Shown: piece by piece, positions 1 to 64,000 of the stretch | Numbering within the stretch: the stretch's first letter is position 1 | Layout: each line of letters opens with the position of its first letter | DNA from: Mesoterricola silvestris | GTDB taxonomy: Bacteria; Acidobacteriota; Holophagae; Holophagales; Holophagaceae | Assembly: GCF_030295405.1 (NCBI RefSeq) | Contig: NZ_AP027080.1 | Span: 4,014,001-4,078,000 of the forward strand | Direction: 5' to 3' | Length of the DNA: 64,000 bases | The notes under the pieces: generated by a model | Databases searched by the model: none | Seen by the model: only the letters and a program-made list of their open reading frames with translations | What the model was told of the DNA's origin: nothing | Program-made: the position numbers and the translations under genes

Positions 1-3000
1 TATTCGGGGCGAAGGCGGCGGTGACCGAAAGATTGGCGGCCACAGAGCCATCCGTGCGGCTGGCGGTGAGCAGGCCGTCGCTCCACTGGGTGAAGTGGTA
101 GCCGGCATCCGGGACGGCGGTGACCAGGGTGCCGGTGCCGCCCAGGGTCACGGACTGGGGCGTGGTGCCCGTGAGGGTGCCGTGGGCGCCGGCGGTGTAG
201 GCCAGGGTGAAGGTGTTCGCGGCGAAGGTTGCGGTGACGGACAGGTTGGCGGCCACAGAGCCATCCGTGCGGCTGGCGGTGAGCAGGCCGTCGCTCCACT
301 GGGTGAAGTGGTAGCCGGCGTCCGGGACGGCGGTGACCGGGGTGCCGGTGCCGCCCAGGGCCACGGTCTGGGGCGTGGTGCCCGTGAGGGTGCCGTGGGC
401 GCCGGCGGTGTAGGCCAGGGTGAAGGTGTTCGCGGCAAAGGATGCGGTGACGGACAGGTTGGCGGCCACGGAGCCATCCGTGCGGGTGGCGGTGAGCAGG
501 CCGTCGCTCCACTGGGTGAAGTGGTAGCCGGCATCCGGGACGGCGGTGACCGGGGTGCCGGTTCCACCCAGGGCCACGGTCTGGGGCGTGGTTCCCGTGA
601 GGGTGCCGTGGGCGCCGGCGGTGTAGGCCAGGGTGAAGGTGTTCGCGGCGAAGGTTGCGGTGACCGAAAGGCTGGCCGCCACGGAACCATCCGTGCGGCT
701 GGCGGTGAGCAGGCCGTCGCTCCACTGGGTGAAGTGGTAGCCGGCATCCGGGACGGCGGTGACCGGGGTGCCGGTGCCGCCCAGGGTCACGGTCTGGGGC
801 GTGGTTCCCGTGAGGGTGCCGTGGGCGCCGGCGGTGTAGGCCAGGGTGAAGGTGTTCGCGGCGAAGGATGCGGTGACGGACAGGTTGGCGGCCACGGAGC
901 CATCCGTGCGGGTGGCGGTGAGCAGGCCGTCGCTCCACTGGATGAACTGATAGCCGGCATCCGGGACGGCGGTGACCGGGGTGCCGCTGCCGCCCAGGGT
1001 CACGGTCTGGGGCGTGGTGCCCGCGAGGGTGCCGTGGGCGCCCGCGGTGTAGGCGAGGGTATAGGCATCGGGGGCGAAGGTGGCGAGGATCGTGTGGTTC
1101 GCGGCGACGGCCGGGAAGGTGTAGGTGGCGGGGGTCCCCGCGGAGGATCCGTCCACGGTGACGTCCGCCAGGTGGTAGCCCGCCACGGGGGTGAAGGTGA
1201 AGGTGGCGTCCGCGCCCTGGGCCACGGCCTGGCTCCCGCTGGGCGCGATGCTCCCGCCGCCGGCGGCGCTGGCGTCGAGGGTGAAATAGGTGCCCGCGGC
1301 CAGGAGGGTCACGTCCTCGGCGGTGGTGAGCAGGGGATCGAAGACGCTCACGGGGGTGCCGCTGGTGGTGGTGGCGGAAACCTCGTCCTGGTAGGTCTGG
1401 GCCCCCAGGCCCGCGGCGATGGCCGCGCGGAACGTGATCGTCACGGTCGCCCCGGGGGCGATGGAGAACCCGGCCCAGGCGGGAGCCTGGTCCCCCGGCA
1501 CCGGGGAGGTGGCGGGCACGGCCCCGGCGACGCCGGTGGTGGACAGGTAGGTGAATCCGGAGGGGAGGGTGTCCAGCACCTGCACGCCCGTGGCCGTGGA
1601 AGCCCCGGTGTTCTCCACCGTGATGACGTAGGTGGCGGTGTCGCTTCCGGTGAGGATCACCGTGGGGGTCGTGGTGCGGAGGCCCAGGCGCAGGCCCCCC
1701 ACGCCGGTGGTAAAGGAGGAGGTGGCCGTGGCGGCCGAGGTGGCCGCGAGGCCCGCGGTGTCGGTGGCATTGCCCACGGCGGCGGGGAAGATCGTCACCT
1801 GGGCCGAGCTGGCGGCTTCCGCAGCCAGGGTGCCCAGGTTCCAGGTCACGGTTCCGGGAACGGCGCTGTACGTGCCCCCGGTGGAGGCCACGTACAGCGC
1901 CCCCGCCGGCAGCGTGTCCACCAGGGTGGCCGAGGCGGCGTCGGAGGTCCCGGAATTGGCGTAGCGCAGGGTGTAGGTGAGGCTTCCGATCACGGGGTCG
2001 CCGGAGGCGACGTTCACCGCGGGGTTCACGTTCAGGGTGGACCCCGAGATGGCGGTGATGCGGGTGGTCTGCCCCCCGACGCGCACGTACTGGTTCACGA
2101 TGAAGGGCGAGGCGTCGTCCACCTGGAGGGTGGGGGTCCCGCTGGCGCCGGCCGTGGCCACGGCGCCCGGGTAGGGCGAGGTGGCGGGACCCTCCTTCAC
2201 GACGCCGAGGGTGGCCTGGGCGCTGACGGTGCCCGTGGCGGACGCGGTCTTGGTGGCGGTGTTGGAGGCGGTGGCGGTGCCGGTTCCGGACAGGGGGGTG
2301 CTGCCCGCGGGCATGGGCTTCGGGATGCGGAAGGTGTAGCCGAGGGTCAGGCTGGTGCCGGGCGCGAGGGTGCCCACGGTGAAGACGGCGCGGTTGCCCG
2401 TGGCATCGAACCAGGCCGCATCGTCCCCGGAGGCGTCGGTCTGGGGGGCGCCCGCGAACGCGAGGGAGCCGGGGACGAAGCCGGTGCTGGCGGGCACGGC
2501 GTCGGCGACCTGGACGCCGGTGGCGTCGGCGCCGCCGTCGTTGGTGACCGTCAGGGTGCATGCGACGGCATCCCCGGGGGCCCAGGGGCCCGCCGGAACG
2601 AAGGCCTTGGCCAGTCGCAGATTGGGCAGGGGATTGAGGGTGACGTTCACCGTGTTGCTGGAGCGGGATCCGGCCGTCTGGGCATCGGACACCGTGGCCG
2701 CGTTGCCCAGGACGGTCTGCGTCGCAGGGAAGGTCCCGGAGGCGCCGGCCTTCATCTGGAAGGCCACCTGGGCGGAGGCGCCCGCGGCCAGGGCTCCCAG
2801 GTTGAGGGAAAGGGTCCCCCCCGAGACGGAATCCGCGGCGGCGGCGCCGTTGACCGTGGTGCTCCCGGCCAGGTAGGTGTAATAGGACTGCACGGGCAGC
2901 ACATCGGTCAGGGTCACGCCCGAGGCCGCGCCGGTGCCGCCGTTGAGGGCGGTGAGCGTGTAGGTGACGATCTCGCCGGGGCCCGCCAGGGCCTTGTCGG

Positions 3001-6000
3001 CGGAGGCCGCGACGGTCACGGCGGGACGGAGGACCGTGGTGGTGGTGGAATCCGACGTGGCCAGGGTCTGGAGGCTGGAGAGGCTGGCGGTGTTCACCAG
3101 GGAGGTGATGCCCGCGGCCAGGGGGCTGTTCACGGCGGCGTTCACGACGAGGGAGCCCGTGCCGCTTCCGGCCACGGTCCCCGCGGCCTGGCCCGTGGAA
3201 TTCACGGCGAAGGTGTACACCTGGCCCGAAACCGAGACCGGGGTGGCGCCCGCGCCGTTCAGGGTCGCGCTGGTGAAGGTGACGCCCGCGGGAAGGGTCT
3301 CCACCACCTGGGCGGAGGTGGCCGAGGTCTGGCCGGTGTTGGAGAAGAGGATCGTGTACTGGAGCGCGGTTCCGGGGTTGGCGGTGAGCAGGTTCACCTG
3401 ATTGTCGATGACCAGGTTGGCCGGAGCGGTGTAGCAGAAGTACCCGTTGGACACGGCCAGCACCGTGCCGCCGCTGATGGGGTTGGGCGCGGTGCCGCCG
3501 AACTGCAGGTAGATGTCGTCGGTCTTGCCGGCGGTCTTTTCCGCGAATTCGAAGAGCCACAGGAACCGGTGTCCCTTCTGGAGGGTCCCGGACAGCGGCA
3601 CATTGAAGGTGAGCTGGCCCTTGGAGGCGCCCGTGAGGGTGAAGACCGTGGGGGTGGAAAGGGAGGCGCGGGCGCCGGTGCTCTCGTTGTAGTCCAGGAC
3701 GCTGGCCCGCACGTACACGGTGTTCCCGTTGGCGCGATCCACCCAGAAGTTGGTGGTGAGGGTGCCGGTGAGGGAGATGTCGCTGGAGGTGGCCGGCGCG
3801 TAGAAGCCCAGGTTGAGGGCGGGGTCGTAGGCGGTGGTGGAGACGGTGCGCTTCACGGCGAGGCCGGTGTCCGAGGCCACGGGGGAGACGGTGGAGGTCA
3901 GGTACTGGCTGCCGTCGAAGCCCACGTTGCCAACGGTGGTCTGGAAGTAGTAGTTGTTGCAGACGCTCCCCGTCTGGTTCACGCCCAGGAGGAAATTGTT
4001 GGACACCGGGGCCACGCCGCTGGCGGCCAGGGAGGCCGTGTCGGTGAGGGGGTTGGCGCCCGCGTAGCCCGAGGGGATGGCGAGGGTCACGGTCACGGAG
4101 CCGGTGGCGTTGGCGGCCAGGTCGGGCAGGTTCCAGGTGACGGTGCCTCCGCCGCCGGTGCCGCCGTCGCTGGCCGACACGAAGGAGAGGCCCGCAGGGA
4201 TGGGGTTCGTGAGCACCAGGCCCGTGGCCGTGGCGTTGCCCGTATTGGCGTAGGAAAGGGTGAAGGTCACGGTGGAATTGGCCGGGACCGTGGCCGGGGA
4301 GGTCGATACCTGCACGGAGAGCACGGGGCGCGAGGCCGTGACGAAGACGCTGGCCGCGGCCGTGGCGGGCGAGGCTTCCACCGACGTGAGCGTCGCGGTG
4401 CTGGTGAGGGGGATGGCGGCGCCGGAGGGGAAGGGCGAATCCACCGTCGTCACCAGCGTCACCGCGTCCGGGCCTTCCCCGGCGGGGACGGCGCCCAGAT
4501 TCCAGGTGACGGTGCGGGTGCCGGAGGCATAGACGCCCCCGCCCGAGGCGGACACGAAGGTCAGGCCCGTGGGCAGCACGTCCGCGAGCACCGCGCCCGT
4601 GACGTTGACGGGCGAGGGATTGGCGTAGGCCAGGGTGTAGGTCACCGTGTCCCCCGGCAGGGCGGCGGTGACGGAGGCGGTCTTCTGCAGGGCGAGGGCC
4701 GGCGCGCCCACCGACACCTGGGCGAGGCCCGTCACCAGACTCCCGGTGGAAGCCAGGACGGTGGCCCCGTCGGAATAGGTGCCCGAGGCCGCGGGGGCCG
4801 TGGCGGTGAAACTGAAGGCGCGGGTTCCCCCCGCCGGCACCGGAGCGGCCGCGAAGGTCCAGGAAAGGAGGCCCGAGGCCCCCCCGGAAGGCGAGGTCGC
4901 CGGAGCGCCCAGGCTCCCGCCGCCGGTGGAAACGTAGGCGAACCCCGCGGGCAGGGCGTCCGTGATGCCGGTGACGGTGAGGGCGGCGGCGGAGGTGTTG
5001 GTGACGGTGACGGTGAAGACGACGGGGGCGCCCGCGGTGACGGGGCCCGTGGCGGAGCTGGAGAGGGTGGCGTAGGGGGGCGGCGCGCCGCAGGTGTTGG
5101 TGAAGAGCGCGGTGAGGGGCCCGGGGGAGGCGGGATTGGCGAAGTCCTGGCCCGAGGCGTCCCCGGCCGTGAACCAGCTGAAGGTGCTGTTGCCGGAGGC
5201 GTCGGTGGCCTTGACGCCCACCAGGTAGCGGCCCTGGGGGAGCGTCGTGGTGTCCCAGGTGGCGGTCCAGGTGCCGATGGGGCTGTTGGCGGTGGTGGCG
5301 GTGCCCACGGGAACCCAGGGGTTGCCGTCATTGGCCAGGCCGTCGCCGTTGGCGTCGGCATAGGAATAGAACTGGACCGACGTGATGCTGGTGGCGCAGG
5401 CGCCGCTGGCGCAGGTGATGGCGCCGGTCACCGAGGCGGTGAGGGTCGCGGGGCCGCAGCCGCCGACGCCCACGGACTGCACCACGGGCTGGGGCGCGGC
5501 CGCCCCGCCCCCCAGGGAGATGGAATCGCCGAAGGGGGCGGGCTGGGTGGGATCGGCCAGGTAGACGTAGTCCCCGGAGGTGACCACGTCCTTCTGGAAC
5601 GGATTGTTGAGGCTGTTGGAGGTGGCGAAGACGAAGGCCATGGGGGTGGACGGGGTGACCTTGGGCCCGCCCACGGCGGTGGCGTCCAGCATGGCCAGGG
5701 GCACCTGGAAGTCCAGGTAGTACTCGGAGGTGGAACCCGGCACCAGGGAGCTGCGGGTCATGCCGTAGTCCCAGACCGTCTCCGCGCTGCCGTTGGGCCA
5801 GGTGGAATCGGGGCTGTTGGTGCCGTGGAAATTCTGGATGGGTCCGCCGCCGTCGGAGGCCACGAAGGCCGAGGCGAACTGGTTCACCAGGTAGATGCCC
5901 GTGCCCGCCGTGGCGTAGTCCAGGGACTGGCTGAGGGTGGGGCTGTAGATGACGGAGACCCGGTCCACGGGGGTTCCGGGCCCTCCGGAGGAGCCGTTGA

Positions 6001-6457
6001 GCTGCACGGCGAAATCCCGGAAGCCGTCGCCGTTGATGTCGATGAGCACGGACCACAGGGCGGATTTCCAGGGGTCGGTGGTGCTGGCGCTGCCCGCGCT
6101 GGGGCCCGTGGCGTAGGTGTTGGGCTGGGCGGCCAGGCGGAAGCGGTAGAAGACCACCTGGCTGGCCCCGTCGTAGTACCAGAAGACGCTGGGCTGGGAC
6201 TTGTCCGGGGCGCCGGAGCTGACGTTCACGTAGCTCTGGGGCGAGGTGCCGCCGTTGCTGGGGTCGGCGGTGGCGGGGTCGGTGAGCGAGGACCCTTTGC
6301 TGGTGTAGGTGCGCCAGGCGCCGGAGGCGGGCCAGGCCACGGGCTTCTGGCCCGCGGGGGCGGAGGCGTAGTTCGGCCAGGCCCCGGGGGCGGGCCAGGT
6401 GGCGCCCAGGACCGGGAGGGCCAGGAGGGAACCCAGGAGCAGGGTGCGCAGGTTCAT
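1..6457 (-). CDS. Giant secreted DUF11 / InlB-repeat surface protein (3' end outside window)
   Basis: About 2152 codons are visible and the gene continues past the left edge. The start is an ATG at 6457 that overlaps the stop of the upstream lipoprotein gene (ATGA). An N-terminal signal peptide (MNLRTLLLGSLLALPVLGA) is followed by an N-terminal region of about 400 residues of no recognised family. Then come about eight DUF11-type modules, recognisable by recurring phrases such as YTLAYANPSPVNVTGAVL and DTLPAGALYV. The visible end has divergent InlB-B (Flg_new_2) modules with the motif GYHFTQWSDG. The last modules are near-identical 71-residue tandem copies. The family is known from cell-surface and adhesin-like proteins, so an extracellular adhesive or structural role is an inference. 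No catalytic motif is seen. It is probably co-transcribed with the two genes upstream. Confidence 0.85.
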   Translation of the reverse strand, partial: MNLRTLLLGSLLALPVLGATWPAPGAWPNYASAPAGQKPVAWPASGAWRTYTSKGSSLTDPATADPSNGGTSPQSYVNVSSGAPDKSQPSVFWYYDGASQVVFYRFRLAAQPNTYATGPSAGSASTTDPWKSALWSVLIDINGDGFRDFAVQLNGSSGGPGTPVDRVSVIYSPTLSQSLDYATAGTGIYLVNQFASAFVASDGGGPIQNFHGTNSPDSTWPNGSAETVWDYGMTRSSLVPGSTSEYYLDFQVPLAMLDATAVGGPKVTPSTPMAFVFATSNSLNNPFQKDVVTSGDYVYLADPTQPAPFGDSISLGGGAAAPQPVVQSVGVGGCGPATLTASVTGAITCASGACATSITSVQFYSYADANGDGLANDGNPWVPVGTATTANSPIGTWTATWDTTTLPQGRYLVGVKATDASGNSTFSWFTAGDASGQDFANPASPGPLTALFTNTCGAPPPYATLSSSATGPVTAGAPVVFTVTVTNTSAAALTVTGITDALPAGFAYVSTGGGSLGAPATSPSGGASGLLSWTFAAAPVPAGGTRAFSFTATAPAASGTYSDGATVLASTGSLVTGLAQVSVGAPALALQKTASVTAALPGDTVTYTLAYANPSPVNVTGAVLADVLPTGLTFVSASGGGVYASGTRTVTWNLGAVPAGEGPDAVTLVTTVDSPFPSGAAIPLTSTATLTSVEASPATAAASVFVTASRPVLSVQVSTSPATVPANSTVTFTLSYANTGNATATGLVLTNPIPAGLSFVSASDGGTGGGGTVTWNLPDLAANATGSVTVTLAIPSGYAGANPLTDTASLAASGVAPVSNNFLLGVNQTGSVCNNYYFQTTVGNVGFDGSQYLTSTVSPVASDTGLAVKRTVSTTAYDPALNLGFYAPATSSDISLTGTLTTNFWVDRANGNTVYVRASVLDYNESTGARASLSTPTVFTLTGASKGQLTFNVPLSGTLQKGHRFLWLFEFAEKTAGKTDDIYLQFGGTAPNPISGGTVLAVSNGYFCYTAPANLVIDNQVNLLTANPGTALQYTILFSNTGQTSATSAQVVETLPAGVTFTSATLNGAGATPVSVSGQVYTFAVNSTGQAAGTVAGSGTGSLVVNAAVNSPLAAGITSLVNTASLSSLQTLATSDSTTTTVLRPAVTVAASADKALAGPGEIVTYTLTALNGGTGAASGVTLTDVLPVQSYYTYLAGSTTVNGAAAADSVSGGTLSLNLGALAAGASAQVAFQMKAGASGTFPATQTVLGNAATVSDAQTAGSRSSNTVNVTLNPLPNLRLAKAFVPAGPWAPGDAVACTLTVTNDGGADATGVQVADAVPASTGFVPGSLAFAGAPQTDASGDDAAWFDATGNRAVFTVGTLAPGTSLTLGYTFRIPKPMPAGSTPLSGTGTATASNTATKTASATGTVSAQATLGVVKEGPATSPYPGAVATAGASGTPTLQVDDASPFIVNQYVRVGGQTTRITAISGSTLNVNPAVNVASGDPVIGSLTYTLRYANSGTSDAASATLVDTLPAGALYVASTGGTYSAVPGTVTWNLGTLAAEAASSAQVTIFPAAVGNATDTAGLAATSAATATSSFTTGVGGLRLGLRTTTPTVILTGSDTATYVITVENTGASTATGVQVLDTLPSGFTYLSTTGVAGAVPATSPVPGDQAPAWAGFSIAPGATVTITFRAAIAAGLGAQTYQDEVSATTTSGTPVSVFDPLLTTAEDVTLLAAGTYFTLDASAAGGGSIAPSGSQAVAQGADATFTFTPVAGYHLADVTVDGSSAGTPATYTFPAVAANHTILATFAPDAYTLAYTAGAHGTLAGTTPQTVTLGGSGTPVTAVPDAGYQFIQWSDGLLTATRTDGSVAANLSVTASFAANTFTLAYTAGAHGTLTGTTPQTVTLGGTGTPVTAVPDAGYHFTQWSDGLLTASRTDGSVAASLSVTATFAANTFTLAYTAGAHGTLTGTTPQTVALGGTGTPVTAVPDAGYHFTQWSDGLLTATRTDGSVAANLSVTASFAANTFTLAYTAGAHGTLTGTTPQTVALGGTGTPVTAVPDAGYHFTQWSDGLLTASRTDGSVAANLSVTATFAANTFTLAYTAGAHGTLTGTTPQSVTLGGTGTLVTAVPDAGYHFTQWSDGLLTASRTDGSVAANLSVTAAFAPN
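20..1084 (-). repeat. Five 213-bp tandem repeats coding 71-aa InlB-type modules
   Basis: Nearly identical units begin at about 20, 233, 446, 659 and 872, an exact 213-bp (71-codon) period. They differ by a few substitutions, for example aag/aga and gag/gaa. The array lies inside the giant surface protein gene and continues toward or past the window edge. A more divergent module occupies about 1085-1290. Confidence 0.9.
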
Positions 6458-8280
6458 CGGGCCACCTCCACGTTGACGGTCGCCATGGCCCAGCCGCCGC
6501 TGTTTTCGGCGGCCAGGGCGAACCCGGTGCTGGCGGACACCTGGACCGTGAGGGTCCGGATCGCGGTCACGTCCCCCAGGCCCTGGTCGAACCGGACGCG
6601 GTCGGCGCCGTCCACCCGCCAGGTCAGGGTCACCTTCCCGCCGCCCGCGGGGAGGGAGGCCGGGGAGGCCTGCAGGTCCCAGATGACCGGGGCCGCGCAC
6701 AGGGGCCGCGCGACCCGGAACCCCACGGTGCGCAGCCGCTCCGTCTGGACCCGGGTGAACCGCGCCGAGGAGCGCAGGTGGCGGAGGCCGTCGTTCCAGG
6801 AACTGCCCCGCAGCGTGCGGGAAGGGGTGGCGAGGCCCAGCACCGCCTGGCCCCCGGCGGGGGCGCCCAGGTATTCGGGCTGGTAGCTGTCCGCCACCCA
6901 TTCCATGGCGTCGCCGGCCATGTCCGAAAGGTTCCAGGCGTTGGGCGTTAGGGTGGCCACGGGCCACGCCACCAGGGCGGCGTTGGCGTCGAACCAGGCC
7001 AGGGGCGCGGCCTGGGCGCCCGAGGCTTCATCCCCCCAGGGGAACCGGGTGGTGGTGCCGGCCCGGCAGGCGTACTCCCATTCCGCCTCGGAGGGCAGCC
7101 GGTAGAGGCTCCACCCAAGGCGGTCGTTGAGCCGGCCCAGGTACTCCTGGGCGTCCTGCCAGGAGACCTGTTCCACGGGGCGGGTGGGGCTGGCGCCGAA
7201 CCGGCTGCAGGCGGCCCCATCCTGGAAGAAGGACGGGTTGTCGCCCATGATGGCCTGCCACTGGGCCTGGGTGACCTTGGTGCGGGAGAGCCAGAACCCC
7301 TGGGCGAACGCCACCGCATGGGCGGGGCGCTCATTGTCCTGGGCGTCGGCGTCATCGGCGGAGGCGCCCATGGAGAAGGTGCCCGGGGGGCAGTAGACCA
7401 TCTGCAGGCCCGTGGCGGGATCCAGCCAGAGGGTGCCCGGCGCGGGGTCCTGGGGCGGGCAGGGATCCCCCACCAGCACCGTGGCCTGGGCCGTGACGCT
7501 GGCCCCGGCCTCGTTGAACACCGTGAGGGTGAAATCCGTGGTCTGGAGCGGGCTCACGGGGATGCTGCCCCCGTCGGTGATGGGCAGATGTCCCGGTTCC
7601 ACCACGCCGCGGGTGCCCCGGAAGCTGGCGTAGAGGGCGGTGGAGGCGCCGGGGCGCACCAGGACCGGAAGCCCCGTGAAGCGGGTGATGGCGGGGGCGG
7701 CGACCACCTGGATGGGCCAGGTGTGGTCCGTGGACACCTGGAGCGCGTTGGTGACGGTGCAGCTCACGACGATCTGGCCCGGAGCCAGGGGCACGAAGGT
7801 GATCTGCCGGGTGCCTTCGCCGGCGGTGATGGTGCCGCCCTGCAGCGTCCACGCGTAGCTGCTTCCGGGCTGGTCCGGCACGGAGGCCGTGAGCGCCGGG
7901 GCGGCGACGTCGGCCACGGCGGGGGAGGTGATGGTGGAATCCGGCACCGGCAGGGTCTGGAGGGGGGTGGTCCCCACGTACCGGGTGTCCCGGTCCCAGG
8001 TGGCCACCACCACGCCCGTGCCGGGGGCCGTGGAGGTGAAGACCCCGTCGGCCGAGAAGGTGCCCAGGCCCGCGGGCACCACGGTCCAGCGGAAGCCGCC
8101 GCCCAGGCTGAGCTGGGCCGAAAAGGCCAGCGTGCCGCCCACGGTGACCCGGGCCGGGCCGGGGGTGATGGTGATGGCGGCATTGACGCCCGGGGCGTCG
8201 GCGCCGTTGGATTTCTGTCCGCCGCACCCGGCCAGGGCCCACAGGGCGAGCGCGCACAAGGTCATGCGAAGAGGGTTCAC
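6454..8280 (-). CDS. Lipoprotein with Ig-like modules and a C-terminal FGE-sulfatase (SUMF1-like) domain
   Basis: 608 residues. The signal peptide ends in the lipobox LAGC (Cys19), so this is probably an envelope lipoprotein. Residues of about 35-280 look like repeated Ig/PKD-type beta modules. About 285-530 is a formylglycine-generating-enzyme-fold domain, with PPGTFSMG, NERPAHAV, RLPSEAEWEYACRAG, WNLSDMAGDAMEWVADSY and a final GFRVARP. A short beta module follows. The paired catalytic cysteines of true FGE enzymes are not seen near the C-terminal RSSARF stretch, so a binding or structural role is more likely than sulfatase activation. It overlaps the downstream giant gene by ATGA and starts 18 bp after the barrel gene's remnant, which suggests one three-gene operon. 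Confidence 0.85.
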   Translation of the reverse strand: MNPLRMTLCALALWALAGCGGQKSNGADAPGVNAAITITPGPARVTVGGTLAFSAQLSLGGGFRWTVVPAGLGTFSADGVFTSTAPGTGVVVATWDRDTRYVGTTPLQTLPVPDSTITSPAVADVAAPALTASVPDQPGSSYAWTLQGGTITAGEGTRQITFVPLAPGQIVVSCTVTNALQVSTDHTWPIQVVAAPAITRFTGLPVLVRPGASTALYASFRGTRGVVEPGHLPITDGGSIPVSPLQTTDFTLTVFNEAGASVTAQATVLVGDPCPPQDPAPGTLWLDPATGLQMVYCPPGTFSMGASADDADAQDNERPAHAVAFAQGFWLSRTKVTQAQWQAIMGDNPSFFQDGAACSRFGASPTRPVEQVSWQDAQEYLGRLNDRLGWSLYRLPSEAEWEYACRAGTTTRFPWGDEASGAQAAPLAWFDANAALVAWPVATLTPNAWNLSDMAGDAMEWVADSYQPEYLGAPAGGQAVLGLATPSRTLRGSSWNDGLRHLRSSARFTRVQTERLRTVGFRVARPLCAAPVIWDLQASPASLPAGGGKVTLTWRVDGADRVRFDQGLGDVTAIRTLTVQVSASTGFALAAENSGGWAMATVNVEVAR

Positions 8281-8298
8281 GTCGGCTCCAGGTGGGGG

Positions 8299-8439
8299 TC
8301 AGAAGGTCCAGGCCAGGCCCAGGTGCCACAGGTTCACGCGTTCGCCTTCCCACCCGTAGGGGCAGGTGAGTATGCGGGCCTGGGCGTGGAGGCGGGGCGT
8401 CAGTGCGTAGTCGGCGCCGAGGGTCAGCCCCAGGCGGGT
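8299..8439 (-). pseudogene. Orphaned C-terminal strands of the outer-membrane barrel protein after an in-frame TAG
   Basis: Directly downstream of the TAG at 8440-8442 the same frame stays open for 46 codons to a TGA at 8299-8301. It encodes TRLGLTLGADYALTPRLHAQ and ends LWHLGLAWTF. Alternating beta strands and a terminal phenylalanine are the classic end of an outer-membrane barrel, the signal read by the BAM machinery. This is therefore the natural 3' end of the 8440-8913 gene. A CAG-to-TAG change (Gln to stop) would explain it. A sequencing error is the alternative. Confidence 0.75.
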
Positions 8440-8913
8440 CTAGGCGGGGCGGCTGGCCTCCACCACGGTGCCCGCGCCCGGGATGTCCAGGGTGCTGGTG
8501 GAATCCACGGTCCAGCGCACGGCGGCGACCCCGCCCCCGGCCCTGAGCCGGGCCAGGCCGAAGGGGTGCCCGAACAGGTATTCGGCGCCCAGGGACCAGC
8601 CCTGGACCCGGGTGTCCAGCCGGCGGGTCCAGGCCACGCCGGCGGTGGAACCGGTTCCGGTGCGGTGGGCGGCGGAGAAGAACAGGCCGTCCAGCCGGAA
8701 CCGCACCTGGTCGTCCTCCCGGACCGGGCGCTGGGCGAAGCCGCCCAGGTCCAGGGAGGGGTTGCCGCGGGTGGTGTCCTTGAGGTCGCCCGAGGCCGCG
8801 CCGAGGCTCCCCTGGACGCCAAAGCGCCAGTCCCGGCCCTCGGCCCGGGCCGGAAGGCACACAAACGCACACAGAACCGCCGTCAAGCAGGCCGCTCGAT
8901 CCATACCCCTCAT
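8440..8913 (-). CDS. Outer-membrane beta-barrel protein, truncated by an in-frame TAG
   Basis: 157 residues before the TAG. A signal peptide (CLTAVLCAFVCLPARA) is followed by alternating beta-strand sequence such as VRFRLDGLFFSA, WSLGAEYLFG and ARLRAGGGVAAVRW, typical of a small outer-membrane barrel. A second possible start is the ATG at 8904. Without the last strands (see 8299-8439) the product should not insert properly, so the gene is either recently inactivated or mis-sequenced. It is the first gene of the operon that continues with the FGE-like lipoprotein and the giant secreted protein. It may have been the export or anchoring partner of that system, which is an inference. Confidence 0.65.
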   Translation of the reverse strand: MRGMDRAACLTAVLCAFVCLPARAEGRDWRFGVQGSLGAASGDLKDTTRGNPSLDLGGFAQRPVREDDQVRFRLDGLFFSAAHRTGTGSTAGVAWTRRLDTRVQGWSLGAEYLFGHPFGLARLRAGGGVAAVRWTVDSTSTLDIPGAGTVVEASRPA

Positions 8914-9034
8914 CCCCCAGAGGGGCGTTCGGCCCCTTCCCTGATTTTCGACAAACCAAGGCAGGGGATGAAGGAAAACCGTCTAGTGTTCTTTACTTAT
9001 GGAACATGAAGGCCTTTATAGTCAATACTTAGAC

Positions 9035-9439
9035 TCATATTTCCGAATCATTAACGGACAATTGGGTCAGGAGCCGCTTGAGGGCGGCGCGCACTTTCGC
9101 CAGTTCCGGGGCCCGGGGCGCGGTCTGGACGTGGGGTTTCCGCGGGGGCCTGGGGGACGGGGGGGGCGCCGCGGCGGGCTCGTCCAGGCCCAGGTCCAGG
9201 CCCCGGGCCAGCTGGCCGGTGAGGAGGAGTTCCCGGCAGTCGCTGACGGTGAGGCCCTCCTGGAGCCAGCCGTGGATGCGCTGGAGGCGGTCCAGTTCGT
9301 CCACGTGGTAGTAGCGCAGGTTGCCGCGGCTGCGCCGGGGCTGGATCTCGGGGATGATCATCTCCCAGTACCGGAGGTCCTTGGGACTCACTCCGATCCT
9401 GCGGGCGGCTTCGCCGATCTTCATCCAGACCCGTTCCAT
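9035..9439 (-). CDS. MerR-type transcriptional regulator
   Basis: 134 residues. Residues of about 6-70 form a MerR winged-helix domain: MKIGEAARRIGVSPKDLRYW, then NLRYYHVDELDRLQRIHGWL and a GLTVSDCRELL segment. The remainder is a Pro/Ala-rich linker (AAAPPPSPRPPRKP) and a short helix (VRAALKRLLTQL), with no cysteine-based metal site. The ATG at 9439 overlaps the TGA of the upstream sigma-54 activator as TGATG, so the two are translationally coupled. An internal ATG (MKIGEA) six codons in is an alternative start. The ligand is unknown. Confidence 0.85.
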   Translation of the reverse strand: MERVWMKIGEAARRIGVSPKDLRYWEMIIPEIQPRRSRGNLRYYHVDELDRLQRIHGWLQEGLTVSDCRELLLTGQLARGLDLGLDEPAAAPPPSPRPPRKPHVQTAPRAPELAKVRAALKRLLTQLSVNDSEI

Positions 9440-10818
9440 CAGGGCTCTCTCGCCTCGATGCCCAGGGCCTTCAGGCGCTTGTAGAGATTGGAGCGGTCCA
9501 GGCCGAGCCGTTCGGCCACGCGCGTCATGTTGCCGTTCTGGAGCTTGAGTTCCCGCTGGATGTAGGCGCCCTCGAACCACTCGCGGGCATCCTTGAGGCT
9601 GGGGAATTCGGGGAAGGAGAAGGGGTCGGGCTCGGTGAGGTGGCGCACCGCCAGGGCCCCCAGGTCCCGGGTGGTGATCTCGGCGCCCCGGCCCAGGATG
9701 ACGGCCCGTTCCATGAGGTTGCGCAGTTCGCGCACATTGCCGGGCCAGTCGTGGCGCAGGAGCGTCTCCCGGGCGTCGGCGGAAAGGCGCCGGGGCGGGC
9801 GCCCGTACTTGCGGGCGATGCGCTGGATGAAGGCCTCGGCCAGGGGGATCAGTTCCTCGAAGCGCTCCCGCAGGGGCGGCACCCGCAGCGGCACCACGGC
9901 GAGGCGGAAGTACAGGTCCTCCCGGAAGCGCCCGGCCTTGATCTCCTCGGGCAGGTCCTTGTTGGTGGCGGCGATGATGCGCACGTCCACGCTCACGGCC
10001 CCGCCGCCGCCCACGGGCTCGATGCGGCCCTCCTGGAGGGCGCGGAGCACCTTGGCCTGGGTCTTGAGGGACATGTCGCCCACTTCGTCCAGGAAGAGGG
10101 TGCCCAGGTGGGCCTCCTTGAACTTGCCCTTCTGGTCCCGCACGGCGCCGGTGAAGGCGCCCTTCACGTGGCCGAAGAGCTCGGATTCGATGAGTTCCTC
10201 GGGAATGGCCGCGCAGTTCACTTCCACGAAGGGGGCGTGGGCCCGGGGGCTGCGGTCGTGGAGGAGCCGGGCCACCTCCTCCTTGCCGCTGCCGTTCTCG
10301 CCCATGAGCAGCACCCGGCCCTCGGTGGGGGCCACCAGCTCCACGTCGGACAGGAGCCGGCGCATGGCGGGGCTGTCCGCCATGAAGAACCGGTCCTGGT
10401 CCACCTCCTGGTGGAGCCGCAGGTTCTCGGCCTCCAGGCTGCGCTGCTTGAGGGCGTTGGCCACCACCAGCAGGAGCCGGTCCAGGTCCACGGGCTTTTC
10501 CAGGAAATCGAAGGCGCCCAGCTTCGTGGCCTGCATGGCGGTGTCGATGTTGCCGTGGCCGGAGATCATGATCACCGGCAGGTCGGCCCGGACGGCCTTG
10601 GCCTGCTTGAGGGTCTCCAGCCCGTCCATGCCGGGGAGCCACACATCCAGCAGCATCAGGTGGATGCCTTCCCCGTCGGCCTGGGAGATGAGATCCAGGG
10701 CCTGCTCCCCCCGCTCGGCCTTGAGGATGGAGTAGCCTTCCTCGGCCAGGGATTCCCCCAGCGAACGGCGGATCCCGGGCTCGTCGTCCACGATGAGGAT
10801 GGTGGTGAGGGGGCGCAT
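9439..10818 (-). CDS. Sigma-54-dependent response regulator (NtrC/NtrX family)
   Basis: 459 residues. The receiver domain (about 5-120) has the acidic pair D11/D12 and phospho-acceptor D58 in LLDVWLPG. The AAA+ domain (about 140-370) has Walker A GENGSGKE, an intact GAFTGA loop for contacting sigma-54 and Walker [13 protein letters not shown] Fis-type helix-turn-helix lies at the C terminus ([20 protein letters not shown]). All elements of a working enhancer-binding protein are present. No cognate kinase gene is adjacent. The start ATG at 10818 lacks a strong ribosome site, and an in-frame ATG 12 codons upstream is possible. It is followed by the coupled MerR gene. Confidence 0.92.
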
Positions 10819-10881
10819 GAATAGAGCGTATCCGGTCTTTCCCCCCCCGGGCATGGCAACATGGAGGCTGGAGAGATCAAT

Positions 10882-11655
10882 ATGCTCGTGGATTCCCACT
10901 GCCACCTCACGGGAGGCCACCTGGGAGAGGATCGGCTGGAGGCCGTGCTGGACCGGGCCCGGGCCGCGGGCGTGGACGGCCTGGTGGCCGTGGGCTGCAC
11001 CCTGGAGGACTCCCGGGGGGTGCTGGCCCTGGCGCGCCGGACCCCCCAGGTGCGGGCCTCCCTGGGGGTCCACCCCCACGACGCCCGCACCTGGGACGCC
11101 TCCACCGGGGAGGCCCTGGAGGCCCTGCTGGCGGACCCCGCGGTGCTTTTCGTGGGGGAGACGGGCCTGGACTGGCACTACGACCTGAGCCCCCGGGACG
11201 CCCAGGAGGCGGTTTTCCGGGCCCAGATCCGCCTGGCGGAAAAGCTGGGCAAGCCGCTCATGATCCACACCCGGGAGGCCCCCGAAGCCACCCTGCGAAT
11301 CCTCCGGGAGGAGGGGGCCCGCCGCGGGGTCATCCACTGCTTCAGCGAGGACCTGGCCTTCGCCCGGGAGGCCCTGGACCTGGGCTTCCACCTGAGCTTC
11401 TCGGGCATCGTCACCTTCAAGAACGCCCAGGCCATCCGGGGCGTGGCGGCCTGGGCGCCCCCGGACCGCATCCTGGTGGAGACCGACGCCCCCTACCTGG
11501 CGCCGGTGCCCTTCCGGGGCAAGGCCAACGAACCGGCCTACGTCACCCATGTGGCCGCCCAGGTGGCGGCCTTGCGGGGGCTCAGCCCCCAGCGCCTGGC
11601 CGAGCTCACCACCGGCAACCTGGAGGCCCTGTGCGGCTGGTCCCCTTCTTCCTGA
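10882..11655 (+). CDS. tatD: TatD family metal-dependent hydrolase / deoxyribonuclease
   Basis: 257 residues from the ATG at 10882, chosen because GGAGAG precedes it by 6 nt. An ATG at 10861 is an unlikely alternative. TIM-barrel metal ligands are visible: DSHCHL (HxH), GETGLDWHY, KPLMIHTREA, VIHCFSE and LVETDAPYLAPVP. The family performs 3'-5' exonuclease or phosphoester hydrolysis in the cytoplasm. The end overlaps the next gene by 25 nt. Confidence 0.93.
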   Translation: MLVDSHCHLTGGHLGEDRLEAVLDRARAAGVDGLVAVGCTLEDSRGVLALARRTPQVRASLGVHPHDARTWDASTGEALEALLADPAVLFVGETGLDWHYDLSPRDAQEAVFRAQIRLAEKLGKPLMIHTREAPEATLRILREEGARRGVIHCFSEDLAFAREALDLGFHLSFSGIVTFKNAQAIRGVAAWAPPDRILVETDAPYLAPVPFRGKANEPAYVTHVAAQVAALRGLSPQRLAELTTGNLEALCGWSPSS

Positions 11656-12287
11656 GCGCCCTGGCGCTGTGCGCCCAGACCCCCGGCAAGCTCCCCTGGG
11701 ACGCCGCGGCCGCCGTGCCCTGGAAGGCCGGGGACTGCGGCCCCCTGCCCGCCCCGCCCCGGGTGGAGCCCATCCCCGCCGGCGCGCCCATCCAGGCCCG
11801 CATCACCGCCGACGGCACCCTCCGGGTCACGGACGGCCGGGGCATGATCCTCCTGCGCACCGGATTGCCGGGCCGGCCCCTCCAGGTGTGGCGGGACGGG
11901 GGCATCCGGGTGGAATCCCCCGGCCTGATGCGGTTTTCCGGGCGCTCCCTGCTCACCCAGGGCATCGGGGCCCTGCCCGTGAAGGACCTGGACTTCCGCC
12001 CGGCCCTGGAGGGGCTCCTGTGGATCCTGTCGGACGATGAGCGGGTGATCACCCTCATCCACCCCGCCACCGCCCACATCATCTACCTGCCCCTGCCCGG
12101 GGGCCGGGCCTTCCAACTCGTCTTCCATCCCGACCGCCTGGAACTCCGCCAGGGGCCGGAATCCGGTTCCGCCGAGTGCTGGTCGGTGCCCTGGATGGCC
12201 CTGCTCCCCCAGCTCCTCCAACTGGGCCGGGAGAACCCCGCCAACCGCCCCTCCGGCACGGCCCTCCTGCCCTTCCCGAAGGGTTGA
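11631..12287 (+). CDS. Secreted hypothetical protein
   Basis: 218 residues from a GTG start at 11631, with GGAGG 5-9 nt upstream and a 25-nt overlap with the tatD end. The N terminus (VPFFLSALALCAQ) is a signal peptide. The mature part is beta-rich with a possible DUF-type fold (ARITADGTLRVTDGRGMILL, FQLVFHPDRLELRQG). I do not recognise the family. Translational coupling to tatD suggests co-expression but does not imply a shared function. Confidence 0.75.
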   Translation: MRLVPFFLSALALCAQTPGKLPWDAAAAVPWKAGDCGPLPAPPRVEPIPAGAPIQARITADGTLRVTDGRGMILLRTGLPGRPLQVWRDGGIRVESPGLMRFSGRSLLTQGIGALPVKDLDFRPALEGLLWILSDDERVITLIHPATAHIIYLPLPGGRAFQLVFHPDRLELRQGPESGSAECWSVPWMALLPQLLQLGRENPANRPSGTALLPFPKG

Positions 12288-12348
12288 GCCCCTTTTTTCC
12301 CAGGGGAGGCGGCCCCCCCTAAACCTTTCCAAGACCCGGGGGTCAACC

Positions 12349-12366
12349 TTGGCAGGGAAATCGCAT
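12349..12366 (+). promoter_or_regulatory. Possible sigma-54 (-24/-12) promoter
   Basis: The sequence TTGGCAGGGAAATCGCAT resembles the consensus TGGCAC-N5-TTGC. GG and GC lie exactly 12 nt apart, with TGGCA at -24 and TCGCA at -12. A start near 12375 would leave a short leader with GGAGG before the ATG at 12396. A sigma-54 activator gene lies 1.5 kb away. This is a motif match by eye only. Confidence 0.45.
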
Positions 12367-12395
12367 CCAATCCGAAATCCACCTGGAGGCGCGCC

Positions 12396-13850
12396 ATGTT
12401 ACGCACCCGTTTCGCCGCAGCTCTCGTTCCGGCCCTGATCCTGTCCGGCGTGCCGCTCCTGCCCCGCACGGCCCCCCAGGACCCCGGGGACATGGTGGAC
12501 GAACTGGACCAGCAGGACTACGAAGTGGGCGAAAGCCCCGAACGCTATGCCCAGGTGAAGTACCTGGACGGCTCCGTGACGATCCGCAAGGGCGAGGAGG
12601 ACGAGCCCCTCACCCGGGGGGTTCCGGTGGCCGAGGGGGATGTGGTGGAAAGCCGCGGGCGTGGCGTCCTGCAACTGGGGGACGGCAGCGCGGTGGCCTT
12701 CGGGCCCGGAACCCGCTTCCGGGTGGCGGCCCTCTTCTCGGATCAGGACCAGGAACGCCGGGTCCTCCTGGTGCTGGAACGGGGCGAGCTGCGGGTGTGC
12801 CGCGGAGCCCAGAGCGATGCCGTCATCCGCGTGGACACCCCCTCGGGCAGCGGATCCCTGGGCAGCCGGGGCGGCTCCCGCCCCGAAGCCACCTTCCAGG
12901 TGGCCCGGGGCTCCCGGGGCGACCAGACGGTCTTCCTGGTCCACGGGGGCCAGGCCACCTGGGTGAACGCCGAGGGGCAGGCCCAGGTCTACGCGGGCCA
13001 GCGCCTCACGGTCTACGGCAACAACGATCTGCTGGACCGCGTGTCGGACTTCAACACCTACGCCCTGGGCGACTTCGACCAGTGGGCCGAAGCGCTGGTG
13101 AGGCCCCGTCCCAGCGAAAGCGCCTCGCGGGTGCCCCCCGAGATCCGCTACTACGCCGACGACCTGGACGGCAACGGCAAGTGGGTCTACGTGGACGAGA
13201 CCGAATCCTGGTGCTGGACCCCCACGGCCGTGGACGTGGACTGGAGTCCCTACACCAACGGCTACTGGGGCGCCTACGGCGGCGGCATGACCTGGGTGAG
13301 CAGCGAGCCCTGGGGCTACGTGACGTGCCACCACGGCCGCTGGGGCTGGCGCATGGGCCTGGGCTGGTACTGGATCCCCGGCGTGAACTACAGCCCGGCC
13401 TGGGTGGCCTGGCACAGCACCGGGTCCTGGTTCGGCTGGGCCCCCCTGGGCTTCCGCAACCACCCCGTGCGGTGGCGGGACCGCCAGCGCTGCTGGAACG
13501 TGGTGGACGTCCACCACGTCAGCGACCGCAACCTCCGCCCCTGGTTCCACCGGGACCCCGGGGTGGTGGGCGTCTTCAACCGCCCCCCCCAGGGGGGCGC
13601 CCGCCCCTGGTTCCAGGGCCGCCTCATCGTGGACCGGCGGGAGTTCCGGGATCCCGCCCGGTTCCAGCGGGTGGCGGGTGAACCCTCCGTGGTCCGGGAC
13701 CGGGTGGCGGTCTACACCCGGGAAACCGGCCGCACCATCCTCCGGGCCCCCGCCCCGACGTCGGGCCCCGGCGGCTTCAACCGCCTGGAACGCCCCCGCC
13801 CCGAGCCCCCCCGGCCCGCTCCCGGCCCGTTCGGAGCCCCAGAGGTCTGA
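12396..13850 (+). CDS. Secreted FecR-domain protein with W-rich DUF6600-type region
   Basis: 484 residues. The N-terminal signal sequence ends near PLLPRTA. Residues of about 50-210 form a FecR-like domain (VKYLDGSVTIRKG, GRGVLQLGDGSAVAFGPGTR, VYAGQRLTVYG). About 240-385 is the Trp/Tyr-rich module seen in DUF6600 proteins (WVYVDETESWCWTPT, GYWGAYGGGMTWVSSEPWGY, GWYWIPGVNYSPAWVAW). The tail is rich in Arg and Pro. An envelope or periplasmic role is expected, but the function is unknown. GGAGG lies 9 nt before the ATG. A possible sigma-54 promoter precedes the gene and a strong hairpin terminator follows it. Confidence 0.85.
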   Translation: MLRTRFAAALVPALILSGVPLLPRTAPQDPGDMVDELDQQDYEVGESPERYAQVKYLDGSVTIRKGEEDEPLTRGVPVAEGDVVESRGRGVLQLGDGSAVAFGPGTRFRVAALFSDQDQERRVLLVLERGELRVCRGAQSDAVIRVDTPSGSGSLGSRGGSRPEATFQVARGSRGDQTVFLVHGGQATWVNAEGQAQVYAGQRLTVYGNNDLLDRVSDFNTYALGDFDQWAEALVRPRPSESASRVPPEIRYYADDLDGNGKWVYVDETESWCWTPTAVDVDWSPYTNGYWGAYGGGMTWVSSEPWGYVTCHHGRWGWRMGLGWYWIPGVNYSPAWVAWHSTGSWFGWAPLGFRNHPVRWRDRQRCWNVVDVHHVSDRNLRPWFHRDPGVVGVFNRPPQGGARPWFQGRLIVDRREFRDPARFQRVAGEPSVVRDRVAVYTRETGRTILRAPAPTSGPGGFNRLERPRPEPPRPAPGPFGAPEV

Positions 13851-13948
13851 ACCCAAGCCTCCGCCCCAGAAAAAGGAATAGGACGCCTTTTCCGCCGCCC
13901 CCAAGGGAACGCCCTTCATCCCCGGCAACCCGCCTGAACAATGCAAGA

Positions 13949-13988
13949 AGCCCAGGACCCCCCGGCACCGCCGGGGACGTCCTGGGCT
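13949..13988. terminator. Hairpin terminator between convergent genes
   Basis: The outer stem AGCCCAGGAC (13949-13958) pairs with GTCCTGGGCT (13979-13988). Inside it CCCCGGC pairs with GCCGGGG around a 3-nt turn. The hairpin sits between the convergent genes ending at 13850 (+) and 14004 (-), so it can serve both strands. Confidence 0.75.
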
Positions 13989-14003
13989 CCTTGCCGGGAA
14001 ACC

Positions 14004-14363
14004 CTACTTGGTGACCTTTTCCGCGGCCTCCTTGGCCTTGGCTTCACCCTTGGTCGCGCCCTTCTTGGTCTTGGCGTGGCCCTTGGCGGTGGCGTCCTTG
14101 GCCTTGGCATCGCCCTTGGCCACCGCGGCCTTGGCATAATCGCCGCCCACGGGGGCGGCCCCGGCCTTCTTGTCGGCCTTGGCCTTGGCGGCGTCGACCT
14201 TGGCTTCCGCCTTGGCCTTGCTTTCATCGGCCTTCTTGTCGGCCTTGGCCTTGGTCTCCTCCACCTTCTGGTCGGCCTTGGCCTTGGCGGCCGCCTTCAG
14301 TTCGTCCATGGACTGGGCGGAGAGGGTGAGGGCGGCGGCTGCGAACAGGATCATCAAGCGCAT
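14004..14363 (-). CDS. Small secreted Ala/Lys-rich repetitive protein
   Basis: 119 residues. A signal peptide (MRLMILFAAAALTLSAQS) is followed by low-complexity Lys/Ala sequence with repeats of KAKADKK and AKAEAK. This resembles histone H1-like or LEA-like coiled regions. No Cys or Trp is present. GGAGG precedes the ATG. It starts 33 bp after the OmpA-like gene on the same strand, so the two are probably co-transcribed. A basic periplasmic peptide that binds peptidoglycan or another polyanion is one possibility, which is an inference only. Confidence 0.7.
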   Translation of the reverse strand: MRLMILFAAAALTLSAQSMDELKAAAKAKADQKVEETKAKADKKADESKAKAEAKVDAAKAKADKKAGAAPVGGDYAKAAVAKGDAKAKDATAKGHAKTKKGATKGEAKAKEAAEKVTK

Positions 14364-14396
14364 GGGTACCTCCGGATGGTTCTGGAATCTTAGGTT

Positions 14397-15476
14397 CTAT
14401 TCGCCGGCGACGGAAGTCTCGACCTTGCGGGTCTCCACATTCGCGCCCTCGGCCTTCACGTCGATCTCCACGCGCCGGTTCCGGGCCTGGCCGGCCTTGG
14501 TGGCGTTGTCGGCGATGGGATGGTCGGGGCCGGCGCCCTCGGTGCGGATGGAGGCCGCGGGAATGCCCGAATCCGTGAGGACCTTGGCCACCGCGTTGGC
14601 GCGGCGCAGGCTCAGGGCCTTGTTGAAGGCCGCCTTGCCCACGGAGCTGGTGTGGCCGCTCACCACGAGGGTGTAGCTGCCCTTGAACGTCTTGAGGCTC
14701 TCGGCCACCTTGCGCACGGCCTGGGTGCCTTCGGGCGAGATATCGCTCTTCCCGTTGGCGAAGTGCAGCACGGCCTCATCCAGGACGATCTTGGCGGGGG
14801 GCGGGGGCGGCGGGGGAGGCGCCACGGGCGCGGGGGGCGGGGGGGGAGCCACGACGGGGGCCGGCGGCGGCGGCGGGGGCGGCTCGACCTTGGGGGCGGG
14901 AGCGGGTTCGGGGGCGGGGGCGGCCACGGGCGCCGGCGCGGGCTTGGCGGCCTGCCCCCAGCGGAAGCCCAGGGTCACCAGGCCCAGCACCTCGGTGTAG
15001 GACTTCTGGGTCTCGATGCGGACGCCCCGGGCCTCCAGGCCCAGCAGGAAGTTCTCGCCGAAATGGCCCTGGACGCCGGCGCCGGCATGGTAGCTGAAGC
15101 GCGTGGTGTAGCCGTTGCTGAAGGAGAAGGGCGTGTCCACGGTGGTGGAGCCCGCCCCGGCCCGCAGGTAGGGCACCCAGGTGGTGGCGCCCGGCGCGAG
15201 GTTGAAGAGCCCGGAAAGATGGGCATGGTACTCGTCGGCGGTGAACCCGCCCACCTTGCTCTTGAGCTGGGTGCCCAGCACCGACACTTCCCCGCCCCAG
15301 CGGGACGAGAACCACTGGCCCATGGAGAACCCGAAGGCCGGATTGTCCTTGGCGCCGCGTTCGCTGTTGGCCTGCCAGTCATAGCCGGCCTGCATGCCCA
15401 ACCACTTCTGGCCCTCCTGGGCCGACAGGGGGCCGGCCACCAGGGCCAGGGCGGTTGCGAGAGTCATGAATTTCAT
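14397..15476 (-). CDS. OmpA-like outer-membrane protein (barrel, Pro-rich linker, OmpA C-terminal domain)
   Basis: 359 residues. A signal peptide (TLATALALVAGPLSAQ) leads into an eight-strand-type barrel (about 25-190; WLGMQAGYDW, FSYHAGAGVQGHFG, GLVTLGFRW). A long Pro/Ala linker (about 190-235) follows, then the OmpA peptidoglycan-binding domain (ESLKTFKGSYTLVVSGHTSS, LSLRRANAVAKVL, NRRVEIDV). It should tether the outer membrane to the cell wall. The start at 15476 is set by GGAGG 7 nt upstream. It lies upstream of the Ala/Lys-rich gene and is divergent from the response regulator at 15582. Confidence 0.9.
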   Translation of the reverse strand: MKFMTLATALALVAGPLSAQEGQKWLGMQAGYDWQANSERGAKDNPAFGFSMGQWFSSRWGGEVSVLGTQLKSKVGGFTADEYHAHLSGLFNLAPGATTWVPYLRAGAGSTTVDTPFSFSNGYTTRFSYHAGAGVQGHFGENFLLGLEARGVRIETQKSYTEVLGLVTLGFRWGQAAKPAPAPVAAPAPEPAPAPKVEPPPPPPPAPVVAPPPPPAPVAPPPPPPPPAKIVLDEAVLHFANGKSDISPEGTQAVRKVAESLKTFKGSYTLVVSGHTSSVGKAAFNKALSLRRANAVAKVLTDSGIPAASIRTEGAGPDHPIADNATKAGQARNRRVEIDVKAEGANVETRKVETSVAGE

Positions 15477-15581
15477 GGTCAGCCTCCAGGGAGTGTGATC
15501 GATCCACCATTGTCCACCCGAGTTAACGGATTTTTCCTTACATTTCCCTACAATCGGCCTTCTGCTAGTCTGGACCGTCCG

Positions 15582-16286
15582 ATGCCCCCGACCGTTCCCG
15601 AGCCCCAAGCCCCTTCCGCCGGCCTCCAGGTGCTGGTCTGCGAGGACTCCCGGCACATGCGGGATTATCTGGTGGCCGGCCTGGAGGGCCTGGGGATCCA
15701 GGTCGCCGGCGTGGAGAACGGCAGGGCCCTGGACGCCGCCCTGGAGGCCCGGGACCCCCAAATCGTCCTCCTGGACGTGGGGCTGCCCGGGGAGGACGGC
15801 TTCTCCATCGCCCGCCGTCTGCGGCGCGAACGGCCCCGGCTGGGCATCATCATGCTCACCGCCCGCCATGACCTGGAGGACCGCATCCGCGGCCTGGACG
15901 GCGGCGCGGACCTCTATTACGCCAAGCCGGTGGACCTGCGGGAACTGGCCTCGGCCATCAACAGCCTCCGCAGGCGCCTGGGGGGAACCGGGGCCTGGCG
16001 CCTGGAGCCCCACGCCTCGCGCCTCCAGTCCCCGGCCGGCGCGGCGGTGGACCTCACCGACCTGGAGCTGCGGTTCCTCACCCCCCTCCTGGAGCGCCCC
16101 GGCGAAGTCGTGGAGCGGGAGCATCTCTTCCTGGCCCTGGACCAGCACCCCGACATCTACGCCTCCCGGCGCATGGAGACCATGGTGAGCCGGCTGCGCA
16201 GCAAGGTCCGGCGCCTGTGCCCCGGGGAGCAGCTTCCGGTGAAGGCCCGCAACGGCAGGGGGTACGCGTTCCTGGTGGACTACTGA
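15582..16286 (+). CDS. OmpR-family DNA-binding response regulator
   Basis: 234 residues. The receiver domain (about 15-130) has acidic pair E21/D22, phospho-acceptor D65 in IVLLDVGLPG and K115 in YYAKPVD. The C-terminal winged helix (about 150-234) has VDLTDLELRFLTPLLERPGE and SRLRSKVRRL, ending GRGYAFLVDY. No kinase gene is adjacent. The TACAAT hexamer at 15549-15554 could be a -10 box, but no clear -35 is seen. The 3' end overlaps the convergent OmpA lipoprotein gene by 7 nt. Confidence 0.9.
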   Translation: MPPTVPEPQAPSAGLQVLVCEDSRHMRDYLVAGLEGLGIQVAGVENGRALDAALEARDPQIVLLDVGLPGEDGFSIARRLRRERPRLGIIMLTARHDLEDRIRGLDGGADLYYAKPVDLRELASAINSLRRRLGGTGAWRLEPHASRLQSPAGAAVDLTDLELRFLTPLLERPGEVVEREHLFLALDQHPDIYASRRMETMVSRLRSKVRRLCPGEQLPVKARNGRGYAFLVDY

Positions 16287-16951
16287 GGCAGCACCAGCTC
16301 GGTGCGGCGGTTCCGGGCGCGGTCCTGCTCGGTCTGGTTGGAGGCCACCGGGAAGGCGCTGCCGAAGCCCTGGGCCTTCATGTGCTCCCGGGACACGCCC
16401 CGGGCCTCCAGGTCCTGGGCCACGGAACGGGCCCGGGCCAGGGACAGGGCCAGGTTGAAGTCCGGGGTGCCCAGGGTGTCGGTGTGCCCGCAGATGAGCA
16501 CGTCCACGCCCGTGAAGTGGGTCTTGAGGAGCGAGGCCTGCCGGTCCAGGAGCGGCAGGAATTCCGCCCTGAGGTCGGCCTTGTTCAGTTCGAAGGTCAC
16601 GCCCGCGCCGTAGTCGAACACCAGGATGCGCGCCAGCCCCAGGGCCTTGGCCATGGCGGAATTCCCCGTGCCGAACACGAAGAGCACTTCGGCCCGGTCC
16701 AGGGCCAGGAAGCGGATGCGCTTCTCCACCACCGGCTCGGCGCCGGAGGTGGCGGTGAGCTCCAGCAGGGCGTCCAGGGATTCCACGGTGAGGGTGCGGG
16801 GGGCGGTGCCCACGGGCCTCCCCGCCAGGAACAGGGCGGTCCCCGCGGGGTAGGAATCCACCTGTACCTGGATGGCGGCGGCGGGGAGGACCCGCGGCTT
16901 GCCGCAGGCCAGGGAAAACAGCACCAGCGCGAGGGCGCAAAGGATTCTCAT
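16280..16951 (-). CDS. OmpA-domain lipoprotein with PEGA-like N-terminal part
   Basis: 223 residues. The lipobox LFSLAC gives Cys16 as the acylation site. About 28-80 resembles a PEGA module (VQVDSYPAGTALFLAGRPVG). About 110-220 is an OmpA-type peptidoglycan-binding domain (VDVLICGHTDTLGTPDFNLA, ARARSVAQDLEARGV, ARNRRTELVL). AGGAGG lies 5 nt before the ATG. The ATG overlaps the TGA of the upstream Ser/Thr kinase gene (ATGA), so the two are coupled. A Pal-like envelope anchor is the expected role. Confidence 0.88.
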   Translation of the reverse strand: MRILCALALVLFSLACGKPRVLPAAAIQVQVDSYPAGTALFLAGRPVGTAPRTLTVESLDALLELTATSGAEPVVEKRIRFLALDRAEVLFVFGTGNSAMAKALGLARILVFDYGAGVTFELNKADLRAEFLPLLDRQASLLKTHFTGVDVLICGHTDTLGTPDFNLALSLARARSVAQDLEARGVSREHMKAQGFGSAFPVASNQTEQDRARNRRTELVLPQ

Positions 16952-18348
16952 CGTGCCTCCTGGAAATCCACGGCGATGGCGACGGACGCCTCGACGGGGC
17001 GGCCCTGGGCGTCCAGGGCGGGGCTGAACCGGTACTTCAGGGCCACGGCCCGGGCCGCCTGGGCACAGGCGGGCTTCACGTCCGAAAGGATCCGGCAGCT
17101 CTTCACGAGGCCGTCCTCCCCCACCACCAGCGCGGCCCCCACGCTCAGCCCCGCGCATTCCCCGGCCGGGGCGGGCGCGAGCCCGTCGCCCAGGAGCCGC
17201 GGGTAGGTCACGGGCCGCCGGGGAAGGACCTCGGCCGCCGCGGGCCGGGCCCTGGGCCGGGGTTCAGGCTCCGGCGGCGCCGCCGCGGGCGCGGGGGCCG
17301 TCCGGGGCGCCTCGGCCCGCGGGGGCGCCTTGGGCGCGCGAAGGAACGGCATCAGCGCCGCCGCGGCGGCCGCCGCCGCCAGGCCCAGGATCCACCAGGG
17401 ACGGCCCTTGGCCCGGGGCAGATCGGCCGTGGGCGCCACCTCGGGCAGGGACCGGCGGCGCAGCGGGAAGTCCCCGGCCACGGCCAGGGGCCGGTTCCAG
17501 GCCATGCCCGCCTCGGCGCAGGCGGCCAGGAAGGCCTCCCGCATCTCCGCCGCGCCGGCCCACCGCCGGTTCCGGTCCCGGGCCATGCTGCGCATGATCA
17601 CGGCCGCCAGGGCGGGATGGAGGCCCGGGCACGCGGCGGCCAGGGAGGGCGGGTCCTCCTGCAGCCGGAGCAGGAGGGTCTGGAGCACCTGGTCGGACCG
17701 GAAGGGGAGCTGACCGGCCAGGGCCCGGTACAGGGTCACCCCCAGGGAATACAGGTCCGACCGGGCATCCACCGCTTCGCCCAGGGCCTGTTCGGGGGCC
17801 ACGTAGGCCGGGGTGCCCAGCATGTGGCCCGTGCGGGTGTCCATGGGGTTCTCCACCGCCTTGGCGATGCCGAAGTCCGCCAGGAACGGGGTGCCCGCGG
17901 CGTCGAAGAGGATATTGGCGGGCTTGATGTCCCGGTGGATGACCCCGTGGGCGTGGCTGAAGGCCAGGGCCTCCAGCACCGGCACGGCCACCTGGGCCGC
18001 CATGGGCCCGTCCAGGGTGGCGCCCCCGTCCAGGATCACCGCGAGGGAAGGCCCGTCCACCAGCTGCATGGAGTACCAGGGAATGCCGCCGTCCTGGCCG
18101 AAGGCGTGGATGCGCACGATGTGGGGATGCTCCAGGGAGGCCGCGATGCGGGCCTCCACCGCGAACCGCTCCTGGCCGTCGGGATCCGTGAAGGGGTTCG
18201 TGAGGATCTTCAGGGCCTCCAGGCGCCCCAGGGACAGGTTCTCCACCTCGTAGACCGTGCCGGCGCCGCCCTCCCCCAGGAGCGTCCGGAACGCGTACCG
18301 GTCCGCGAGGCGTTCCACGAGAAGGGCCGTCCTGCCGTCGGTAGCCAC
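16948..18348 (-). CDS. Membrane Ser/Thr protein kinase with C-terminal TonB-type domain
   Basis: 466 residues from a GTG at 18348, with GAGAGG and GGAGG upstream. The kinase domain (about 15-285) has the glycine loop GEGGAGTVYEVE, Lys in EALKIL, catalytic HRDIKPANILFD, metal-binding LADFGIAK and YVAPEQ. One transmembrane segment (WWILGLAAAAAAAALMPFL) follows near residue 345, then a Pro/Ala linker. The last 85 residues look like a TonB C-terminal domain (VGAALVVGEDGLVKSCRIL, ALKYRFSPALDAQGRPVEAS). All catalytic residues are intact. The C-terminal part should be periplasmic, so the protein spans the inner membrane. An in-frame ATG at 18385 is an alternative start. The gene is divergent from the FHA kinase. 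Confidence 0.88.
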   Translation of the reverse strand: MATDGRTALLVERLADRYAFRTLLGEGGAGTVYEVENLSLGRLEALKILTNPFTDPDGQERFAVEARIAASLEHPHIVRIHAFGQDGGIPWYSMQLVDGPSLAVILDGGATLDGPMAAQVAVPVLEALAFSHAHGVIHRDIKPANILFDAAGTPFLADFGIAKAVENPMDTRTGHMLGTPAYVAPEQALGEAVDARSDLYSLGVTLYRALAGQLPFRSDQVLQTLLLRLQEDPPSLAAACPGLHPALAAVIMRSMARDRNRRWAGAAEMREAFLAACAEAGMAWNRPLAVAGDFPLRRRSLPEVAPTADLPRAKGRPWWILGLAAAAAAAALMPFLRAPKAPPRAEAPRTAPAPAAAPPEPEPRPRARPAAAEVLPRRPVTYPRLLGDGLAPAPAGECAGLSVGAALVVGEDGLVKSCRILSDVKPACAQAARAVALKYRFSPALDAQGRPVEASVAIAVDFQEAR

Positions 18349-18390
18349 GCGATCCTCTCCCTCCTGTCGGGGTGCACGTATCATGATCGC

Positions 18391-20690
<2,300 letters not shown>

Positions 20691-20694
<4 letters not shown>

Positions 20695-21035
20695 CCCTGC
20701 GCACCTGGCTCCCCATCTCGCTCCTGGTGGTCTCCAACATCTTCATGACCTTCGCCTGGTACGGGCACCTGAGGTCCCAGCGGGACGCCCCGCTCCTGGC
20801 CGCCATCCTCACCAGCTGGGGCATCGCCTTCTTCGAGTACCTGCTCATGGTGCCCGCCAACCGCATCGGCTACGGGCGCTATTCCCTGCCCCAGCTCAAG
20901 GTCATCCAGGAGGTGGTCACCCTCTGCGTCTTCGCGGTGTTCGCGGTGCTCTACATGCGCCAGCGCCTCACCCTCAACCACGCCTGGGCCGCCCTGTGCC
21001 TCGTGGGCGCCGTGTTCTTCACTTTCCGGAAGTAG
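20691..21035 (+). CDS. DUF486 small multidrug-type membrane protein
   Basis: 114 residues with four hydrophobic segments (PISLLVVSNIFMTFAWYGHL, ILTSWGIAFFEYLLMVPANR, VVTLCVFAVFAVLYM, WAALCLVGAVFFTF). The sequence matches the DUF486/DMT-like family, including the RIGYGRYSLPQLKVIQE loop. Its transport substrate is unknown. The ATG overlaps the kinase stop (ATGA), which indicates co-transcription. The 3' end overlaps the convergent FN3 gene by 17 nt. Confidence 0.88.
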
Positions 21036-21495
21036 GGCGCTCCACGGCGCAGGACACGGGCTCGCTCCAGGCGCTGGTGCCGCCGTCGTTCAGGGCCCGC
21101 ACGCGGTAGGCGTGGGTGGAGCCCGGGGCCAGCCCCTTGTGGAGGTAGGGACTGGACGCCCCCGCCACCACGCCGTCCACCATGAGCTCGTAGCCCGTGG
21201 CCCCCGGCGAAGGGCTCCAGGTCACCACGATGCGCCCCGGTCCCGCCGCCACGGCCGCCAGCCCCTGGGGCACCGCGGGCGCGGTGGTGGCCTGCCCCGA
21301 GAAGACCCGCCACAGGGCCGGCGCCGCCGGGGGCTCCAGCCCCTGGCGGGAGGTGTGCCCCTGCAGGCACAGATAGTCCACCCCCAGGTAGCTCACGAGC
21401 TGCCTGGGCGTATAGGCGACCCCCGGGGCCCAGGCAGGATGGACATTCTGCGCGGGAGCGACGAGCACGGCCAGAAGTAGCGTTTGCGGCACCAT
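21019..21495 (-). CDS. Secreted carbohydrate-binding (ChiC type) plus fibronectin-III protein
   Basis: 158 residues. A signal peptide (MVPQTLLLAVLVAPAQ) is followed by a short chitin-binding type 3-like module (about 20-66; AWAPGVAYTPRQLVSYLGVD, LQGHTSRQGLEPPAAPALW). One FN3 domain follows (about 75-150; GRIVVTWSPSPGATGYELMV, HAYRVRALNDGGTSAWSEP). No catalytic domain is present, so it is probably a binding protein. GGAGG lies 5 nt before the ATG. Confidence 0.82.
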   Translation of the reverse strand: MVPQTLLLAVLVAPAQNVHPAWAPGVAYTPRQLVSYLGVDYLCLQGHTSRQGLEPPAAPALWRVFSGQATTAPAVPQGLAAVAAGPGRIVVTWSPSPGATGYELMVDGVVAGASSPYLHKGLAPGSTHAYRVRALNDGGTSAWSEPVSCAVERPTSGK

Positions 21496-21591
21496 GGAAC
21501 CTCCACCGCCGACCCCACTATGCGCCCGCCCCCCCCCAAAATCCAGAACCCCTGCGCACGAATCGTAGGGTTCCGGACCTTCGCGCCGGTT

Positions 21592-21992
21592 CGTCCTCGC
21601 CGGACAAGCCGGCGAGGACGGGATGGAGGAAGGGACGGGGGGGCCTTGCTGCGCCCATTTCCTTCGCCGGGCGGCTCGGGGTGGGGAACGTGGGGGCTCC
21701 CCCGGGGGCCCCGGGGCGGGAGGGCGGCTTCAAAGCCTTGGTGGATCCGCTTCGCGTGCGGCCACCCGGTCCCGGCCGGCGCCGCCGCTGATTTCCTGGC
21801 CACCCTCACAAATCAACGTCGGCGCCGCGCCCCCGCTCCCGCCCCACTCGCAGCGCGTCCCCAAGCCATAGGCCCTCCCGGAGAGCCCCAGCCCCCCCCA
21901 CCTCACCGCCCAACGAAGCCGGAACGCGGCAGCACCCCTCGCCCGTCCCAAGGCCGTGAGCTTTCCGCTGGCGCAGCTTGCCTGCGCCAGCG
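21592..21992. repeat. Two-hairpin dispersed intergenic repeat, copy 1
   Basis: Occupies most of the 542-bp gap between 21495 and 22038, where no gene is supported. Hairpin 1 has a perfect 12-bp stem (21592-21603 with 21609-21620) and loop ACAAG. Hairpin 2 has a perfect 11-bp stem (21966-21976 with 21982-21992). The same layout recurs at 39217-39613, with 345 versus 339 bp between the hairpins. The flanking words CTTTCCG and CCGGGGCG are shared. Hairpin 2 lies 45 nt beyond the acyl-CoA dehydrogenase stop and may act as its terminator. Confidence 0.8.
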
Positions 21993-22037
21993 AACCGGGG
22001 CGGGAATCCGGAACCCGGCCCCCGCCCCCGCCGGGTC

Positions 22038-23795
22038 CTAGTACTGCACGATCGGGTACGAGCCCTTCTCGATGAGCTGCGCGGCGATGGCGGCGCGGAG
22101 CTTGGAGCTGGAGGTGGGGACGAAACCGGCGAAGGCCTCGAGGTCGCCGAGGGCCTTGTCGAGGGCCTCGCCTTCCAGGACCTCGGCCAGGAGCATGCGG
22201 GCGTTGACCTGGACCTTGTGCCAGTTCTCGTTCACGTACACGTCGGCGAACTGGCGGGCCAGGTCGGCCCAGCGGTGGGCGGTGTCGGTCATCTTGCCGG
22301 CGCGCACCACGGCGCTCTCCATGGCGTAGATCTCGGTGAGCATGTCGGCGACGCGGGCGGAGGCTTCCTGGTTCTCGATGAGCTTCTGGCCGCAGACCTC
22401 CAGGGCGGCGGCGGCGGAATAGACGCAGAGGCGCTTGGCCAGTTCCACGGCGTGCATGGAGCGGCCCAGGGGGCCCGCGGGGGCCACGGGCACATCGGCC
22501 ACGGAGCGGTCCAGGGGGAGGCTGCCGTTGCTGGCGCGCTTGAAGAGGGCGCCGGCGATGATGAGCCGGTTGATCTCGTTGGTGCCCTCGAAGATGCGGT
22601 TGATGCGGTTGTCGCGGTAGATCTTCTCGGGGGGGTACTCGCTGGAGAAGCCGTAGCCGCCGAAGGCCTGCACCGCGTCGTCCGCGGACAGGAACAGGGC
22701 CTCGCTGCCCCACACCTTGGCGATGGAGGCCTCCATGGCGTACTCGTCCATGATGTCGAGCTTGGCCTTGGCGGCGCCCTCCTCGTCCCAGCTGATGGCG
22801 TGCATGCGCTCGTCCACGTAGCCGATGGTGCGGAAGTTCATGGCCTCGCCCACGAAGATCCGGGTGCCGATGTCGGCCAGCTTGGACTGGATGAGGCCGA
22901 AGGCGTGCAGGGGCTTGCCGAACTGCTGGCGCTCGCCGGTGTACTTGATGGTGTATTCCAGCACGACCTTGGCGGTGCCGGTGCAGCCGGCGCCCAGCTT
23001 GAAGCGGCCGATGTTCAGGATGCCGAAGGCGATGCGGTGCCCGCGGCCCACCTCGCCCAGGAGGCGGTCCTTGGGGATGCGGCAGTTCTCCATGATGAGG
23101 GCCCGGGTGGAGGAGCCCTTGATGCCCAGCTTGTGCTCCTCCAGGCCCGTGGAGAACCCGGGGTCCTCCTTCTCGACGATGAAGGCGCTGAACTTGCGGC
23201 CGTCCACCTTGGCGAAGACCACGAAGATGTCGGCGAAGCCGGCGTTGGTGATCCACATCTTGCCGCCGTTGAGCACCCAGTGGTCGCCGTCCAGGGTGGC
23301 GGTGGTCTTGGCGTTCATGGCGTCGCTGCCCGAACCGGCCTCGGTGAGGGCGTAGGCGGCCAGCTTCTCGCCCGAGGCGAGGAGGGGCAGGTACTTGGCC
23401 TTCTGCTCGGGGGAGCCGAAGTACACGATGGGCAGGGTTCCGATGCCGGTGTGGGCGCCGTAGCTCACGGAGAAGGAGGCCTGCTTGCCCACTTCCTCCA
23501 GGAGCACCAGGCCCGTCTTCTTGTCCAGGTCCATGCCTTCGTAGGCTTCGGGGATCTCCAGGCTCAGGAGGCCCAGCTCGCCGGCCTTGCGCAGCAGGTC
23601 CTTGCTCAAATCAAGATCCACCTGGTTCAGGGCCGCGTCCTGGGGCAGGACCTCCCCTTCCATGAAGTCCCGGGCCGCTTCCCCGATGGCCTTGGTCTCG
23701 TCGCTCAGCTCCTCGGGGGTGAACTGGGGCTGGGAACCGATGGCCGAAAGGAGGAAACTGCCTCCGAAGAGCTTCTCGCTGGCACTGACTTCCAT
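22038..23795 (-). CDS. Acyl-CoA dehydrogenase
   Basis: 585 residues from the ATG at 23795, chosen because GGAGG lies 5 nt upstream. It has the ACAD fold: an N-terminal helical part, the FAD/substrate-binding strand YALTEAGSGSDAMN and WITNAGFADIFVVFAKV in the middle, and FGGYGFSSEYPPEKIYRD. IFEGTNEINRL contains the usual catalytic glutamate. An additional C-terminal helical region of about 180 residues gives the length typical of the larger bacterial ACADs. It oxidises acyl-CoA to enoyl-CoA in beta-oxidation and passes electrons to ETF. No other fatty-acid genes are adjacent. Confidence 0.93.
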   Translation of the reverse strand: MEVSASEKLFGGSFLLSAIGSQPQFTPEELSDETKAIGEAARDFMEGEVLPQDAALNQVDLDLSKDLLRKAGELGLLSLEIPEAYEGMDLDKKTGLVLLEEVGKQASFSVSYGAHTGIGTLPIVYFGSPEQKAKYLPLLASGEKLAAYALTEAGSGSDAMNAKTTATLDGDHWVLNGGKMWITNAGFADIFVVFAKVDGRKFSAFIVEKEDPGFSTGLEEHKLGIKGSSTRALIMENCRIPKDRLLGEVGRGHRIAFGILNIGRFKLGAGCTGTAKVVLEYTIKYTGERQQFGKPLHAFGLIQSKLADIGTRIFVGEAMNFRTIGYVDERMHAISWDEEGAAKAKLDIMDEYAMEASIAKVWGSEALFLSADDAVQAFGGYGFSSEYPPEKIYRDNRINRIFEGTNEINRLIIAGALFKRASNGSLPLDRSVADVPVAPAGPLGRSMHAVELAKRLCVYSAAAALEVCGQKLIENQEASARVADMLTEIYAMESAVVRAGKMTDTAHRWADLARQFADVYVNENWHKVQVNARMLLAEVLEGEALDKALGDLEAFAGFVPTSSSKLRAAIAAQLIEKGSYPIVQY

Positions 23796-23908
23796 GAATC
23801 CTCCAAGGGGGGGGATGGGCATAACCCAGGCTTGTGAAGTTCACAGTTTAACCGGATGGGCTGACACGAGGGCCCCGGACCGTGGATCATGTGATGGAGG
23901 TGACAGGA

Positions 23909-24601
23909 ATGCCCGAAGGAAAGAACGTCCAGGCCATGTTCTCCGGCATCGCCGGCAAATATGACCTACTCAATCATGTCCTTTCCCTGGGCACGGACTT
24001 CTACTGGTGGCGGCGCATGGCCCGGGCCTCCGGGGCCGCCCCGGGCCGCCGCTTCCTGGACGTGGCGGCGGGCACGGGGGATTCCTCCCTGGCCCTGGCC
24101 CGGCGGGGGGCCGAGGTGATCTCCACGGACTTCACCCAGGCGATGCTGCGCCTGGGGCCCGCCAAGTTCCGCCGCAAGGGGCGGGAAGGCCTCATCTGGG
24201 CCTCCGTGGGCGCCGACGCCCAGCACCTGCCCTTCCAGGCCGGGAGCTTCGACGGCATCACCATCTGCTACGGCATCCGCAACGTGGAGGACCGCGCCCT
24301 GGCCTACGGGGAGTTCCGCCGGGTCCTGCGGCCCGGGGGGCGCCTGACCATCCTGGAGTTCAGCCGGCCCCGCTTCGGGTGGCTGAGGGCGCTGTACGAC
24401 CTCTACAGCCTGCGGATCCTGCCCCGGGTGGGCGGCTGGATCAGCGGGGACCCGGGGGCCTACACCTACCTGCCCGAGAGCATCCGGGCCTTCCCGGACC
24501 AGGCCTCCCTGGCCCGGGAGCTCACCGAGGCCGGCTTCCGGGAGGTGGGGTGGAAGGACCTCACCGGGGGCATCGCGGCCCTGCACATGGGCGTGAAATG
24601 A
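23909..24601 (+). CDS. ubiE: Demethylmenaquinone/ubiquinone methyltransferase
   Basis: 230 residues from the ATG at 23909, preceded by a near-perfect GGAGGTGA. The class I methyltransferase fold has SAM motif FLDVAAGTGDSSLAL, then FDGITICYGIRNVEDR and RPGGRLTILEFSRP, the UbiE/MenG signatures. YDLLNHVLSLGTDFYWWRR at the N terminus is also diagnostic. It would catalyse the final C-methylation in menaquinone (or ubiquinone) synthesis. Menaquinone is the likely quinone for this group of bacteria, which is an inference. Confidence 0.93.
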   Translation: MPEGKNVQAMFSGIAGKYDLLNHVLSLGTDFYWWRRMARASGAAPGRRFLDVAAGTGDSSLALARRGAEVISTDFTQAMLRLGPAKFRRKGREGLIWASVGADAQHLPFQAGSFDGITICYGIRNVEDRALAYGEFRRVLRPGGRLTILEFSRPRFGWLRALYDLYSLRILPRVGGWISGDPGAYTYLPESIRAFPDQASLARELTEAGFREVGWKDLTGGIAALHMGVK

Positions 24602-24676
24602 GGGCGGGACAGGGGTGATACACTGGGGACCAGGGCCCAAACCCCCAACCCGATCCTTCAAAAGCGAGGTTCCGCC

Positions 24677-24877
24677 GTGTCCAAACCCGATCCTTCCATC
24701 ACCGCCGACCTCCTGAGCAAGCTCCCCGCCAAGAAGGTCGAGAGCCACAACGAACCCCACGTGCCCGTCCTGAAGAAGGCCACCGGCATGGGCCCCAAGG
24801 GCACCAAGCCCAGCGCCCGCTCCGCCGAGAAGGGCACCGTCCAGGGCCACACCCGCTCCTCCAACCGCGGCAAGTAG
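24677..24877 (+). CDS. Small basic conserved-type hypothetical protein
   Basis: 66 residues from a GTG start with GAGG 7 nt upstream. It is hydrophilic, rich in Lys, Ser and Pro (LLSKLPAKKVESHN, ATGMGPKGTKPSARSAEKG) and probably disordered. There is no signal peptide or cysteine. A strong terminator follows directly, which supports it as a separate expressed unit. The family is not recognised. Confidence 0.65.
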   Translation: MSKPDPSITADLLSKLPAKKVESHNEPHVPVLKKATGMGPKGTKPSARSAEKGTVQGHTRSSNRGK

Positions 24878-24893
24878 CGCCCGTCCGAAACCC

Positions 24894-24927
24894 CGGGGAC
24901 CCCGCTGGCCCGCCGGCGGGGTCCCCG
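24894..24927 (+). terminator. Strong hairpin terminator
   Basis: A perfect 12-bp stem pairs CGGGGACCCCGC (24894-24905) with GCGGGGTCCCCG (24916-24927) around a 10-nt loop. It starts 17 nt after the small gene's stop and ends 16 nt before the MarC start. There is no U-tract. Confidence 0.65.
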
Positions 24928-24943
24928 CGCACGGGATGCCCCC

Positions 24944-25585
24944 ATGCCTGGAACGCTCTACCTCACCTTCTTCACCTTCCTCGCCCTCTTCCCCATCCTG
25001 AATCCCCCGGCCATGGCGCCGGTGTTCCTGCAGCTCACGGCGCACGTGGAGGACCCGGAGCGCAACCGGCTGGCCCGGCTCATCGGGACCTACACCTTCG
25101 CGTTCCTCACCTGCCTGCTCTTCATCGGGGGCTGGCTGCTGAAGCTGCTGGGCATCTCCATCCCCGTCATCAGCGTGGCCGGGGGCCTCCTGCTCTTCCA
25201 TTCCGCCTGGCACATGCTCAACAAGGACCCCCGCATGAGCGAATCGGAAAAGGCCGAGATCCAGGACAGCATGAAGGACAAGGCCTTCTTCCCCCTCACC
25301 CTCCCGGTCACCGCGGGTCCCGGCGCCATCGCCGTCACCCTGAGCCTGGTGCCCGCGGGCAACCTCCTGGATCCGCCGGTGCTGCTGCGGTACGCCGCCG
25401 TGACCGGAGGCATCGGCCTCGCGGCGCTGGCGGTCTTCGTCTTCTACCGGTTCTCCAGCGCCGCCATCCGGAAGATGGGCGCAACCGGGGCGGCCACGGT
25501 GAGCCAGATCTCGGCCTTCGTGCTGCTGGCCATCGGGGTGCAGATCGTGTGGAACGGGCTGCGGGAGCTGATCCGGACGGTCTAG
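24944..25585 (+). CDS. MarC family inner-membrane protein
   Basis: 213 residues with six predicted transmembrane segments. Family words are FPILNPPAMAPVF near the N terminus, FHSAWHMLNKDPR and FFPLTLPVTAGPGAIAVTL in the middle, and VLLAIGVQIVWNGLRELI at the end. MarC/YhgN proteins are integral membrane proteins of uncertain transport role; the older multidrug-resistance label is not supported. Confidence 0.92.
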   Translation: MPGTLYLTFFTFLALFPILNPPAMAPVFLQLTAHVEDPERNRLARLIGTYTFAFLTCLLFIGGWLLKLLGISIPVISVAGGLLLFHSAWHMLNKDPRMSESEKAEIQDSMKDKAFFPLTLPVTAGPGAIAVTLSLVPAGNLLDPPVLLRYAAVTGGIGLAALAVFVFYRFSSAAIRKMGATGAATVSQISAFVLLAIGVQIVWNGLRELIRTV

Positions 25586-25720
25586 CCCGTCTTCCCGACC
25601 CACCCCATCTTGGGATTTCCGTCACCCTCCGCACGGGTTCCAGGACCTCGCAGCGCGCAGGAATGGCGAGCGGTTCCGGTTGAACCCCATTCCGCGGGTG
25701 ATCCCCTCTTTCATCCCCTC

Positions 25721-25855
25721 CATCCTGTTCATCCGTTTCATCCCCGTTCCCGCAGGGCCAGGGCTGGGATGGGTCGGCGCAGGCAGATCAACTGCGCGCC
25801 GCCCCAACTCATCGCTGGCCCTGCGGGAACGGGGATGAAATGGATGAACAGGATG
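25721..25855. repeat. 135-bp hairpin repeat with conserved 53-nt loop, copy 1
   Basis: Arms 25721-25761 and 25815-25855 are inverted repeats of 41 bp with one mismatch. They enclose a 53-nt loop containing GGGATGGGTCGG and GCAGATCAAC. A second copy with the same arm and loop lengths lies at 50433-50567. GATCCCCT and AGGGGATCA words extend the symmetry outward. It occupies the 387-bp gap between two convergent genes (25585 and 25973), in which nothing else is seen. Confidence 0.85.
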
Positions 25856-25972
25856 AAGGGGATCAGCGGTCGAACTCAGGCCGTTCCCGGCTGAGGGGCC
25901 AGACCCTGGTTTTCCTGGAATGACTATCCCCTGGCTTCGGTAGTGATAGCTGGGGTGGGTCGAAAACCTTGA

Positions 25973-28900
25973 CTAGGAGTCCATCGCGGCCCGGACTTCC
26001 CGTGCGAGGTCCTGCAGCGAGAAGGGTTTGCCCATGACCTTCAGCTCCCCTTCCATCACGCCATGGTGCTCCATGATGTCGGCGGTGTACCCGGACATGA
26101 GCAGGCACCGGAGCCCGGGCCGCATCTTCCGCGCGCGCTCCGCCAGTTCCCGTCCGTTCATTTCCGGCATGATCACGTCGGTGAGCAGGAGCCCGATGTC
26201 CAGCTCCGGCTGGGCCAGGAAGGCCAGGGCCTCGCTGGGGGAGGCCGCGGCCAAGGTCCGGTAGCCCAGGCTCCCCAGGAGCATCACGGTGACGTCCAGG
26301 TGCATGGGCTCGTCCTCCACCACCAGGACGCATTCGCGGCCGCCCCGGGACGGGGCCTCGGCATCGGCGCCGGGGAGCTTCTCCACGGGGCCTTCGTGGC
26401 GGGGCAGGTGCACCCGGAAGGTGGTGCCCTGGCCGGGGGCGCTGCGCACCTCGATGAACCCGCCGCTGTGCTTGACGATCCCGTACACCGTGGCGAGGCC
26501 CAGGCCCGTGCCCTTCCCCACGGCCTTGGTGGTGAAGAAGGGCTCGAAGATGTGGCTGAGGACCTCCGCGTCCATGCCCCGGCCGTCGTCGCTCACCTCC
26601 AGGACGACGAAGTCCCCGGGATGGGCCGGCGGGGCCTCCCCGGGACGGACCACGCGGTTCTCGGTGTGGATGGTCATGCGGCCCACGCCGGCGATGGCGT
26701 CCCGGGCGTTAACGGCCAGGTTGGCCAGGATCTGGTCCACCTGGGTGGCATCCATGCGCACCGGCCACAGCCCGTCGCGCTGGGCGTAGTCCAGGGTGAT
26801 GTTCTCGCCGATGAGCCGCGAGAGCATCTGGAGCATGCCGGGGATGGCCTGGTTGAGGTCGATGACCGTGGGCGAGACGGTCTGCTTGCGCGCGAAGGCC
26901 AGGAGCTGGCGGGTGAGCTCCGCGGATCTCATGGCGGCCTTCTTGATCTCCTCGAAGCGGTCCATGGCCTTGCCGGGGGCGCTGTGCAGCATGCCCACCT
27001 CCGCATTGGCCACGATCACCCCCAGCATGTTGTTGAAGTCGTGGGCCACCCCCCCCGCCAACCGTCCGATGGATTCCATCTTCTGGGATTGCTGGATCTC
27101 GGCCTGGAGCGCCTGGCGCTCCCGCTCGGCCTTCACCCGCTCGGTGATATCGGAAAGGGTGAGCAGGAACTCCCCTCCGATGGCGGTGGCGGAAAGGAGC
27201 ACCGTGCGCGCCTCCCCGTCCAGGCAGGCCAGGGTGGCCTCGAAGGGCGCGGCGCCGGGGCCCGCGGCGGCCCGGGCCTCCAGCCAGGCGCGGGCCTGCT
27301 CCCGGCTCGCCGGATCCGGCCAGGCGCGTTCCAGCCACTGGGCCAAGGATCCGATGTCCTCCAGGGTGAACCCGAAGGTGCGGCTGAACTGCCCGTTGAG
27401 GGCCACCATGAGGCCGCCCTCCCCCAGGATGCACATGGGCACGGGGGCGGCCTCGAAGAGCTGCCGGAACCGCAGCCAGCTGTCCTGGAGGGCCTGCTCC
27501 TTGAGCTTGCGCTCCGTGATGTCCTTGGCGATGCCGTAGTGGCCCATGATGCCGCCCTGGTCGTCCCGCAGCGGGCCCTTGGTGACCAGGAAGGTGCGGG
27601 GACCCTGGGGGGTGGCCAGCACCTCCTCCAGGGTGCGCGCGCTGCCCCGCAGCAGGATCGCGGAATCCTCCTCGTGGGCCCCGGGCCCCTGGGCCTCCTT
27701 GCCCAGGATGTCGGCGGCCTTCATGCCGAAGGCCCGTTCCGCTTCGGGGTTGAAGAGCAGGTAGCGCCCCGCCCGGTCCTTGGCGTAGATGGCGTCGCTG
27801 GACGCGGTGGCGATGCCGTCCAGGAGCCGCAGGGCCCGGATCCGCTCCGCCTGGAGGCCCTTGTCCCTTTCGGCCTGCACCAGGATCCGCTGCTGGCGGA
27901 ACATGCGGTCCACCAGCACGGTGATGAAGATGGCCAGCAGCGCCGCCAGGCCGATGACCGCCACCTGGTTCCGGCCCGCGGCGTAGAGCTCGGACTGGTC
28001 CACCTTGGCCACCAGGAACCAATCGGTGCCCCGCACCGGCTGGACCACGCCGGCCACGAGCCCCCCGTTGTAGTCCTTGCCCTTGATGAAGGACCCCAGG
28101 GGCGCGGTGCCGCGAAGGGCCTGGGCGGTGAGCAGTTCGCTCCCCTCCAGGGGTTGGGTCATCTGGATCTGCCCGTCGGGGTTCTGGGGGGAACCGCTGA
28201 GGTACTGCACCTTGTCCCCCAGGCGCCGGAACAGCACCACCTCCCCCGTGGCGGTGGGGACGGGCCACACCTGGAAGCGGGGGTACAGCTGGGACGCGGG
28301 ATCCACCGTCAGGACCAGGATGGGCCCGGGGCGGTCCCCGTCGGGCGCCATGGGCGCCAGGAAATCCAGGCGGAGGGCGCCCCCGGGATCCCGGTAGGGA
28401 CCGACGACGCGGCTGACCCGGTCCCCCATGGCGGCCTTGACCGCCTCCAGCAGTTCGGGGGCCTGGGAGGGCTGCGGGGGGAAGGTCTGCGCGGTGAGCT
28501 GATCGTCGAAGACCCGGAGCACCTGGAAGCCCTTCAGGTCCCGGTAGGTCTCCAGGTTCCCGAAGAGCCGCGCCCGTTCCGCGGCGTTGCCGCTCTTCCG
28601 CCACGCATAGTAGGCCTTGGACCAGAACCGGGAGGAGGAGGCGAAGGCCACGTCCCCGCGCCGCTCCTGCACCCACTCCGACACCTGCAGGGCCTTGCTG
28701 TCGGCGACGGCCTGGAGCCGCGCGGCCTCCGTGAGCTCCAGCTGGCGGTAGACCTGGTGGATGCCCCCCCACGCCAGCGCCAGGATCACCAGCCCCAGGA
28801 TCAGCACGGGGGGCACGAAGCGCCGGACCCGGGTGCGCCGCTCCCGGGAAGGCTCCGGCCGGAGGACGCGCTTCATCATCCGGTACAGCAGGAGGGAGGT

Positions 28901-29080
28901 CACCCCCACGAAGAACCAGCCCTTGATGGTGCTCAGCGTGGTGATCTGGTCCGCGCTGGCGGCCACCATCACCACCAGCCGGTCCGAGAGCAGGATCCAC
29001 ACCGCCGAGAACCCGGCATAGTACAGCACCACCCGGAGGATGGCGATGGAACCTCGGGAAGGACTGGTCTCCGGAATCAT
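25973..29080 (-). CDS. Membrane hybrid histidine kinase (sensor, PAS-PAS, HisKA-HATPase, receiver)
   Basis: 1035 residues. Transmembrane segments lie near 11-32, 50-68 and 88-107. A large extracytoplasmic sensor region (about 110-365, dCache-like) and another membrane segment follow. Next are two PAS domains (SSDAIYAKDRAGRYLLFNPE; FEAAPVPMCILGEGGLMVAL), HisKA with GGVAHDFNNMLGVI, and HATPase (NLAVNARDAI, DDGRGMD, GKGTGLGLATVYGIV). The C-terminal receiver has LVVEDEP and phospho-acceptor LLTDVIMPEMNG. All catalytic residues are intact. The ligand and output partner are unknown. A weak ribosome site leaves the start slightly uncertain. Confidence 0.93.
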   Translation of the reverse strand: MIPETSPSRGSIAILRVVLYYAGFSAVWILLSDRLVVMVAASADQITTLSTIKGWFFVGVTSLLLYRMMKRVLRPEPSRERRTRVRRFVPPVLILGLVILALAWGGIHQVYRQLELTEAARLQAVADSKALQVSEWVQERRGDVAFASSSRFWSKAYYAWRKSGNAAERARLFGNLETYRDLKGFQVLRVFDDQLTAQTFPPQPSQAPELLEAVKAAMGDRVSRVVGPYRDPGGALRLDFLAPMAPDGDRPGPILVLTVDPASQLYPRFQVWPVPTATGEVVLFRRLGDKVQYLSGSPQNPDGQIQMTQPLEGSELLTAQALRGTAPLGSFIKGKDYNGGLVAGVVQPVRGTDWFLVAKVDQSELYAAGRNQVAVIGLAALLAIFITVLVDRMFRQQRILVQAERDKGLQAERIRALRLLDGIATASSDAIYAKDRAGRYLLFNPEAERAFGMKAADILGKEAQGPGAHEEDSAILLRGSARTLEEVLATPQGPRTFLVTKGPLRDDQGGIMGHYGIAKDITERKLKEQALQDSWLRFRQLFEAAPVPMCILGEGGLMVALNGQFSRTFGFTLEDIGSLAQWLERAWPDPASREQARAWLEARAAAGPGAAPFEATLACLDGEARTVLLSATAIGGEFLLTLSDITERVKAERERQALQAEIQQSQKMESIGRLAGGVAHDFNNMLGVIVANAEVGMLHSAPGKAMDRFEEIKKAAMRSAELTRQLLAFARKQTVSPTVIDLNQAIPGMLQMLSRLIGENITLDYAQRDGLWPVRMDATQVDQILANLAVNARDAIAGVGRMTIHTENRVVRPGEAPPAHPGDFVVLEVSDDGRGMDAEVLSHIFEPFFTTKAVGKGTGLGLATVYGIVKHSGGFIEVRSAPGQGTTFRVHLPRHEGPVEKLPGADAEAPSRGGRECVLVVEDEPMHLDVTVMLLGSLGYRTLAAASPSEALAFLAQPELDIGLLLTDVIMPEMNGRELAERARKMRPGLRCLLMSGYTADIMEHHGVMEGELKVMGKPFSLQDLAREVRAAMDS

Positions 29081-29146
29081 GGGGTGGAACTTTCTGGGTT
29101 CACCAGGATAACCCGCCGGAAGCCAGATGTTGAGATATTCATTCCC

Positions 29147-30415
29147 TCACAGGAGTTCCGCCCGGAGCGCGGCGGCGTCCGCGGGCAGGCTCCGGGAAAG
29201 GACGGGGCGGTCCCGCACCTCCAGGAGGGCCGGGGGCAGGGGGACGCGGATGCCCAGCTCCGCCTCCAGGGTCTCCCGGAATTTCGCGGGGTGGGCCGTG
29301 GCCAGGAAAACCCCCGTCTCCCCGGGGCGCAGGTTCCCCGCCAGCACGCCGTGGGCCACCGCGGCGTGGGGGTCCGGGAGGTAGCCGGCCCCGTGGAGTT
29401 CGCGCATGGAATCCAGGGTCCCCGCGTCCGTGAGGCTCCCCCGGCGCAGGGCGCCGCGCATGGCCTCCAGGTCGCCCTGGAACAGCGCGTGGATGCGCTC
29501 CCAGTTGCTGGGCGCGCCCACGTCCATGGCGTTGGAGAGGGTGGCCACGGAGGCCCGGGGGCGGTAGACGCCGGTCTCCAGGAAGTCCGGGACGGTGCGG
29601 TTGGCGTTGGTGGCCACCACGAAGGCCTTCACGGGCAGGCCCACGCGCTTGGCCAGGAGGCCCGCGTAGAGGTTCCCGAAATTCCCGGAGGGCACGGCGA
29701 TCACCGGGGCCTCGCCGGTGCGGGCCACCGCCTCGAAATAGTAGGTCACCTGGGCCAGGAGCCGGGCGATGTTGATGCTGTTGGCCGAGGTCAGGCCCAG
29801 GCGCGCCGCCAGATCCGCGTCCCCGAAGGCGCCCTTCACCAGGGCCTGGCAGTCGTCGAAGGAGCCCTCCACCGCGAAGGTGCGGACATTGTCCCCCAGG
29901 GTGGCGAACTGCCGCTCCTGGAGGGGCGACACGCGTCCGGCGGGGTACAGCACCACCACCTGGAAGCCCGGGAGGCCCAGGAAGGCGCTGGCCACCGCGG
30001 CCCCCGTGTCCCCGGAGGTGGCGGTGAGCACGGTGCGGCGCCTCCCGTCCCCGCGCGCCGCCAGGGCCAGCATGCGCGCCAGGAACCGCGCGCCGAAATC
30101 CTTGAAGGCCAGGGTTGGCCCGTGGAAGAGCTCCAGGGCGTGCACGCCCTCGCGCACCCGCACCACCGGAACGGGGAAGTCCAGGGCGGAGCCCACCGCC
30201 TCCTCCACCTCGGCCCGGCTGAACTCGTCGCCCAGGAAGCGGTGGAGGATCTCCGCGGAGCGGGCCTGGAAGCCCATGGCCAGGAGCGCCTCCACGTCCC
30301 GGAAGCAGGGCACGGGCTCGGGGACCCAGAGGCCCCCGCCCGGGGCCATGCCGCACTGGATGGCCTCCCGGAAGGTGGCGCGGTTCCTGGGATCGCGGGT
30401 GTTCACGAGTCGCAT
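29147..30415 (-). CDS. thrC: Threonine synthase
   Basis: 422 residues from the ATG at 30415, with GGGAGG 6 nt upstream. The PLP-binding lysine lies in TLAFKDFGARFLARML. TATSGDTGAAVASAF and VPSGNFGNLYAGLLAKRVGL are the cofactor phosphate and family motifs. It converts O-phospho-L-homoserine to threonine. It is the last gene of the thrA-thrB-thrC operon and starts 1 nt after the thrB stop. Confidence 0.96.
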   Translation of the reverse strand: MRLVNTRDPRNRATFREAIQCGMAPGGGLWVPEPVPCFRDVEALLAMGFQARSAEILHRFLGDEFSRAEVEEAVGSALDFPVPVVRVREGVHALELFHGPTLAFKDFGARFLARMLALAARGDGRRRTVLTATSGDTGAAVASAFLGLPGFQVVVLYPAGRVSPLQERQFATLGDNVRTFAVEGSFDDCQALVKGAFGDADLAARLGLTSANSINIARLLAQVTYYFEAVARTGEAPVIAVPSGNFGNLYAGLLAKRVGLPVKAFVVATNANRTVPDFLETGVYRPRASVATLSNAMDVGAPSNWERIHALFQGDLEAMRGALRRGSLTDAGTLDSMRELHGAGYLPDPHAAVAHGVLAGNLRPGETGVFLATAHPAKFRETLEAELGIRVPLPPALLEVRDRPVLSRSLPADAAALRAELL

Positions 30416-30416
30416 G

Positions 30417-31358
30417 CTAGACCTCCCTTGCGCCGCGGGTGTCCAGGCCGCAGATCCAGGACGTGCTGGGCAGGCTGGCCTCCCCGAAGGCGCCGCGGAT
30501 GGCGGCGGCCACGGCGGGGGCCTCCCTCTCGGGCGCCACGGCGAAGACCGAGGGCCCCGATCCCGACAGGCTGAAGCCCAGGGCCCCGGCCCCGAGGGCC
30601 GCGGCCTTGGCCGCGGGGAATCCCGGAACCAGCGCCGCCCGGAAGGGTTCGGCCAGGGGATCCCGCAGGCAGCGTCCCAGCAGGGCCCGGTCCCCGGTGT
30701 GCAGGGCATGCACGAAGCCCGCGAGGTTGCCGGCGAAGCCCACCGCCCCCGCCAGGGGCACCTCCCCGGGAAGCACGGCGCGGCTGGCGGCGGTGGGCAG
30801 CTGCCATTCCGGATGCACCACCACGAAGACCAGGTCCCCCGGCCAGGGCAGTTCCCGGGCCGTGGAGCGCCCGTCCCGGCCGGGCACCACCATGCGCAGC
30901 CCGCCCAGGAGGGAGGGCGCCACGTTGTCCAGGTGGCCGGCGCCGCTGTAGACGCCCTCGGCCCGGCCCGCCAGGGCCAGGAGCTCGGGGCCCTCCAGGG
31001 GGAAGCCCGCGGCCCGCTGGAAGGCGGCCAGGGCCGCCACCACGGAGCTGGCGCTGGAGCCCAGGCCGCTGTTCACGGGGAGCCGCTTGTCCAGCGTCAC
31101 GGCCCAGGACGCGCCGGCGCCGGCGCGCTCCCGGAAGAGCTCCAGGGCCCGGAGCACGAGGTTGGGCCGCCCGTCCCCGGCGAGCATGGGCGCGAAGGCC
31201 CCCTCCAGGACGAAGCGGTCCTCGGGGGCCGGCTCCACCGTGACGAGATCGCCCAGCAGCGTCCCGTCCAGGGGCGCCAGGGCCGCCCCCAGCAGGTCGA
31301 AGCCCGCGGCGACGTTGCCGATGCTGGCCGGCGCGAAGACCCGGATGGCCGGGCTCAA
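30417..31358 (-). CDS. thrB: Homoserine kinase (GHMP family)
   Basis: 313 residues from a TTG start that overlaps the thrA stop as TTGA, with GAGG 8 nt upstream. The GHMP ATP-binding motif is [20 protein letters not shown]. The N-terminal [18 protein letters not shown] and C-terminal [15 protein letters not shown] are characteristic. It phosphorylates homoserine to feed thrC. The tight overlap indicates translational coupling to thrA. Confidence 0.95.
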
Positions 31359-33787
31359 TGGACCAGCCTCAGCACGTCGGAGAGAACGCCGGCGGCCGTC
31401 ACCTGGGCGCCGGCCCCGTAGCCGCGCACGACCATGGGATAGGGGCTGTAGCGCTCCGTGAAGAAGGCGAAGGCGTTCTCCCCGCCCTTGACCTGGGCGA
31501 GGGGATGGTAGGCGTCCACCACCCGCAGGCCTACGCTGCAGCCCTCCGGGGTGAAGCCGCCGATGTAGCGCAGGAAGCCCCCCTGCGCCGCGCGCCGGGC
31601 GAAGTCCTCGTCCAGGCGGGGCAGGCGCTCCATGAAGGCGTCCACGTCCCCGCCGGCGTCGAAGTCCGGGGGCAGCAGGCCCTCCACGGCCACGTCCTCC
31701 AGCTCCAGCTCCAGGCCGATCTCCCGGGCCAGGATGAGGAGCTTGCGGGCCACGTCCATGCCGCTCAGGTCGTCCCGGGGATCGGGCTCCGTGAAGCCCT
31801 GGGCCCGGGCCTGGGCCACCGCCCGGGACAGGGGCACGCCCTCGCCCACCGCGCCCAGGATGAAGGACAGCGAGCCCGAAAGGATGCCCTCGAAGCGCTG
31901 CACCACGTCCCCGGTCTTCACCAGGTTCTGCAGGGTGTCCACCACCGGCAGGCCCGCGCCCACGTTGGTCTCGTAGAGGAACCGCCGGTGCAGGCGCCGG
32001 CAGCGCTCCCGCAGGTCCTTGTGGAAGGCGGTGGAGGCGCTGTTGGCCTTCTTGTTGGCGGCCACCAGGTGGAAGCCCGCCTCCAGGATCTCGGGGTAGC
32101 GCGCGGCGAGCTCGGCGCTGCTGGTGCAGTCCACGAAGACGGGCATGGCCGGGCGGTCGCGGCGCACCGAAGCCAGCACCTGGTCCAGGTCCGTGGGCAC
32201 CGCGGCCGCGTCGAAGGCCTCCCGCCACCGGGCGAGGTCCCGGATGCCGTGGGCCATGCGGCGGCTGGTGGCCAGGGTGTGGACGCGGATGTCCAGGCCC
32301 TGCTCCCGGAACCGGGGCTCCTGCCCCTGGATCTGCTCCAGGAGGCACCCGCCGACGTTGCCCGCCCCGAAGAGCACCAGGTCCAGAGTCCCGGCGGTGC
32401 GGAAGAAGCGCCGGTGCACGTGGGGCATGGCCCGGCGCCCGTCCTCCTCCCGCACCACGGCGGAGATGATGCGCTCGCTGGAGCCCTGGGCGATGGCCAC
32501 CACGTTGCAGTCCACGTCCGCCAGCGCATCGAAGAAGGTGCCGGCGATCCCGGGCCGCAGGTGCATGCCGTCGCCCACGATGCTGAGGATGGACACGCCC
32601 TCCTGGACCTCCACGGCGTCCACGAGCCCCGCGGCGCGCTCCATGCGGAAGGCCTCCTCCAGCACCGCCGCGCCCCGGGCGCCGTCCTCCCGGCGCAGGC
32701 AGAGGCAGATGGCCAGCTCGGAGGAGCACTGGCTGATGAAGACCACCGAAAGGTCGCGCCGGGCCAGGGCGGAGAAGGCCCGGGAGGCCATGCCGGGCAC
32801 CCCGGCCATGCCCGGGCCGGAGATGTTGAGCATCACCAGGGAGGGCAGGAAGGAGATGCCCCGGACCCCCAGGGGCGGCGCGGCCACGCCGTCCCGCACC
32901 AGGGTGCCGGGATGCGACGGCTTGAAGGTGCTGGCCACCCGGATGGGGATGGCCCGGGAGCGCACCGGGGCGATGGTCTTGGGATGCAGCACCTTCGAGC
33001 CGAAGAAGGCCAGCTCCATGGCCTCCTCGAAGCTCACTTCCGGCAGGGGGAAGGCCTCGGGGACGATGCGGGGGTCCGCGCTGAAGACCCCTTCCACGTC
33101 CGTCCAGATCTCCACCAGGTCCGCGTCCAGGGCCGCGGCCGCCAGAGCCGCGGTGTAGTCCGAGCCCCCCCGGCCCAGGGAGAGGATCTTGCCCTGGGCG
33201 TCGCCCCCGAAGAACCCCGGGAGCACCCACAGGGCGGCGTCCCCATCCCGCTCGGCCTGGAAGCGCGCGCGGATCTCCCCGGGAAGGGGCCGGCCCTCCA
33301 TGGGTTCGCCCTCCAGGAGGATGTACCGCCGGGGGTCCAGGTACCGGGGTTCCAGCCCGCGGGCCCGGAGCAGGGCCGTGAGGATGGCGCAGGAGGCCCG
33401 TTCCCCCAGGCTGGAGAGGGCCGCCAGCACCGAGGAGGAGCATTCGCCCACCAGGGCCACGCCCTGGAGGATGCGGGCGCACTCCGCGGCCAGGAGCTCC
33501 AGTTCCGCCCCCAGCGCCTCCGCCCCCGGGCCCAGGTCCGGCCCCAGGTCGGCGGCCACCTGCCGGTGCCGGGCCAGGAAGGCCTCGGGGGCCCCGGCGG
33601 GGCCGCCGGGGGCCGCCACCAGGAGATCCGTGATGCCGGCCAGGGCCGAGGCCACCAGGCAGACCCGGTCCGTTTCCAGGGCCGCGGCCACCAGGCCGGC
33701 CACGTCGCGCATGCGGGCGGCGTCCCGGACGCTGGTGCCGCCGAATTTCATGACGCGTAGGGGGACGGATGGGGGCCGGCTGTTCAT
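31355..33787 (-). CDS. thrA: Bifunctional aspartokinase / homoserine dehydrogenase
   Basis: 810 residues. The aspartokinase part (about 1-300) has [15 protein letters not shown] and [15 protein letters not shown]. Two ACT-type regulatory regions follow (about 310-465; [40 protein letters not shown]). The homoserine dehydrogenase part (about 470-810) has [16 protein letters not shown] and [14 protein letters not shown]. It catalyses the first and third steps of threonine synthesis, probably with feedback control through the ACT domains. GAGG precedes the ATG at 33787. It sits directly behind a threonine attenuator. Confidence 0.96.
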
Positions 33788-33800
33788 GGGGTCCTCGACA

Positions 33801-33835
33801 AATGCGAAAAGCCCCGCGTCCTTGTGGCGCGGGGC
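33801..33835 (-). terminator. thr attenuator terminator hairpin
   Basis: Read on the minus strand, GCCCCGCG and CGCGGGGC (33835-33828 and 33818-33811) form an 8-bp stem with a 9-nt loop, followed by TTTTCGCATT. It lies between the leader peptide stop and the thrA start. The 5' arm CCCCGCGCC is perfectly complementary over 9 nt to GGCGCGGGG inside the leader reading frame (33868-33876), which gives a ready antiterminator. Confidence 0.82.
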
Positions 33836-33858
33836 GGAAAGTGGAAGTGATGATCCGA

Positions 33859-33906
33859 CTAAGCCGTCCCCGCGCCGGGATGGGTACCGGTCGTGGTGGT
33901 GGTCAT
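33859..33906 (-). CDS. thrL: Threonine operon leader peptide
   Basis: A 15-codon frame, [15 protein letters not shown], with stop TAG at 33859-33861. Seven of 15 residues are threonine, five of them consecutive. It precedes a terminator hairpin and thrA, the arrangement of classical thr attenuation. The start has no strong Shine-Dalgarno sequence, which is the main weakness. A threonyl-tRNA shortage would stall the ribosome on the Thr codons and free the GGCGCGGGG segment to sequester the terminator arm. Confidence 0.82.
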
Positions 33907-33993
33907 AATGGGGAAACCCGCGTTCAGGGCGCCGCTTCCGGCGCGGGGGCCGGGGGAGGGGCGCAAGCCTGGGAACGGGGACATCATCTGCCT

Positions 33994-34022
33994 ACCATCC
34001 CCGAAACAGCCTTCCAGGTCAA
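33994..34022 (-). promoter_or_regulatory. Possible thr operon promoter
   Basis: On the minus strand TTGACC (34022-34017) is followed after 17 nt by GATGGT (33999-33994). The -35 is good and the -10 poor. It lies about 90 bp before the leader peptide. Motif match only. Confidence 0.35.
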
Positions 34023-34030
34023 GGAAAGGA

Positions 34031-35590
34031 TCACTCCCCCCGGAGAAAGCGGAGGCGCTTCGCGGCTTCCCGGGTCGCCGAAAGTTCCATCCCGCCCGTC
34101 ACCCGCACCTTGGCCCGGCCCCCGAAGAGGGAGCGGATGTCCTCCACCGCCTGGGGGTTCAGGAGGACGGTGCGCTGGATCCGCACGAAGAGCACCTCGT
34201 TGAAGGCCAGTTCCACCTCCTCGAAGGAACGCCAGGGGGTGGCCTGGCGCTGGCCTGCCACCCAGGCGTGCACCTTCCCGTCGGCCACCTCGAAATGGGT
34301 GGTGACCTCCAGATCCACCGCGGGGGCCTCACCGGGCCGGGGCGACGGCGCCTGGACGGGATCGGGGGCGGGCGCCGCCGCCGGCCGGGGCCGGTGGACG
34401 GGCTCCCCATGGGCCTTGGGCTCCGCGTGGGGCGCGGGCGGGAGCGGGCTGGGCCGGGGCGGCACGGGGGCGGCGGGCCGGGGCGGCGTCTCCCTGGGGG
34501 CCTTCGGGACCTCGGCCGCCTTGCGCCGCTCCAGTTCCCCGGCCTTGCGGGCGGAGGCGTTCCTCCGGCGCTCGGCCCGGGACAGGTGCCTGGGGGGCTC
34601 GGGCGGAACGGGCTTGGCCGGGGCGGACCGGGCGGGGAGGCTCTGGACCGGCGGGGGCTTGGGGGGGGCGGGGAGGGGTTGGGCCGGCGGGGGCTGGGGG
34701 AGGGCGGGCTCCACCCGCGGGGTTTCCGGGCGGTGGACGAGGGCCAGGGCCGTGAGGTCCAGGCCCCCCAGGCCGTGCTCCTCGGCGAGAACCACCTGCC
34801 GCCGCAGGGGCGCCACCATGGGAAGGTCCATCCCCAGGTCCTGGGAGGCCCGCAGGATCAGGTCCAGGTCCTTGCCGGCCAGGGCCAGGGTCTGGTCGGA
34901 GGGCTCGTGGTCCCGGCGCACCATCAGGCCCCCGAAGGCGTCCATGGGCGGCGACTTGAGCAGGCCGAGGTTGAGCAGGCGCAGGTAGTCCGCGGAGGCG
35001 AAGCCGGCCTTCTCCCCGAAGGCCAGGACCTCCCCGAGGGTCTCCACCATGGCCACCGTGAGGAGGTTGGCCCCCAGCTTGAGGGCGTGGGCCAGCTCGG
35101 CCCGGGTCCCCACCCGGGTGATGCCCCGCCCCAGGGCCTCCAGGGCCACCAGGCAACGGTTGACCTGGGTCTCCGGCCCCGCGGCCAGGATCCAGAGGCG
35201 CCGGGAGACGGCGTCGCTGGGCTTGCCCAGGACCGGGGCGGCCACGTAGCCCTGCCCCGCCGCCGCGTGGGCTTCGGCCAGGCGCAGGGACAGGTCCACG
35301 CCGATGGTGCTCATGCAGAGGTGGATGGCCCCGTGGCCCAGTTCCTCCAGGAGCCCGCCGGGGCCCCAGGTGATGGCCTCCTCCGCCGCGTCCCCGGACA
35401 CCATGGTCAGGGCCACCTGGGCCGTGGACACGGCGTCGGACACGGTGGGGCTGATGCGCACGCCGGCGGCGGCGAGGGCCTCGGCCCGCTCCGGGGTGCG
35501 GTTCCAGAGGGTCACCTCATGGCCCAGCTCGATGAGATTCCGGGCCATGGGGGCGCCCATCCGGCCCAGCCCGAGGATGGTGATTCGCAT
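34031..35590 (-). CDS. Beta-hydroxyacid dehydrogenase fused to a C-terminal LytTR DNA-binding domain
   Basis: 519 residues in one uninterrupted frame, with AGGAG before the ATG. Residues of about 1-290 are a complete 3-hydroxyisobutyrate/6-phosphogluconate-type dehydrogenase. It has the Rossmann motif ILGLGRMGAPMARNLIELGH, substrate segment GYVAAPVLGKPSDA and the catalytic-lysine region HALKLGANLLTVAMVETLGE. About 295-420 is a Pro/Ala/Arg linker. About 425-515 matches a LytTR domain (ELAFNEVLFVRIQRTVLLNP, FGGRAKVRVTGGMELSATRE). LytTR domains normally sit behind receiver domains in response regulators. The combination suggests a regulator that reads a metabolite or NAD(P)H, or a moonlighting enzyme. 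It lies between the cytochrome gene and the thr leader. Confidence 0.85.
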   Translation of the reverse strand: MRITILGLGRMGAPMARNLIELGHEVTLWNRTPERAEALAAAGVRISPTVSDAVSTAQVALTMVSGDAAEEAITWGPGGLLEELGHGAIHLCMSTIGVDLSLRLAEAHAAAGQGYVAAPVLGKPSDAVSRRLWILAAGPETQVNRCLVALEALGRGITRVGTRAELAHALKLGANLLTVAMVETLGEVLAFGEKAGFASADYLRLLNLGLLKSPPMDAFGGLMVRRDHEPSDQTLALAGKDLDLILRASQDLGMDLPMVAPLRRQVVLAEEHGLGGLDLTALALVHRPETPRVEPALPQPPPAQPLPAPPKPPPVQSLPARSAPAKPVPPEPPRHLSRAERRRNASARKAGELERRKAAEVPKAPRETPPRPAAPVPPRPSPLPPAPHAEPKAHGEPVHRPRPAAAPAPDPVQAPSPRPGEAPAVDLEVTTHFEVADGKVHAWVAGQRQATPWRSFEEVELAFNEVLFVRIQRTVLLNPQAVEDIRSLFGGRAKVRVTGGMELSATREAAKRLRFLRGE

Positions 35591-35615
35591 GGGGACCTTC
35601 TCCTGAAACCGTCCC

Positions 35616-35969
35616 CTACTTGGGGGTCAGCTTGAACTTGGGATGGCATTCCAGGCACTTGACCACCGGCGGCTTGTGCTGGAAGTGGCACTGGGTGCAC
35701 AGGAAGGGCCCCGGGTGGCCCCCCTTGGGGGTGGCATGGGGGTTCACCGCCAGGGACTTGGTGAAGGCGGCCATGGCCGGGCCGTCCCCGTGGCAGCCGA
35801 TGCACGAATCGTCGGCCGCCGCCTTGGTGGGCTTTTCCTCGTGGTGGCAGTCGAAACAGCTGACGCCGGCCTTCACGTGCTTGGGGGCGGGCTTTTCATC
35901 CGCGGCCCGGGAAGGCACCGCCAGGAAAAAACAGGCCAACAGGGGGGTCAGGACACGGAACGGGTTCAT
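35616..35969 (-). CDS. Small periplasmic tetraheme c-type cytochrome
   Basis: 117 residues. The signal peptide (LLACFFLAVPSRAA) is cleaved near residue 23. Four CxxCH heme-binding motifs lie at C38-H42, C56-H60, C91-H95 and C105-H109, with extra histidines (HH at 42-43, H78, H85, H98) available as axial ligands. Size and spacing fit the tetraheme domain of the cytochrome c3/flavocytochrome c type. Periplasmic electron transfer is the expected role. GGAGG lies 7 nt before the ATG. It is 25 bp upstream of the LytTR fusion gene on the same strand, so the two may be co-transcribed. Confidence 0.92.
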   Translation of the reverse strand: MNPFRVLTPLLACFFLAVPSRAADEKPAPKHVKAGVSCFDCHHEEKPTKAAADDSCIGCHGDGPAMAAFTKSLAVNPHATPKGGHPGPFLCTQCHFQHKPPVVKCLECHPKFKLTPK

Positions 35970-36117
35970 GGATGGTCCTCCAGATTTCACAGGATCTCTT
36001 GGAACACATAGGGTCAAGGCGTTAGTCTACTAAACTACAACCCACAGGTCGCCTGGTACTTCCTGGCCTCCCTTCAGGGAAGATCCTTCTTCGTCCATTC
36101 ATGTTCGGGAGAACTTC

Positions 36118-37107
36118 ATGGGCAAGCCTCATCTTTTCGCAGCCCTCGCCCTTTGCCTGGCGGCGGGATCCCCGGCCCTCCAGGCCCAGACCGCCCAGGT
36201 CCGGGCCAAGGTGTCGAGCACCCTGCTTTCCTATGTTCCCGCCACTCAGGTCACCACCCACCTGGAGATCCCCGGCACCGATGCCCTTTCGGATCTGGGG
36301 GACGAGTGGAACCGCGTCTTCCGGCAGTTCCAACCCAAGGGCGGGATCGCCTACGTGGCCAAGGTCACCAAGGACGCCGCCAAGGACCTGGCGGAGGGGA
36401 CGCGGCCGCTCATCATCACCGCCCGGGAGCTCACCCCCGAGGAGATGAAGGCCTTCCAGACCAAGTTCGGCTACCTGCCCATGCGCATCCCCGTGTGCAT
36501 GGACGCCCTCATCGTCTTCGTGCACAAGAACAACTCCCTCTCGAGCATCACCATGGAGCAGCTGGACGCCATCTATTCCCGGGATCGCCTGGGCGGCGCC
36601 AAGGAGCCCATCAAGGAATGGAGCGATCTCCGGGTGAGGGGCGACCTGGGCAAGCGCGAGATCCGCGCCTACGCCCGCGCGGAAGGCACGGCGATCCGGG
36701 ACTCGTTCCAGGCCAGCGTGCTCCTCAAGGGGCCCTACCGTCCGGGCCTCATCCCCAAGGACGATTCCGCCTCCCTGGCCGAGGCCGTTGTGACCGACGA
36801 GGCCGGCATCGCCTTCGGGTCGCTGTCCTCCTGGTACGCCGGCGTGAAGGTCCTCGCCGTGGTCCCGTACAAGGGCAGCGACGCCCGGTTCCCCACCCAG
36901 GAGAACGTGACCACCAGCCGCTATCCCATGCCCCGCACCTACTACGCGTACGTGAACCGGGCCCCGGGCCAGCCCCTGGATCCCACCGTGAACGAGGTCC
37001 TGCACTTCATCCTCAGCCAGGATGGCCAGAGTTCCGCCGCCGATGTGGGGATCCTGCCCGCGCCGCCGGAATTCCTCGCCATCGCGCTCAAGCGCCTGGA
37101 ACGCTGA
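36118..37107 (+). CDS. PstS-like periplasmic phosphate/anion-binding protein
   Basis: 329 residues. A signal peptide (FAALALCLAAGSPALQAQ) leads into a type II periplasmic-binding-protein fold. VCMDALIVFVHKNNSLSSIT, MEQLDAIYSRD and RAEGTAIRDSFQ correspond to the conserved segments of PstS-like proteins. No pstCAB genes are adjacent, so this is an orphan binding protein. Anion uptake, sensing or surface display are all possible. GGAG lies 6 nt before the ATG. A MITE follows 4 bp after the stop. Confidence 0.85.
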   Translation: MGKPHLFAALALCLAAGSPALQAQTAQVRAKVSSTLLSYVPATQVTTHLEIPGTDALSDLGDEWNRVFRQFQPKGGIAYVAKVTKDAAKDLAEGTRPLIITARELTPEEMKAFQTKFGYLPMRIPVCMDALIVFVHKNNSLSSITMEQLDAIYSRDRLGGAKEPIKEWSDLRVRGDLGKREIRAYARAEGTAIRDSFQASVLLKGPYRPGLIPKDDSASLAEAVVTDEAGIAFGSLSSWYAGVKVLAVVPYKGSDARFPTQENVTTSRYPMPRTYYAYVNRAPGQPLDPTVNEVLHFILSQDGQSSAADVGILPAPPEFLAIALKRLER

Positions 37108-37111
37108 CCTG

Positions 37112-37380
37112 AGGAGCCTGTCCAAGTAATATTCGGCCCCGCGATGGTGGCACCGGCCATGGCAAGACAAGGCCCGCGAGGAGAGCGATTCGGGTAATCG
37201 TTCGACGAGTGGAACGCGGGATTGCCGTGGCCGCTGCCACCACCGGAGGCGGCGTCTGGAGGCCCGCCTATCGTGCGCAAGTCCCTTGAAAATATGACCT
37301 ATATTTCCCGCGGGCCTTGCGCTCGATAATCGGGCCTCCAGGCGCCGTCGCGGGGCCGAATATTACTTGGACAGGCTCCT
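37112..37380. mobile_element. 269-bp MITE-like element with perfect 33-bp terminal inverted repeats
   Basis: The first 33 bp (37112-37144, starting AGGAGCCTGTCC) are the exact reverse complement of the last 33 bp (37348-37380). Further nested inverted repeats lie inside, including GGTGGCACCGGCCATGGCA near 37146 against TGCCGTGGCCGCTGCCACC near 37222, and AAGGCCCGCG against CGCGGGCCTT. No open frame for a transposase is present. No convincing target-site duplication is seen. The right end supplies two bases of the GGDEF gene's stop codon. Confidence 0.88.
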
Positions 37381-38167
37381 ACTGGGGCCAGACGAAGCCC
37401 GGCTCCGAGCAGAGCACCTCCACCAGGCCCTGGGCCCGGGCCCGGCCCAGGTCCCAGCCGTCGGCGTCCCGCAGGGGCGCCGGATCGGCGTCGGGGCGGA
37501 AGAGGGCGCCCACGAAGCGGTCCCGGCCACTGCGCTTGGCCGCGGCGAGGCAGGCCTCGGCGATCGCCATGCCCTGCTCCCAGGTGCCCAGCTCCGGCCC
37601 CTGGGGGAGCAGGGGAAGGGCCGTGAACCCGATGGAGATGCGCTTGCGGATCAGGTCCCCGCCGGGCAGCTGGAAGGTCAGGTCCCGCACCGCCGCCAGC
37701 AGGTTGCGGGCCACGGTGGGGGCGCCTGAGCGCCGGGCCCGCCGGGCCACCACCAGGAAGGTCCCCCCGCCCCACCGCACCCGGAAATCCGTCTTGCGGG
37801 TGATGCGCTTGAGGGCTTCGCCCAACTGGCAGAGCACCGCGTCCCCGGCCTCCTGGCCCCAGGTGTCGTTGACCTGCTTGAAGTAATCCAGGTCCATCAG
37901 GTAGAGGAGGATATCCTCCTTGGCCTCGCCCGGATCGCGGCCGGCGGCCTGCATCTCCTGGTAGGCCCGGCGGGCCTGCTGGGCATCCGTTCCCAGGGCC
38001 TGGTCCAGGAAGCGCCGGTTGTGGAGCCCCGTGAGGGGATCCACGAGGCTGGCCTCCTGGAGGGCCCGGTTGGTGGCCTCCAGGGTCCGGGCGCTGTCAT
38101 CGATGCGGCGCTCCAGGGCACTGTTCTGGTCGAACAGACGACGGATCCGCCATTGCAGCCAGAACAC
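37379..38167 (-). CDS. Degenerate GGDEF-domain protein, 5'-truncated
   Basis: 262 residues from the first usable start, a GTG at 38167. The GGDEF fold is clear (DPLTGLHNRRFLDQAL, ILLYLMDLDYFKQVNDTWGQ), but the signature motif reads GGGTF in RVRWGGGTFLVVA, so cyclase activity is unlikely. The frame is open for 60 further codons upstream (to 38351, after TAATAG). That part encodes a transmembrane helix (WWFTWFLLLAALVLLGLS) and the tail of a sensor domain, with no ATG, GTG or TTG start. The gene therefore looks like the remnant of a larger membrane sensor. The 3' stop TAG is formed at the MITE border. Confidence 0.7.
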   Translation of the reverse strand: MFWLQWRIRRLFDQNSALERRIDDSARTLEATNRALQEASLVDPLTGLHNRRFLDQALGTDAQQARRAYQEMQAAGRDPGEAKEDILLYLMDLDYFKQVNDTWGQEAGDAVLCQLGEALKRITRKTDFRVRWGGGTFLVVARRARRSGAPTVARNLLAAVRDLTFQLPGGDLIRKRISIGFTALPLLPQGPELGTWEQGMAIAEACLAAAKRSGRDRFVGALFRPDADPAPLRDADGWDLGRARAQGLVEVLCSEPGFVWPQ

Positions 38168-38429
38168 CGAGAGCCCCAGCAGGACCAGGGCGGCCAGGAG
38201 AAGGAACCACGTGAACCACCATGCCGACAGGCCTTGGCCCTCGCCCGCCGGGGCAGGCGCGAGGGCGAAGGGGAGGATGGGCAGGTTCAGGGTGGCACCC
38301 CCATGGGCAGGGAGGATCGAGGTCGAGGCGCTGCGTGCGGCCTGTTCCTATTAGAGGGCAGGAGCGCCACGGGTTCCAGCCTTTCTCGCGGGAGTGCGGT
38401 AGGATCGAGCCATCCCGAGGTAGCCCGCC

Positions 38430-39173
38430 ATGCGAATTCTCCCCGCCGCCCTGGCCCTGATGATGATTCCGGCCGTCCAAGCCGCCCCCCGGCGCACCTG
38501 GGATTTCGGGACCCTCAGCTACGTGAAGCGGGTCCCCGCCGAGAAGGGCGCCCCCGCCAACGCCCACCCCGCCACCCTGGACCCGGCCGCGCTGGCCCAG
38601 GCCCTGGGCGCCGTGCGCTTCGCCGACGGCGCCAAGGACGCCCCCCTGTTCATCCCCGCCGAAGCGGAGGCCCTCTCCAAGGCCCTGGCCGAGGCCCTCG
38701 CCGCCGCGGGCCCCGGGGAGGACCTGGTGATCCTCAGCACCCTCAAGCGCGAAGGCGGCTTCTTCGCCGAATCCCTGGGGGTGACGGCCCGGGTCTTCCT
38801 CGCCGGCGGAAAGCTCAACCTCCTCGTCCACGACGCCCGCCTGGATTTCGTCTACGCCTACAACCTGGACAACCGGCTCCCCCCCTTCGAGTACGGCTTC
38901 CGCGCCAAGCCCGCCCCCACCGTCCTCAAGGCCGAAGGCGCCGCGTCCCCGCGGCCCGACTGGCTCGAACTCCCCCTGCCCTCCCCGAAGCCGGCCGCCG
39001 CCACTCCCCCGCCCGCCGCCAAGCCCGACGCCGCCAAGCCCCCCATCCCCCCCAGCATCGAGGAGCGCCTCCGCGGCCTCAAACGCTTCCGCGACCAGGA
39101 CCTGATCACCGAAGCCGAATACGTCAAACAAAAACAAGACCTCCTGAAGGAGTACACCCGGGGGAACGACTAG
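38430..39173 (+). CDS. Secreted protein with C-terminal SHOCT domain
   Basis: 247 residues. A signal peptide (MRILPAALALMMIPAVQAA) is followed by a globular part of about 150 residues of unknown family (DLVILSTLKREGGFFAESLG, RLDFVYAYNLDNRLPPFEYG). A Pro/Ala linker and a C-terminal SHOCT helix pair (IEERLRGLKRFRDQDLITEA) follow. SHOCT domains are short oligomerisation modules. The function is unknown. The two-hairpin repeat begins 44 bp downstream. Confidence 0.78.
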   Translation: MRILPAALALMMIPAVQAAPRRTWDFGTLSYVKRVPAEKGAPANAHPATLDPAALAQALGAVRFADGAKDAPLFIPAEAEALSKALAEALAAAGPGEDLVILSTLKREGGFFAESLGVTARVFLAGGKLNLLVHDARLDFVYAYNLDNRLPPFEYGFRAKPAPTVLKAEGAASPRPDWLELPLPSPKPAAATPPPAAKPDAAKPPIPPSIEERLRGLKRFRDQDLITEAEYVKQKQDLLKEYTRGND

Positions 39174-39216
39174 CCCGGCTGCGTCGTCGTACGGGTCCCG
39201 GACCTGCGCCCCGTTT

Positions 39217-39613
39217 CGTCATCGCCGGACAAGCCGGCGATGACGGAGGTGGGGGAAGGGACGTGGGGGCTCGGCTGCGCGCATTTGCTTCGTTGGGCCG
39301 AAGGGGTGGGCGGAACGTAATGGCCATCCTGGAGGGCCCTGGCTTGGAGGGCGGCCTCAAGAATTGGTGGAATCGCTTCGCGTGATGCGTTGGGGTGGTG
39401 GTGGGCGCCGAAGCTGATCGGTTCGGGGACGGATCTGACGAAGGCGAGGTCGCGTAGGTGACGCTTGATCCGATCAGCCATCGGCGCGAACCCACATCCT
39501 CCACGAACCTCGCGAAGCGAGCCCCCACGGTGGGTCGGGGCCAATGGGTGACAACCCAGGCCCATCCGCGGGGTGGGATCTTTCCGTTGCCGCGGGCCCC
39601 GCCCGCGGCAACG
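39217..39613. repeat. Two-hairpin dispersed intergenic repeat, copy 2
   Basis: Hairpin 1 (39217-39228 with 39234-39245) has a perfect 12-bp stem and the same ACAAG loop as copy 1 at 21592. One stem pair differs in a compensated way (C-G there, A-T here). Hairpin 2 (39585-39597 with 39601-39613) has a perfect 13-bp stem of different sequence from copy 1 but the same context. It lies 46 nt beyond the stop of the M23 gene. The 486-bp gap 39174-39659 holds no supported gene. Confidence 0.8.
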
Positions 39614-39659
39614 ACCCGGGGCGAGGATCCGGGCCCCGTACGCCCACTCCCCCGGCAGC

Positions 39660-40427
39660 CTACCGCAGGAAGATCCGGGGGTCGATGCGGGCGTTGTTGA
39701 GGCTGAGGGACCAGTGGAGGTGGGGGCCGGTGGCGCGGCCGGTGCTGCCGACGCGGCCCAGGGGGTCGCCGGGTTTTAGGACCTGGCCTTCCTTCACGAG
39801 CACCTTCGAGAGGTGGGCGAAGAGGCTCACCACGCCTTCGCCGTGGGCCAGGTACACGGCGTTGCCGCTGAAGAAGAAGTCGCCGGTGAGCACCACCACG
39901 CCGGCGGCGGGGGCCCGCACCAGTTGGCCGGCGCCGGCCTTGATGTCCAGGCCGGAGTGGGGGGCGCGGGGCTCGCCGTTGAAGAAACGGCGCAGGCCGA
40001 AGGAGGACGTGAGGGCGCCGGCGGTGGGGCGCTGGAATTCCAGGGTGGGGGTGAGGCCCTCGGGCCAGGCCACCCAGGCGGGCTTGGACAGGGCGGCCTC
40101 GCGGGCGATGCGGGCCTCGTCCTCGGGGGACGGGTTCACCTGGCGGGTGTTCTTGAGGGTGACGTGCTGTTCGGGGTAGCGCTTGTCCCGGATGGTGAAG
40201 GGCACCGGGGCTCCGGCGGCGTCCACCTGATCGGGGCCGGGTTTGGCGGAGAGCGGGATGCCCACCACCGCCTCCCACCCGCGGGCGCCCTTGCGCACCA
40301 GGACGGGCTCGCCGTGGTACGAGGCCTTGGGGCCGGGCACCGCCACCAGGGCCACGCCCCCGGGCACGGGCGAGGCCCTGAAGGGCAGCGCGGCGAGGAC
40401 GGCGGGGAGCAGCAGGGCCGGGATCAT
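39660..40427 (-). CDS. M23 family metallopeptidase (LytM-type)
   Basis: 255 residues. A signal peptide (LLLPAVLAALPFRASP) is followed by a beta-rich N-terminal part, then the peptidase domain (about 145-250). That domain has RRFFNGEPRAPHSGLDIKAG (HxxxD zinc ligands), HGEGVVSLFAHLSKVLV and TGPHLHWSLSLNN (HxH). All zinc ligands are present, so it is probably an active peptidoglycan endopeptidase or activator in the periplasm. It is divergent from the ABC transporter operon, 35 bp away. Confidence 0.93.
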   Translation of the reverse strand: MIPALLLPAVLAALPFRASPVPGGVALVAVPGPKASYHGEPVLVRKGARGWEAVVGIPLSAKPGPDQVDAAGAPVPFTIRDKRYPEQHVTLKNTRQVNPSPEDEARIAREAALSKPAWVAWPEGLTPTLEFQRPTAGALTSSFGLRRFFNGEPRAPHSGLDIKAGAGQLVRAPAAGVVVLTGDFFFSGNAVYLAHGEGVVSLFAHLSKVLVKEGQVLKPGDPLGRVGSTGRATGPHLHWSLSLNNARIDPRIFLR

Positions 40428-40462
40428 CCCTGAACCGTAGCATAGGTTAGTCTGTAGCCTCC

Positions 40463-42151
40463 ATGATCCGTCCCCCGGCCAAACCCTGGTTCACCCTGGG
40501 CCTCTGCGGCCTCCTGGCGCTGGGCCTGGCCGCGGCCCGGAACCTCGCGCGGCCGCGGTACGTTCCCCCTTCCCGGGTGGAGGACGCGGTGCTGCGCATC
40601 GCCATCAACCTCACCCCCAACACCCTGGACTGGAACCTGAGCAGCGACTTCAGCCCGCCCAACTACACCGTCGCCCGCGCCACCATGCGGGGCCTCTACA
40701 CCTGGAACGCCTCCCAGGAACTGGTGCTGGACGTGGCCCGGTCCTGCGACGTGAACGACCCGGGGCGGCCCCGCACCTACACCTTCCACCTGCGGGACGA
40801 CGTGTTCTGGTCCGACGGGGCCCCGCTGCGCGCCGAGGATTTCGTGCTGGGCTGGCGCCGCGCCCTGGACGGGAAGGAGAGCAAATACTTCAGCGACATC
40901 GTGGGGGTGCGGGACTACCTGGCCCTGCCCCCGGGCCCGGGGCGCGAGGGGGCCCTGGCGCGGGTGGGCTTCCGGGCCCTGGATCCCCGCACCTTCCAGG
41001 TGAGCCTGGCGGCGCCCAGGACCTACTTCCCCGGCTACCTGGCGGGGGTCTACGCCTTCTACCCCGCCCCCTCCCACCGCCTGCAGGGCCTCACCGAGGA
41101 ACGGATCCGCGCCTACTACCGGCGCACCGCCGGCGGAGACCCCCTGGCCCTGGGGCCCTACCGCATCCGGGAGTGGAACCGCCTGGACGAGAGCATCGAC
41201 CTCGAGCTCAACCCCCACTACCCCGCCCTGTCCGGGCGCGTCCCCCGGGTGCTGCTGTTCCCCTCGGACCTGGCCACGATGCTCTACGACCAGGGCCGGG
41301 TGGATTTCAATTTCCTGGACGACGGACCCTCCACCTTCCGGCACCCCGCGGACCGCCGCCAGGCCGCGCTGTGGAGCACCTTCTGGATGGGCCTCAGCAC
41401 CCGGCTGCTCCCCCTGGACGTGCGCCGCGCCATCGCCATGGCCCTGGACCGGAAGGCCCTGGGCGAGCACGTCCTGCCACGCTTCCGCGCGGCCTCCCAG
41501 CTCCTGCCGGAGGGCTTTCCGGGGCGCCTGCGGGAGGGCGACCCCCGCCTGGGGGCCCTGCCCCCCCTGGACCGGGCCGAGGCCCGGCGCCTGGTGGCGC
41601 GGGCGGGGTGGACGGGCCGGGAGCTCACCCTGGCGTACCACGAGAACGGCACCTTCCTGCCCGAGGCGGCCCTGGCCGAGGGCGTGCGGGTCCAGCTCGC
41701 GCAGGTGGGCCTGCGGGTGCGCCTGGTGGGCACCCGCTCCATGGCCGAGGAGATGCTCACCCCGGACCGCCGGGCCCGGCACGAACTGCATTTCCGGCGC
41801 ACCGGCGCCGACTTCCCCCACCCCCAGGAATTCCTCCTCCCCTTCACCTACGGCGGCGACCCCGCCCAGGACAACGGCAGCTACACCGGCTTCGAGGCCG
41901 GGGGCGCCGGCCCCGCCTACCGCCGCTTCGAGCGGGAGGCCCAGGCCACCGCGGAGGTGGGCCCCGCGGCCATGGCGGACCACGCCTGGGAGGCCCAGCG
42001 CATCCTCCTGGCCGAGGAGGTGGCCCTGGTGCCCCTCTTCTACCCGGACCGCTACTTCCGCACCCGGCCCTGGCTGCGGGAGCTCACCATCGACCCCTTC
42101 AACTTCATCGACTTCACGAGGCTCACCTGCAGCCTCCCGGTGAAGCCGTGA
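40463..42151 (+). CDS. ABC transporter oligopeptide-binding protein (SBP_bac_5)
   Basis: 562 residues. A hydrophobic N terminus (FTLGLCGLLALGLAAAR) acts as signal or anchor; no lipobox is seen. The family 5 binding-protein fold shows AINLTPNTLDWNLSSDFSP, TYTFHLRDDVFWSDGAPLRA, ALGPYRIREWNRLDESIDLE and RRAIAMALDRKALGEHVLP. It delivers peptides (or a similar solute) to the permeases encoded downstream. It is the first gene of a five-gene operon. The next gene's possible GTG start overlaps its stop. Confidence 0.92.
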   Translation: MIRPPAKPWFTLGLCGLLALGLAAARNLARPRYVPPSRVEDAVLRIAINLTPNTLDWNLSSDFSPPNYTVARATMRGLYTWNASQELVLDVARSCDVNDPGRPRTYTFHLRDDVFWSDGAPLRAEDFVLGWRRALDGKESKYFSDIVGVRDYLALPPGPGREGALARVGFRALDPRTFQVSLAAPRTYFPGYLAGVYAFYPAPSHRLQGLTEERIRAYYRRTAGGDPLALGPYRIREWNRLDESIDLELNPHYPALSGRVPRVLLFPSDLATMLYDQGRVDFNFLDDGPSTFRHPADRRQAALWSTFWMGLSTRLLPLDVRRAIAMALDRKALGEHVLPRFRAASQLLPEGFPGRLREGDPRLGALPPLDRAEARRLVARAGWTGRELTLAYHENGTFLPEAALAEGVRVQLAQVGLRVRLVGTRSMAEEMLTPDRRARHELHFRRTGADFPHPQEFLLPFTYGGDPAQDNGSYTGFEAGGAGPAYRRFEREAQATAEVGPAAMADHAWEAQRILLAEEVALVPLFYPDRYFRTRPWLRELTIDPFNFIDFTRLTCSLPVKP

Positions 42152-42153
42152 GG

Positions 42154-43017
42154 ATGCGCATCCTGCGGGACCTGGCCATCATCCCCATCGTCGCCTTCCT
42201 GGTGCAGGCCCTGGTGGTGCGCCTTCCCGTGCCCGTGAACGAGGACGCCAAGCGCCCCCAGGTGGTGTCCCTGCAGGCCCAGATGGAGCGGGACCTGGGC
42301 AAGGGCCGGCCCCTGGGGTTCCTGCGGCCCTGGGTCAAGCTGGCCCGGGGCGAACCCCTGGGCAACGACCAGCAGGGCTTCGATATCGGCGACCTGGCCG
42401 CGGCGCTGGGCAGCAGCCTGCGCATCGGCCTCCTGGGGCTGGTCCTCTCCCTGGGCTGGGCCTACCTCTACGCCTGGTTCCGGGTGCGCACCCGCAGCCG
42501 CCTGGACCGGCGCACCCTGGAGGTGCTGCCGGACCTCATCTACGCCACGCCGCCCTTCTTCTTCGCGCTGGCGCTGGCCATACCCCTGGGCACCCACCTG
42601 GCCGGATCCCGCCTCCCCTTCGAGGCGGCCGCCGCCCTGGCCACGGCGCTGCCGGCGGCGGCCTTCTTCGGCCAGGTGCTGTACGGCGCCCTGGCCCGGG
42701 AGATGGCCCGGCCCTACATCCTCACGGCCCGGGCCAAGGGCCTCCCCGAGGACCGCATCGTCTGGCGCCACGCCATGCCCAACGCCACCCTGACGCTCCT
42801 GGACGGCGCGGTGCCCAAGGTCACCCTCCTGCTCACCGGCAGCTTCATCGCCGAGCGGGTCTTCAACATCCACGGCTTCGGCTACCTCTACGTGTACGCC
42901 GCCGAGCAGCGCCAGGCCGCGCTGGTGGTGGTGGGGACCACGGTGTTCGCGGCCCTCCTGGTGCTGGTGTCCATGGCCGCCCAGGGCCTTCGCGCCTGGC
43001 TGGAGCCCCGGCCATGA
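42154..43017 (+). CDS. Peptide-type ABC transporter permease (DppB/OppB-like)
   Basis: 287 residues with an N-terminal membrane segment and about five more in the C-terminal half. The cytoplasmic EAA loop is clear (MARPYILTARAKGLPEDRIV then WRHAMPNA). A GTG two codons upstream (42148), overlapping the previous stop as GTGA, is an alternative start. The ATG at 43014 of the next permease overlaps this stop. Confidence 0.88.
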   Translation: MRILRDLAIIPIVAFLVQALVVRLPVPVNEDAKRPQVVSLQAQMERDLGKGRPLGFLRPWVKLARGEPLGNDQQGFDIGDLAAALGSSLRIGLLGLVLSLGWAYLYAWFRVRTRSRLDRRTLEVLPDLIYATPPFFFALALAIPLGTHLAGSRLPFEAAAALATALPAAAFFGQVLYGALAREMARPYILTARAKGLPEDRIVWRHAMPNATLTLLDGAVPKVTLLLTGSFIAERVFNIHGFGYLYVYAAEQRQAALVVVGTTVFAALLVLVSMAAQGLRAWLEPRP

Positions 43018-43796
43018 CCCCGCGCGCCAAGGGCCTCACGGGCCTCACCCTCCTCCTGCTCCTGCTGGCGCTGTCCTTCCTGCCCCGCTGGATCCAGGCC
43101 TGCCCCTTCGGCATGGACCTGGAGTTCCCCACGAAGACCGTCTGCGAGCGCGCCCTGGGGGGCCTGGGCCGCTCCATGGCCCTGGCCGGGGGCGTGGCGG
43201 GCCTCACCACCGCCCTGGGCATCCTGCTGGCCCTGGCCGGCGCCCAGGGCAAGGGCGCCGTGGATTTCGCCATCACCAAGGTCTCGGAATTCTTCTTCGC
43301 CCTGCCCGACATCCTGGTGCTCATCACCATGGCCTTCCTCCTGCGCACGGCCCGGGACCTGGGCTTCCTGGACCTGGACCCCACCCTGGCCGTGGGCGCC
43401 TCCCTTTCGGTGATCGGGTGGGCCGTGCCGGCCCTCATGTTCCGGGCCCGCCTCAAGGCCCTGGGCGAGGCGGAGTTCGTGGCCGCCAGCCGCGCCCTGG
43501 GCGCGGGCGAGGCCTGGATCCTGGCGCGCCACCTGCTGCCCCAGATGAAGGGCTTCGTCCTCGCGGTCTTCCTGCTGCGGGTGCCGGCGGTGATCTTCAT
43601 GGAATCCACCATCAGCTTCCTGGGCTTCGGCCTGCCCCCCACCACCCCCAGCCTGGGCACGTACGTGGGAAGCAACTACCGCAACCTCATCCTGGGGGAA
43701 TGGCGCATCGTCGTGCCCGTGTGGATCCTGCTCCTGCTCATCTCCATCGGCTTCTCCCTGGTGGGCAAGGCCCTCCTGGCGGGGGAGGACGCGTGA
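43014..43796 (+). CDS. Peptide-type ABC transporter permease (DppC/OppC-like)
   Basis: 260 residues with six hydrophobic segments. The EAA loop is AEFVAASRALGAGEAWILAR followed by HLLPQM. The C-terminal part has ESTISFLGFGLPPTTPSLG, a signature of DppC/OppC permeases. It starts by ATGA overlap with the first permease and ends by GTGA overlap with the first ATPase, consistent with one translationally coupled operon. Confidence 0.91.
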   Translation: MTPRAKGLTGLTLLLLLLALSFLPRWIQACPFGMDLEFPTKTVCERALGGLGRSMALAGGVAGLTTALGILLALAGAQGKGAVDFAITKVSEFFFALPDILVLITMAFLLRTARDLGFLDLDPTLAVGASLSVIGWAVPALMFRARLKALGEAEFVAASRALGAGEAWILARHLLPQMKGFVLAVFLLRVPAVIFMESTISFLGFGLPPTTPSLGTYVGSNYRNLILGEWRIVVPVWILLLLISIGFSLVGKALLAGEDA

Positions 43797-44728
43797 GCGC
43801 GCACCTGGAGGCCCGGGACCTCACCATCGCTTTGCGGGGCGGGAACCTCCTGGTGGACCGCCTTTCCTTCGACCTGGCTCCGGGCCGCACCCTGGGCCTG
43901 GTGGGCGAGAGCGGCTCGGGCAAGAGCCTCACGGCCCTGGCCCTCCTGGGCCTCCTGTCCGAGGAGCGCTTCGAGGTGGCGGGGCACCTGCGGATCCTGG
44001 GGGAGGAGCCCCGGGACTGGAGGCGCCTGCGGGGCAAGGTCATCGCCATGGTCTTCCAGGAGCCCCGCCTGGCCCTGAACCCCCGCATGGCCGTGGGCAG
44101 GCAGATCGCCGAGGTGCTGGAACTGCACCGGGGCCTCCCCCGGGGCGAGGCCGCGCGGGGAGCGGCCCACTGGCTGGACCGGGTGGGCATCGCCGCCGCC
44201 CGCGCCGGGGACGTGCCCGCCACCTTCTCGGGCGGCATGCTCCAGCGCATCTGCATCGCCATGGCCCTGGCGGCGGGGCCCCGCATCCTCGTGGCCGACG
44301 AGCCCACCACCGCCCTCGACACCACCGTCCAGGCCCAGGTGCTGGACCTGGTGGCCAACCTGCAGCGGGAACTGGGCCTGGCGGTGCTCCTGGTGACCCA
44401 CGACCTGCCCCTGGCCGCCCAGCGCTGCGACGATCTGCTGGTGATCTACGCCGGGCGCCCCATGGAAAGCGGCCCCACCGCCCGCGTCCTGGGCCACCCC
44501 CGGCACCGGTACACCGAGGCGCTCATCGCCTGCGCGAGGTTCCCCCGGGAGGCCGGCGCGCCCCTGGCGGCCATCCCCGGCCAGGTGCCCCTGGTCACCC
44601 CCCAGGCCATCCCCCCCTGCGTCTTCGCGGACCGGTGCGCCGCCGCGCGGGACGACTGCCTCAGCCGGCCCTACACCTGGTTCCCCGAAGGCCACGCCTG
44701 CTTCCATCCCCCCGGGGAGGCCCCATGA
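43793..44728 (+). CDS. Peptide-type ABC transporter ATPase (DppD/OppD-like)
   Basis: 311 residues from a GTG start, with GGAGG 5 nt upstream. Walker A is GLVGESGSGKSL, the signature is FSGGMLQR, Walker B is ILVADEPTTALD and the H-loop is LLVTHDL. The C-terminal extension (PCVFADRCAAARDDCLSRPY) has the cysteine spacing of the oligopeptide-ABC C-terminal domain, which often carries an iron-sulfur cluster. The order in the operon matches Opp/Dpp. Confidence 0.94.
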   Translation: MSAHLEARDLTIALRGGNLLVDRLSFDLAPGRTLGLVGESGSGKSLTALALLGLLSEERFEVAGHLRILGEEPRDWRRLRGKVIAMVFQEPRLALNPRMAVGRQIAEVLELHRGLPRGEAARGAAHWLDRVGIAAARAGDVPATFSGGMLQRICIAMALAAGPRILVADEPTTALDTTVQAQVLDLVANLQRELGLAVLLVTHDLPLAAQRCDDLLVIYAGRPMESGPTARVLGHPRHRYTEALIACARFPREAGAPLAAIPGQVPLVTPQAIPPCVFADRCAAARDDCLSRPYTWFPEGHACFHPPGEAP

Positions 44729-45483
44729 ACCTCCTGGAAGCCCGGGCCATCCGCAAGGCCTACCAGGGCCGGCCCGTCCTGGCCGGGGTGGGCCTGGCCC
44801 TGGGGGAGGGCCGCACCCTGGGCCTGGTGGGCGAGAGCGGCTCGGGCAAGACCACCTTCGGCCGGATCCTCATGGGCCTGGAACGGCCCGACGCGGGCGA
44901 GGTGCTCTACCGGGGCGAGCCCATGCCCCCCGCGGGGAGCCCGGCCTGGCGCGCCCTGCGCCGCCGCATCCAGGCCGTCCACCAGGACCCCTCCGCCGTG
45001 CTCAATCCCTTCTGGTCCATCCAGGAGATCCTGGAGGAACCCCTCCGCGTGCAGGGCCTGGCCCGGGCCCAGCGCCGGGCCCGCATCCCGGCCCTCCTGG
45101 ACCAGGTGGGCCTCCCCGCCGCCGTGGCCCCCCGGCTCCCCGCGGAACTGAGCGGCGGCCAGAAGCAGCGGGTGGTCATCGCCCGGGCCCTCTCCCTCGC
45201 CCCCGACCTGCTCTTCGCGGACGAGCCCGTCTCGGCCCTGGACACCTCCGTGCAGGCCCAGATCCTCAACCTCCTCCTGGAGATCCGCCGGGAGCGCGCC
45301 ATGGCCATGGTGATCGTCTCCCACAACATCGACGTGGTGCGCCACATGGCCGAGCGCACCCTGGTGCTGCGGGACGGGATCATCGTGGAGGAGGGTCCGT
45401 CCCAGGCCCTCTTCGACCACCCGGAGCATCCCTTCACCCGGGCCCTGGTGGGGGCCCTGCCAAGGCTGGCCTCACCCCTGTGA
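44725..45483 (+). CDS. Peptide-type ABC transporter ATPase (DppF/OppF-like)
   Basis: 252 residues. Walker A is GLVGESGSGKTTF, the signature is LSGGQKQR, Walker B is LLFADEPVSALD and the H-loop is MVIVSHNID. It is shorter than typical OppF because it lacks the cysteine-rich C-terminal extension present in its partner. The ATG overlaps the preceding stop. It is the last gene of the operon, and a convergent fragment ends 5 bp beyond it. Confidence 0.94.
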   Translation: MNLLEARAIRKAYQGRPVLAGVGLALGEGRTLGLVGESGSGKTTFGRILMGLERPDAGEVLYRGEPMPPAGSPAWRALRRRIQAVHQDPSAVLNPFWSIQEILEEPLRVQGLARAQRRARIPALLDQVGLPAAVAPRLPAELSGGQKQRVVIARALSLAPDLLFADEPVSALDTSVQAQILNLLLEIRRERAMAMVIVSHNIDVVRHMAERTLVLRDGIIVEEGPSQALFDHPEHPFTRALVGALPRLASPL

Positions 45484-45488
45484 TCCCG

Positions 45489-45890
45489 CTAGAACTCCCC
45501 CCAGCGCACCACCGTGGGCTTGACCACCAGGAGGCGGTCCCTCGTATCCTTCCCGCGGGTCCCCGCCTGGGCGCCACCGCCCTTGCCGTCCTCCCGCAAG
45601 CCACCGAAGACGGCGGTCTCGCCGTCCTTGAGGTGCACGGTGGTCTTCATGGCCCGCTCGTTGGGGCCGGGCTTGCCCGCCTGGAGGGGCTTCTTCCGGA
45701 ATACCATGATGGACGTGGGGTCCAGGGCCTTGTAGAAGAGATCGTTCTGCAGCATGAGATTGTCCAGGGCCCTCCGGAAGTCCATGCCCCGCAGATCCGC
45801 GCAGGTGCTGGCGTCCAGGCCCTCCGCCGACGCGTGGAGGAGGACGGTCACGCCTGACTGTTTGCCCAAGCCCTGGAGGGCCGCGGCCAT
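45489..45890 (-). pseudogene. Secretin-like fragment with STN/N0 domain and joined C-terminal strand
   Basis: 133 residues from the ATG at 45890; the frame is open further upstream but no signal peptide is found. About 1-65 resembles the N0/STN domain of acidobacterial secretins (LGKQSGVTVLLHASAEGL, RALDNLMLQNDLFYKALD, TSIMVFRKK). About 80-133 resembles the secretin barrel end (TVHLKDGETAVFGGLREDG, RLLVVKPTVVR). The middle of the protein, several hundred residues in a full secretin, is missing although the frame is kept. It is probably a relic with an internal deletion and a lost 5' end. Use as a small functional protein cannot be excluded. Confidence 0.55.
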
Positions 45891-45953
45891 GAGGCGTTCC
45901 GTGGCATCCCGCCGGGGGTGGACGCTAGACTTCCCCCGGGAGGTCCCGGGCCG

Positions 45954-46886
45954 GTGCGCATCGCCAACCCCATCTATGACGTCGTGTTCAAGTACCTCCT
46001 CGACGACGAGAAGGTCGCCCGGCTGCTGCTCTCCGCCCTCCTGGGCAAGGAGGTGCTCGAACTGCAGTTCCGGCCCACGGAGGTGCACCACGAGGCGGCC
46101 AGGCCCGACGCCACCCAGCTCCTGGTCCTGCGCCTGGATTTCGCCGCGACGGTGCGCCTGGAGGACGGGAGCCGCAAGCTGGTCCTGATCGAGATCCAGA
46201 AGGCCCGCAGCGCCTGGGACGTGCAGCGTTTCCGGCGCTACCTGGGTTCCAACTACGCCAGCCCGGAGAACGTCTACCTGGATCAGGATGGCCGGAAGCA
46301 GGCCCTGCCCATCGTCACGATCTATTTCCTGGGCGAGGGCCTGGATTGCGTCGACGTGCCGGTGCTGAGGATCAACCGGCAGTACCTGGACCTGGCCACG
46401 GGCGAGGAGGTGCGCATCACGGATCCTTTCGTGGAGGCGCTCACCCACGACGCCATCGTCGTGCAGATCAACCGGCTCAAGAACCGCCGGCGCACCGAAC
46501 TCGAGCGCCTGCTGGAAGTGTTCGACCAGGGCCTGGCGTCCCGCACAGACCCGCACCTGCTGGACATCCTGGAGGAGAACTTCCCGGAAAGGCACCGGGA
46601 GGTGCTTCGCCGCCTCATGCGCGCCAGCGCCGAGCAGGAGGTGCGGGACTGGATGGATGTGGAGGACGATATGCTGGCCGCCTTCCGGGACCAGGCCCGC
46701 GAATCCTCGGACCTGCGGCAGGCGGTGGCTGAGCGGGACAAGGCCTTGGCCGAACAGGCCGAGACCTTGGCCGAACAGGCCGAGAGAGAAAAGGCCCTGG
46801 TCGAGAAGGAAAAGGCCCTGGCCGAGAAGGATGACCTCATCGCCGAACTGAAGAGGCGAGCAGAGCAACCGCCTCCTGGTTCGTAG
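45954..46886 (+). CDS. PD-(D/E)xK nuclease transposase-type (Rpn/PDDEXK_2) protein
   Basis: 310 residues from a GTG at 45954, with GGGAGG upstream; an in-frame GTG further upstream is possible. The N terminus (IANPIYDVVFKYLLDDEKVA) and the core (LDFAATVRLEDGSRKLVLIE then IQKA) match the PDDEXK_2 family, with E and K at the active site. The C terminus (about 250-305) is a charged coiled coil with EKALAEQAETLAEQAE repeats. Homologues are linked to recombination or abandoned transposons. It opens the accessory region. Confidence 0.85.
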   Translation: MRIANPIYDVVFKYLLDDEKVARLLLSALLGKEVLELQFRPTEVHHEAARPDATQLLVLRLDFAATVRLEDGSRKLVLIEIQKARSAWDVQRFRRYLGSNYASPENVYLDQDGRKQALPIVTIYFLGEGLDCVDVPVLRINRQYLDLATGEEVRITDPFVEALTHDAIVVQINRLKNRRRTELERLLEVFDQGLASRTDPHLLDILEENFPERHREVLRRLMRASAEQEVRDWMDVEDDMLAAFRDQARESSDLRQAVAERDKALAEQAETLAEQAEREKALVEKEKALAEKDDLIAELKRRAEQPPPGS

Positions 46887-47023
46887 GCCGGTCCCTTTCG
46901 GGCGGGGACCCTTTGCCTGCCAATGCGATGACCCTTCAGGCGCAGGGGGGGGTTGCGCGGCCCCGTGCCCACCCTACATTGGGCGGGTCGTCATCCGCGC
47001 ACCCCCCCCGCATGGAGGCTGGC

Positions 47024-47284
47024 ATGACCCATGTGATCACGGAACCCTGCATCGGCACCAAGGACACGGCCTGCGTCGTGGTGTGCCCCGTGGACTGCAT
47101 CCACCCCGCCAAGAACGAAGCCGACTTCGACAAGGTGGATCAGCTCTTCATCGATCCCGATAGCTGCATCGACTGCGGCGCTTGCGTGAGCGAGTGCCCG
47201 GTGTCCGCGATCTACCCCCTGGAGGACGTTCCGGGGGAATACGAGGCCTACATCGAAAAGAACGCCGCCCATTTCAAGGGGTAG
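47024..47284 (+). CDS. Ferredoxin with two iron-sulfur clusters
   Basis: 86 residues. GGAGG precedes the ATG by 5 nt. Cysteines lie at 9, 17, 21 and 25 and again at 48, 51, 54 and 58 (CIDCGACVSECP), consistent with a 7Fe or 8Fe FdxA-type ferredoxin. The ITEPCIGTKDTACVVVCPVD start and the PLEDVPGEYEAYIEKNAAHF end are typical. It is a cytoplasmic electron carrier. No redox partner gene is adjacent. Confidence 0.93.
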   Translation: MTHVITEPCIGTKDTACVVVCPVDCIHPAKNEADFDKVDQLFIDPDSCIDCGACVSECPVSAIYPLEDVPGEYEAYIEKNAAHFKG

Positions 47285-47594
47285 GCGGGGTTCCAGGCTG
47301 AGGCGGGAAGGGCCCTGGGGATCGGCGTCGAGCGCGGCAGGTCCCGGACATGAACCGCCGATCTGCCCTTTCGGAGGCCGTCGTTCTCTCGCGGGCGCTC
47401 CGCGGGGATTTGGCCGGGCTGGAAAACGACCCGATGGACATGGTCGTTGAAAGCCTTCGCCGCCATGGGTCGGGATGCTGCTGACGGGATCGCCCTGCGT
47501 GTGTCAAGATGGCACCCTAGAAAGCCCAATCAGCCCATAATCCACGTCCTGATCCCAGGAGCGTCCGGAACAAACAGACCGGGAGGTCCCATCC
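47285..47594. other. 310-bp intergenic gap with one weak small frame
   Basis: A 44-codon frame runs from the ATG at 47350 to TGA at 47484 (MNRRSALSEAVVLSRALRGD at its start). It has no good ribosome site and no recognised family, so I do not call it a gene. Nothing else is seen in this gap. Confidence 0.4.
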
Positions 47595-48200
47595 TTGCGA
47601 TGCTCGAAATGTGAAAGCCTGAACCTGGAGGATGCGACAACCTGCTTCAACTGCGGTGAGATCCTGCCCCGGTCTCCGCACCCCTACGAGGCTCCTGCCG
47701 CGGACCTGACGAGCGGCCCAAGGAAGGGATTCCGAGCCATCTGGATCCTCTGGGGCTGTGGCGGACTTGTCGTTGCCTTCCTGCTCCTTCTGGCCAGTTG
47801 TTTCCTGATGGTCAAAGGCGGGCTTCAAGCCGGAGACCGCGAGTTCGCGCCCGCCGTGGAGTCCTACCTCGCCAAGGTACGGGCAGGCGATTATCACGGT
47901 GCCTACAAGGATTTTGGAGAGGAGCTGCATTCAGCGGTCAAGGAGGAGAACTATCTCGCCCTGGAGAAGGGCTTCCAGGAAAAGCTGGGACCCCTCAAGG
48001 AGAAGAAGCCTCAGTTCGTGCAGATCGGATCCGACCTCAAAGGAAAATGGGGCCGAATCGTCTACACCTGCGAATTTGAAAATGCCAAGGGGACGATATC
48101 CTTCTCCCTGCGTAAAAAGGGCGATTCGTGGTCCATCGTCGAAATACGATACGACTCGCCCCTATTCCTGGAATACCTTAAGGCCAAGGAACCCTCCTGA
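47595..48200 (+). CDS. Zinc-ribbon membrane-anchored protein of unknown function
   Basis: 201 residues from a TTG start with GGGAGG 8 nt upstream. The N-terminal zinc ribbon has CSKC and CFNCG (MRCSKCESLNLEDATTCFNC). One transmembrane helix (about 57-80; GLVVAFLLLLASCFLMV) follows. The extracytoplasmic domain of about 115 residues (YLAKVRAGDYHGAYKDFGEE, RIVYTCEFENAKGTISFSLR) resembles a DUF4019/NTF2-like cone fold. GC is lower than in the flanking core genes. The role is unknown. Confidence 0.7.
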   Translation: MRCSKCESLNLEDATTCFNCGEILPRSPHPYEAPAADLTSGPRKGFRAIWILWGCGGLVVAFLLLLASCFLMVKGGLQAGDREFAPAVESYLAKVRAGDYHGAYKDFGEELHSAVKEENYLALEKGFQEKLGPLKEKKPQFVQIGSDLKGKWGRIVYTCEFENAKGTISFSLRKKGDSWSIVEIRYDSPLFLEYLKAKEPS

Positions 48201-48429
48201 ACTGATTTCCCAGGGGGAGTTGCTCGGGAAAGTTGAATTCAGTGAACAGCGCCCGCGAATTTCTCCTGGGTTGGTTAGTGTCCGCCTCTATTCGGCTACA
48301 CGTCTCCGTGCGCCAGCATTGGCTCCGACCTACTTCCACGGCTAATTGATTGGGGTTTATGGGAATCCTTGCAGAAAAAACCACAAGGCTTATCATTTCT
48401 TAAACATCCCCAAATCGTGAGGTCAGCCA

Positions 48430-49509
48430 ATGGACTTCCTGGACCAGATCAAGCTCCTTGCGTCAAAAGTGCAAACGCAGCTTCCGCACCTCCAAACAGA
48501 GGAAGCAACCAAGAACGCGTTGGTCTTGCCATTCATCAAGGCACTGGGATATGACGTATTTGATCCTACGGAGGTTCGCCCTGAACTTGATGCCGATGTC
48601 GGAATAAAGAAGGGAGAGAAGGTTGACTACGCAATTTTGCGGGACGGGAAACCGATCATTCTTTTCGAGTGCAAAAAAGTCGGAACCGATCTTGGCTTGG
48701 TCCAGTTCTCCCAGCTATTCAGATATTTCACGGTGACGGAGGCTCGTTTTGCCATCCTTACCAACGGCACCCAATACCGGTTCTTCACCGATCTGGAGGA
48801 GCGCAACAAGATGGATGAGCGCCCCTTCCTGGAGTTCGACATCCAGGATTTCAAGGACCAGGACACCGAAGAATTGAAGAAATTCACCAAGCCCGTTTTT
48901 GACGTCAGCACGATTCTCAACACGGCTATGGATTTGAAATACACCAGGGAATTTAAAAGGCTGCTCACAGATGAATTCAACGCCCCATGCGATGAACTGA
49001 TCTCCCTGCTTTCCAGGCGTGTCTATAACGGCAGGATGACCCAGCCAATACGCGAGCAGTTTTCCACCCTGATACGCCGTGCTTTTCATCAGATGATCAG
49101 TGAACGCATTGGCAAAAGTCTGCAGATTGCACTCGAAGGCAATCAAGCCCAAGAACGAGAGTTGGCAACTCCCGATCCCGTCATAGCTGCTCCAACGGAA
49201 GATGAGTCGAAAATCATCACCACCGCCGAGGAGTGGGAGGGATTTTTCATCATCCGGGCAATTCTTTGCCAGGATGTAGATCCAAAGAAGGTGACTATCC
49301 GTGACGGACAAACATACTGCGCCGTCCTTTTCGAGGACAACAACCGGAAACCGTTATGCCGCCTCTGGTTTAATACAGCAAAAAAAGCCATCGGAATATT
49401 CAATGAAGAACGAAAGGAGGAAAAAATTCCGATCCAGGATCTTTCAGACATCTATAAGCATTCAGATCGCCTCCGAAAGACTCTCGACATCTACCTAGCG
49501 AAGGCGTGA
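48430..49509 (+). CDS. Stand-alone HsdR-N-like PD-(D/E)xK restriction nuclease
   Basis: 359 residues, with GAGG 7 nt before the ATG. Residues of about 20-130 form a type I restriction R-subunit N-terminal nuclease fold: E24/E25 in the first helix, D66 in KVDYAIL, E80-x-K82 in ILFECKK, and RFAILTNGTQYRFFTDLEE. The active site is intact. The C-terminal part (about 130-359) has no helicase motifs and is not recognised. No methylase or specificity gene is nearby. Genes of this kind lie in defence islands, so a defence role is an inference. GC is about 50%, well below the core genes. Confidence 0.78.
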   Translation: MDFLDQIKLLASKVQTQLPHLQTEEATKNALVLPFIKALGYDVFDPTEVRPELDADVGIKKGEKVDYAILRDGKPIILFECKKVGTDLGLVQFSQLFRYFTVTEARFAILTNGTQYRFFTDLEERNKMDERPFLEFDIQDFKDQDTEELKKFTKPVFDVSTILNTAMDLKYTREFKRLLTDEFNAPCDELISLLSRRVYNGRMTQPIREQFSTLIRRAFHQMISERIGKSLQIALEGNQAQERELATPDPVIAAPTEDESKIITTAEEWEGFFIIRAILCQDVDPKKVTIRDGQTYCAVLFEDNNRKPLCRLWFNTAKKAIGIFNEERKEEKIPIQDLSDIYKHSDRLRKTLDIYLAKA

Positions 49510-49522
49510 AGGAGGGTGAAGG

Positions 49523-50284
49523 TTGATCTCTGGGCTTGAGGAGGAGGTTTTCGAAACCCGCTTGCTGGCGTTCCGCGACAGCGTTATTTCATCTTCAAAG
49601 GGGACACGGCGAATTCTGCTTCGCAATATCTTAAAACTTTTCGGATTCAGAACACGAACTCAGGAACGGCTTACAACCCTTGCAAAAAGCTTGGACCGGG
49701 TTGGACTCACCGTAGCCCCACCTCTTCTGGACTGTCGCAGGGAGGATTGGGTACACATCTCAGCCCCCAAGGGGCCGTCCATCGAATCGTTGAATGACGG
49801 GCAAGAAGCATGGTTTCAATCCATCACCGCGAAACAGTTTGCCTCCGAGAAGGAAGTGGAGATCCGATTCATCATTCCGCTCCTGGAACGACTTGGATAT
49901 AGCGAGGAAGACCGGGTCGATGGCTGCACGATCGAGATGACAATAGGGAGCAGGAAAGTCAAAGGAGAAGCGGACTTTGTTCTTTACGATGGAACGAACC
50001 GGAGTCGGGACAATGTTCTCCTCATAGTCGAAGCAAAACGAAACGGGACCCGTCTTGAGCAGGCTGTAGAGCAGGCTAGAAGCTATGCCATGTTCCTTGG
50101 GGCACCGTTTTACCTGGTTACCAATGGTGATGATCTTCGTGTTTTCCGATTCAAAAGCGCATTGGAAACCGATGTCGAGGTATTCCAGGGGACCAGGGAA
50201 ACCCTTGGATCCCGCTTCCATCTCCTTCATGGATCAATTTCCAAGTCCCGGGTCGCAGACCTTCGAAGGGTATTGAGGCGTTAA
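49523..50284 (+). CDS. Second HsdR-N-like PD-(D/E)xK nuclease
   Basis: 253 residues from a TTG start with GGAGG upstream, 13 bp after the first nuclease gene. The N-terminal 90 residues are a helical region (LLRNILKLFGFRTRTQERLT). About 105-245 is a PD-(D/E)xK core with E111/E113 (EKEVEIRFIIPLLERLGY), D151 (GEADFVLYD) and E170-x-K172 (LLIVEAKR), then MFLGAPFYLVTNGDDLRVFR. The active site is intact and there is no helicase. The tandem arrangement with the previous gene suggests a two-nuclease unit. Confidence 0.75.
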   Translation: MISGLEEEVFETRLLAFRDSVISSSKGTRRILLRNILKLFGFRTRTQERLTTLAKSLDRVGLTVAPPLLDCRREDWVHISAPKGPSIESLNDGQEAWFQSITAKQFASEKEVEIRFIIPLLERLGYSEEDRVDGCTIEMTIGSRKVKGEADFVLYDGTNRSRDNVLLIVEAKRNGTRLEQAVEQARSYAMFLGAPFYLVTNGDDLRVFRFKSALETDVEVFQGTRETLGSRFHLLHGSISKSRVADLRRVLRR

Positions 50285-50432
50285 GAGTCGGGGTAAGCCT
50301 AAACCCAGAAGCTAGCCCAGGTTTCCTACCCACTCCAGCTTTCACTTGCGAAGCCAGCAGGTGGCTATTCCATGAAAACCACGGACTGGCTCCTCAGCCT
50401 GAAACGGACTGCGTTCGGCGGCTGATCCCCTG

Positions 50433-50567
50433 CATCCTGGGTATCTGTTTCATCACTGTTCTCGCAGGGCCAGAGCAGGGATGGGTCGGTGAATGCAGAT
50501 CAACAGCGCGTCGCCCCACCTCATCGCTGGCCCTGCGGGAACAGGGATGAATCGGATGCACAGGGAT
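50433..50567. repeat. 135-bp hairpin repeat with conserved 53-nt loop, copy 2
   Basis: Arms 50433-50473 and 50527-50567 enclose a 53-nt loop (50474-50526). The loop shares about four fifths of its bases with the copy at 25762-25814, including GGGATGGGTCGG and GCAGATCAAC. The arms here have several mismatches, so this copy looks older. The rest of the 481-bp gap between 50284 and 50766 shows no gene. Confidence 0.82.
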
Positions 50568-50765
50568 TTAGGGGATGAAAGAGGGGATCAACCAAACCAT
50601 CGGCGACTGCTCCGAAGCGACTCTCGCCGGCCTGATCTCCCATCCTTTCTCTCCCCAGGCAGGACAAAAATCCCCATCTTGCGCATCCCATCGAACAGCT
50701 TATTTTTGTTTTTGCCAGAAACGAAAATTATGCCTTCCGTTAATTTGATTCCTGGAATTGGAGCC

Positions 50766-51905
50766 ATGCGTCGAGAGTCAACCGGAACATTCATTGTCCA
50801 TGCCACCCTCGGTGAGGAGGTGCGGGCCTTCTTGCCCAAACCCCTCCCTCCAGACCCTCCCTTGGCCTGGAACCCATCCCTGCTCCTGAGGCACCAGAAG
50901 GCGTCAACCGCCCTCGGCAGGCTGGATGGGGTCACGACCTTGCTTCCCGACCCGACGCTGTTTCTCTACAGCTACGTCCGAAAGGAAGCGGTGCTGTCTT
51001 CCCAGATCGAAGGCACTCAGTCATCCCTTTCGGATCTCCTTGCCTATGAAAACCGATTGGCGCCAGGCGTCCCCATGGAAGACGTGGTGGAAGTCTCGAA
51101 CTACGTGGCCGCCCTTGATCATGGGTTGAAACGACTGAGGGATGGATTCCCTCTCTGCCTCAGGCTGGTAAGGGAGATTCACGAGGTACTGCTTTCCAGA
51201 GGCCGGGGCAGCGGCAAGATGCCCGGTGAATTCCGGCGTTCCCAGAACTGGATTGGCGGAAGCCGACCCGGGAACGCCGCCTTTGTGCCCCCTCCCCACG
51301 AATCGCTCCCGGATTGCCTTTCAGCATGGGAAAGATTCCTCCACTCCGATCTGGACCCGCTGACCAAGGCAGCCCTGGCCCACCTCCAATTCGAAACGCT
51401 CCACCCTTTCCTGGATGGCAACGGCCGAGTTGGCCGCCTTCTGATCTCTCTTCTCCTCAGCCAAGAGGGGGTCCTGCGCGAGCCCATGCTCTATTTGAGC
51501 CTATTCCTGAAGAAGCATCGGTCCCATTACTACGCCCTCCTTCAATCCGTCAGGGAGGATGGGGACTGGGAACGATGGTTGGACTTCATGTTTCAAGGAA
51601 TGGCTGAAACCGCCGAGGGCGCCGTGAGCGTGGCCAAAAGGTTGCTCGCCCAATTTGCCGAAGACCGGCAGAAGCTACAAACGATCGGGGTGCCAGCCTC
51701 CGCATTCCAGGTGCACCACTACGTGCAAAAGCATCCCATCGCCTCATCGTCGGTGCTTTCCCAATCCGAAAGGTTGGCCCCATCGACCATCAACAGGGCC
51801 TTCGATCAGCTCGCCAAGGCCGGGCTTCTGAGGGAAATTACCGGAGGCGCAAGAAATCGTCTCTTCGCCTACGACAAAGTTTTGGAGATCCTCAATGAAG
51901 GGTAG
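50766..51905 (+). CDS. Fic family protein (putative AMPylase, class II)
   Basis: 379 residues from the ATG at 50766 (an ATG at 50730 is possible). The Fic motif is complete: HPFLDGNGRVGR at about 213-224. An inhibitory helix motif S78-x3-E82-G83 (SSQIEG) lies upstream, as in class II Fic proteins that block their own activity. The C terminus (about 310-379) is a winged helix (SERLAPSTINRAFDQLAKAG). The family transfers AMP or other nucleotides to protein targets, and no antitoxin partner is visible. The stop codon lies inside a degenerate tRNA-Arg copy. Confidence 0.92.
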   Translation: MRRESTGTFIVHATLGEEVRAFLPKPLPPDPPLAWNPSLLLRHQKASTALGRLDGVTTLLPDPTLFLYSYVRKEAVLSSQIEGTQSSLSDLLAYENRLAPGVPMEDVVEVSNYVAALDHGLKRLRDGFPLCLRLVREIHEVLLSRGRGSGKMPGEFRRSQNWIGGSRPGNAAFVPPPHESLPDCLSAWERFLHSDLDPLTKAALAHLQFETLHPFLDGNGRVGRLLISLLLSQEGVLREPMLYLSLFLKKHRSHYYALLQSVREDGDWERWLDFMFQGMAETAEGAVSVAKRLLAQFAEDRQKLQTIGVPASAFQVHHYVQKHPIASSSVLSQSERLAPSTINRAFDQLAKAGLLREITGGARNRLFAYDKVLEILNEG

Positions 51906-51959
51906 AGCGAACGCCTCCTAATCGGTAGGTTGGCAGTTCAATTCTGCCCGGGACCACCA
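51901..51959 (+). pseudogene. Degenerate tRNA-Arg(CCT) fragment overlapping the Fic gene end
   Basis: 59 bp match the tRNA-Arg at 54675-54750 from the D-arm to the encoded CCA, including the CTCCTAA anticodon loop and the full T-arm, but on the opposite strand. The acceptor 5' half is missing. Anticodon-stem changes (AACGC with TCGGT) break two pairs, so it cannot be functional. It starts the left inverted repeat, and the Fic stop TAG falls within its first bases. Confidence 0.8.
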
Positions 51960-52333
51960 ACCCGAGACGAAGCCCGAAACCGTGAGGGGAGCGGTTTTCC
52001 CATTTCTGGAGACCACCTTGTGGGTTGCCTTCCTCCGGGTATTTTCAGAAATTCCTCCTGGATTTTGGGGTCACGCCGGGGTCCAGACGACTTGGGAGAA
52101 TTCAGGAAATGCCGATGGGAACATGGCTTGAGGAGTTCTCCAGGTTGTTACCAATGGCCCCCCCAATGGAGCTTGAGCCAGAGGCTCGAGGAGAGCAGAA
52201 TATTTTGAAATCCATGTTTCCCTGATTTCCTGGTGGAGTTGGAGGATCTAGAAGTTATCCTTCCACTTGATTTGAGGAAGGTCCTGAACCCATGGAGTTA
52301 CCGAGCCTTCTGAGGATCTAACCTCACCTTCTC
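51901..52333 (+). repeat. Left copy of ~430-bp tRNA-linked inverted repeat
   Basis: Reading forward, the sequence from the tRNA-like start through GACGAAGCCCG, TTTCTGGAGACCACC, AATGCCGATGGGAACA, AAATCCATGTTTCCCTG and TTGATTTGAGGAAGGTCC aligns, with scattered changes, to the minus strand of 54734-54304. Identity is roughly three quarters to four fifths by eye. It fills most of the 531-bp gap between the Fic gene and the NTPase gene. No gene is supported in it. Confidence 0.82.
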
Positions 52334-52436
52334 CCCTTCAGCTTATTGGCCCTCCTCTGGCTTCCAGCCTGTTAATCTAATTCACAATTGCTTTGCCTGT
52401 GATCTTCGAGTGTCCTTCTATTGAAATGGAGAGTTC

Positions 52437-54236
52437 ATGTCCAGGACGTTAAAGCATCCAGATTTATACCCCTTGATCTGTAAGCTCTCTCCAAGAGCCG
52501 AAAAGCTCGATAAAGACGTAGTTACAAAGGCCTTTGTGGATGCCGGATATCTTCAGCGAATCTTATGCCCAACAACTCAATTTGTCGAAGGGAGGCGGGG
52601 AACCGGGAAAAGCCACCTGTTCTTGTATTTAAACGACTATGTTAACACAGGCGCAGCCGGAGAATCTGCTTTGTCTGCATATATCGATTCCAGAGATATT
52701 AAGCAGGAGTCTGGACAAGATGAAGCGCCTTCAAAGGAATATGCTTCACGCTTTTTTAGGAAATTCTTGCAAACGCTTCTTCTTCAACTCCGGGTGCTTG
52801 ACGCAAGCGTGCTACTTCACAACGAATTCACAAGGGCCAATACCGGCTATGACTTAATCGTAAAAAGGCGAAGCGCTGAAGCGCTCGATCAAATTGAGAA
52901 ATGTATACAAGGCAAAAAAATTGAAACTTCCCGACGATTTTCGGAAAACAAGAAAACCTTAAGAGATGTCAAATCAAAGCGAGGAATCGAACTTAACCTT
53001 CTCACAGGAAGCGTGCTTCCTTCAGCAAAACTGGAAGCAAATTCGAGCAATGAATTTCAGAATTCTGAAAACTCTGATGTTTCTCATAGTTATGAAATTG
53101 TATTGGATTTCAGCAGCATCCGAGATTCTATGGAGTCATTTTTAAAAATTAACGATATTTCAATTTTTTACATTTTAATTGATGAATGGAGCTCTGTTCC
53201 GCTGCCCGTTCAACCATATTTTGCAGAATATATCAAGCGTTGCTTTTCGCCTTCTTCATTCTTTTCAGTAAAAATTGCTATTCTGCCATTTCAAACTAAA
53301 TTTTCAGATATGAAAGGCCAAGATATTATTGGATTTGAAAAGACTGCTGATATTTTTGCTGCAATCGATCTAGATGGGGAATTGCTGTATGGTAGCCATC
53401 CGGAACCTTGCAGGGTCCATATGACTAACTTATTATTTAAACATCTCAAGCATATCGCAGAAACATACTACCCCAAATCCACTCTTGATATTGGATCAAA
53501 TCCCGAAAAGTCGATATCGCAATTACTCAATCCACAAGCAATAGAAAGAATGCTTGTATTTTCACAAGGGAACTCACGAGATTTTCTTCAGCTATTTCAG
53601 GCAAGCTTTATTCATCATTATAATCGTGATCATGAAATGTCAGATTTAATCAATTCAAAGGACGTCGAGATTGCCGCAAAGGAACTTGGAGCAGAGAAGG
53701 TTGAGAATCTTCAACCAAATAGGGATGCTTATATATTATTCAATTCAATAATTCACCACGTGCTTCAGGTCAATCGAAAACACGCATTTATCCTAGATTC
53801 CAAGTTTCAGCATAATCCGCTATTTGCCTTTCTTGTTCACAACCGGGCGCTTCATGTATGGGACAAGAGTTATTCTTCCCCTTCTTCAAAGGGCAAGCGT
53901 TTCTTGGTCGTTGCTATTGATCAGGCCATCATTGTTGAGCACCTAAAAAGTCCAAGCTATAGAAAATTGTTTGGTCTCCCATTCACGGAGGAACAACAGG
54001 AGGAATTAAAATCTGTATCCGAAGACTCGAACCTAGCCGATCAAATCATGACATACGACAAGCCGGATAAGCGATCCGCGAGATATGTGGCACTTCCTGA
54101 AGAAATATTTGTCATTGACCAAACAAAAACTTGTCCAAATTGCCAATCTATCATTGACCAAAATCATCCAGTTTATAAAAAGGCGAATCTTTGTCCGAAG
54201 TGTGGAGAGTTGATCCAATTAACACTTCAGGGCTGA
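52437..54236 (+). CDS. AT-rich P-loop NTPase (AAA/ORC-CDC6-like) with C-terminal zinc ribbon
   Basis: 599 residues. Walker A is EGRRGTGKSHLF (K58, S59), following QLPTTQFV-type sequence. A Walker B-like strand FYILIDEWSS lies near 245. FSQGNSRDFLQLF near 380 is the sensor-2-type helix seen in ORC/CDC6-like AAA proteins. The C terminus carries a zinc ribbon (CPNCQ and CPKCG, about 563-592). GGAGAG precedes the ATG. GC is about 40% by eye against about 70% in the core genome, a sign of transfer. It is the only gene between the two tRNA-linked inverted repeats. DNA-linked ATPase activity, perhaps in defence, is an inference. Confidence 0.75.
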   Translation: MSRTLKHPDLYPLICKLSPRAEKLDKDVVTKAFVDAGYLQRILCPTTQFVEGRRGTGKSHLFLYLNDYVNTGAAGESALSAYIDSRDIKQESGQDEAPSKEYASRFFRKFLQTLLLQLRVLDASVLLHNEFTRANTGYDLIVKRRSAEALDQIEKCIQGKKIETSRRFSENKKTLRDVKSKRGIELNLLTGSVLPSAKLEANSSNEFQNSENSDVSHSYEIVLDFSSIRDSMESFLKINDISIFYILIDEWSSVPLPVQPYFAEYIKRCFSPSSFFSVKIAILPFQTKFSDMKGQDIIGFEKTADIFAAIDLDGELLYGSHPEPCRVHMTNLLFKHLKHIAETYYPKSTLDIGSNPEKSISQLLNPQAIERMLVFSQGNSRDFLQLFQASFIHHYNRDHEMSDLINSKDVEIAAKELGAEKVENLQPNRDAYILFNSIIHHVLQVNRKHAFILDSKFQHNPLFAFLVHNRALHVWDKSYSSPSSKGKRFLVVAIDQAIIVEHLKSPSYRKLFGLPFTEEQQEELKSVSEDSNLADQIMTYDKPDKRSARYVALPEEIFVIDQTKTCPNCQSIIDQNHPVYKKANLCPKCGELIQLTLQG

Positions 54237-54303
54237 TTGACTTGTTCATTGTTATGGGTCCGGAAGTCCAGAGGAAGACCAACAACCTGACGGGGGAGAA
54301 GTT

Positions 54304-54734
54304 GAGGTTTGAACGTCAGGAGGCTAGGTAGATATAGGGGTTCAGGACCTTCCTCAAATCAAGGGGAAGGAGAACCTCCGATTCCTCCTACTTCACCACG
54401 AATCCAGGGAAACATGGATTTAAAATTAATCTTCTCCCCTAGAGCCTCTGACTCAAGTTCGTTCGGGGGTGGATGGTTCCACTGGTGACAACCTGGAGGA
54501 CTCCTCAAGCCGTGTTCCCATCGGCATTTCTTAAATCCTCCGCAGTCGGCGTGACCCTGGCGTGATCTCAAAATCCAGGAAGGATTTCTGAAAACCCCGG
54601 GAGGAAGGAAAACCACAAAGTGGTCTCCAGAAATAGGAAAGCCCGTCCCCTCGCGGTTCCGGGCCTCTTCAGGCTGGTGGTCCCGGGCAGAATTGAACTG
54701 CCGACCTACCGCTTAGGAGGCGGTCGCTCTATCC
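54304..54734 (-). repeat. Right copy of ~430-bp tRNA-linked inverted repeat
   Basis: The minus strand from inside tRNA-Arg through its 3' flank matches the plus strand at 51901-52333. Shared structured words are ATTTCTG...CAGAAAT (54584-54634 here, 52002-52052 in the left copy) and CCATGTTTCCC. It fills the gap between the NTPase gene and the tRNA, which holds no supported gene. Confidence 0.82.
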
Positions 54735-54750
54735 CCTGAGCTACGGGACC
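54675..54750 (-). tRNA. tRNA-Arg (anticodon CCT)
   Basis: A full cloverleaf: acceptor GGTCCCG/CGGGACC, D-arm GCTC/GAGC, anticodon stem ACCGC/GCGGT with loop CTCCTAA (anticodon CCT, reading AGG), variable AGGTC, T-arm GGCAG/CTGCC, discriminator A and encoded CCA (54675-54677). Confidence 0.96.
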
Positions 54751-54807
54751 TATTTTCAGCCAACGGCCATTGTAGCCTGAAACCCGGGCCCTGGGGATCC
54801 CGCGGCC

Positions 54808-55602
54808 TCAGGCGCCCCGGAACTCCGCCCACTCGGGTTCGTTGGCGAAGATCCAGCGGTAGTAGTCGATGCCCTGGAGGTGGGCGGCGGCTTCCTCGTC
54901 CACCACCACCTGGCAGCGGGGGTGCAGCTGCAGGGCGGAGGCGGTGACCATGGAGGTGATGGGGCCCTCCACGGCCTTGGCGAGGATGGCGGCCTTGGAT
55001 TCGCCGGTCACGAGCATCAGGCAGCGGCGGGAATCCAGGATGGTGCCCACGCCCATGGTGATCGCGCGGCGGGGGACGGCGGCGGGGTCGCCTCCGAACA
55101 TGGGGGCGTTCTGCTCCAGGGTGGAGGGGGTGAGGGCCTTTTCGCGGGTGCGGCTGCGCAGGGCGGAGAGGGGTTCGTTGAAGCCGATGTGGCCGTCGCT
55201 GCCGATGCCCAGGAGCTGGAGGCCTATGCCGCCGGCGGCCTGGATCAGGCTCTCGTAGCGCCGGCACTCGGCGCCCAGGTCCGGGGCCATGCCGTCGGGG
55301 AGGTGGGTGCGCCCGGGGGCGACGTTCACCTGGGCGAAGAGGTGCTCGTCCATGTAGCGGCGGTAGGAACAGGGGTGGTCGGCGGGGATGCCGATGTATT
55401 CGTCGAGGTTGAAGGTGGAGCAGACTGAGAAGTCCAGGCCCTCCCCGCGGTGGAGGTCCACGAGACAGGCGTAGACCCGCTCCATGGTGCGGCCCGTGGC
55501 CAGGCCCAGGACGAGGCGGGGGTCGGCCCGCAGTTCCTTGGCGACGATGCGGGCCACGAGGAGCGCGGCCTTGTGGCGGTCGGGGGCGATGATGACTTCC
55601 AT
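54808..55602 (-). CDS. nagB: Glucosamine-6-phosphate deaminase
   Basis: 264 residues. Family motifs are LVLGLATGRTMERVYACL, CSTFNLDEYIGIPADHPCSY, LQLLGIGSDGHIGFNEP and ITMGVGTILDSRRCLMLVTG. It converts glucosamine-6-phosphate to fructose-6-phosphate and ammonia in amino-sugar catabolism. The Shine-Dalgarno GAGG overlaps the TGA of the upstream ROK-type gene (7-bp gap), so the two form an operon. Confidence 0.95.
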   Translation of the reverse strand: MEVIIAPDRHKAALLVARIVAKELRADPRLVLGLATGRTMERVYACLVDLHRGEGLDFSVCSTFNLDEYIGIPADHPCSYRRYMDEHLFAQVNVAPGRTHLPDGMAPDLGAECRRYESLIQAAGGIGLQLLGIGSDGHIGFNEPLSALRSRTREKALTPSTLEQNAPMFGGDPAAVPRRAITMGVGTILDSRRCLMLVTGESKAAILAKAVEGPITSMVTASALQLHPRCQVVVDEEAAAHLQGIDYYRWIFANEPEWAEFRGA

Positions 55603-55609
55603 GGCTACC

Positions 55610-57013
55610 TCAGGAAAGGGGCGGAAGGCTGGCGGCGGCCACGGCCTGGCCCACGCGCCGGCTCTTCTCGTCCGGAAGGAAGACCCCGACGCGCCGGGCC
55701 AGGGCGGGGAATTCGGCCCCCAGCACCTCCCGGGCCCGGCCCAGGATGAGCTCCCCCCCTTCGCCGGAGGTGACCCGGCCCAGGATCATGGCGCGCTCCA
55801 GGTCGTAGAATTCCGCGTACCAGGGCAGGGTGTAGCCCAGGTACGTGCCCAGGGTCAGGAAGAATTCCCGGGCCATGGGGTCGCCCTTGGCCAGGCGCTC
55901 CTGCACGTCCCGGAGCCGTTCGGGGAGGGGCATCCCTTGGGGGAAGGCGAAGCCCGCGGGCCCCGCGAGGCGGTCCACGGCCTGCTGGGAGAAGTACGCG
56001 GCCCCCACACCGGGTTCGCCGGACCAGTCGTCGGTGCCGGCTCCGGGGTTGGCGTCCACGGTGCCGAAGGCCAGTTCGTTGAGCCAGCCCGTGATGCGGC
56101 CCCCCCGATCCAGGAAGCCCACGGCCTCGCTGGAGCCCAGGGCGATGCCCAGGATGCCGTTCTCCCCCAGGGAAAGGCCCCCGGCCAGGGCCGTGACGTC
56201 GCCGTCGTTGATGACCTCCAGGGGCACGCCCCATTCCTCCCGCAGGCGCAGGAAGATGGGTCGCACCTGGGCCTCGAAGCGGTCCGGGGGCACGGCACGG
56301 AAGAGGGAGGCCACCCTCACCTGGTTGTCCACCAGGATCCCCGCACTGGAGCCTCCGATGGCGTCCACCCGCGGCAGATGGCCCGCGGCGAGCCGGAGGC
56401 CCTCGTTGATGCGGGCGTAGTGGTAGGCGGGGTCGGCCTCGGCCTTGGGGTTCCAGGGCAGTTCCGCGCTGAAGACCACCTCGCCGTCCCTCACCGCGGC
56501 CACCTTGTAGTCGCTGGCGCCCAGGTCGAAGCCGATGCGGCATCCCCCCAGGTTCCCCCCCAGGGCCAGGGGCCGGGGGGTAGGCGCGGGCACCTCGTCC
56601 ATGGCCTCGACGGTGAAGGGTCGGCCGAAGGCAAGCCCCATGATCCTGCGCTCGAAGGCCCAGGGACCCCGGGGGCCGTACTCCTCCACCAGGGCCTCGC
56701 ACAGGGCCCGGGGCCCGGACACCGCCGCCCGGGAGCCGCCGCAGGCCCACAGGAGGCCGTTGAGCATCCAGGACACGCAGCGCAGGCTGTCCTCGTCCGC
56801 GCCTCCGGGGAACACGTCCAGCTCCAGGCGCACCGCCCAGCCCGCGTTCTGCTCCAGGCCCAGCACCACGCGCTCCGAGGATCCGTGGGCGGCCAGGGCC
56901 TTCCGGAAGGCGCGCAGGCCTAGCGCCAGGGGGCGGTAGCCGGGATCCAGCGCCAGGCTCCGGCCGGGGGGCGCGTTGAAGAGGCTCCTTTCGAAGGTTT
57001 CGTGGCGGAACAT
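55610..57013 (-). CDS. ROK-type sugar kinase-like protein with N-terminal extension
   Basis: 467 residues from the ATG at 57013, with GAGG 6 nt upstream. The ASKHA kinase core begins near residue 160 with GGCRIGFDLGASDYKVAAVR (phosphate-1 loop). VINDGDVTALAGGLSLGENG (phosphate-2 region) and GILGIALGSSEAVGFLDRGG follow. The first 155 residues are an additional domain not typical of ROK kinases. Coupling to nagB points to amino-sugar phosphorylation (for example N-acetylglucosamine), but the substrate is not shown by the sequence. Confidence 0.82.
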   Translation of the reverse strand: MFRHETFERSLFNAPPGRSLALDPGYRPLALGLRAFRKALAAHGSSERVVLGLEQNAGWAVRLELDVFPGGADEDSLRCVSWMLNGLLWACGGSRAAVSGPRALCEALVEEYGPRGPWAFERRIMGLAFGRPFTVEAMDEVPAPTPRPLALGGNLGGCRIGFDLGASDYKVAAVRDGEVVFSAELPWNPKAEADPAYHYARINEGLRLAAGHLPRVDAIGGSSAGILVDNQVRVASLFRAVPPDRFEAQVRPIFLRLREEWGVPLEVINDGDVTALAGGLSLGENGILGIALGSSEAVGFLDRGGRITGWLNELAFGTVDANPGAGTDDWSGEPGVGAAYFSQQAVDRLAGPAGFAFPQGMPLPERLRDVQERLAKGDPMAREFFLTLGTYLGYTLPWYAEFYDLERAMILGRVTSGEGGELILGRAREVLGAEFPALARRVGVFLPDEKSRRVGQAVAAASLPPLS

Positions 57014-57086
57014 GGGAACCTCGCAACGGACGTGGTTCCTTTGTACCAGAAGTGGGGCCCGGGCCGGCACCCGGGCCCCCATGTTC

Positions 57087-57572
57087 CTACCGCTTGGCCA
57101 GGTTGTGGTCCAGGTACCAGATGGCCCCGCCCTGCTCCCCGATGGCGCGGAGCTGGTCCACCACCTCGTTCACGGCGATCTCCTCCTGGACCTGCTCGGT
57201 GACGAACCACTGCAGGGCGATCTCGGTGGCGTGGTCCCCTTCGGACTTGGCCAGTTCGTAGCATTTGCTGATGCTGGCGGTGTTCTCCTTCTCGTGGGCG
57301 AGCACCATCTCGAAGATGGAGGTGGGGCCGTTGAAGCTGGTGGGCGGGGGATTGATGGTGCGCAGCTCCAGCTTCCCGTAGCGGTCCAGGACGAAATCCA
57401 CCAGCTTCAGTGCGTGGGTGGCCTCTTCCGCCGACTGGACCCGGAGCCAGTGGGCGAAGCCCTTGAAGCTCTTCTCGGAGAGGTGGGCGCTCATGGCGAG
57501 GTAGAGCTGGGAGGTGTACTGCTCGGCGTTGATCTGGGCGTTCAACGCGTTCTGGGTGGCGGTGCCGATCAT
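57087..57572 (-). CDS. Ferritin
   Basis: 161 residues, a four-helix bundle of bacterial ferritin (FtnA) length. Ferroxidase ligands are recognisable in ALNAQINAEQYTSQLYLAMS (E17), VQSAEEATHALKL (E50 and H53 region), MVLAHEKENTAS and LQWFVTEQVQEE. It stores iron in the cytoplasm. GGAG precedes the ATG. It is a separate unit between the ROK operon and a divergent PNPOx-type gene. Confidence 0.94.
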   Translation of the reverse strand: MIGTATQNALNAQINAEQYTSQLYLAMSAHLSEKSFKGFAHWLRVQSAEEATHALKLVDFVLDRYGKLELRTINPPPTSFNGPTSIFEMVLAHEKENTASISKCYELAKSEGDHATEIALQWFVTEQVQEEIAVNEVVDQLRAIGEQGGAIWYLDHNLAKR

Positions 57573-57708
57573 GGGGATCTCCGGTGTTGGAGGGGCGGCG
57601 CCGGCGTGGCGTCGCGCTCCAAGACGATATATGAACCATTCACGAGAAAGGTGCCGTGACCAACATCCGGTGGTTTTTCCATTAACCTCGCTGGGGTGGG
57701 AGGTGCCC

Positions 57709-58359
57709 TTGCGCCGACAGGAGAAGGAACTCAAGGATCCGGAAGCCGTCGCGGAGGTGCTGGACGGCGCCGAGTGGGGGGTGCTGGGACTGGTGTCCCC
57801 GCAGGGCGCGCCCATCCTGGTCCCGCTCAACTTCGTGCGCCTGGACGGGAAGGTGTATTTCCACGGGGCCCACGCCGGCGAGAAGATGGAGGCCCTGCGC
57901 CACCACCGCCAGGCCACCTTCCTGGTGGTGGACGCCTACGCCCAGATCCCCTCCTACGCCTTCGACCCCGAAAGGGCCTGCCCCGCCAGCCAGTACTTCA
58001 GGTCCGTGCTGCTCCACGGCACCCTCGGGGAGGTGGAGGACCCGGCCCGCAAGGCCGCGGTGCTGGACGCCCTCATGCGCAGGCTCCAGCCCGAGGGGGG
58101 CTACCGCCCCATCACCGCCGAGGATCCCATGTACGCCGGCAGCGTGGGCGCCGTGGCCATCCTGGAGCTGACCGTGGAGCGCAGTTCGGCCAAGTGCGAG
58201 ATGGGCCAGCGGCTCACGCCCGCGAAGCGGGACTCGGTGCGGGCGCTGCTGGAGCGGCGGGGGACCCCGACGGATCTGCGGACCCTGGAGGCGATGGGGG
58301 CCGGTCCAGGATCTCCCGGATCCGGCCCAGAAGCGCCAGGGGCTGCACCGGCTTCATGA
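57709..58359 (+). CDS. Pyridoxamine 5'-phosphate oxidase-like / NimA-type flavin-binding protein
   Basis: 216 residues from a TTG at 57709, with GGGAGG 5 nt upstream (a GTG at 57703 is possible). The split-barrel fold is indicated by GVLGLVSPQGAPILVPLNFV, LDGKVYFHGAHAGEKMEALR and HRQATFLVVDAYAQIPS. PNPOx/Nim-type proteins bind FMN or heme and reduce small molecules. The real homology ends near residue 195. The last part runs 146 nt into the 3' end of the convergent kinase gene. Confidence 0.82.
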   Translation: MRRQEKELKDPEAVAEVLDGAEWGVLGLVSPQGAPILVPLNFVRLDGKVYFHGAHAGEKMEALRHHRQATFLVVDAYAQIPSYAFDPERACPASQYFRSVLLHGTLGEVEDPARKAAVLDALMRRLQPEGGYRPITAEDPMYAGSVGAVAILELTVERSSAKCEMGQRLTPAKRDSVRALLERRGTPTDLRTLEAMGAGPGSPGSGPEAPGAAPAS

Positions 58360-60364
58360 TGAGGTCCATGCCCGGGTCCAGCTCCCCGCGGTCCTGGATG
58401 AAGTCGGCGGTGTACCCGCTGATGAAGAGGACCTTCACGCCGGGGCGCTCCCGGCGGATCTCCTCGTAGGCCTGGCGGCCGCCCTTCCGGGGCATGATGA
58501 TGTCCATGAGAATGAAATCGATGGCGTCCCGGTTCGCGCGGAAGACGTCCACCGCCTCCTGGCCGTCGGCGGCCAGCAGGACCCGGTAGCCGGACCTCGC
58601 CAGCACCAGCTCGGTCATGGCGCGCACCGGAAGCTCGTCCTCCACCACGAGGATGGTCTCGGTGCCGCGCACGCCGGATTCCCCCCGGTCCCGTTCCTGG
58701 GGATCCGGGGTGTCCGAGGCGCTGATCGGCACCAGGACGCGGAAGGCGGAACCCGCCCCGGGCTCGCTGTTCACGAGGATGTAGCCCTTGTGCTGCTTGA
58801 CGATGCCGTACACCGAGGCGAGCCCCAGCCCCGTGCCGCGGCCCATCTCCCGGGTGGTGAAGAAGGGGTCGAAGATGCGCTTCTGGGTTTCCTCGTCCAT
58901 GCCCTCCCCCGAGTCCTTCACCTCCAGGAGGGCGTAGTCGCCGGGGCGTCCGAAGCCGCGGGCGGCCCGGAACGCCTCGTCCAGGCGGAAGGGGCGGGTG
59001 GCGAGGGTCAGGGTGCCCCCGGCGGGCATGGCGTCCCGGGCGTTGGTGGCCAGGTTCATGAACACCTGCTCCATCTGGCCCAGGTCCACGTGCACCGGCA
59101 GGGCCTCGGGATGCCGGGCCACCTCCAGCCGCACGTCGGCGCCGATGATCCGCCGCAGGAGCTTCTCCACGTTGCCGACGACGGTGTTGAGGTCCAGGGT
59201 CCGGGGGCTCATCACCTGCTTTCGGCTGAAGGCCAGCAGGCTGTGGGTGAGCTGGGCGGCGCGTTCCGCGGCCTTGAGGATCTCGGCCAGGGCGTCCCGG
59301 TCGGGATCGTCGGGGCCCTGTCCGAGCTGCATGAGCGTGCCGTAGCCGTTGATCACCTGCAGCACGTTGTTGAAGTCGTGGGCCACGCCCCCCGCCAGGA
59401 GCCCCACGGCCTCCAGCTTCTGGGAATGGCGCAGCTGCTGCTCCAGCTGCTTCTGCCGGGTTATATCCTGCTTCATGCCCAGGAAGTGGGTGATCACCCC
59501 GTCCGCGTCCCGCATGGGGCTGATGGTGGCCCGCTCCCAGAAGAGCTCGCCGTCCTTCTTGCGGTTCTGGAGCTCGCCCACCCACACGTCGCCGGCGGTG
59601 ATGGCGGCCCACAGCTCCGCGTAGGTGCGCGGATCCGTGAGGCCCGACTTGAGGATGCGCGGCGTTTGGCCCAGGGCCTCGTCCAGGGCGAAGCCGGTGA
59701 GTTCGGTGAATTGCGTGTTGATGAATTCGATGTTCCCGGCGGTGTCGGTGATGAGGATGGAGACGGGGCTCTGCTCCACGGCCTGGGAGAGCCGGTTCAC
59801 GAACCGGTCCGCCCGGGCCCGGGAGGTGATGTCCCGGAACTGCCAGACCCGCAGGGCCTCGCCGCCCCCGGTGCGGTAGGGCCGGGAGCGGCGCTCCAGG
59901 ACCCGCCCGTCCCACAGGTCCAGGATATCCACCCCCGACGGCGCCGCCTCCCGGGCCAGGTAGCCGTCGGGATCCTTGAGCTGGGCCAGGATGATGTCCT
60001 CCTCGTCCCGGGAAGGCCCCTCCAGGCCCCACAGGCGGGAGTAGGACGGATTGCGGTCCCGCTCGGCGCCGGCGGCGTCCACGATGCGCACGCCGTCCTC
60101 GCCGCCGTCCAGGGCGAAGCGCAGGAGGGCGGCCTGGTCCCGGAGGCCGTCCCGCTCCCGCTCCCCTTCGGCGCAGCGCGCCGCCATGAGGCCCAGCCCC
60201 TTCCACAGGAACCCCGCCACGGCCGCGTTGAGGACCAGCCCCGCCGCCAGGAAGGGCGTCCACCGCCACAGGTGGAAGGCCGCGGCGAGCCCGCCGCCCA
60301 GGATGAGGACCAGGGAGGCCGCGAAGGCGGCGACCAGGACCATGGATTTCGTTCCAAAGGTCAT
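58214..60364 (-). CDS. Membrane PAS hybrid histidine kinase with receiver domain
   Basis: 716 residues from the ATG at 60364. Two membrane helices (SMVLVAAFAASLVLILGGGL; WTPFLAAGLVLNAAVAGFLW) are followed by two PAS domains (about 95-200 and 205-325, with NIEFINTQFTELTGFALDEA). HisKA has GGVAHDFNNVLQVINGYG, and the HATPase has NLATNARDAMPAGG, DSGEGMD and GRGTGLGLASVYG. The C-terminal receiver has LVVEDELPVRAM and phospho-acceptor ILMDIIMPRKGG. It is similar in plan to the kinase at 25973-29080. The low-complexity tail (SPAAPAAPAPSPASRA) overlaps the neighbouring gene. Confidence 0.92.
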   Translation of the reverse strand: MTFGTKSMVLVAAFAASLVLILGGGLAAAFHLWRWTPFLAAGLVLNAAVAGFLWKGLGLMAARCAEGERERDGLRDQAALLRFALDGGEDGVRIVDAAGAERDRNPSYSRLWGLEGPSRDEEDIILAQLKDPDGYLAREAAPSGVDILDLWDGRVLERRSRPYRTGGGEALRVWQFRDITSRARADRFVNRLSQAVEQSPVSILITDTAGNIEFINTQFTELTGFALDEALGQTPRILKSGLTDPRTYAELWAAITAGDVWVGELQNRKKDGELFWERATISPMRDADGVITHFLGMKQDITRQKQLEQQLRHSQKLEAVGLLAGGVAHDFNNVLQVINGYGTLMQLGQGPDDPDRDALAEILKAAERAAQLTHSLLAFSRKQVMSPRTLDLNTVVGNVEKLLRRIIGADVRLEVARHPEALPVHVDLGQMEQVFMNLATNARDAMPAGGTLTLATRPFRLDEAFRAARGFGRPGDYALLEVKDSGEGMDEETQKRIFDPFFTTREMGRGTGLGLASVYGIVKQHKGYILVNSEPGAGSAFRVLVPISASDTPDPQERDRGESGVRGTETILVVEDELPVRAMTELVLARSGYRVLLAADGQEAVDVFRANRDAIDFILMDIIMPRKGGRQAYEEIRRERPGVKVLFISGYTADFIQDRGELDPGMDLIMKPVQPLALLGRIREILDRPPSPPGSADPSGSPAAPAAPAPSPASRA

Positions 60365-60494
60365 GCGGGAGACTCCGTCCATGGCCCGGGGGGCCGGCCG
60401 CTTGGAAAGCACGGGAGGGGGTGCGCCCCCCTCCCCGTTCACCCCATACTATCCGTCCCCCCGGGCCCCGGGGGCACATCCTGCGGGGATCCCC

Positions 60495-62507
60495 ATGATC
60501 GTTCGAAGGTCCGTTTGTCCCTACGATTGCCCTGACGCCTGCGGACTCCTGGTGGAGGTTGAGGACGGCTTGGCGGTTTCCGTGAAGGGGGATCCGGAGC
60601 ATCCCCACAGCCGGGGCAGCCTCTGCCCCAAAATGACCCGCTACCCGGACACCGTCCACAACCCGCGGCGTCTGACTGTTCCCCTGCTTCGCACGGGTCC
60701 CAAGGGGAGCGGCGCCTTCGCGCCCATCCCCTGGACCGAGGCCATCGACCGCATCGCCTCGGCCTGGAAGGCCATCATCGCCGACCACGGCGCCCAGGCC
60801 ATCCTGCCCTATTCCTACGCGGGCACCATGGGGCTGGTGCAGCGGAACGCCGGGCATCCCTTCTTCCACCGCCTGGGGGCGAGCCGCCTGGACCGCACCA
60901 TCTGCACCCCGGCCAAGGCCGCGGGCCTGGAGGCCGTGCTGGGCCAGACCCCCTGCCCCCGCCCCTCGGAGCTGCGGGACTGCGACCTGGTGATCCTGTG
61001 GGGCATCAACGCCGTGGCCACCAGCGTGCACGGGCTCAAGGACGTGCGGGAGGCGCGCCGCCGCGGGGGCCGGGTGTGGCTGGTGGACACCTACCGCACC
61101 CCCACCGCGGGCGAGGCCGACTCCACCTTCCTGGTGCGCCCCGGCAGCGACGGGGCCCTGGCCCTGGGGATCATGCACGTCCTGGTGCGCGACGGGCTCC
61201 AGGACCGCGCCTTCCTGGCGGAGCACGTCCAGGGGTTCCCGGAACTGGCCCGGGAGGTCCTGCCGGACTATCCCCCGGCGCGGGTGGAGGCCCTCACGGG
61301 CCTGCCCGCGGCGGAAATCGAGGCCATGGCCCGGGCCTACGGGACGGCCAAGGCCCCCTGCATCGTCATCGGCGGGGGCCTCTCCCGCTACGGCAACGGC
61401 GCCATGACGGTGCGCACCATCGCGTGCCTTCCCGCGCTGGTGGGCGCCTATGACCGCCCCGGCGGAGGGTGCTTCGGCTCCACGTCCACGGGCGGGGCCT
61501 TCGCCATGGCGGAGATCACCCGGGAGGACCTGCTGCCCGGACCGGTGCGCACCGTGAACATGAACCGCCTGGGCCACGCCCTGGGCGAACTGGACGGGCC
61601 GCGGGTGATGTCGCTGTACGTCTACCACTCGAACCCCGCCGTGGTGGCGCCGGACCAGAACGCGGTGCTGGCGGGGCTGGCCCGGGAGGATCTCTTCACG
61701 GTGGTGCACGAGCGCTTCCTCACGGACACGGCGCGTTACGCCGATATCGTCCTGCCCGCCACCTCCTCCCTGGAGCACAGCGACCTCTACCGGTCCTACG
61801 GCAGCTACTGCGTCCAGCGGGCCCGGCCCGCGGTGCCGCCCGTGGGGGAGAGCCGCAGCAACTGGGACGTGTTCGGGCTCCTGGCGGGGGCCATGGGCTT
61901 CCCGGAGCCCTTCTTCCGGCAGAGCGCCGACGATCTCATCGAGCACCTGCTGGCCCTGCCCAGCCCCTGGCGGGAGGGCGTCGACGCGTCGGCCCTGGCC
62001 GAAGGCAGGGCGGTGGAGGTGGCGCCGCCCCCGGGGCCCCGGTTCCGCACGCCCTCCGGGAAGGTGGAGCTCCTCAATCCCCGGGAGCCCCACCCCCTGC
62101 CCCGTTTCCTGCCCACCCACGCCGGGGGCGAGGCCCCGCCCTTCGCCCTCATGACCGCGCCGTCCCTCTTCGGCCTGAACTCCTCCTTCTGCGAGCGGGA
62201 CGAGCTGCGGGCGCGCCGCAAGGGCATGCGCATCCGCATGAACCCCGGCGACGCCGCCGCCCGGGGCCTGGCCGACGGGGACCCGGTGGAGGCCTTCAAC
62301 GGCCTGGGGGAGGTGGCCTTCGCCCTGGAGGTGTCGTCCGACGTGCCCGCCGGGGTCCTGGTGGCGGAGGGGGTGTGGTGGCTGGAGTTCGCCCCGGGCA
62401 CCCGCACCGTGAACGCCCTGACCTCCCAGCGGCTCACGGACCGCGGGGGCGGGAGCACCTTCTACGACAACCGGGTGGACATCCGCCTGCGCTCCCCGCG
62501 GCCCTGA
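60495..62507 (+). CDS. Molybdopterin oxidoreductase (DMSO reductase family)
   Basis: 670 residues. The N-terminal 4Fe-4S motif is CPYDCPDACG...GSLCPK. The molybdopterin core has ICTPAKAAGLEAVLG, LVILWGINAVATSVHGLKDV and VRPGSDGALALGIMHVLVRD. The C-terminal molydopterin dinucleotide-binding domain (about 550-665) has MTAPSLFGLNSSFCERDELR and NPGDAAARGLADGDPVEAFN. There is no Tat signal, so it is probably cytoplasmic. The substrate is unknown; it resembles formate-dehydrogenase- or thiosulfate-reductase-like single-subunit members. No partner subunit genes are adjacent. Confidence 0.92.
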   Translation: MIVRRSVCPYDCPDACGLLVEVEDGLAVSVKGDPEHPHSRGSLCPKMTRYPDTVHNPRRLTVPLLRTGPKGSGAFAPIPWTEAIDRIASAWKAIIADHGAQAILPYSYAGTMGLVQRNAGHPFFHRLGASRLDRTICTPAKAAGLEAVLGQTPCPRPSELRDCDLVILWGINAVATSVHGLKDVREARRRGGRVWLVDTYRTPTAGEADSTFLVRPGSDGALALGIMHVLVRDGLQDRAFLAEHVQGFPELAREVLPDYPPARVEALTGLPAAEIEAMARAYGTAKAPCIVIGGGLSRYGNGAMTVRTIACLPALVGAYDRPGGGCFGSTSTGGAFAMAEITREDLLPGPVRTVNMNRLGHALGELDGPRVMSLYVYHSNPAVVAPDQNAVLAGLAREDLFTVVHERFLTDTARYADIVLPATSSLEHSDLYRSYGSYCVQRARPAVPPVGESRSNWDVFGLLAGAMGFPEPFFRQSADDLIEHLLALPSPWREGVDASALAEGRAVEVAPPPGPRFRTPSGKVELLNPREPHPLPRFLPTHAGGEAPPFALMTAPSLFGLNSSFCERDELRARRKGMRIRMNPGDAAARGLADGDPVEAFNGLGEVAFALEVSSDVPAGVLVAEGVWWLEFAPGTRTVNALTSQRLTDRGGGSTFYDNRVDIRLRSPRP

Positions 62508-62550
62508 CGGAGCGACCCGGGCTACAATCGATTCCTTCTCCGAGGAACCC

Positions 62551-63054
62551 ATGCGAGCCCTCCTGCTATCCCTGGCCTTCAGCCTCTGCGCCCAGGCCCA
62601 GAGCCTTCCCGCCGACCCCTTCGCCCCCGTGCGGTTCCTCGCGGGGGACTGGGTGGGGGAGGGTTCGGGCGATCCCGGAAAGGGATCGGGGGCGTTCTCC
62701 TTCCGGTTCGAGCTGGACGGCAAGGCCCTGGTGCGCCGCAGCTCGGCGTCCTACCCCGCCCAGGGCGGCCGCCCCGCCCTGCGCCACGAGGACCTGATGA
62801 CGATCTTCGCGGAAGGCGGGAAGCTCAAGGCCCTCTACCTGGACAACGAGGGCCATGTGATCCGGTACGACGCCACCCCCCTGCCCCAGGGCGAAGGGGT
62901 CGCGTTCCGCAGCGAGCCCGGGCCCGGCCCGGGGTTCAGGCTCACCTACCGCGTCAGGACGGGCGGAACCGTCGCGGTGGAGTTCGCCATCGCGCCCCCC
63001 GGGAAGCCGGAGGCCTTCGCCCCCTACGTGGAGGGCACCAGCCGGCGGAAGTAG
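62551..63054 (+). CDS. Secreted protein, DUF1579-like
   Basis: 167 residues. A signal peptide (LLLSLAFSLCAQAQ) is followed by a beta-barrel-type domain with FAPVRFLAGDWVGEGSGDPG, FSFRFELDGKALVRRSSASY and LKALYLDNEGHVIRYDAT. This pattern is typical of DUF1579/THAP4-like heme-nitrobindin-fold proteins. The function is unknown. It starts 44 bp after the oxidoreductase on the same strand. Confidence 0.75.
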   Translation: MRALLLSLAFSLCAQAQSLPADPFAPVRFLAGDWVGEGSGDPGKGSGAFSFRFELDGKALVRRSSASYPAQGGRPALRHEDLMTIFAEGGKLKALYLDNEGHVIRYDATPLPQGEGVAFRSEPGPGPGFRLTYRVRTGGTVAVEFAIAPPGKPEAFAPYVEGTSRRK

Positions 63055-63067
63055 AACGGCCTCCCGT

Positions 63068-64000
63068 TCAGGGCTCGCCGGCCGCCGCGGGGGGCATGGG
63101 GTCCAGGGGCAGCCTCAGGATGGCCCGGGCGCCGGGGCCGTCCTCGCGGTTGGCCAGGACGAGGCTTCCGCCGTGGGCCTCGGCGATCTGCCGGCTCAGC
63201 ACCAGGCCGATGCCGCTGCCGCCGGACTTGGTGGTGAAGAAGGGCACGAAGAGGTTCCCGCCCGAGGGCAGCCCCTGGCCGCGGTCCTCCACGCGGATCT
63301 CCACGGTGCCGGCCCCCTGGGACCACCGCACCTCCACGGGACCCTCCCCGGCGTCCACGGCGTTGCGCACCAGGTTGATGAGGGCCTGGGCGATCTGGTC
63401 GCCGTCGGCCAGGAGGGTCACGGGGGGCCCGGGCACGACGGCCACGGGCCGGCGCTGCTCCAGGCCCGCCACGCGCCGCGCCAGGGGTTCCAGGTCCACC
63501 CGGGCCAGGCGCGGCTCCGGGAGCCGGGCCAGGCGGGTGTAGCCCTCCATGAACCGGCCCAGGCCCTGGGCCCGGGAGGCGATGATGCCCAGGCCCTGGC
63601 GGGCGTCCTCCATCCAGTCCTCGTCCTGGCGCTCCAGGATGCGCAGCAGGCTTTCGGAAAGGGACTGGATGGGGGCCAGGGAATTGTTGATCTCGTGGCC
63701 CAGCACGCGGATGACCCGGTGCCAGACCCTGCGCTCCTCCTCGCGCAGGGGCCGGGTGAGATCGGAAAGCACCAGGAGCCGGTGGGCGCGGCCCCCCTGG
63801 CGGAAGGTGCCACGGCGCAGCTCGAAGCGCCCCGCCCGCCCCGGGAAGGCCATGTCGGCCAGCACGGAGGCCTCCCCCTCCAGGGCATCGCCCAGGCCCA
63901 GCTCGGAGGCGGGGCGCCCCAGGAGCCGCTCCTGGGCGCTGCCCAGCAGCACCGCCCCGGCCCGGTTCACCAGGCGCAGGAGGCCGTCCCCGTCGAAGGC
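63068..64000 (-). CDS. NtrY-like PAS histidine kinase (5' end outside window)
   Basis: 310 residues are visible and the frame is open through the right edge. A PAS-type end (GDGLLRLVNRAGAVLLGSAQ) is followed by HisKA with VIRVLGHEINNSLAPIQSLS (His in LGHEINN) and HATPase with NLVRNAVDAGEG, EDRGQGLP and SGGSGIGLVLSRQIAEAHGG. HEINNSLAPI is characteristic of NtrY-type kinases. It could phosphorylate an NtrX-type regulator, but the next gene upstream is outside the window. It ends 13 bp from the convergent DUF1579-like gene. Confidence 0.88.
   Translation of the reverse strand, partial: AFDGDGLLRLVNRAGAVLLGSAQERLLGRPASELGLGDALEGEASVLADMAFPGRAGRFELRRGTFRQGGRAHRLLVLSDLTRPLREEERRVWHRVIRVLGHEINNSLAPIQSLSESLLRILERQDEDWMEDARQGLGIIASRAQGLGRFMEGYTRLARLPEPRLARVDLEPLARRVAGLEQRRPVAVVPGPPVTLLADGDQIAQALINLVRNAVDAGEGPVEVRWSQGAGTVEIRVEDRGQGLPSGGNLFVPFFTTKSGGSGIGLVLSRQIAEAHGGSLVLANREDGPGARAILRLPLDPMPPAAAGEP

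Follow-up and report, generated by a model that had tools for sequence, protein, structure and literature searches.

A putative thrABC attenuator with a predicted leaderless leader in Mesoterricola silvestris and its Holophagaceae relatives

Results

A threonine operon lies behind a Thr-rich frame and an intrinsic terminator

The window, a 64,000-nucleotide stretch of Mesoterricola silvestris contig NZ_AP027080.1, carries the threonine-making operon thrA-thrB-thrC on its minus strand, with all three genes scoring over curated cut-offs (Table 1). The thrA product contains Pfam AA_kinase, ACT, and Homoserine_dh domains. Along the minus strand, a run of Thr codons (33903–33883) is followed by the leader stop codon (33861–33859), a terminator hairpin, TTTT, and the start of thrA at 33787, so that the leader stop and thrA are 71 nt apart with the hairpin in between. 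Six of seven consecutive codons encode Thr (33903–33889 plus 33885–33883), and 33906–33859 reads ATG ACC ACC ACC ACG ACC GGT ACC CAT CCC GGC GCG GGG ACG GCT TAG. An earlier note, drawn from the sequence alone, had described a 15-codon ORF, a terminator ending in TTTT, and then thrA, all of which are present at these positions and on this strand. The GC-rich hairpin comprises GCCCCGCGCC (33835–33826), the loop ACAAG (33825–33821), and GACGCGGGGC (33820–33811); its U tract has four U only, and many relatives carry longer ones.

Table 1. Features of the thrABC locus (window coordinates)
Feature	Coordinates	Strand	Basis
thrA, bifunctional aspartate kinase/homoserine dehydrogenase I	31355–33787	minus	NF006959, 926 bits (cut-off 726)
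thrB, homoserine kinase (start approximate)	30417–31343	minus	TIGR00191 and NF002288, above cut-off
thrC, threonine synthase (start inferred)	29147–30415	minus	TIGR00260, 285 bits, above cut-off
Predicted leader promoter, −35 element TTGACC	34017–34022	minus	TTGAC kept upstream of Holophagaceae leaders
−10-like element GATGGT, 17 nt past −35	33994–33999	minus	Alignment on ATG; weak match to TATAAT
Leader ORF, most likely extent (42 codons)	33859–33987	minus	Promoter-ATG frame and openness, 45/45 Holophagaceae loci
15-codon ORF (3′ part of leader; earlier note)	33859–33906	minus	Read directly in sequence
Sensing codons ACC ACC ACC ACG ACC GGT ACC (Thr codons 29–33 and 35 of long leader)	33883–33903	minus	Read directly
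Antiterminator 5′ arm GGCGCGGGG, inside leader ORF	33868–33876	minus	Near-copy of terminator 3′ arm
CCCCGCGCC, common to antiterminator and terminator 5′ arm	33826–33834	minus	Sequence, fold
Terminator hairpin GCCCCGCGCC-ACAAG-GACGCGGGGC	33811–33835	minus	Fold
U tract TTTT after hairpin	33807–33810	minus	Read directly

Two neighboring frames deserve mention. The gene directly upstream (34031–35590, minus) stops 8 nt short of the leader promoter's −35 element and encodes a 3-hydroxyisobutyrate-dehydrogenase-like enzyme (NAD_binding_2, NAD_binding_11) with a LytTR DNA-binding domain fused at its C terminus (Pfam 25.4 bits vs. cut-off 22.6). In addition, the strand opposite thrA holds an open frame of 800 aa (31358–33760, plus), a high-GC effect. 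Because this frame misled orientation by open frame, the thrA loci that we gathered from relatives and named genomes were oriented by alignment to ThrA before their upstream regions were read.

The leader probably spans 42 codons and is predicted to be leaderless

The leader frame stays open beyond the 15-codon ORF, up to ATGATG at 33987–33982. Across Holophagaceae, an ATG lies 35 nt (40 loci) or 36 nt (5 loci) from the first base of the promoter TTGACN, and in the window ATG 33987 lies at 35 nt. This promoter-spaced ATG shares its reading frame with the Thr run in 45/45 loci, over 12 different leader lengths from 34 to 48 codons, and the leader frame is open in 45/45 loci vs. 3/45 and 24/45 for the two other frames. 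No Shine-Dalgarno-like motif precedes it in 42/45 loci, nor in the window. The −10-like element is mostly GATGAT or GAAGAT in relatives, and the GATGGT of the window matches the sigma-70 consensus poorly. Usual sigma-70 geometry, applied to the conserved TTGAC, puts the predicted transcription start at the A of the promoter-spaced ATG. Promoter spacing and frame thus lead us to predict a leaderless leader mRNA whose first base (+1) is the A of ATG 33987, and the leader probably comprises 42 codons from that position rather than 15, with the second ATG (33984) as a possible start codon. It is the fixed promoter-to-ATG spacing that makes the prediction of a leaderless leader a clear one. Leaderless genes have been predicted at 9.7–19.4% in three acidobacterial genomes (PMC3160421).

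Substitutions in the N-terminal 24 leader codons are distributed 51/41/43 by codon position, with no third-position excess, so that purifying selection on the leader peptide is not seen; what is kept is frame and position.

The same attenuator could also be translated as the 15-codon ORF of the earlier note, from the internal ATG 33906 and behind a long 5′ untranslated region. This ATG opens directly into the Thr run, and L002 and L003, the two closest relatives, retain it, but it has no Shine-Dalgarno-like sequence, internal ATGs near the Thr run are missing in many relatives (L019, L024, and L038, among others), and at all 45 loci the frame ahead of it is open and matches that of the promoter-spaced ATG. 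We consider the short leader improbable.

Folding models switch between stalled and passed ribosomes

The leader segment GGCGCGGGG (33876–33868) is perfectly complementary over 9 nt to CCCCGCGCC (33834–33826), a direct check confirming what the earlier note had observed. We modeled the competing structures with the bases under the ribosome held unpaired, in the complete window RNA at equilibrium. With the A site on codons 29–33 the probability of the terminator is ≤0.12, whereas at codon 35 or later it is ~0.88, and the move from codon 33 to codon 35 alone raises it from 0.01 to 0.88. The switch is stable for assumed ribosome edges from +9 to +15, with intermediate values only close to the border. 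In the ribosome-free window RNA antitermination is favored (P(terminator) 0.18), and the antiterminator has a fold energy of −32.6 vs. −27.5 kcal/mol; most relatives instead default to the terminator. Several relatives (e.g., L005, L018, L022, and L059) and E. coli thrL never switch in this model. Since E. coli thrL is a known attenuator, such failures among relatives are no evidence against attenuation, the model alone is no proof, and we dropped complete-RNA equilibrium folding as a sole criterion.

It was replaced by a cotranscriptional model in which the RNA ends immediately upstream of the terminator 3′ arm. Over 47 loci the terminator 5′ arm is sequestered with a ribosome stalled at Thr codons (median of maxima 0.88) and free with a ribosome at the stop codon (0.08), and the drop lies no more than a few codons away from the last of the Thr codons. 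Sequestration is at least 0.6 at the Thr stall and at most 0.2 at the stop, our strict criterion, in 40/47 scored loci, and E. coli thrL has the same profile.

These results bear out much of the earlier note: in the model the window RNA switches between stalled and passed ribosome, GGCGCGGGG being free upon a Thr stall and covered by a ribosome at the stop, and a threonine attenuator before thrA is supported by operon, conservation, and folding model. Its antiterminator arm and its acidobacterial host also stand, the closest named relatives being Holophagaceae and Geothrix, the best-known genus among them. The 15-codon leader does not, and neither do the labels "compact" and "minimal two-state," since the competition between terminator and antiterminator is like that in E. 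coli, the leader probably has 42 vs. 21 amino acids, and most relatives default to the terminator without a ribosome in the complete-RNA model.

Leaders and terminators are conserved in Holophagaceae and recur in other phyla

Nearly every fused thrA of Holophagaceae, as well as those of Myxococcaceae, has a Thr-rich leader and then a terminator ahead of it, and the earlier note's reservation that close relatives might lack them falls away. We found them in 49 distinct Holophagaceae sequences (with doubtful terminator calls in L050, L052, and L054) and in 12 Myxococcaceae-type sequences; four further Holophagaceae genomes have the leader (G002, G022, G028, and G032, of which G028 and G032 are possibly duplicates of L080 and L082). 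Single loci with leader and terminator occur in a Shewanella-labelled sequence (L083) and, weakly, in Eisenbacteria (L093) and another acidobacterium (L109). Divergent Holophagaceae ThrA types retain the leader, and L007, L010, and L025 keep leader and hairpin with few Thr codons. Conversely, fused thrA lacks a Thr leader with terminator in one genome (G014) and in another family of the same class (~40% identity).

On the ThrA tree, leader-bearing sequences, including that of E. coli, require 4 changes vs. 13 in shuffles. A single origin of the leader is compatible with this tree but not required by it, and any homology of the RNAs between phyla is conjectural. It is conceivable, although we hold it to be rather doubtful, that the attenuator is an ancient component of the fused-thrA operon, traveling with it between Acidobacteriota, Myxococcota, Pseudomonadota, and Eiseniibacteriota instead of arising anew each time, and that the leaderless Holophagaceae leader senses several aspartate-family products. 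One genome of the same genus (G003) carries a divergent ThrA (L030, 53% identity) that groups with an Eisenbacteria sequence in the tree and has its own Thr leader. This suggests that the operon was transferred together with its attenuator, or else the contig is mis-binned (8% contamination).

Codon content was compared in the sensing segment, defined as the 12 codons ahead of the conserved 3′ part, with enrichment expressed relative to ThrA. Across relatives Thr is enriched ten-fold, Asn five-fold, Met 3.6-fold, and Ile two-fold, and Lys is absent from these codons; the sensing codons of the window are Thr only, whereas a Geothrix leader (L021), for example, reads MTGMTGMTN. The enrichment agrees with the homoserine branch for Thr, Ile, and Met, but Asn lies off that branch. 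One hypothesis is that Holophagaceae leaders sense Thr, Ile, Met, and perhaps Asn instead of Thr alone, and we put it no higher because of the position of Asn and because A/U-rich codons may simply keep the segment unfolded.

As another alternative, the terminator might be constitutive or controlled by a different signal, with the Thr-rich ORF incidental or acting on translation only (e.g., by reinitiation at thrA). Intrinsic terminators are frequent between genes and the U tract of the window is short. However, this terminator sits between the leader and the first gene of the operon, Thr is enriched ten-fold in the sensing segment, relatives from different phyla carry a copy of the terminator 3′ arm directly after their Thr codons, and 71 nt with an intervening hairpin is too far for simple reinitiation. 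A terminator independent of the Thr codons is accordingly very unlikely in our view.

Chance, by which high GC content would by itself yield GC-rich inverted repeats next to a stretch rich in Thr, can be set aside: the window alone has modest arm complementarity (P = 0.035 vs. shuffles) and a folding z-score of −1.8, but five Thr codons, GGGG, and CCCCGC, spaced as they are here, have a single match in the 4.99 Mb closed genome, at this locus (reversed control genome, 0 matches), and conservation across the family and beyond already contradicts it. Over 29 representative loci, the last ten codons of the leader are more complementary to the terminator 5′ arm than dinucleotide shuffles are (mean z 2.1, Fisher P = 2e-14). 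On average, a locus's own arms also pair better than swapped ones (22.7 vs. 20.3).

Discussion

A probable ribosome-mediated attenuator of thrABC

We interpret the locus, with a probability of roughly 0.9, as a ribosome-mediated transcription attenuator of thrABC with a 42-codon leader that is predicted to be leaderless. Its parts, their order, their conservation, and the operon come from sequence and comparison, and from them we infer how transcription start, leaderless initiation, stalling, and termination would proceed. Transcription would begin at or within one or two bases of ATG 33987, and ribosomes would load on the leaderless mRNA and a ribosome would translate all 42 codons unless it is held up. 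Under a shortage of charged tRNA-Thr, it would stall on codons 29–33 (33903–33889) with its leading edge short of GGCGCGGGG, which would then be free to pair with CCCCGCGCC, blocking the terminator and letting RNA polymerase read on into thrA. With ample threonine, the ribosome would clear the Thr codons and cover GGCGCGGGG, such that the hairpin (33835–33811) with its U tract could form and transcription would end before thrA.

The locus has a Thr-codon-rich ORF before thrABC, an intrinsic terminator between leader and thrA, an antiterminator that is mutually exclusive with the terminator and predicted to be freed by stalling, and conservation in related genomes; on every defining feature that sequence can test, it is of the leader-peptide attenuator kind. 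The mechanism would be common to the leader-peptide attenuators (trp, his, leu, ilv, thr, and phe) of Proteobacteria, Actinobacteria, and Firmicutes. Like E. coli thrL (Rfam RF00506, Thr_leader), it combines a Thr-rich leader peptide, a terminator, and a thrABC operon with fused ThrA, and the 3′ end of its leader ORF holds an antiterminator arm that is a copy of the terminator 3′ arm. Unlike E. coli thrL (21 aa), the window leader probably has 42 amino acids, is predicted to be leaderless, and is GC-rich, and leaders in relatives carry Met and Asn beside Thr and Ile. The Rfam Thr_leader score in the window is 21.0 bits, under the gathering cut-off of 55, so by score the leader is no member of that family. 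Among eight relatives scored, only the Shewanella-labelled locus scores at the leader (43.8 bits), and the listed members of Thr_leader include none of the tested Holophagaceae or Myxococcus relatives; we rejected the model as a detector since it falls below threshold for this group.

Leaderless attenuator leaders have been found by transcript mapping for trpL of Sinorhizobium meliloti (PMC7298713) and for several leader peptides of Streptomyces lividans, whose thrL precedes thrS (PMC8079986). The window leader would resemble these in an attenuator mRNA that begins at the start codon, here a prediction from promoter spacing and frame, and differs from them in phylum and operon. The principle is known and apparently new in Acidobacteriota, although a 2010 survey (Lopatovskaya et al., cited in PMC4833913) might already list cases from Acidobacteria or Myxococcus. 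Classical leader-peptide attenuation would thereby extend to Acidobacteriota with a case conserved family-wide, and its many divergent leaders form a natural data set on the tolerated distance between Thr run and antiterminator arm.

Other candidate attenuators in the same genome

By the same test, no leader-peptide attenuators were found before ilvB and leuA in relatives, nor before the pheA-type gene in the genome of the window. Two further candidates do occur in that genome. Before trpE (L131; G000:C1 near 2,937,000, minus), a Trp-rich, GTG-started ORF with TWNWCWWPQ at ~3046–2896 (minus, L131 coordinates) is followed by a terminator whose 3′ arm is repeated by GTGGGC near the ORF end; similar Trp leaders are present in L127, L129, L130, and L132–L138. 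Before hisG (L157:1375–1485; G000:C1 near 1,078,500), a His-rich leader MNQPIHHHAHSPHPG precedes a terminator, and His leaders also occur in L155 and in a different family of the class (L151, L154, and L158). With the trp and his cases the mechanism appears elsewhere in the genome of the window, and they suggest leader-peptide attenuation as a general mode of amino-acid control in Acidobacteriota.

Follow-up and report, generated by a model that had tools for sequence, protein, structure and literature searches.

Genomic islands with tyrosine integrases that are centred on the anticodon of a tRNA gene form a known class (PMC4383910). In the islands catalogued with Islander, the core consists of the 3' part of the tRNA, starting from the anticodon arm, and the tRNA is kept intact; islands may be stacked at one tRNA, with a displaced direct copy of it, and 125 tandem arrays with at least two members at one tRNA have been reported, for each member of which Islander demands an integrase of its own. 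To this main tRNA-island finder, islands with an inverted tRNA and no integrase are false positives, and its integrase and orientation filters would reject such a configuration (PMC4383910). The tRNA-Arg(CCT) locus of Mesoterricola silvestris shares with these islands the core position, the intact tRNA, the stacking and the displaced direct copy, and with the tandem arrays the presence of several tRNA-derived fragments. In contrast to them, the tRNA copy beside its ATPase gene is inverted, its fragments alternate in strand (+, −, +, −) and no integrase accompanies it.

The window, a stretch of 64,000 nucleotides, contains the following features at this locus.

45918–46886, plus strand: gene for a 322-aa protein, its 3' end formed by a tRNA fragment (sequence comparison)
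46854–46910, plus strand: tRNA-Arg fragment that is the 3' end of the 322-aa gene (score 40)
47340–47402, minus strand: degenerate tRNA-Arg copy, direct relative to the intact tRNA (score 58)
47595–48200, plus strand: small protein with weak similarity to DUF3887/DUF4019 (Pfam)
48430–49509, plus strand: second stand-alone HSDR_N-like protein (Pfam)
49523–50284, plus strand: stand-alone HSDR_N-like protein, restriction R-subunit N-terminal domain (Pfam)
50817–51905, plus strand: SoFic-type Fic adenylyltransferase with its stop codon in tRNA-like sequence (PADLOC SoFic, 390.6 bits)
51900–52366, plus strand: left arm of the inverted repeat, tRNA positions 17–76 and about 407 bp of flank (alignment)
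52437–54236, plus strand: 599-aa P-loop ATPase, ORC-CDC6-like (PF24389, 39 bits, cut-off 27)
54262–54734, minus strand: right arm of the inverted repeat, the tRNA 3' part, a terminator-like hairpin and about 410 bp of flank, a putative P' arm (alignment)
54548–54566, minus strand: paired repeat ATCACGCC-AGG-GTCACGCC, a candidate integrase arm-type site 109–127 bp past the tRNA 3' end (exact match)
54675–54750, minus strand: intact tRNA-Arg(CCT), the integration target, adjoining a glucosamine-6-phosphate isomerase-like gene (ARAGORN)

The only tRNA that ARAGORN reports in the window is tRNA-Arg(CCT). Its isomerase-like neighbour is also found in genomes G066, G067 and G070, whereas what follows the tRNA changes from genome to genome in almost all of those compared; throughout the family, tRNA-Arg(CCT) is a hotspot for islands. 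Because the backbone of the close relative G070 matches up to position 45469 and again from 54672, the stretch from 45470 to 54672 is a variable segment. The locus holds four tRNA copies. The fragment beside the ATPase gene (51900–51959, plus strand) is oriented opposite to the tRNA, and the copy at 47340–47402 has the same orientation as the tRNA. The latter copy and the fragment at 46854–46910, both unnoticed in the earlier note, were found in a scan for tRNA relics in which shuffled sequence reached a maximum score of 32 per 13 kb. Together with the intact tRNA, the direct copy encloses 7.3 kb of low-GC DNA; low GC begins at about 47.4 kb and stops at the tRNA, and the copy is probably the old left boundary of stacked islands. 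The expectation, voiced in the earlier note, that tRNA-targeted islands normally leave direct repeats was right; a degenerate direct copy is likewise present at this locus. Between the two relics lies a ferredoxin gene (47024–47284), which has an 81% orthologue elsewhere in G070 and weak or no matches in other members of the genus.

No integrase was found near the element, as had been noted from the sequence alone: the nearest Phage_integrase match in the genome is about 344 kb away, and the best match in this genome to the integrase type of the G051 island described below, also about 344 kb away, is only 33% identical. Since no integrase stands at the island, we classify it as a remnant rather than a functional element; with its integrase lost, the segment can probably no longer move.

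The inverted repeat was evaluated by aligning 51860–52440 with the reverse complement of 54200–54800. The local alignment score was 516, with a peak of 28 among 200 shuffles, and the arms, 51900–52366 on the plus strand and 54734–54262 on the minus strand, align over 464 columns, 387 of which are identical (83.4%) and 12 of which contain gaps. The proposal of repeats of about 430 bp was therefore sound and slightly too short; identity runs some 400 bp past the tRNA and is not confined to it. It is higher in the tRNA part (56/60, 93%) than in the flanking part of the arms (331/404, 81.9%; Fisher p = 0.025). The left arm, next to the Fic gene, starts at tRNA position 17 on the strand opposite to the intact tRNA and lacks the first 16 nt; the right arm starts within the tRNA, both as previously described. 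Of the limits first given for the whole unit, 51901–54750, the right-hand one is correct as the 5' end of the tRNA and not as the end of the repeat, which is at 54734. A single gene, the ATPase, fills the interior almost exactly, leaving gaps of 70 bp and 26 bp to the arms. Its GC content is 40%, compared with 49–59% for the arms and neighbours and values mostly near 70% for the window, in agreement with the earlier description of one AT-rich P-loop NTPase gene between the repeats.

No further copy of the arms was found in this genome, in 92 other genomes of the class or in searches of plasmids and phages. A 47-bp arm match in G069 was judged to be due to chance once its sequence was read. The arms do not behave as coding sequence, as indels leave no shared open reading frame and the third-position bias of substitutions is not strong; nor do they behave as a structured RNA, since their fold is not unusual (z = −0.57) and an Rfam family matches only the tRNA part.

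The arms were compared with the island of G051, which belongs to genus g4 of the same family. This 18-kb island resides in the same tRNA, with a 380-aa integrase beside the displaced tRNA copy; at the far end, the homology between the displaced copy and the tRNA starts exactly at CGCCTCCTAAGC, in the anticodon stem. The right arm of M. silvestris shares with it the paired-repeat motif at a matching offset and a terminator-like hairpin that resembles that of genus g4, whereas G051 has direct att repeats and a complete integrase. Beyond the motif and the hairpin, the arm has no match in relatives. In G051, the island's direct repeat (L039, 18600–19076 and 150–622) reaches 78 bp past the tRNA and takes in the hairpin, so that a duplicate of the terminator belonging to the tRNA is part of the element. 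The core sequence also occurs in 22 viral contigs and, among the matches listed, in genome contigs of unrelated taxa.

The motif pattern, RTCACGCS-NRR-RTCACGCS, was derived by comparing the right arm with DNA upstream of integrase genes; it was thus drawn partly from the sequence under study, and the tRNA-near copy of G051 was not used in writing it. Scans of whole genomes found it once in the 5-Mb genome of M. silvestris (in the right arm), twice in G051, once in G066 and not at all in G069 or G070, and the reversed pattern used as a control did not occur in any of the five. One G051 copy lies 104–122 bp past the tRNA and the other between the displaced core and the integrase; the G066 copy is upstream of an integrase N-terminal fragment. 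The left arm carries the motif at the same offset and in the same orientation, with three mismatches. We infer that the motif binds the integrase and, because it is shared at a matching offset, interpret each arm as a core with the P' arm of a single integrase family, a putative assignment for which the evidence is a single 19-bp motif.

Other relatives display further arrangements at this tRNA. In G070, two intact tRNA copies in direct orientation enclose an island of 21.7 kb, whose tyrosine integrase gene starts about 30 bp from the second copy. In G066, a sister species, 47 bp separate the intact tRNA from an inverted tRNA fragment, and no ATPase gene is present; two species of the genus thus have inverted tRNA copies at the locus, one with the ATPase and one without it. 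Beside tRNA-Arg, G066 has the 322-aa gene in four tandem copies (L035, 4608–9548), and the last of them runs into the inverted fragment. Integrase N-terminal fragments that resemble the G051 integrase are located upstream of three of these four copies as well as upstream of the Fic gene; for those beside the 322-aa gene, identity to the G051 enzyme is 67% over 55 aa. The strand relation of the core to the integrase fragment in G066 is opposite to that in G051. An integrase of the G051 type, 79% identical over 280 aa, is also encoded at the 5' end of the reverse complement of L142 (G069:C80). The core upstream of it resembles a different tRNA with the anticodon loop CTTGTAA, perhaps tRNA-Thr, which suggests a single integrase family with several tRNA targets.

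Two cargo genes end in tRNA-like sequence. The Fic gene, which had been recognized earlier as the neighbour of the left repeat, and its G066 orthologue, located about 12 kb from the same tRNA, both end in LNEG*, with the TAG stop codon within tRNA-like sequence (GGRTAGAGCG). In eight further Fic orthologues, which lie away from the locus, the ending is EGTE followed by varying residues. This comparison of Fic 3' ends disfavours a chance likeness to the tRNA. The 322-aa gene, which we take to be nuclease- or transposase-like, has no match in Pfam or NCBIfam searches. It has a tRNA-like 3' end only at the tRNA-Arg locus, in M. silvestris and in all four G066 copies, and the paralogues elsewhere lack it. 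Cargo genes with their stop codon in tRNA-like attachment sequence are therefore found at the same locus in two species. The small DUF3887/DUF4019-like protein has a G066 homologue located elsewhere, away from the tRNA. Between the HSDR_N and Fic genes, a partly palindromic repeat of about 270 bp (50311–50589) has a second copy in the window (25696–25977) and dozens in the genome, with 80 matched pieces when both strands of the palindrome are counted; matches in G066, G068 and G070 are fewer and shorter. In appearance, the repeat resembles MITE or REP-type families.

The ATPase contains a Walker A motif (GRRGTGKS), a Walker B-like motif (ILIDEW) and a C-terminal CxxC..CxxC arrangement. In the comparison with ORC-CDC6-like families that the earlier note had suggested, it matches PF24389 above the Pfam gathering cut-off, in a match that spans only profile positions 7–52 of 571, the P-loop region. 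The nearest known proteins are the PF24389 and Sll1717 family P-loop ATPases and the anti-phage protein DS-41, one of the experimentally protective systems of the DefensePredictor study (PMC13092281). The Sll1717 and DS41_1 models have weak similarity to it; in contrast to their members, the ATPase scores far below the curated cut-offs (29.3 bits for DS-41, where NCBIfam requires 370) and has the additional C-terminal CxxC pairs. No PADLOC family matches it either. A full-length match was found in only one of 77 family genomes, namely its own, so that it is not a core gene. A degenerate-pattern scan of genomes and viral contigs found no relatives; tblastn found none in phages and recovered plasmid proteins with 26–27% identity, mostly from Burkholderia glumae. 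Single-sequence structure prediction gave no usable fold (mean pLDDT 35). Because the stand-alone restriction-subunit-like proteins and SoFic adjoin the ATPase, an anti-phage role for it is plausible; the cargo, including the ATPase, is probably of the defence type.

Taken as a whole, the locus is probably a decayed and rearranged remnant of stacked tRNA-Arg(CCT) islands in which the ATPase gene lies between two opposed att regions. A tyrosine integrase of the G051 kind would recombine at the anticodon arm of the tRNA, and with every insertion would come the 3' part of the tRNA as core, joined to a P' arm in which the arm-type integrase-binding site lies some 109 bp downstream. What is left would be a pair of these units, opposed around one ATPase gene and with arms that differ by about 18%, and the integrase would have been lost. 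We favour, as the simplest history, stacked insertion followed by inversion. The starting state would be a tandem of tRNA, P' arm, cargo (TM, two HSDR_N genes, Fic), core, P' arm, ATPase and the old tRNA copy at 47340, with the tRNA, the inner core and the old copy all direct and the cargo genes co-oriented with the tRNA. A single inversion of about 47.4–54.25 kb, which we infer, would then yield the present map. No homology was found at the two presumed ends of the inversion, and a homology-mediated event was accordingly rejected; two insertions in opposite directions would be an alternative route. The core of G066 that is inverted relative to its integrase fragment is not accounted for by simple stacking. 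Of the three layouts that had been considered for the segment, two opposed insertions, or an inverted tandem, fit best because both arms consist of a tRNA core and an integrase P' arm.

An inverted duplication is a less probable origin: template switching during replication would have copied the tRNA 3' part and about 410 bp back as a palindrome, the unstable center of which the ATPase gene later entered. The tight fit of the ATPase gene between the arms and its lower GC content agree with this scenario, as does the inverted fragment close to the same tRNA in G066; however, none of the arm sequence of M. silvestris recurs in the G066 palindrome, the att motif on both arms is explicable without duplication, and the arms start at Fic and within the tRNA, as attachment junctions do. 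It is improbable, for its part, that the integrase family joins att sites in both orientations and so builds tRNA-based cassette arrays in which the tRNA supplies cargo stop codons. Such two-way joining might be aided by the anticodon stem, which is mirror-symmetric (ACCGC-N7-GCGGT), and the four tandem tRNA-ended copies of G066, three of them after an integrase fragment, fit this scheme together with the inverted tRNA fragment.

An invertible switch, in which an integrase acting in trans would flip the ATPase segment between the opposed cores and thereby alter expression, had also been envisaged, and the 7-base overlap of the anticodon loop, CTCCTAA, is indeed identical in both inverted cores. 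Such activity is nevertheless very unlikely and drew no support: the genome has no integrase of the G051 type, a flip would join the 3' half of the left copy to tRNA-Arg(CCT) and so place a C-T mismatch beside the anticodon loop, and the alternative orientation was not seen in the one assembly. Least likely is a transposon-like cassette with the ATPase as mobile cargo and the 470-bp inverted repeats as ends recognized by a transposase. The close flanking of a single gene by inverted repeats would suit it, but the outer ends lie inside tRNA sequence, unlike a transposon terminus, and no other copy exists in this genome, the 92 class genomes, plasmids or phages. The absence of the repeat–ATPase unit from those 92 genomes led us to reject an inverted-repeat transposon and a recurrent or MITE-like cassette. 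The earlier idea of a non-autonomous cassette is likewise weakened, because no other class genome contains the arm, the ATPase has no full-length relative in the family and the inverted fragment of G066 comes without an ATPase.

For decayed, stacked islands at tRNA-Arg(CCT), the locus suggests that at least one inverted, integrase-less configuration of the kind discarded by island finders is genuine, and that a conserved arm-type motif can serve to anchor it. Anchoring by such motifs would help to detect decayed islands that have stayed hidden, together with the defence-type genes they carry. The tRNA-derived stop codons of the cargo genes make it worth asking whether recombination by this integrase family can proceed in both orientations.
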